A stretch of 10,106 bases of DNA, from assembly GCA_023380955.1 (NCBI GenBank), contig JAMCTB010000090.1, positions 1 to 10,106 of the forward strand, in the 5' to 3' direction. The stretch is from Chloroflexota bacterium. GTDB taxonomy: Bacteria > Chloroflexota > UBA6077. The position numbers and the translations under genes were made by a program. The notes beneath the pieces were generated by a model that made no database searches, was not told the DNA's origin, and saw only the letters and a program-made list of their open reading frames with translations. Shown here in pieces: positions 1-10,106 of the stretch. The first letter of the stretch is position 1. Every line of letters begins with the position of its first letter.

Positions 1-469
1 GAGCAGCGCGCAGGGCCGGGGCCCCGGCGATCAGCTCCAGATCCTGAGGGGAGAAGGTCACCACGTTGATCAGCCCGATCAGATCCAGGGCTCGCTTCAC
101 CACGCCGTTGACCTTGATCCGCTTGGAGAGCGCTCCGGGGGCGACGCCGCCCTCCGCCAGGACGGCTCCCTGCCGCTCGGCCCGGTCTGCCCGGATCACG
201 ACCTCCACCTTCAGGTCGCCGCTGTTTCTCCGGACGGCACCGGCCACCCGGGCGAAGGGGATTGGCTCCTCCATGGCCCTCCAGTGGACCAGCTCCCTAT
301 CGGAACCGGCGCGCAGGGGACGGGTGGTGGCCAGGAAGTAGATGGCCTCCAGCAGGTTGCTCTTGCCCTGGCCGTTATCCCCTTGGAACAGGACGACGGG
401 GCCGGGCAGCTCCAGCTCCAATTGGAGGTAGTTGCGGAAGTTGGCGAGGGAGAGGTGATGGAGGAACAT
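1..469 (-). CDS. recF: RecF, DNA replication/repair ATPase (N-terminal 156 codons, cut by window edge)
   Basis: RecF is an SMC-like ABC ATPase that binds gapped DNA and helps load RecA through the RecFOR pathway. The frame opens at ATG 469 and runs off the left edge. It begins M-F-L-H-H-L-S-L-A-N-F-R-N-Y, the usual RecF opening with the conserved F-R-N-Y. A Walker A motif, G-D-N-G-Q-G-K-S, lies at residues 30-37, followed by N-L-L-E-A-I. The lid and Walker B regions are outside the window. It follows dnaN on the same strand with a 77-nt gap, the common dnaN-recF order. No good Shine-Dalgarno sequence precedes the ATG, and no in-frame alternative start was found in the gap. Translation may therefore depend on transcription from dnaN and on the hairpin just upstream. 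The identification rests on motif and position and is firm. Confidence 0.95.
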   Translation of the reverse strand, partial: MFLHHLSLANFRNYLQLELELPGPVVLFQGDNGQGKSNLLEAIYFLATTRPLRAGSDRELVHWRAMEEPIPFARVAGAVRRNSGDLKVEVVIRADRAERQGAVLAEGGVAPGALSKRIKVNGVVKRALDLIGLINVVTFSPQDLELIAGAPALRAA

Positions 470-478
470 CAGAATAGT

Positions 479-540
479 GCGAGGTGCAGCGTGCGTGGTG
501 CGGAGAAGCGATCACCCGCACCACGCACCGCACGCCTCGC
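479..540. repeat. Imperfect inverted repeat / hairpin filling the dnaN-recF gap
   Basis: A perfect 13-bp stem pairs GTGCGTGGTGCGG (491-503) with its complement at 516-528, around a 12-nt loop. After an internal bulge, GCGAGG (479-484) pairs with CCTCGC (535-540), and TGC (485-487) with GCA (530-532). There is no T tract in either direction, so it is not a classical intrinsic terminator. The right arm is built from near-repeats of the heptamer CGCACCN (CGCACCA, CGCACCG, CGCACCC). In the transcript it would fold between the dnaN stop and the recF start. Confidence 0.8.
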
Positions 541-546
541 ACCCAT

Positions 547-1686
547 CTACCGGTTCGTATGCATTGGCATGATGATGTGGATGTACTCCTCGTCACCCAC
601 CGGGCGGAAGGTGCCCGGACTGGAGGAGGAGGAGACATCCAGGGACAGCTGCGAGCTCTTCTCCAGCGCTTTCAGCAGCTCGTCCAGGTAGCGGCTGTTG
701 AAAGCTATCTGGGGGGGCTGGCCCGCGATGGCGGCGTCGATCTCGCCGACGTTGTCGCCCACCTCGGCGCTGGTGGCCGATAGGATCAGCTTGCCGGCCG
801 TCATCCCCTCCTCGCCTGGGGTGAACTGCAGCCGGACGATGTTGGAGTTGTCCCGGGCGAAGATGGCGGCGGTGCGGTTGGCGTTCAGGAACTCACCGGT
901 GCTGACGACCACCTTGTTGGGGCTGGGCGGGGGGATGATCCTCTCGTAAGGGGGGAACTGCCCCTCGATCAATCGGGACACCAGCTCCACGTTGCCCAGC
1001 CGGAACAGCACCTGGTTGCGGGTGGAGGTGACGGAGATCTCGACCGACTCCTCGCTATCGGCCACGATGCGGCCCAGCTCCCGCAGGGCTCGAGCCGGCA
1101 CGATGATGCTGACCTCCTCCTCCACCGGCGCGCCCAGGGGCGAGTTCTTCACGGCCATCCGGAAGCCGTCGGCCGCCACCAGCGTCATGGTGCTGCCGTT
1201 GAAGGTGACCAGCACCCCCGTGAGCACCGGGCGGCTGTCGTCGGCGGCGGCGGCGAACACCACCTGGGCTATGGTGTCGTGAAGGGTCGGAGCATCCACG
1301 AGGATCTTGAAACCATCGCCGGTGGAGGGGAGGGTGGGGAATTCCTCGGCGTCGATCCCCTTGATGTTGGCCTCGAAGCGGGCGCAGTGCAGGTTGACCG
1401 TTCGGGTGCGCTGGGAGAGGGAGAGGTCGATCCGGTCGTTGGGCAGGGAGCGCACGAACTCGGTCAAGAGGTTGGCTGGGACGGTGATGGAGCCCTCCTC
1501 CTCGACCTTGGCCCCTATCCAGCAGCTTATGGCCACCTCCAGGTTGGTTGCTGCCAGCTTCAAGCGCCCCTGATCGGTAGTCAGCAGGACGTTGCTGAGA
1601 GCAGGCAGAGTGCTCTTAGCGGGAACGGCTCTGCTGACGATATTGAGTCCTCTGTCCAGGTTCTCTTGAAGGCAAGAGAGTTTCAC
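547..1686 (-). CDS. dnaN: DNA polymerase III beta subunit (sliding clamp)
   Basis: DnaN forms the ring-shaped dimer that tethers the replicative polymerase to DNA and serves as docking platform for other replication and repair proteins. The protein is 379 residues from GTG 1686, a normal length for the three-domain clamp. It begins V-K-L-S-C-L-Q-E-N-L and continues into V-P-A-K-S-T-L-P-A-L-S-N-V, the usual clamp N terminus. It ends I-I-M-P-M-H-T-N-R, matching the typical clamp C-terminal M-P-M. The frame stays open for ten more codons upstream. The GTG is preferred because GGAGGT lies 8 nt before it and because it matches the family start. The promoter at 1729-1757 gives a leader of about 36 nt. 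recF follows on the same strand after 77 nt. Confidence 0.97.
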   Translation of the reverse strand: MKLSCLQENLDRGLNIVSRAVPAKSTLPALSNVLLTTDQGRLKLAATNLEVAISCWIGAKVEEEGSITVPANLLTEFVRSLPNDRIDLSLSQRTRTVNLHCARFEANIKGIDAEEFPTLPSTGDGFKILVDAPTLHDTIAQVVFAAAADDSRPVLTGVLVTFNGSTMTLVAADGFRMAVKNSPLGAPVEEEVSIIVPARALRELGRIVADSEESVEISVTSTRNQVLFRLGNVELVSRLIEGQFPPYERIIPPPSPNKVVVSTGEFLNANRTAAIFARDNSNIVRLQFTPGEEGMTAGKLILSATSAEVGDNVGEIDAAIAGQPPQIAFNSRYLDELLKALEKSSQLSLDVSSSSSPGTFRPVGDEEYIHIIMPMHTNR

Positions 1687-1728
1687 CCGGCCCCACCTCC
1701 CACAGTTGTACGGCACATCGGCGGCAGA

Positions 1729-1757
1729 AGTATACCGCAGCCCCTCAACAGCATCAA
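1729..1757 (-). promoter_or_regulatory. Sigma-70-type promoter for dnaN
   Basis: On the minus strand TTGATG (1757-1752, 4/6 to TTGACA) and TATACT (1734-1729, 5/6 to TATAAT) are separated by exactly 17 bp. The predicted transcript starts near 1722, about 36 nt before the dnaN GTG. Seen by eye; not experimentally supported. Confidence 0.65.
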
Positions 1758-1901
1758 GGGTAACCGGTCAAGGGGACGGGTCCTGGGACGGCTGTCCTCG
1801 GAGACCGGGACGATGGTCCCTTGGCCTTTGCGCCGGGACGTCGTAAGGTAGGGGACGCTACCGGCAACGAGCATCTACTCTACCCCACGGGGTTCGGTGA
1901 A

Positions 1902-2753
1902 ATGTCTGGAGTCGATCCCTCCCGTCTGGTGAGCGACCTTCGCTCCTCCCTGGCCGGGCTTCAGCAGGCCTTTACCCCCAGGAGCAGGCCCGAGAAGGCC
2001 CTGGACCTTCCCTGGGAGGAGTGGCTTTCCAGGGAGGAGTCCAGGCTCGACGGGAGCGACTCCGACGTCTCGTGGCCGCGCCCCGTGGCCGCTCGCTCCC
2101 TGCCCGAGCTGCTGCAGTTCCTGGCGTCGTCGGCCCCCTCACGGCCGTGGACCGATGCCCTGTCGGCCCTGAAGGCCTGGGGCGAGGGTCTGGCGTCGCA
2201 GCCCGCCGGCAGGGTCGGGGCTGCCTCCGGACGCTCGGCCGGCCTGGGCTCGCCGGTTGCTGGAAGGCAGGCCCCCGAGGGGTTGGTGCCGAGCCAGTTC
2301 GATCCATCCCTTTCCCCCCAGGAGGCTTACGCTGCCTGCGGGCCCGCTGCGGCCGTGGCCTTCGCCCGCGCCAGCGGCCGGGATCTGAGCCTGCGGGAGG
2401 TGGTGGAGCTGGCCAAGACGGTGGGCTGGACCCCGGTCGGTGGGATGAACGGCGTGGCCAACCAGAAGAGGCTGCTGGAGAAGATCGGCGTTCCCGTGCG
2501 ACTGGATGGCTCGGGCGACTGGAACCGGGTCGTGGAGACGGCGTCCTCCGGCCAGCCCGTCACCATCAGCACCCCCGGCCACTACTTCGTGGCCGATGCC
2601 TACGACCCCAAGACCGGTCGGTTCCACGTGGGGGCCAGTGGTACCTCCTACCGTAGCGGCAAGGAGTGGATGACTCGCCAGGAGATGGAGGGTCTGGCGG
2701 GGCGGATCAACGGTACCTTGGTGATGGACGCCCAGCGCCGCTGGACGGCCTGA
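1902..2753 (+). CDS. C39-like (papain-fold) cysteine peptidase domain protein
   Basis: The predicted protein has 283 residues. Residues 1-140 are poorly conserved-looking, with a helical N terminus and a Gly/Ala/Ser-rich stretch at about 95-128. The C-terminal domain, from about 138, resembles the peptidase C39-like fold: C146 in A-A-C-G-P-A-A-A, H227 in P-G-H-Y-F-V, and D232 or D235 shortly after as possible third catalytic residue. These positions suggest an active thiol peptidase or a peptidase-like binding module. No signal peptide or membrane helix is visible, so export is not evident. ATG 1902 was chosen as the first ATG; the frame is open back to a TTG at 1821. Only a weak GGTGA precedes the ATG, so the start is uncertain. 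The gene is divergent from dnaN. Substrate unknown. Confidence 0.75.
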   Translation: MSGVDPSRLVSDLRSSLAGLQQAFTPRSRPEKALDLPWEEWLSREESRLDGSDSDVSWPRPVAARSLPELLQFLASSAPSRPWTDALSALKAWGEGLASQPAGRVGAASGRSAGLGSPVAGRQAPEGLVPSQFDPSLSPQEAYAACGPAAAVAFARASGRDLSLREVVELAKTVGWTPVGGMNGVANQKRLLEKIGVPVRLDGSGDWNRVVETASSGQPVTISTPGHYFVADAYDPKTGRFHVGASGTSYRSGKEWMTRQEMEGLAGRINGTLVMDAQRRWTA

Positions 2754-3086
2754 GCGTCGCCTCCTCCCCGGAAAAGAGCCAACCGCCCCGTTCCTACCCC
2801 GATCCCGCCGCTCCTCCCGGCGAGCCGGCTCAGCAGGAGCTTCGCCCTCCCGCACTGTGACCGCGTCCGTGAACCATCCCGCCTGGTCTCTTCATTGGCC
2901 CGATAACTGCGTTCGCCACGGCATCAGCACGAGCTGGAGGGCGCCAGCGGGCGCCGGTGTGCCCTGCGGCCCGCCGGACGACGGGAGGACTCGCGGCCGG
3001 CGCTCCAGCCGCTGGTGGATCTCCCCGAGGGAGCGATTCTTGGCCCTCTGGGCGTTCTGCTCTCAGCAACTGAAGGGGGTGTCGCA
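2754..3086. other. Intergenic region, 333 bp, with a GC-rich repeat remnant
   Basis: No coding region with a start, ribosome site and plausible composition was found on either strand. The only structured part is the repeat-like segment at 2812-2856. No clear terminator follows the peptidase gene and no convincing promoter precedes the HesB-like gene. Confidence 0.6.
2812..2856. repeat. GEAPAEP-type dispersed intergenic repeat (single copy in window)
   Basis: On the minus strand the segment reads GGGAGGGCGAAGCTCC followed by TGCTGAGCCGGCTCGC. Its chance translation contains R-E-G-E-A-P-A-E-P-A. From memory, intergenic repeats of this kind are abundant in several GC-rich phyla and often give spurious proteins with this signature. 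CTCCT (2812-2816) can pair with AGGAG (2835-2839), and AGCCGGCT is an internal palindrome. Multiplicity in this genome cannot be checked here. Confidence 0.5.
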
Positions 3087-3395
3087 GTGGTCAGCGTGAC
3101 AAGCGAAGCCAAGGATCTGCTGCAGGACATTCTGCAGCAAGCGCAGCAGCAGGGGGCGGACATCGAAGAGGATACGTCGATACGGCTGGCGCCGACGACG
3201 GAGGGTGGAAACGGGAACAGCGGCCAGGTCGGGCTCGGCCTGATGCTGGATCGGCCCAAGGAGGGGGACCAGGTCGTCGAGTATAACGGCAAGAAGGTCC
3301 TCATCATCGATTCGTCGACCAGCAACCTACTCGATGGCGTCACGCTGGACGCCGTCGAAACGCCCGAGGGGAAGCGGCTGACCATCAGCCAGTGA
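3087..3395 (+). CDS. HesB/IscA-fold protein without cysteines
   Basis: The product has 102 residues. It begins V-S-V-T-S-E-A-K-D-L-L and contains G-L-G-L-M-L-D-R-P-K-E-G-D-Q-V-V and D-G-V-T-L-D-A-V-E-T-P-E-G. This follows the A-type Fe-S carrier (HesB/IscA) pattern of an N-terminal helix, then a G-L-x-L-D segment, then a glycine-rich end. The family normally binds iron or Fe-S clusters through three cysteines. This protein has none: the C-S-G position reads N-S-G and the C-terminal C-G-C motif is absent. Fe-S transfer by the usual chemistry is therefore unlikely. GTG 3087 is chosen because AAGGGGGTG lies just upstream and the family starts there; the frame is open to ATG 3015 with unrelated residues. 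A hairpin follows the stop. Role unknown. Confidence 0.75.
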   Translation: MVSVTSEAKDLLQDILQQAQQQGADIEEDTSIRLAPTTEGGNGNSGQVGLGLMLDRPKEGDQVVEYNGKKVLIIDSSTSNLLDGVTLDAVETPEGKRLTISQ

Positions 3396-3418
3396 CCGAT
3401 CGATAGCGGGATCAGGTG

Positions 3419-3445
3419 TGTGGGCGGGTCTTCGACCCGCCCACA
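3419..3445. terminator. Perfect 12-bp hairpin between convergent genes
   Basis: TGTGGGCGGGTC (3419-3430) pairs perfectly with 3434-3445 around a TTC loop. It lies 23 bp after the HesB-like stop and 15 bp before the end of the convergent L,D-transpeptidase gene, so it can act in both directions. Neither side has a proper T tract (the + side has ACTGTATTCCTC), so efficiency as an intrinsic terminator is uncertain. Its core resembles the first hairpin of the element at 4894-4967. Confidence 0.6.
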
Positions 3446-3460
3446 ACTGTATTCCTCAAG

Positions 3461-4720
3461 TCAGTCCAGGATCACCACCGGGGTGGCCGCCCCGCCCTGG
3501 TTTGAGGCCCAAGCCTGGACGTCGCCGGGACCCAACTGGGGCTGCGTCAGGCCGAACAGGTAGGCGGAGTCCGTCCAGGTGAGGTTGATGCACCCCTGGC
3601 TCTCCGACTGGCCGAAGTAGTCGTGCCAGTAGGTCCCGTGGATGCCGTAGCCGCCGTCCTTGTAGTACTGGGTGAAGGGCACGTTCGGCAGGTCGTAGGG
3701 ATGGGTGGGATTCGCCACGGTCCTGCTGGACATGCGATCCCCGAGGAACTTGCCGAAGGTGCTGTAGCTGCCCGCCGGGGTAGCCACCCCCGCCTGCCCC
3801 AGTGACACGTAGGTGACGAACAGCGGCTGGCCGTTCTTCACGAAGGTCAGGGTCGATGCCTTGCGGTCCACCACGATCCAGGAGCTGGCACCCCAATCGG
3901 GAGGGGGCGGTGTGGTGTTCGCCTTGGGGGCGGCCTGCCTGGCCACCATGGAGCTGTGGACCCGTGCCCCAGCGTATCGGCCGCCGTCGATCAGGTACCA
4001 CACGTTGCTGCCGCCGATGGACTGGCCCTGCTCGTCGGCCAGCACCTTGACGTGCTCACCACCGGCGAAGGTCCCCACGATGGGGGAGTCGGTGGTAGGG
4101 GCGGCCCGCACGTTGGTCTGCGAACGGATGGTTCCCCACCAGCCGTCGGGGGCCTCGGAGGCGTCGGGCAGCTGCCACCAGCCGACCCAGTCGTTGGTGG
4201 ACCACTTCAGGGTGCCCAGGGGCAGGTACCCCGCGGTGGTCGCCCACCAGACGTTGCTGTCGCCGGCCAGTCCCCCCGAAACGCCGGTCACCCTCAGCAG
4301 GTCTCCCTTCACGGCCGTGCGCATTATCCCGCTGTCCGGGTAGGGTCTGGCGTACAGCTGGACGCTGGGCACGGTGACCTCGGCCGTCCAGGGGTAGAGC
4401 ATCTCGTCCACGTCGTTGTCGGCCAGGTAGCCGTCCGGGATCTTCAGCCACTGGTTGCCGTCCGCGCCGGTGGTTTGGGCCAGCACCACGACGATGGCTC
4501 CCCTGCCCAGGGGACCTACGGCCGCCGAGTTGGAGTCCGGCTGGGTGTAGACCACCGTGTGGGAGACGTTAACCTGGCCCTCCCAGGGCGGGCCGAAGCT
4601 TCGCGCTTGAGCCGGGCCGCCCCCCAGCAGCCAGAGGGTCAGCGCCAGGAAGGTCGCTGCCAGGAAGGTGCGCCGGAAAGCAGCCCGCCTCGGGGTTGTC
4701 GAGAGAAAGAAGTCGCTCAT
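3461..4720 (-). CDS. Secreted L,D-transpeptidase (YkuD domain) with SH3-like domains
   Basis: L,D-transpeptidases make 3-3 peptidoglycan cross-links or attach proteins to the wall, using a catalytic cysteine outside the membrane. The 419-residue protein has an N-terminal signal: Arg-rich residues 11-17, a hydrophobic stretch at 19-33, and an A-Q-A cleavage site at 37-39. Three SH3-like segments follow at about 50-112, 113-180 and 190-265 (the third has T-N-V-R-A-A-P-T-T-D-S-P-I-V-G). The YkuD domain spans about 279-419, with T-P-A-G-S-Y at 314-319 and the catalytic signature H361-G ... S-Q-G-C377-I-N-L. All key residues are present. The start ATG has GGAGG 4 nt upstream. A promoter at 4809-4837 would give a leader of about 80 nt. 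The catalytic subfamily assignment is firm; the cross-link made is not known. Confidence 0.93.
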   Translation of the reverse strand: MSDFFLSTTPRRAAFRRTFLAATFLALTLWLLGGGPAQARSFGPPWEGQVNVSHTVVYTQPDSNSAAVGPLGRGAIVVVLAQTTGADGNQWLKIPDGYLADNDVDEMLYPWTAEVTVPSVQLYARPYPDSGIMRTAVKGDLLRVTGVSGGLAGDSNVWWATTAGYLPLGTLKWSTNDWVGWWQLPDASEAPDGWWGTIRSQTNVRAAPTTDSPIVGTFAGGEHVKVLADEQGQSIGGSNVWYLIDGGRYAGARVHSSMVARQAAPKANTTPPPPDWGASSWIVVDRKASTLTFVKNGQPLFVTYVSLGQAGVATPAGSYSTFGKFLGDRMSSRTVANPTHPYDLPNVPFTQYYKDGGYGIHGTYWHDYFGQSESQGCINLTWTDSAYLFGLTQPQLGPGDVQAWASNQGGAATPVVILD

Positions 4721-4808
4721 GGATCCTCCGCCTGGTGTGCTGGTCGCAGGGAAGCGCTTAGATGCAGGATTCGCGCCGCCCTTCGGCCCGTCGCTTCAGG
4801 TGGGCCGG

Positions 4809-4837
4809 ATCATAGTCGACTCGCCGGTTTTCCACAA
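4809..4837 (-). promoter_or_regulatory. Promoter for the L,D-transpeptidase gene
   Basis: On the minus strand TTGTGG (4837-4832) and TATGAT (4814-4809, 5/6 to consensus) are 17 bp apart. The -35 overlaps the first TTTTCCACA 9-mer (4828-4836), so a protein bound there would compete with polymerase. Confidence 0.5.
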
Positions 4838-4856
4838 TCTTATTCACTTTTCCACA
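4828..4856 (+). promoter_or_regulatory. Two direct TTTTCCACA 9-mers (DnaA-box-like)
   Basis: TTTTCCACA occurs at 4828-4836 and again at 4848-4856, exactly 20 bp apart, in a short A/T-rich patch of a GC-rich region. Each differs by one base from the DnaA box TTATCCACA. A weaker relative, TTATTCACT, lies between them at 4840-4848. No other copy this close to consensus was found by eye in the window. They could be DnaA sites, part of an origin, or sites for another regulator of the adjacent gene. Confidence 0.4.
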
Positions 4857-4893
4857 TAGGAGACTTTAGCGCGTCGTTCCGCAATTCCGCGGC

Positions 4894-4967
4894 GTAGGGC
4901 GGGGTCTTGTGCCCCGCCGCCTCGCGGGCCCGAGGACCGGGCGGCAGGGGATGAACCCCTGCCCTAC
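4894..4967. repeat. 74-bp clover-shaped palindromic element
   Basis: The element is bounded by perfect 7-bp inverted ends, GTAGGGC (4894-4900) and GCCCTAC (4961-4967). Inside are two perfect hairpins: GGCGGGG (4898-4904) with CCCCGCC (4912-4918), and GGCAGGGG (4943-4950) with CCCCTGCC (4956-4963). GCCGCC (4916-4921) can also pair with GGCGGC (4940-4945). These structures overlap and are partly exclusive. It looks like a small dispersed intergenic repeat or MITE-like unit; it encodes nothing recognisable. Confidence 0.65.
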
Positions 4968-5115
4968 TTCAGGAACGGCGCATTTGGCCTGGTGAAGCTC
5001 CTCAACCTCTGGGGGACAGAGCCGTCCGTCCCGTCTTCCAGCCGTGGCGAGTGAAGCTGAGCTTGGCGTGACGGATCGCTTACATGAGAACGACTGCAGT
5101 GGAGCGCCATATGTA
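4968..5115. other. Remainder of the 549-bp gene-free stretch: nothing recognised
   Basis: Between the palindromic element and the promoter of the propeller gene no gene, RNA or convincing repeat was seen on either strand. Confidence 0.5.
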
Positions 5116-5144
5116 TTGACCCAACGGGTCTGGCCTGCTATAGT
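5116..5144 (+). promoter_or_regulatory. Strong promoter for the propeller/dockerin-like protein
   Basis: TTGACC (5116-5121, 5/6) and TATAGT (5139-5144, 5/6) are separated by exactly 17 bp. The leader to the TTG start would be about 120 nt, long enough to hold regulation, but no known riboswitch pattern was recognised. Confidence 0.7.
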
Positions 5145-5269
5145 CACCAAGGATCAACAACCAGGTTTTACGGCAAGTTCCCCTGGCTGGCCTGGTACCG
5201 CAGCTTCGCGCCTGGAGACGCCCCACCACTACCCAACACCCTCGAGGTAGCGGGAGAGGAGAGTCCGCC

Positions 5270-7243
5270 TTGGGCAGACCGCCGGCCGTTGCATCCTGCG
5301 CCTTGACTGTGCTGACGTCCGCGGTGGCCTGTCTCCTGGCCCTCTCAGCCCCTGCTTTCCAGGCCGACCGCGGCTTCGCTCTTGAGGCCAGGGCGCCTGC
5401 CGGTGCAGCCCTCAACCTGGTGGCGAAAGCAGACCAGCCCCTGGTGGTCGAAACCCCAATCGTGTCCAACGGCCGGCCGGTGGGCAGGGCCGATCTTCAC
5501 GGGCAGCGGCTGGTCTACGACGAGGGGCGATGGGTCAACGGCGCGGCCATGGGGCCCTATCAGGTCTACGCCACGGAGATCGGCTCGGGCTCCCCCAGCC
5601 TGCTCTCCTCGGGGCAAACGGGCAGCCAGTGGCTGCCGCGGGTGTACGGGGCCAACGTGGTGTGGGTGGATTGGGGGAAGGGACGAGTCCTTCGGCACAA
5701 CGGCAGCCAGAGTCCTCCCGTGTCTTCCGTAGCCGGATCCGTCGCCACCACGGCCTACCCCGCCATCCATGGCAACTTCGCCGCCTACGTGTCCGCCACC
5801 GAGGCCGGCAACAAGGTTCACTTGAGGAACCTCACCACGGACGAGGACCGGCCTGTGGATCCCGACACCTGGAACTGCTGGGAGGACTACCCGACCCTCG
5901 CCGATGGGTTGATCGCCTTTCAGCAGACCGTCGGCGCCATCACCCACGTGAAGCTGTTCTCCTTTCCCGTCGATGGCCGTCCGCTCGAGGCAACTCCACT
6001 CCTGAACAGCGCCACTTTCGCTCCCTCTACCCTGCAGACGAAGCCGCAGCTCACCGGCCGTCGGGGGGACTGGACCCTGGTCTGGTTGGATATCCGCGGC
6101 GTCGATTGCGACCTGTACGGATACGGCTCCAGCGGCGGGCCGTTCCCCATAGTGGTGGGAGCGGGGAAGCTGGAGAACCCTGCCCTCCAGGGGGACCTGG
6201 TGGTGTGGGAGAAGCCGAAACCCGACGGTTCCTACGATCTCTACGGCTACAGCCTGAGCCGCCGGCTGCTGTTCCCCATCTCCACGGGTCAGGGGAACCG
6301 GACGGACCCGCGAGTAGACGGCGATCGCGTCGTCTGGACCGACAAGAGGAGTGGAGGCCCTGAGATCTACATGGCGACGGTCCAGTGGGTTCAGGAGACG
6401 CCGACGGACACCCCCGTGCCGTCGCCGACGGCTATCCCTACTCGCACCCCGACTCCGTCTCCCACGGAGAGCTTGACCCCATCACCGGTGGCAACCAGCA
6501 CGCCGACGGGCACCCCCACCGCCACTCTCACCAGCACCCCTAGCCCTGCGCCGACCTCCACCGAGACGCCGACTCCCACCACTTCGGCCACCGCTGCTCT
6601 CACGCCGACGCCGTCGCCCACCGAGACTGCCACGGCCAGCGCTACAGCCACGCTCGCGCCGTCGCCTTCACCTATGGAAACCTCTACGGCGACGCCGATG
6701 GCCACTCACACCCCGACCAGTTCCCCCACGCCGACCGAGACTTCGACTCCGACCTTCACTCCCCCCAGCACGCCCATCCCGACCCACACACCGAGCGTGG
6801 GCTACATCGAGGGGGTGGTCAAGCTGCAGGCGCGAGGGGATTCCTCGGACGTCCTGGTGGTGGCCGGGCCTCTCCAGACCACGACCGCCCGAGGCGGCAG
6901 CTTCGCCCTGGTGGTGGCGCCCGGCAGCTACAGGGTTACCGTGTCCTACCCGGGCTACCTGTCGGCGAGCCGGGAAGAGATAGTCGTGGGCAAGGGGGAG
7001 AGCGTCGTCCTTCCGAAGCTGAAGCTGCTCTCCGGCAACCTGTCGGACGCCCCCGACTCGACGGGCACCGTGGACGAGTCCGATCTCGCCTTTCTGGAGC
7101 AGCATTTCGAGCAGCGGGGCTCGGGGGACCCCGATGGGGATGCCACCAGGGCCGACCTCACCAGCGATGGTCGCGTGGACCTCTTCGACTTGGTGGCCGT
7201 CACCTCCAACTGGCGAAAGCAGGGCCGGGACCATCGGTGGTAG
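5270..7243 (+). CDS. Secreted beta-propeller protein with Thr/Pro linker, carboxypeptidase-regulatory-like and dockerin-like domains
   Basis: A 657-residue exported protein. Residues 1-32 form a signal peptide (hydrophobic 11-28, cleavage after A-F-Q-A). Residues about 65-372 carry TolB-like propeller blades, each with a Val-Val-Trp strand followed by an I-Y or L-Y-G-Y strand (for example D-P-R-V-D-G-D-R-V-V-W at 346-356). Residues 377-509 are a Thr/Pro/Ser/Ala linker. Residues about 511-586 resemble a carboxypeptidase-regulatory-like beta sandwich (G-S-Y-R-V-T-V at 552-558). Residues 587-650 resemble a type I dockerin: the second calcium loop is canonical (D629, T631, D633, G634, D637, D640), while the first lacks Asp at position 1. 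Start is TTG 5270, with a GGAGAGGAGAG ribosome site upstream. A surface or secreted binding role is likely; the ligand is unknown. Confidence 0.85.
   Translation: MGRPPAVASCALTVLTSAVACLLALSAPAFQADRGFALEARAPAGAALNLVAKADQPLVVETPIVSNGRPVGRADLHGQRLVYDEGRWVNGAAMGPYQVYATEIGSGSPSLLSSGQTGSQWLPRVYGANVVWVDWGKGRVLRHNGSQSPPVSSVAGSVATTAYPAIHGNFAAYVSATEAGNKVHLRNLTTDEDRPVDPDTWNCWEDYPTLADGLIAFQQTVGAITHVKLFSFPVDGRPLEATPLLNSATFAPSTLQTKPQLTGRRGDWTLVWLDIRGVDCDLYGYGSSGGPFPIVVGAGKLENPALQGDLVVWEKPKPDGSYDLYGYSLSRRLLFPISTGQGNRTDPRVDGDRVVWTDKRSGGPEIYMATVQWVQETPTDTPVPSPTAIPTRTPTPSPTESLTPSPVATSTPTGTPTATLTSTPSPAPTSTETPTPTTSATAALTPTPSPTETATASATATLAPSPSPMETSTATPMATHTPTSSPTPTETSTPTFTPPSTPIPTHTPSVGYIEGVVKLQARGDSSDVLVVAGPLQTTTARGGSFALVVAPGSYRVTVSYPGYLSASREEIVVGKGESVVLPKLKLLSGNLSDAPDSTGTVDESDLAFLEQHFEQRGSGDPDGDATRADLTSDGRVDLFDLVAVTSNWRKQGRDHRW
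6398..6796 (+). repeat. Low-complexity Thr/Pro/Ser/Ala-coding tract
   Basis: About 400 bp encode a 133-residue linker made largely of T-P, S-P and T-A-T units, with recurrent ACGCCGAC, CCCACC and GCCGTCGCC words. It is an imperfect, degenerate repeat. Such tracts are prone to length variation. Confidence 0.85.
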
Positions 7244-7246
7244 AGG

Positions 7247-7408
7247 TCACTCCTCGTCCAGCCACTGCTGGATGACCCTGGCCAGGATCTCGGCCAACTC
7301 CAGATCCTGGTCCATGGCCTCAGCCTTCAGGTTCTCGCGAAGCTTGGACTCGAGCTCTCTCCCGTTCCGGTAGCGTGCCAGTTCGATGGGGGCGATGTCG
7401 TTGGCCAC
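7247..7408 (-). CDS. Small hypothetical protein, 53 residues
   Basis: GTG 7408 to TGA 7247 encodes 53 residues, charged and probably helical throughout (L-A-R-Y-R-N-G-R-E-L-E-S-K-L near residues 10-23, ending I-Q-Q-W-L-D-E-E). It has no cysteine, signal or membrane segment and no recognised family. Support comes from an excellent ribosome site, AAGGAG, 6 nt before the GTG. An alternative GTG at 7426 would add six residues (V-A-K-E-I-E) but has no well-placed ribosome site. The gene converges on the propeller gene with only 3 bp between stop codons, with no terminator in between. It could be a small regulatory or partner protein; function unknown. Confidence 0.6.
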   Translation of the reverse strand: MANDIAPIELARYRNGRELESKLRENLKAEAMDQDLELAEILARVIQQWLDEE

Positions 7409-7410
7409 TT

Positions 7411-7497
7411 CTATCTCCTTCGCCACAGCGCGTTGCGATCTTCACCTATTAGTATCGGCAGTTCGCGGGGAAACTTGCGGCCCTTTCCTCTGGCCAT
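7411..7497 (-). CDS. Possible 28-codon leader ORF upstream of the 53-residue gene
   Basis: ATG 7497 to TAG 7411 encodes a basic peptide (M-A-R-G-K-G-R-K-F-P-R-E-L-P and ending L-W-R-R-R). The stop lies 2 nt before GTG 7408, a spacing that would allow translational coupling. Only a weak GGGA precedes the ATG. It may be chance; listed because of the coupling geometry. Confidence 0.2.
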   Translation of the reverse strand: MARGKGRKFPRELPILIGEDRNALWRRR

Positions 7498-7582
7498 TTC
7501 GTCCCATGGTGGCGGGTAGGGGGAAGCGAATCTGGGGTGCGGTGACTCGACACCGCTTTCGGGGGTGGTGGACCGACGCCAT

Positions 7583-7618
7583 CCGACCCCGATCGAGTCC
7601 GTCGATCGTCGAGGTCGG
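7583..7618 (-). terminator. Stem-loop after the FAD oxidoreductase gene
   Basis: CCGACC (7583-7588) pairs with GGTCGG (7613-7618), and CGATCGA (7590-7596) with TCGATCG (7602-7608), around GTCCG. A small asymmetric bulge separates the two helices. It begins 16 nt after the stop of the minus-strand oxidoreductase gene. There is no T tract, so it may be a 3'-end stabiliser or a factor-dependent terminator. Confidence 0.45.
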
Positions 7619-7633
7619 GAACGATCCCTACTC

Positions 7634-8944
7634 CTAATCCACGGGGATCCCCATGGGAGCCGGATCCTGCCGGCGATACCTCAGGATCCCCACGCCCGTC
7701 CGGGCCAGCAGCAGCGGCCGCACCGCGGTGCTCCGCACCAACTGCTTGTAGGAGTCCTCCCCCGAGACCATGCCCTGGAACAGGTGGCGCAGCCTCTTCT
7801 CGCGTCCGGCCACCTCGATCACGGCATCCATCCACCCCATCCGGCGGGAGGTGCGGTAGAGCCAGCGCAGGAAGAGGCCGTACTTGTACTCGCTGGTGAT
7901 GTCCCGGCAGCTGCGGTAGAGAGCCTCGAAGGCTCGATCGGAGACCCCTACGTCCATCATGGTGGCCGCTGCCCTCATCCCCATCTGGATACCGGTGTTG
8001 ATCCCCTTCCCTTTCAGCGGCCGCATCAACCCGCTGGCGTTACCGATGGTGACGATCCGATCCTGGGCGAAGTGGCTGGCCGGCCGGGTGGGGAAGAGCT
8101 CGCAGGCCCGGGGTTGGGCCAGATCCGTTCCGGCCAGCATCCTCTGCACCAGGGGGAGCCGCAGGAAGCCGTCGAAGTCATCGTCGTCGATCTCCTCCCC
8201 AGCGGCGTTGACCACCACCCGGTCCCGCTTGGGGGTGAGGGCGCCGAACTCGATGCGGGGCAGGGAAGGGGGGAGGATGGCGTGAACCCGGTTGCCGAAC
8301 CGCTCCTCGATCAGCGGCTCCGCCATGGGGACCTCGATCAGGATCGACCTCATCACCTTCGGCCGGCGGTAGCCCTCCATGCCCGACTCGAAGATCGCCA
8401 TGGCGAAGCGGTTGAGTCCCACCGCCCCCACCACCGCCTGGGCCAGGATCCTGGCCCCCCCGCTGCTCACCACCAGGGCCGTGGAGCGAGAGTAGCGCAG
8501 GTCCACCACCACGTCGTACATCACCTGGACGCCCAGCCGCTCGGCGCTATCCAGCAGGAACTGGTCGAGGTCGGCCCGATGAACCACCAGGGTGGGCTCG
8601 GCGCCCGGCTCGTCGTCCAGCACCAGGGAGCTCTGGTCGGCGTGGAGGACGTAGCCTGTCACCACCCGTTGGATCAGCTCCCTGGGGATCTGCAGCCCCA
8701 ACTGTCCCAGCAGCCGGCCGAAGGGAGGGGAGAGGACGCCGACGCAGACGTTGCTCTCGGCGCGGAAGTCCTTGGCCTCGAAGAGGACGACCTCCAGGTC
8801 GATCCCCCTGGCCTCGGCCAGACGGCGTAGGGCGATGGCGCAGCTGGCGCCGCTGGGGCCGCCGCCGACGATGACCACCCGCTGCCCCGACTTGAGGGGG
8901 CCGAGGTAGACCAGATCCTCTGGAGGGAGGTGGATTACGCCCAT
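7634..8944 (-). CDS. FAD-dependent oxidoreductase, geranylgeranyl-reductase-like
   Basis: A 436-residue flavoprotein. A Rossmann dinucleotide site, V-V-I-V-G-G-G-P-S-G-A, lies at 23-33 with G27, G29 and G32 as the G-x-G-x-x-G. The second FAD motif, I-V-T-I-G-N-A-S-G-L-M with P-L-K-G-K-G-I-N-T-G, lies at about 297-318 and corresponds to the G-D-A-A-G...P-x-x-G-x-G-I segment of the geranylgeranyl reductase family. Members of that family reduce isoprenoid double bonds in lipids, quinone tails or chlorophyll precursors; the substrate here cannot be told. No signal peptide or membrane helix is obvious. ATG 8944 is preceded by AGAAGGG about 10 nt upstream. A promoter at 9023-9051 and a terminator just before it indicate separate transcription from the upstream operon. 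A stem-loop follows the stop. Confidence 0.85.
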   Translation of the reverse strand: MGVIHLPPEDLVYLGPLKSGQRVVIVGGGPSGASCAIALRRLAEARGIDLEVVLFEAKDFRAESNVCVGVLSPPFGRLLGQLGLQIPRELIQRVVTGYVLHADQSSLVLDDEPGAEPTLVVHRADLDQFLLDSAERLGVQVMYDVVVDLRYSRSTALVVSSGGARILAQAVVGAVGLNRFAMAIFESGMEGYRRPKVMRSILIEVPMAEPLIEERFGNRVHAILPPSLPRIEFGALTPKRDRVVVNAAGEEIDDDDFDGFLRLPLVQRMLAGTDLAQPRACELFPTRPASHFAQDRIVTIGNASGLMRPLKGKGINTGIQMGMRAAATMMDVGVSDRAFEALYRSCRDITSEYKYGLFLRWLYRTSRRMGWMDAVIEVAGREKRLRHLFQGMVSGEDSYKQLVRSTAVRPLLLARTGVGILRYRRQDPAPMGIPVD

Positions 8945-8974
8945 GACCCGCAGCCCTTCTGCCCACCTCCTCGT

Positions 8975-9020
8975 GGGAAAGAAAAGAAAAGAGGGAGCCC
9001 GGCGTTGCCACCGGACTCCC
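8975..9020 (-). terminator. Intrinsic terminator of the CoA-binding / Sec-thioredoxin operon
   Basis: On the minus strand a 12-bp stem (9020-9009 with 9004-8993, two G-U pairs) is capped by a GCAA tetraloop of the GNRA class. It is followed by a T-rich tract, TCTTTTCTTTTCTTT, at 8992-8978. It is the best intrinsic terminator in the window and lies 60 bp after the last stop codon of the upstream operon. Confidence 0.8.
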
Positions 9021-9022
9021 GC

Positions 9023-9051
9023 ACTATAGCACCTTCAGCATGGGGCTACAA
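9023..9051 (-). promoter_or_regulatory. Promoter for the FAD oxidoreductase, abutting the terminator
   Basis: On the minus strand TTGTAG (9051-9046) and TATAGT (9028-9023, 5/6) are 17 bp apart. The start point would fall near 9016, inside the 5' arm of the terminator hairpin. Transcripts made here would lack the full stem and should escape termination. Confidence 0.5.
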
Positions 9052-9062
9052 CGTGACCGCCA

Positions 9063-9079
9063 GCTTCGCACCGCGAAGC
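9063..9079 (-). ncRNA. SECIS-like hairpin after the TGA of the small membrane peptide
   Basis: On the minus strand GCTTCGC (9079-9073) pairs perfectly with GCGAAGC (9069-9063) around a GGT loop. A terminal G-U pair can extend the stem. The loop begins 17 nt after the TGA at 9092-9090. That agrees with the bacterial SECIS model as recalled: loop 16-37 nt after UGA, with a G in the first two loop positions. It has no T tract, so it is not the operon terminator. Confidence 0.4.
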
Positions 9080-9080
9080 C

Positions 9081-9182
9081 TTAGATCCCTCAACCCCCGC
9101 CGCGGCCGCAACTACCGCTGCCGCTTCTCGACATCAGCAGGACGAGGGCCACGAACAGGACGGCCAGGAAAACCACGTCCAT
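9081..9182 (-). CDS. Small single-span membrane peptide, possibly with a near-C-terminal selenocysteine
   Basis: ATG 9182 is preceded by GGGAGGG 7 nt upstream. Residues 3-17 are a hydrophobic helix (V-V-F-L-A-V-L-F-V-A-L-V-L-L-M). A Gly/Ser-rich tail follows with Cys25: S-G-S-G-S-C-G-R-G-G-G. Codon 31 is TGA (9092-9090). If it stops there the product is 30 residues and the gene ends at 9090. If TGA is read as selenocysteine the peptide ends G-G-G-U-G-I at TAA 9083-9081. A membrane helix with a glycine-rich tail and a Sec close to the C terminus recalls eukaryotic SelK and SelS in architecture only. It lies 31 nt after the Sec-thioredoxin candidate and before the terminator, so it is probably the third gene of that operon. 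The gene is fairly likely; Sec insertion is speculative. Confidence 0.5.
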
Positions 9183-9213
9183 AGGGGTACCCTCCCGTCT
9201 TCTTATCGCCCCG

Positions 9214-9567
9214 TCACGATACGACCTGTCCGCTGGATCGGGCCCGCTCGATGGCTTTGGCGACGCTGAAGTAGTCCACGTAGCCCAGGCTCACCATCTC
9301 GTCGTCCACGAAGACGGCGGGCAGGATGAGATCTCCCTTTTGCAGCTTTTCGACGACCTGAGGGAACTGCTGCCGCACCTGAGTCCGCGACAGGTCGCGG
9401 TAGTTCACCTCGACGCTGTTGCCGTATTCCCTGGATAGATACCAGGCGACGATTTGCGTAATCTCTTCCTGAGATTGCGGGGGCCCTCAACCGCTGCTGC
9501 AGAAGCGGGTGCTGGCAGCGTCGTCGAAGACGTCGACGACGTTCCGCCCCTTGTCGTTTGACTCCAT
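9214..9567 (-). CDS. Thioredoxin-fold protein with in-frame TGA, probable selenoprotein (Cys-x-x-x-Sec)
   Basis: ATG 9567 to TGA 9214 gives 117 residues if the TGA at codon 27 (9489-9487) is read as selenocysteine. ATG has GAGG 8 nt upstream and lies 10 bp after the preceding gene. The whole frame makes one thioredoxin-like fold: strand N-V-V-D-V-F-D-D (9-16), redox loop F-C23-S-S-G-U27-G-P-P, helix 33-48, strand V-E-V-N-Y, helix 62-77, then the probable cis-proline strand I-L-P83-A-V-F-V and a final helix 98-112. C23 is the only cysteine, so a redox pair exists only with Sec27. The TGA is followed by a SECIS-like hairpin. The layout resembles small thioredoxin-like families such as YuzD (DUF1462) or ArsD (C-x-x-G-x-C-G-P), without a firm assignment. 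A nonsense mutation or a downstream start at GTG 9408 (64 residues, missing the redox loop) are the alternatives. Confidence 0.72.
9460..9476 (-). ncRNA. SECIS-like hairpin inside the thioredoxin-fold gene
   Basis: On the minus strand AATCTC (9476-9471) pairs perfectly with GAGATT (9465-9460) around loop AGGAA. After one mismatch two more pairs can extend it. The loop begins 16 nt after the in-frame TGA and has G at its second position. Both features agree with the bacterial SECIS model as recalled. Confidence 0.55.
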
Positions 9568-9577
9568 TGAACCTACC

Positions 9578-9985
9578 TCATCTCGATGGGTTGGAGAGCC
9601 GCTGGTGCTCTTTCAGCATGCATCTGTCCATGACACGGTCCCGACCCGCCTGTCTGGCCCTGGCGGCGGCGGCTTCATTGATGATGCCCTCCTGCATCCA
9701 GATCGCTCGAGCCCCCACCTGGATCGCCTCTTCGACCACCGGTGGGACGTCCTCGGGGCGCCGGAAGATGTCCACCACATCGATCTTCTCCGGCACCGAC
9801 TTCAGATCTGGATAGGATTTCTCGCCCAGCACCTGGTCCACGGTGGGGTTGACCGGTATGATCCGGTAGCCCCGCTGCTGCAGGTACTCGGCGACGCCGA
9901 AACTGGGACGATCTGGCTTGGGGGAGAGGCCGACCACGGCGATGGTCCTGGCCTCGCGCAGGATCCTCTCGATGTTTGTCTCCAC
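9578..9985 (-). CDS. CoA-binding domain protein, YccU type
   Basis: A 135-residue protein of the small stand-alone CoA-binding (Rossmann-like) family. It shows the family landmarks in order: A-R-T-I-A-V-V-G-L-S-P-K-P-D-R-P-S at 12-28, G-Y-R-I-I-P-V-N-P, G-E-K-S-Y-P-D-L, D-V-V-D-I-F-R-R-P-E, A-I-W-M-Q-E-G and V-M-D-R-C122. Length is normal for the family. Binding of CoA or acyl-CoA is known for the fold; the physiological role is not. GTG 9985 is chosen because GGAGG lies 5 nt upstream and the promoter start falls about 39 nt before it. A TTG at 10021 is in frame but almost at the transcription start. It is the first gene of the operon with the Sec-thioredoxin candidate. Confidence 0.9.
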   Translation of the reverse strand: METNIERILREARTIAVVGLSPKPDRPSFGVAEYLQQRGYRIIPVNPTVDQVLGEKSYPDLKSVPEKIDVVDIFRRPEDVPPVVEEAIQVGARAIWMQEGIINEAAAARARQAGRDRVMDRCMLKEHQRLSNPSR

Positions 9986-10030
9986 AACAGCCTCCAAGGA
10001 GTTGACAGCTGCACCCCTCAACAGTATCGT

Positions 10031-10059
10031 AATATACGGCAGGGGGGTATATCTGTCAA
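10031..10059 (-). promoter_or_regulatory. Near-consensus promoter of the CoA-binding / Sec-thioredoxin operon
   Basis: On the minus strand a perfect TTGACA (10059-10054) and TATATT (10036-10031, 5/6) are 17 bp apart. Predicted start is near 10024. It is the strongest promoter match in the window. Confidence 0.8.
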
Positions 10060-10060
10060 G

Positions 10061-10088
10061 CGTCAGCCCTCAGCTATCAGCCGTCAGC
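10061..10088. repeat. Four tandem NNTCAGC heptamers next to a GC hairpin
   Basis: CGTCAGC, CCTCAGC, TATCAGC and CGTCAGC follow one another without gaps, directly upstream of the operon promoter. Just beyond, C-rich 10092-10096 can pair with G-rich 10102-10106 in a hairpin that continues past the window edge. Confidence 0.75.
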
Positions 10089-10106
10089 TGCCCCCCGGAG
10101 CGGGGG

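Follow-up and report, generated by a model that had tools for sequence, protein, structure and literature searches.

A 10,106-nucleotide stretch of DNA from a Chloroflexota bacterium of the UBA6077 lineage (contig JAMCTB010000090.1; hereafter the window) very probably carries one intact selenoprotein gene. This gene is predicted to encode a DUF1462/YuzD-type thioredoxin-fold protein, 117 residues long, with selenocysteine (Sec, U) at codon 27 instead of the second active-site cysteine. Comparison of the sequence with its homologues underlies this assignment. The protein and its relatives are referred to here as the GUGP family, after the G-U-G-P motif around the Sec codon.

The gene lies on the minus strand (Table 1). 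ATG 9567 opens a frame of 26 codons that meets an in-frame TGA (9489-9487), continues for 90 codons and ends at a terminal TGA (9216-9214). Its translation reads MESNDKGRNVVDVFDDAASTRFCSSG-U-GPPQSQEEITQIVAWYLSREYG...SSGQVVS; just past the TGA of codon 27 the frame continues as GPPQSQEEITQ...GQVVS, and the motif around this codon is C-SSG-U-GP. An earlier note on this DNA had described the in-frame TGA without giving a strand, and the observation itself is confirmed. Three more of its statements agree with the present analysis: the TGA falls four residues past the only cysteine (Cys23 is the sole one), a ribosome site precedes the frame (GAGATGAGGTAGGTTCA ahead of ATG 9567 is a plausible one), and a 64-residue open reading frame begins at GTG 9408. 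Rfam and ARAGORN scans of the window gave no matches.

Table 1. Positions of the GUGP gene, its parts, its neighbours and related candidate Sec genes. Positions refer to the window, except where a locus identifier (L) is given.
Feature	Position	Strand	Remarks
GUGP selenoprotein gene (predicted)	9217..9567	minus	117 codons; thioredoxin fold, DUF1462-like; stop TGA 9214-9216
Putative Sec codon TGA, residue 27	9487..9489	minus	homologues: TGA in 33 genomes, Cys in seven
Cys23 codon, presumed partner of Sec27	9499..9501	minus	C-x3-U or C-x4-U in 32/34 TGA forms
Shine-Dalgarno-like GAGGTAGG	9572..9579	minus	upstream of ATG 9567, from sequence
Pro83	9319..9321	minus	sole invariant column of 41-row alignment; precedes model strand 84-87
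SECIS-type hairpin (putative)	9460..9476	minus	arms 9476-9471 and 9465-9460; loop AGGAA 9470-9466
Micropeptide MDVVFLAVLFVALVLLMSRSGSGSCGRGGG-U-GI (candidate)	9084..9182	minus	length 33 residues; by eye, a single membrane segment; TAA stop at 9083-9081
Second candidate Sec codon TGA	9090..9092	minus	frame 9182-9090 ends there; Gly-Ile, then TAA
SECIS-like hairpin of micropeptide gene	9062..9080	minus	8-bp stem; loop GGT, nt 21-23 from T of TGA
CoA_binding_2 gene	9578..10021	minus	directly upstream, separated by 10 nt; G001 and G540 have it upstream too
FAD-dependent oxidoreductase gene	7634..8944	minus	nearest to geranylgeranyl reductase family, below NCBIfam cut-off; next larger gene downstream
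Membrane-anchored Sec-thioredoxin candidates	L067 794-1225; L068 785-1222; L069 785-1222; L076 1855-2277	minus in L076	upstream of GUGP gene
FmdB genes with candidate Sec tail	L067 1232-1447; L068 1228-1443; L069 1228-1443		next upstream of GUGP gene
FmdB genes with candidate Sec tail	L045 4641-4847; L046 5386-5589; L047 5037-5246; also L103, L105	minus in L046

The TGA recurs at the aligned codon in 33 Chloroflexota genomes, which with the window gives 34 sequences, and the family spans three class-level groups of the phylum. Of 400 genomes of the phylum searched with a profile, 11 matched, and nine of these have the TGA. Class-level searches matched 4 of 29, 12 of 158 and 32 of 396 genomes, sets that overlap each other and the 400-genome search. 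When genome contigs were scanned, a single locus emerged, from the Chloroflexi MAG UBA6077 (L001); it too has TGA at this codon, within CAVG-U-GPAQSQEE. Genome G137, L093, L021 (the second paralogue of G082) and seven matches without the motif region (L091, L092, L094-L096 and two others, from the 396-genome search) were excluded from the TGA count. The short form of G151 (L066) was counted and was omitted from structural alignment A6, in which the window protein is 20-57% identical to the 32 other TGA forms.

The excluded loci have features of their own. L014, near position 292 in G137, keeps GUGP, the TGA and the hairpin, with the remainder one base out of frame, as in an assembly frameshift or a decayed copy. 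L093 has TGA where L094-L096 have Trp, and belongs to a separate DUF1462-like subgroup. L021, on the reverse strand, is DUF1462-like with SCGUGSSCGPSCGSDC ahead of the shared domain, and is a possible Sec form.

G-U-G-P is present in 29 of the 34 TGA forms; the others read GUAP (G425 and G525), GURP (G424), GUSP (G600) and AUGA (G151). An upstream cysteine occurs in 32 of the 34, as C-x3-U in 23 and as C-x4-U in nine, and is lacking in G424 and G425. The C-x-x-x-U pairing put forward in the earlier note therefore describes the window and 23 of the 34 forms, but not a fixed spacing. Because the cysteine shifts or is absent, Sec is more constant than its partner, and G-U-G-P is the steadier element of the motif.

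Where genome loci carry another residue at the Sec site, that residue is cysteine in all seven cases: L015 (PCGV), L084 and L085 (RACTP), L086 and L087 (SGCG), and L089 and L090 (TCGP). The last protein search contributed 16 further full-length proteins (P0042-P0057) with a CxxC that ends at the Sec site. Full-length proteins with Cys there also occur in the set that includes the Herpetosiphon-type sequences described below. Homologues had been expected to show TGA or Cys at codon 27, as 33 and seven genomes do, but one protein, P0002, reads Arg. P0002 (CSSRRGP; 61-65% identical) is the sole full-length protein among the 12 returned by the first protein search. It is a single sequence without a listed contig, and its Arg could represent a loss of Sec or an artefact.

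The other 11 proteins of that search are 64-82 residues long, with starts that match positions past the TGA; P0006, included in this count, corresponds to the truncated ORF of the window itself. Among the Herpetosiphon-type proteins, 18 of 19 begin MPS... and P0040 begins further down; in the genome loci the ATG of MPS... sits three codons behind the TGA (GUGPR-M). Judged from these loci and not from the proteins' own DNA, the MPS... starts look like an ORF-calling artefact. The Herpetosiphon entries P0019 and P0027 are such truncated forms. GUGP homologues in the searched protein database are truncated or hypothetical entries, and every match with a printed organism name is from Chloroflexota, most matches being nameless. 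Truncation by conventional annotation had been predicted, and most database homologues do start past the TGA, which is why the family has been overlooked.

Truncated entries would also be expected if the TGA were a genuine stop or arose from a sequencing error, so that the locus is a pseudogene or yields only the 64-residue protein from GTG 9408. In its favor, a conventional gene caller would report a split ORF, every database protein of this type except P0002 is truncated, and P0002 itself encodes Arg where the TGA would stand. This explanation is nevertheless highly improbable given that the same TGA is found in 33 genomes and that Sec and Cys forms occur as pairs. The annotated starts vary by lineage (64, 78-82 and mostly 84-100 residues), as forced choices would. 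Between the window and G001, dN/dS is 0.10 over the 26 codons upstream of the TGA (dS 2.4, saturated) and 0.31 over the 83 codons downstream, so purifying selection acts on both sides. Finally, the TGA forms share a covarying hairpin that the Cys forms lack.

This hairpin, AATCTC-AGGAA-GAGATT in the window, was described beforehand as having a loop 16 nt past the TGA with a G in its first two positions; the loop does begin there, with G second. The 48 nt from the TGA align gap-free across all 34 members, and columns 14-20 pair with columns 24-30 around a loop at 21-23. At this fixed place, which was chosen after the hairpins had been inspected, a stem of 6-9 bp is present in 34 of 34 TGA forms, versus 0-2 bp in seven of seven Cys forms. 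Pairing extends to 95.0% of 238 cells; shuffles reach 85.1%, and sliding the columns by 1-3 lowers the figure to 37-56%. Double changes occur in five of the seven stem pairs (23 cells), and none of 500 shuffles scored as high on four of five covariation measures; on the fifth, further pair types, the alignment was no better than shuffles (383 of 500). RNAalifold recovers the same helix unaided. The stem persists although the peptide differs, with SQEEI in the window's group and MPSLK or MPSVR in the Herpetosiphon group, and protein constraint alone is therefore an insufficient explanation for it.

Randomization of the coding sequence points the same way. Synonymous recoding matches the observed stem in at most 5% of trials for 33 of the 34 members (7.5% for G114), and for the window only 1 of 2000 recodings reaches its stem at the fixed place. 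With the position left free the test is much less telling: 4.7% of recodings are as good for the window and 75% for G420. Among the 214 TGA triplets on both window strands, a stem of at least 6 bp with a loop G at the fixed place follows two only, GUGP codon 27 and one 397 nt downstream. Across the loci retrieved, 10,102 further distinct TGA contexts gave 29 (0.3%) such stems of at least 6 bp, nine of them with at least 8 bp, and from this rate about 0.6 stems would be expected among 214 triplets. Taken singly, the window hairpin is weak. It is not the minimum-energy structure of the 48-nt fold, whose energy is ordinary (z +0.31); it appears in the 40-nt fold and lies within a longer stem in the 46-nt fold. 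The case for a SECIS element therefore rests on comparison, by which all 34 members have a predicted hairpin past the UGA with a G in the apical loop.

Genes for Sec incorporation are widespread among the carriers. selA scores over the cut-off in 29 of the 33 TGA genomes (8 of 9 and 21 of 24 in two scans); no selA reaches it in G030, G419 or G420, and in G506 there is just a fragment, located at the end of a contig. selB is over the cut-off in eight of nine TGA genomes tested, G030 being the exception, and tRNA-Sec exceeds 60 bits in seven of nine, all but G071 and G114. Only scores above 60 bits were counted for tRNA-Sec, a line set after the scores had been viewed, because other tRNAs also draw scores from the model near or below its threshold: all 14 control genomes gave a match, five of them over the cut-off. 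G030 thus has tRNA-Sec and neither selA nor selB over the cut-off, and G071 and G114 show the reverse; missing assembly may account for this patchiness. In the controls, selA is found in 15 of 20 genomes without a family match and in five of seven Cys-form genomes, and of 14 named control genomes, one has selA, two have selB and five have tRNA-Sec over the cut-off. Since selA is common in the phylum, its presence permits the Sec reading and does not single it out.

The UGA could in principle be read through without selenocysteine, with a suppressor tRNA or an altered genetic code placing Trp or Cys there. P0002 shows that another residue occurs, and G071 and G114 are without a tRNA-Sec over the cut-off. 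There is very little probability in this explanation, however, as UGA is still a stop elsewhere and the GUGP gene itself terminates in TGA. The hairpin stands at SECIS distance with a G in its loop, 29 of 33 carriers have selA (G071 and G114 included), and the seven genomes without TGA all encode Cys there. Decoding of codon 27 as Sec is thus the favored reading.

With Cys placed at U, the window protein matches Pfam PF07315 (DUF1462) with 36 bits against a cut-off of 25, over residues 20-107 and across the TGA. The predicted structure (pLDDT 87.1, pTM 0.80) has 1xg8, a DUF1462 structure, as its best PDB match, and Sec aligns with the second Cys of the DUF1462 CxxC; the loop that holds C23 and U27 is modeled with low confidence (mean pLDDT 64, residues 21-30). 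Pro83 is presumably the cis-proline of the thioredoxin fold. In 1xg8, from Staphylococcus aureus, the DUF1462/YuzD motif is CxxC without Sec, whereas the GUGP protein has C-x3-U or C-x4-U, mostly followed by GP. As C-SSG-U is one residue longer than CxxC and has Sec for the second Cys, the family is at most a divergent, Sec-bearing branch of DUF1462. No NCBIfam cut-off (release 20.0) was passed by any of nine proteins, namely the window protein, six other TGA forms, one Cys form and P0002.

The ArsD metallochaperone, whose fold is also thioredoxin-like, is likewise among the structure matches. A selenoprotein of this kind might be an ArsD-type metal(loid)-binding chaperone or regulator, whose selenol and thiol would hold As(III), Hg(II) or a comparable ion. 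Such a role is unlikely, although it deserves more weight than a real stop or simple readthrough. The GUGP protein falls below both curated ArsD cut-offs (19.5 vs 27 bits in Pfam, 17.3 vs 90 in NCBIfam), and DUF1462 outscores ArsD in Pfam and in both structure comparisons. Two members are without the partner Cys, and no ars gene was noticed among the neighbors, several of which are thiol-disulfide enzymes.

A thioredoxin reductase, a protein disulfide oxidoreductase (PDO) or a Sec-thioredoxin candidate lies near the GUGP gene in 10 of the 33 genomes, in flanks of up to about 5 kb in nine genomes, up to 1.5 kb elsewhere and less at contig ends. In the other 23 no such neighbor was recognized in the flanking sequence examined, which mostly extends to 1.5 kb at most, and in the flanks of the Herpetosiphon group no redox partner was recognized by eye. 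The next genes in G030 encode a thioredoxin reductase (372.8 bits, cut-off 343) and a Thioredoxin_3-domain protein that groups with PDO genes; by sequence similarity, G114 has the same two. A thioredoxin-reductase-like gene is located downstream in G001 (228.5 bits, under the cut-off of 343) and upstream in G506. In G514 the GUGP gene is followed by a PDO-type gene (294.3 bits, cut-off 185), and by similarity to the latter such genes also follow in G540, G030, G114 and G082. Upstream in G561, G505, G533 and G506 is a membrane-anchored thioredoxin with SNT-U-SAC or SNT-U-GPC, its domain scanned in two of the four; the hairpin past its TGA does not follow the shared GUGP geometry. On the strength of the redox neighbors in 10 genomes, together with the fold, the GUGP protein would be a selenol disulfide reductase.

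The window TGA located 397 nt downstream of the GUGP Sec codon, which the earlier note's entry on this gene does not list, may be a second Sec codon. It belongs to a micropeptide that ends in GGG-U-GI, and the hairpin that follows it (fold z -2.00) is at the same distance from the TGA as in the GUGP gene. The counterpart in G001, MDILVVAVVFVVLAFLLARGAPGGGG-U-KV, has a 7-bp stem but no Cys and other last residues. FmdB zinc-ribbon proteins in eight relatives end in a similar candidate Sec tail. Six of their genes adjoin the GUGP gene as the next gene upstream, with tails that end in GGST-U-GI (G561, G505, G533), GGG-U-GF (G030, G114) or GGG-U-GI (G082); those of G001 and G020 lie away from it. 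Each tail TGA is followed by a stem of 7-9 bp with the loop starting at nt 22-23, and the FmdB domain scored 62.1 and 64.6 bits against a cut-off of 31.3 in the two copies scanned. Of seven tail hairpins folded, five have z of -1.45 or lower (one exactly -1.45) and two do not (-0.68 and -0.38). The tail pattern GG-U-G-I/F-stop matched 16 times in 400 genomes, versus 10 in a reversed control; five of the 16 are FmdB tails and eleven are chance-like. An earlier run on 61 genomes gave nine matches, the same five FmdB tails and four chance-like ones, with none in the control. Predicted Sec is already on record for this zinc-ribbon family in the GOS study (PMC2398784), there in a CxxU motif (UxxU in Table 1 of PMC13188914), whereas the present tails are Gly-rich and place it at the third position from the C-terminal end.

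The GUGP protein may work as follows. SelB and Sec-tRNA, guided by the hairpin just past the UGA, would insert selenocysteine at codon 27. The selenol would attack a disulfide, a peroxide, or CoA or another low-molecular-weight disulfide; a CoA-type substrate is guessed because a CoA-binding gene adjoins. Cys23 would then resolve the selenenyl-sulfide, and an NADPH-fed chain of thioredoxin reductase and PDO would recycle the protein. The C-terminal Sec tails of the window micropeptide and of FmdB in relatives probably share the same relay. Animal thioredoxin reductase carries a C-terminal GCUG tail, and by analogy the FmdB and micropeptide tails may be mobile selenol arms. Chloroflexota may possess, though the likelihood is put slightly short of even, a multi-selenoprotein redox module in which the soluble GUGP protein and a flexible selenol tail, on an FmdB zinc ribbon or a membrane micropeptide, would shuttle electrons between thioredoxin reductase/PDO and membrane or metal-center targets. 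The tail motif of such a module is typically C-x5-8-U-G-I/F.

Known selenoproteins were compared through PMC13188914 (all of Table 1 and passages of the text) and parts of PMC9312934, PMC12013277, PMC2398784 and PMC3091736. Table 1 of PMC13188914, a 2026 review, covers 119 families and subfamilies and has no DUF1462, ArsD-like or C-x3/4-U-G-P protein. Its thioredoxin-fold selenoproteins (Sec-Trx, SelW-like CxxU, SaoT, Sec.1/Sec.2, UXX-star) share with the GUGP family a redox-loop Sec, Cys homologues and a SECIS right past the UGA, but none of those in the table has C-x(3,4)-U-G-P or DUF1462. A HesB-like selenoprotein has UxGP, but in another domain (TIGR01911). The SAO and Tso operons of Haft and colleagues likewise hold several adjacent selenoprotein genes; by their description in passages of PMC13188914, the genes named there (ABC transport, MerB-like, rhodanese/DsbD) differ from the GUGP neighborhood. 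A full-text literature search for selenoprotein together with DUF1462 found nothing, although Haft and Tolstoy 2025, the nearest in subject, may hold a mention, and wider searches, mostly by title and the start of the abstract, found no paper on the GUGP family. With the reservation that overlap with Haft and Tolstoy 2025 is possible, the GUGP protein is regarded as a new selenoprotein family in Chloroflexota.

The family adds the Sec motif C-x3/4-U-G-P and gives DUF1462 a probable redox chemistry. It also brings further Sec candidates, the micropeptide among them. If the redox module is real, it would be previously undescribed, and the 33-residue micropeptide would be an exceptionally small selenoprotein.
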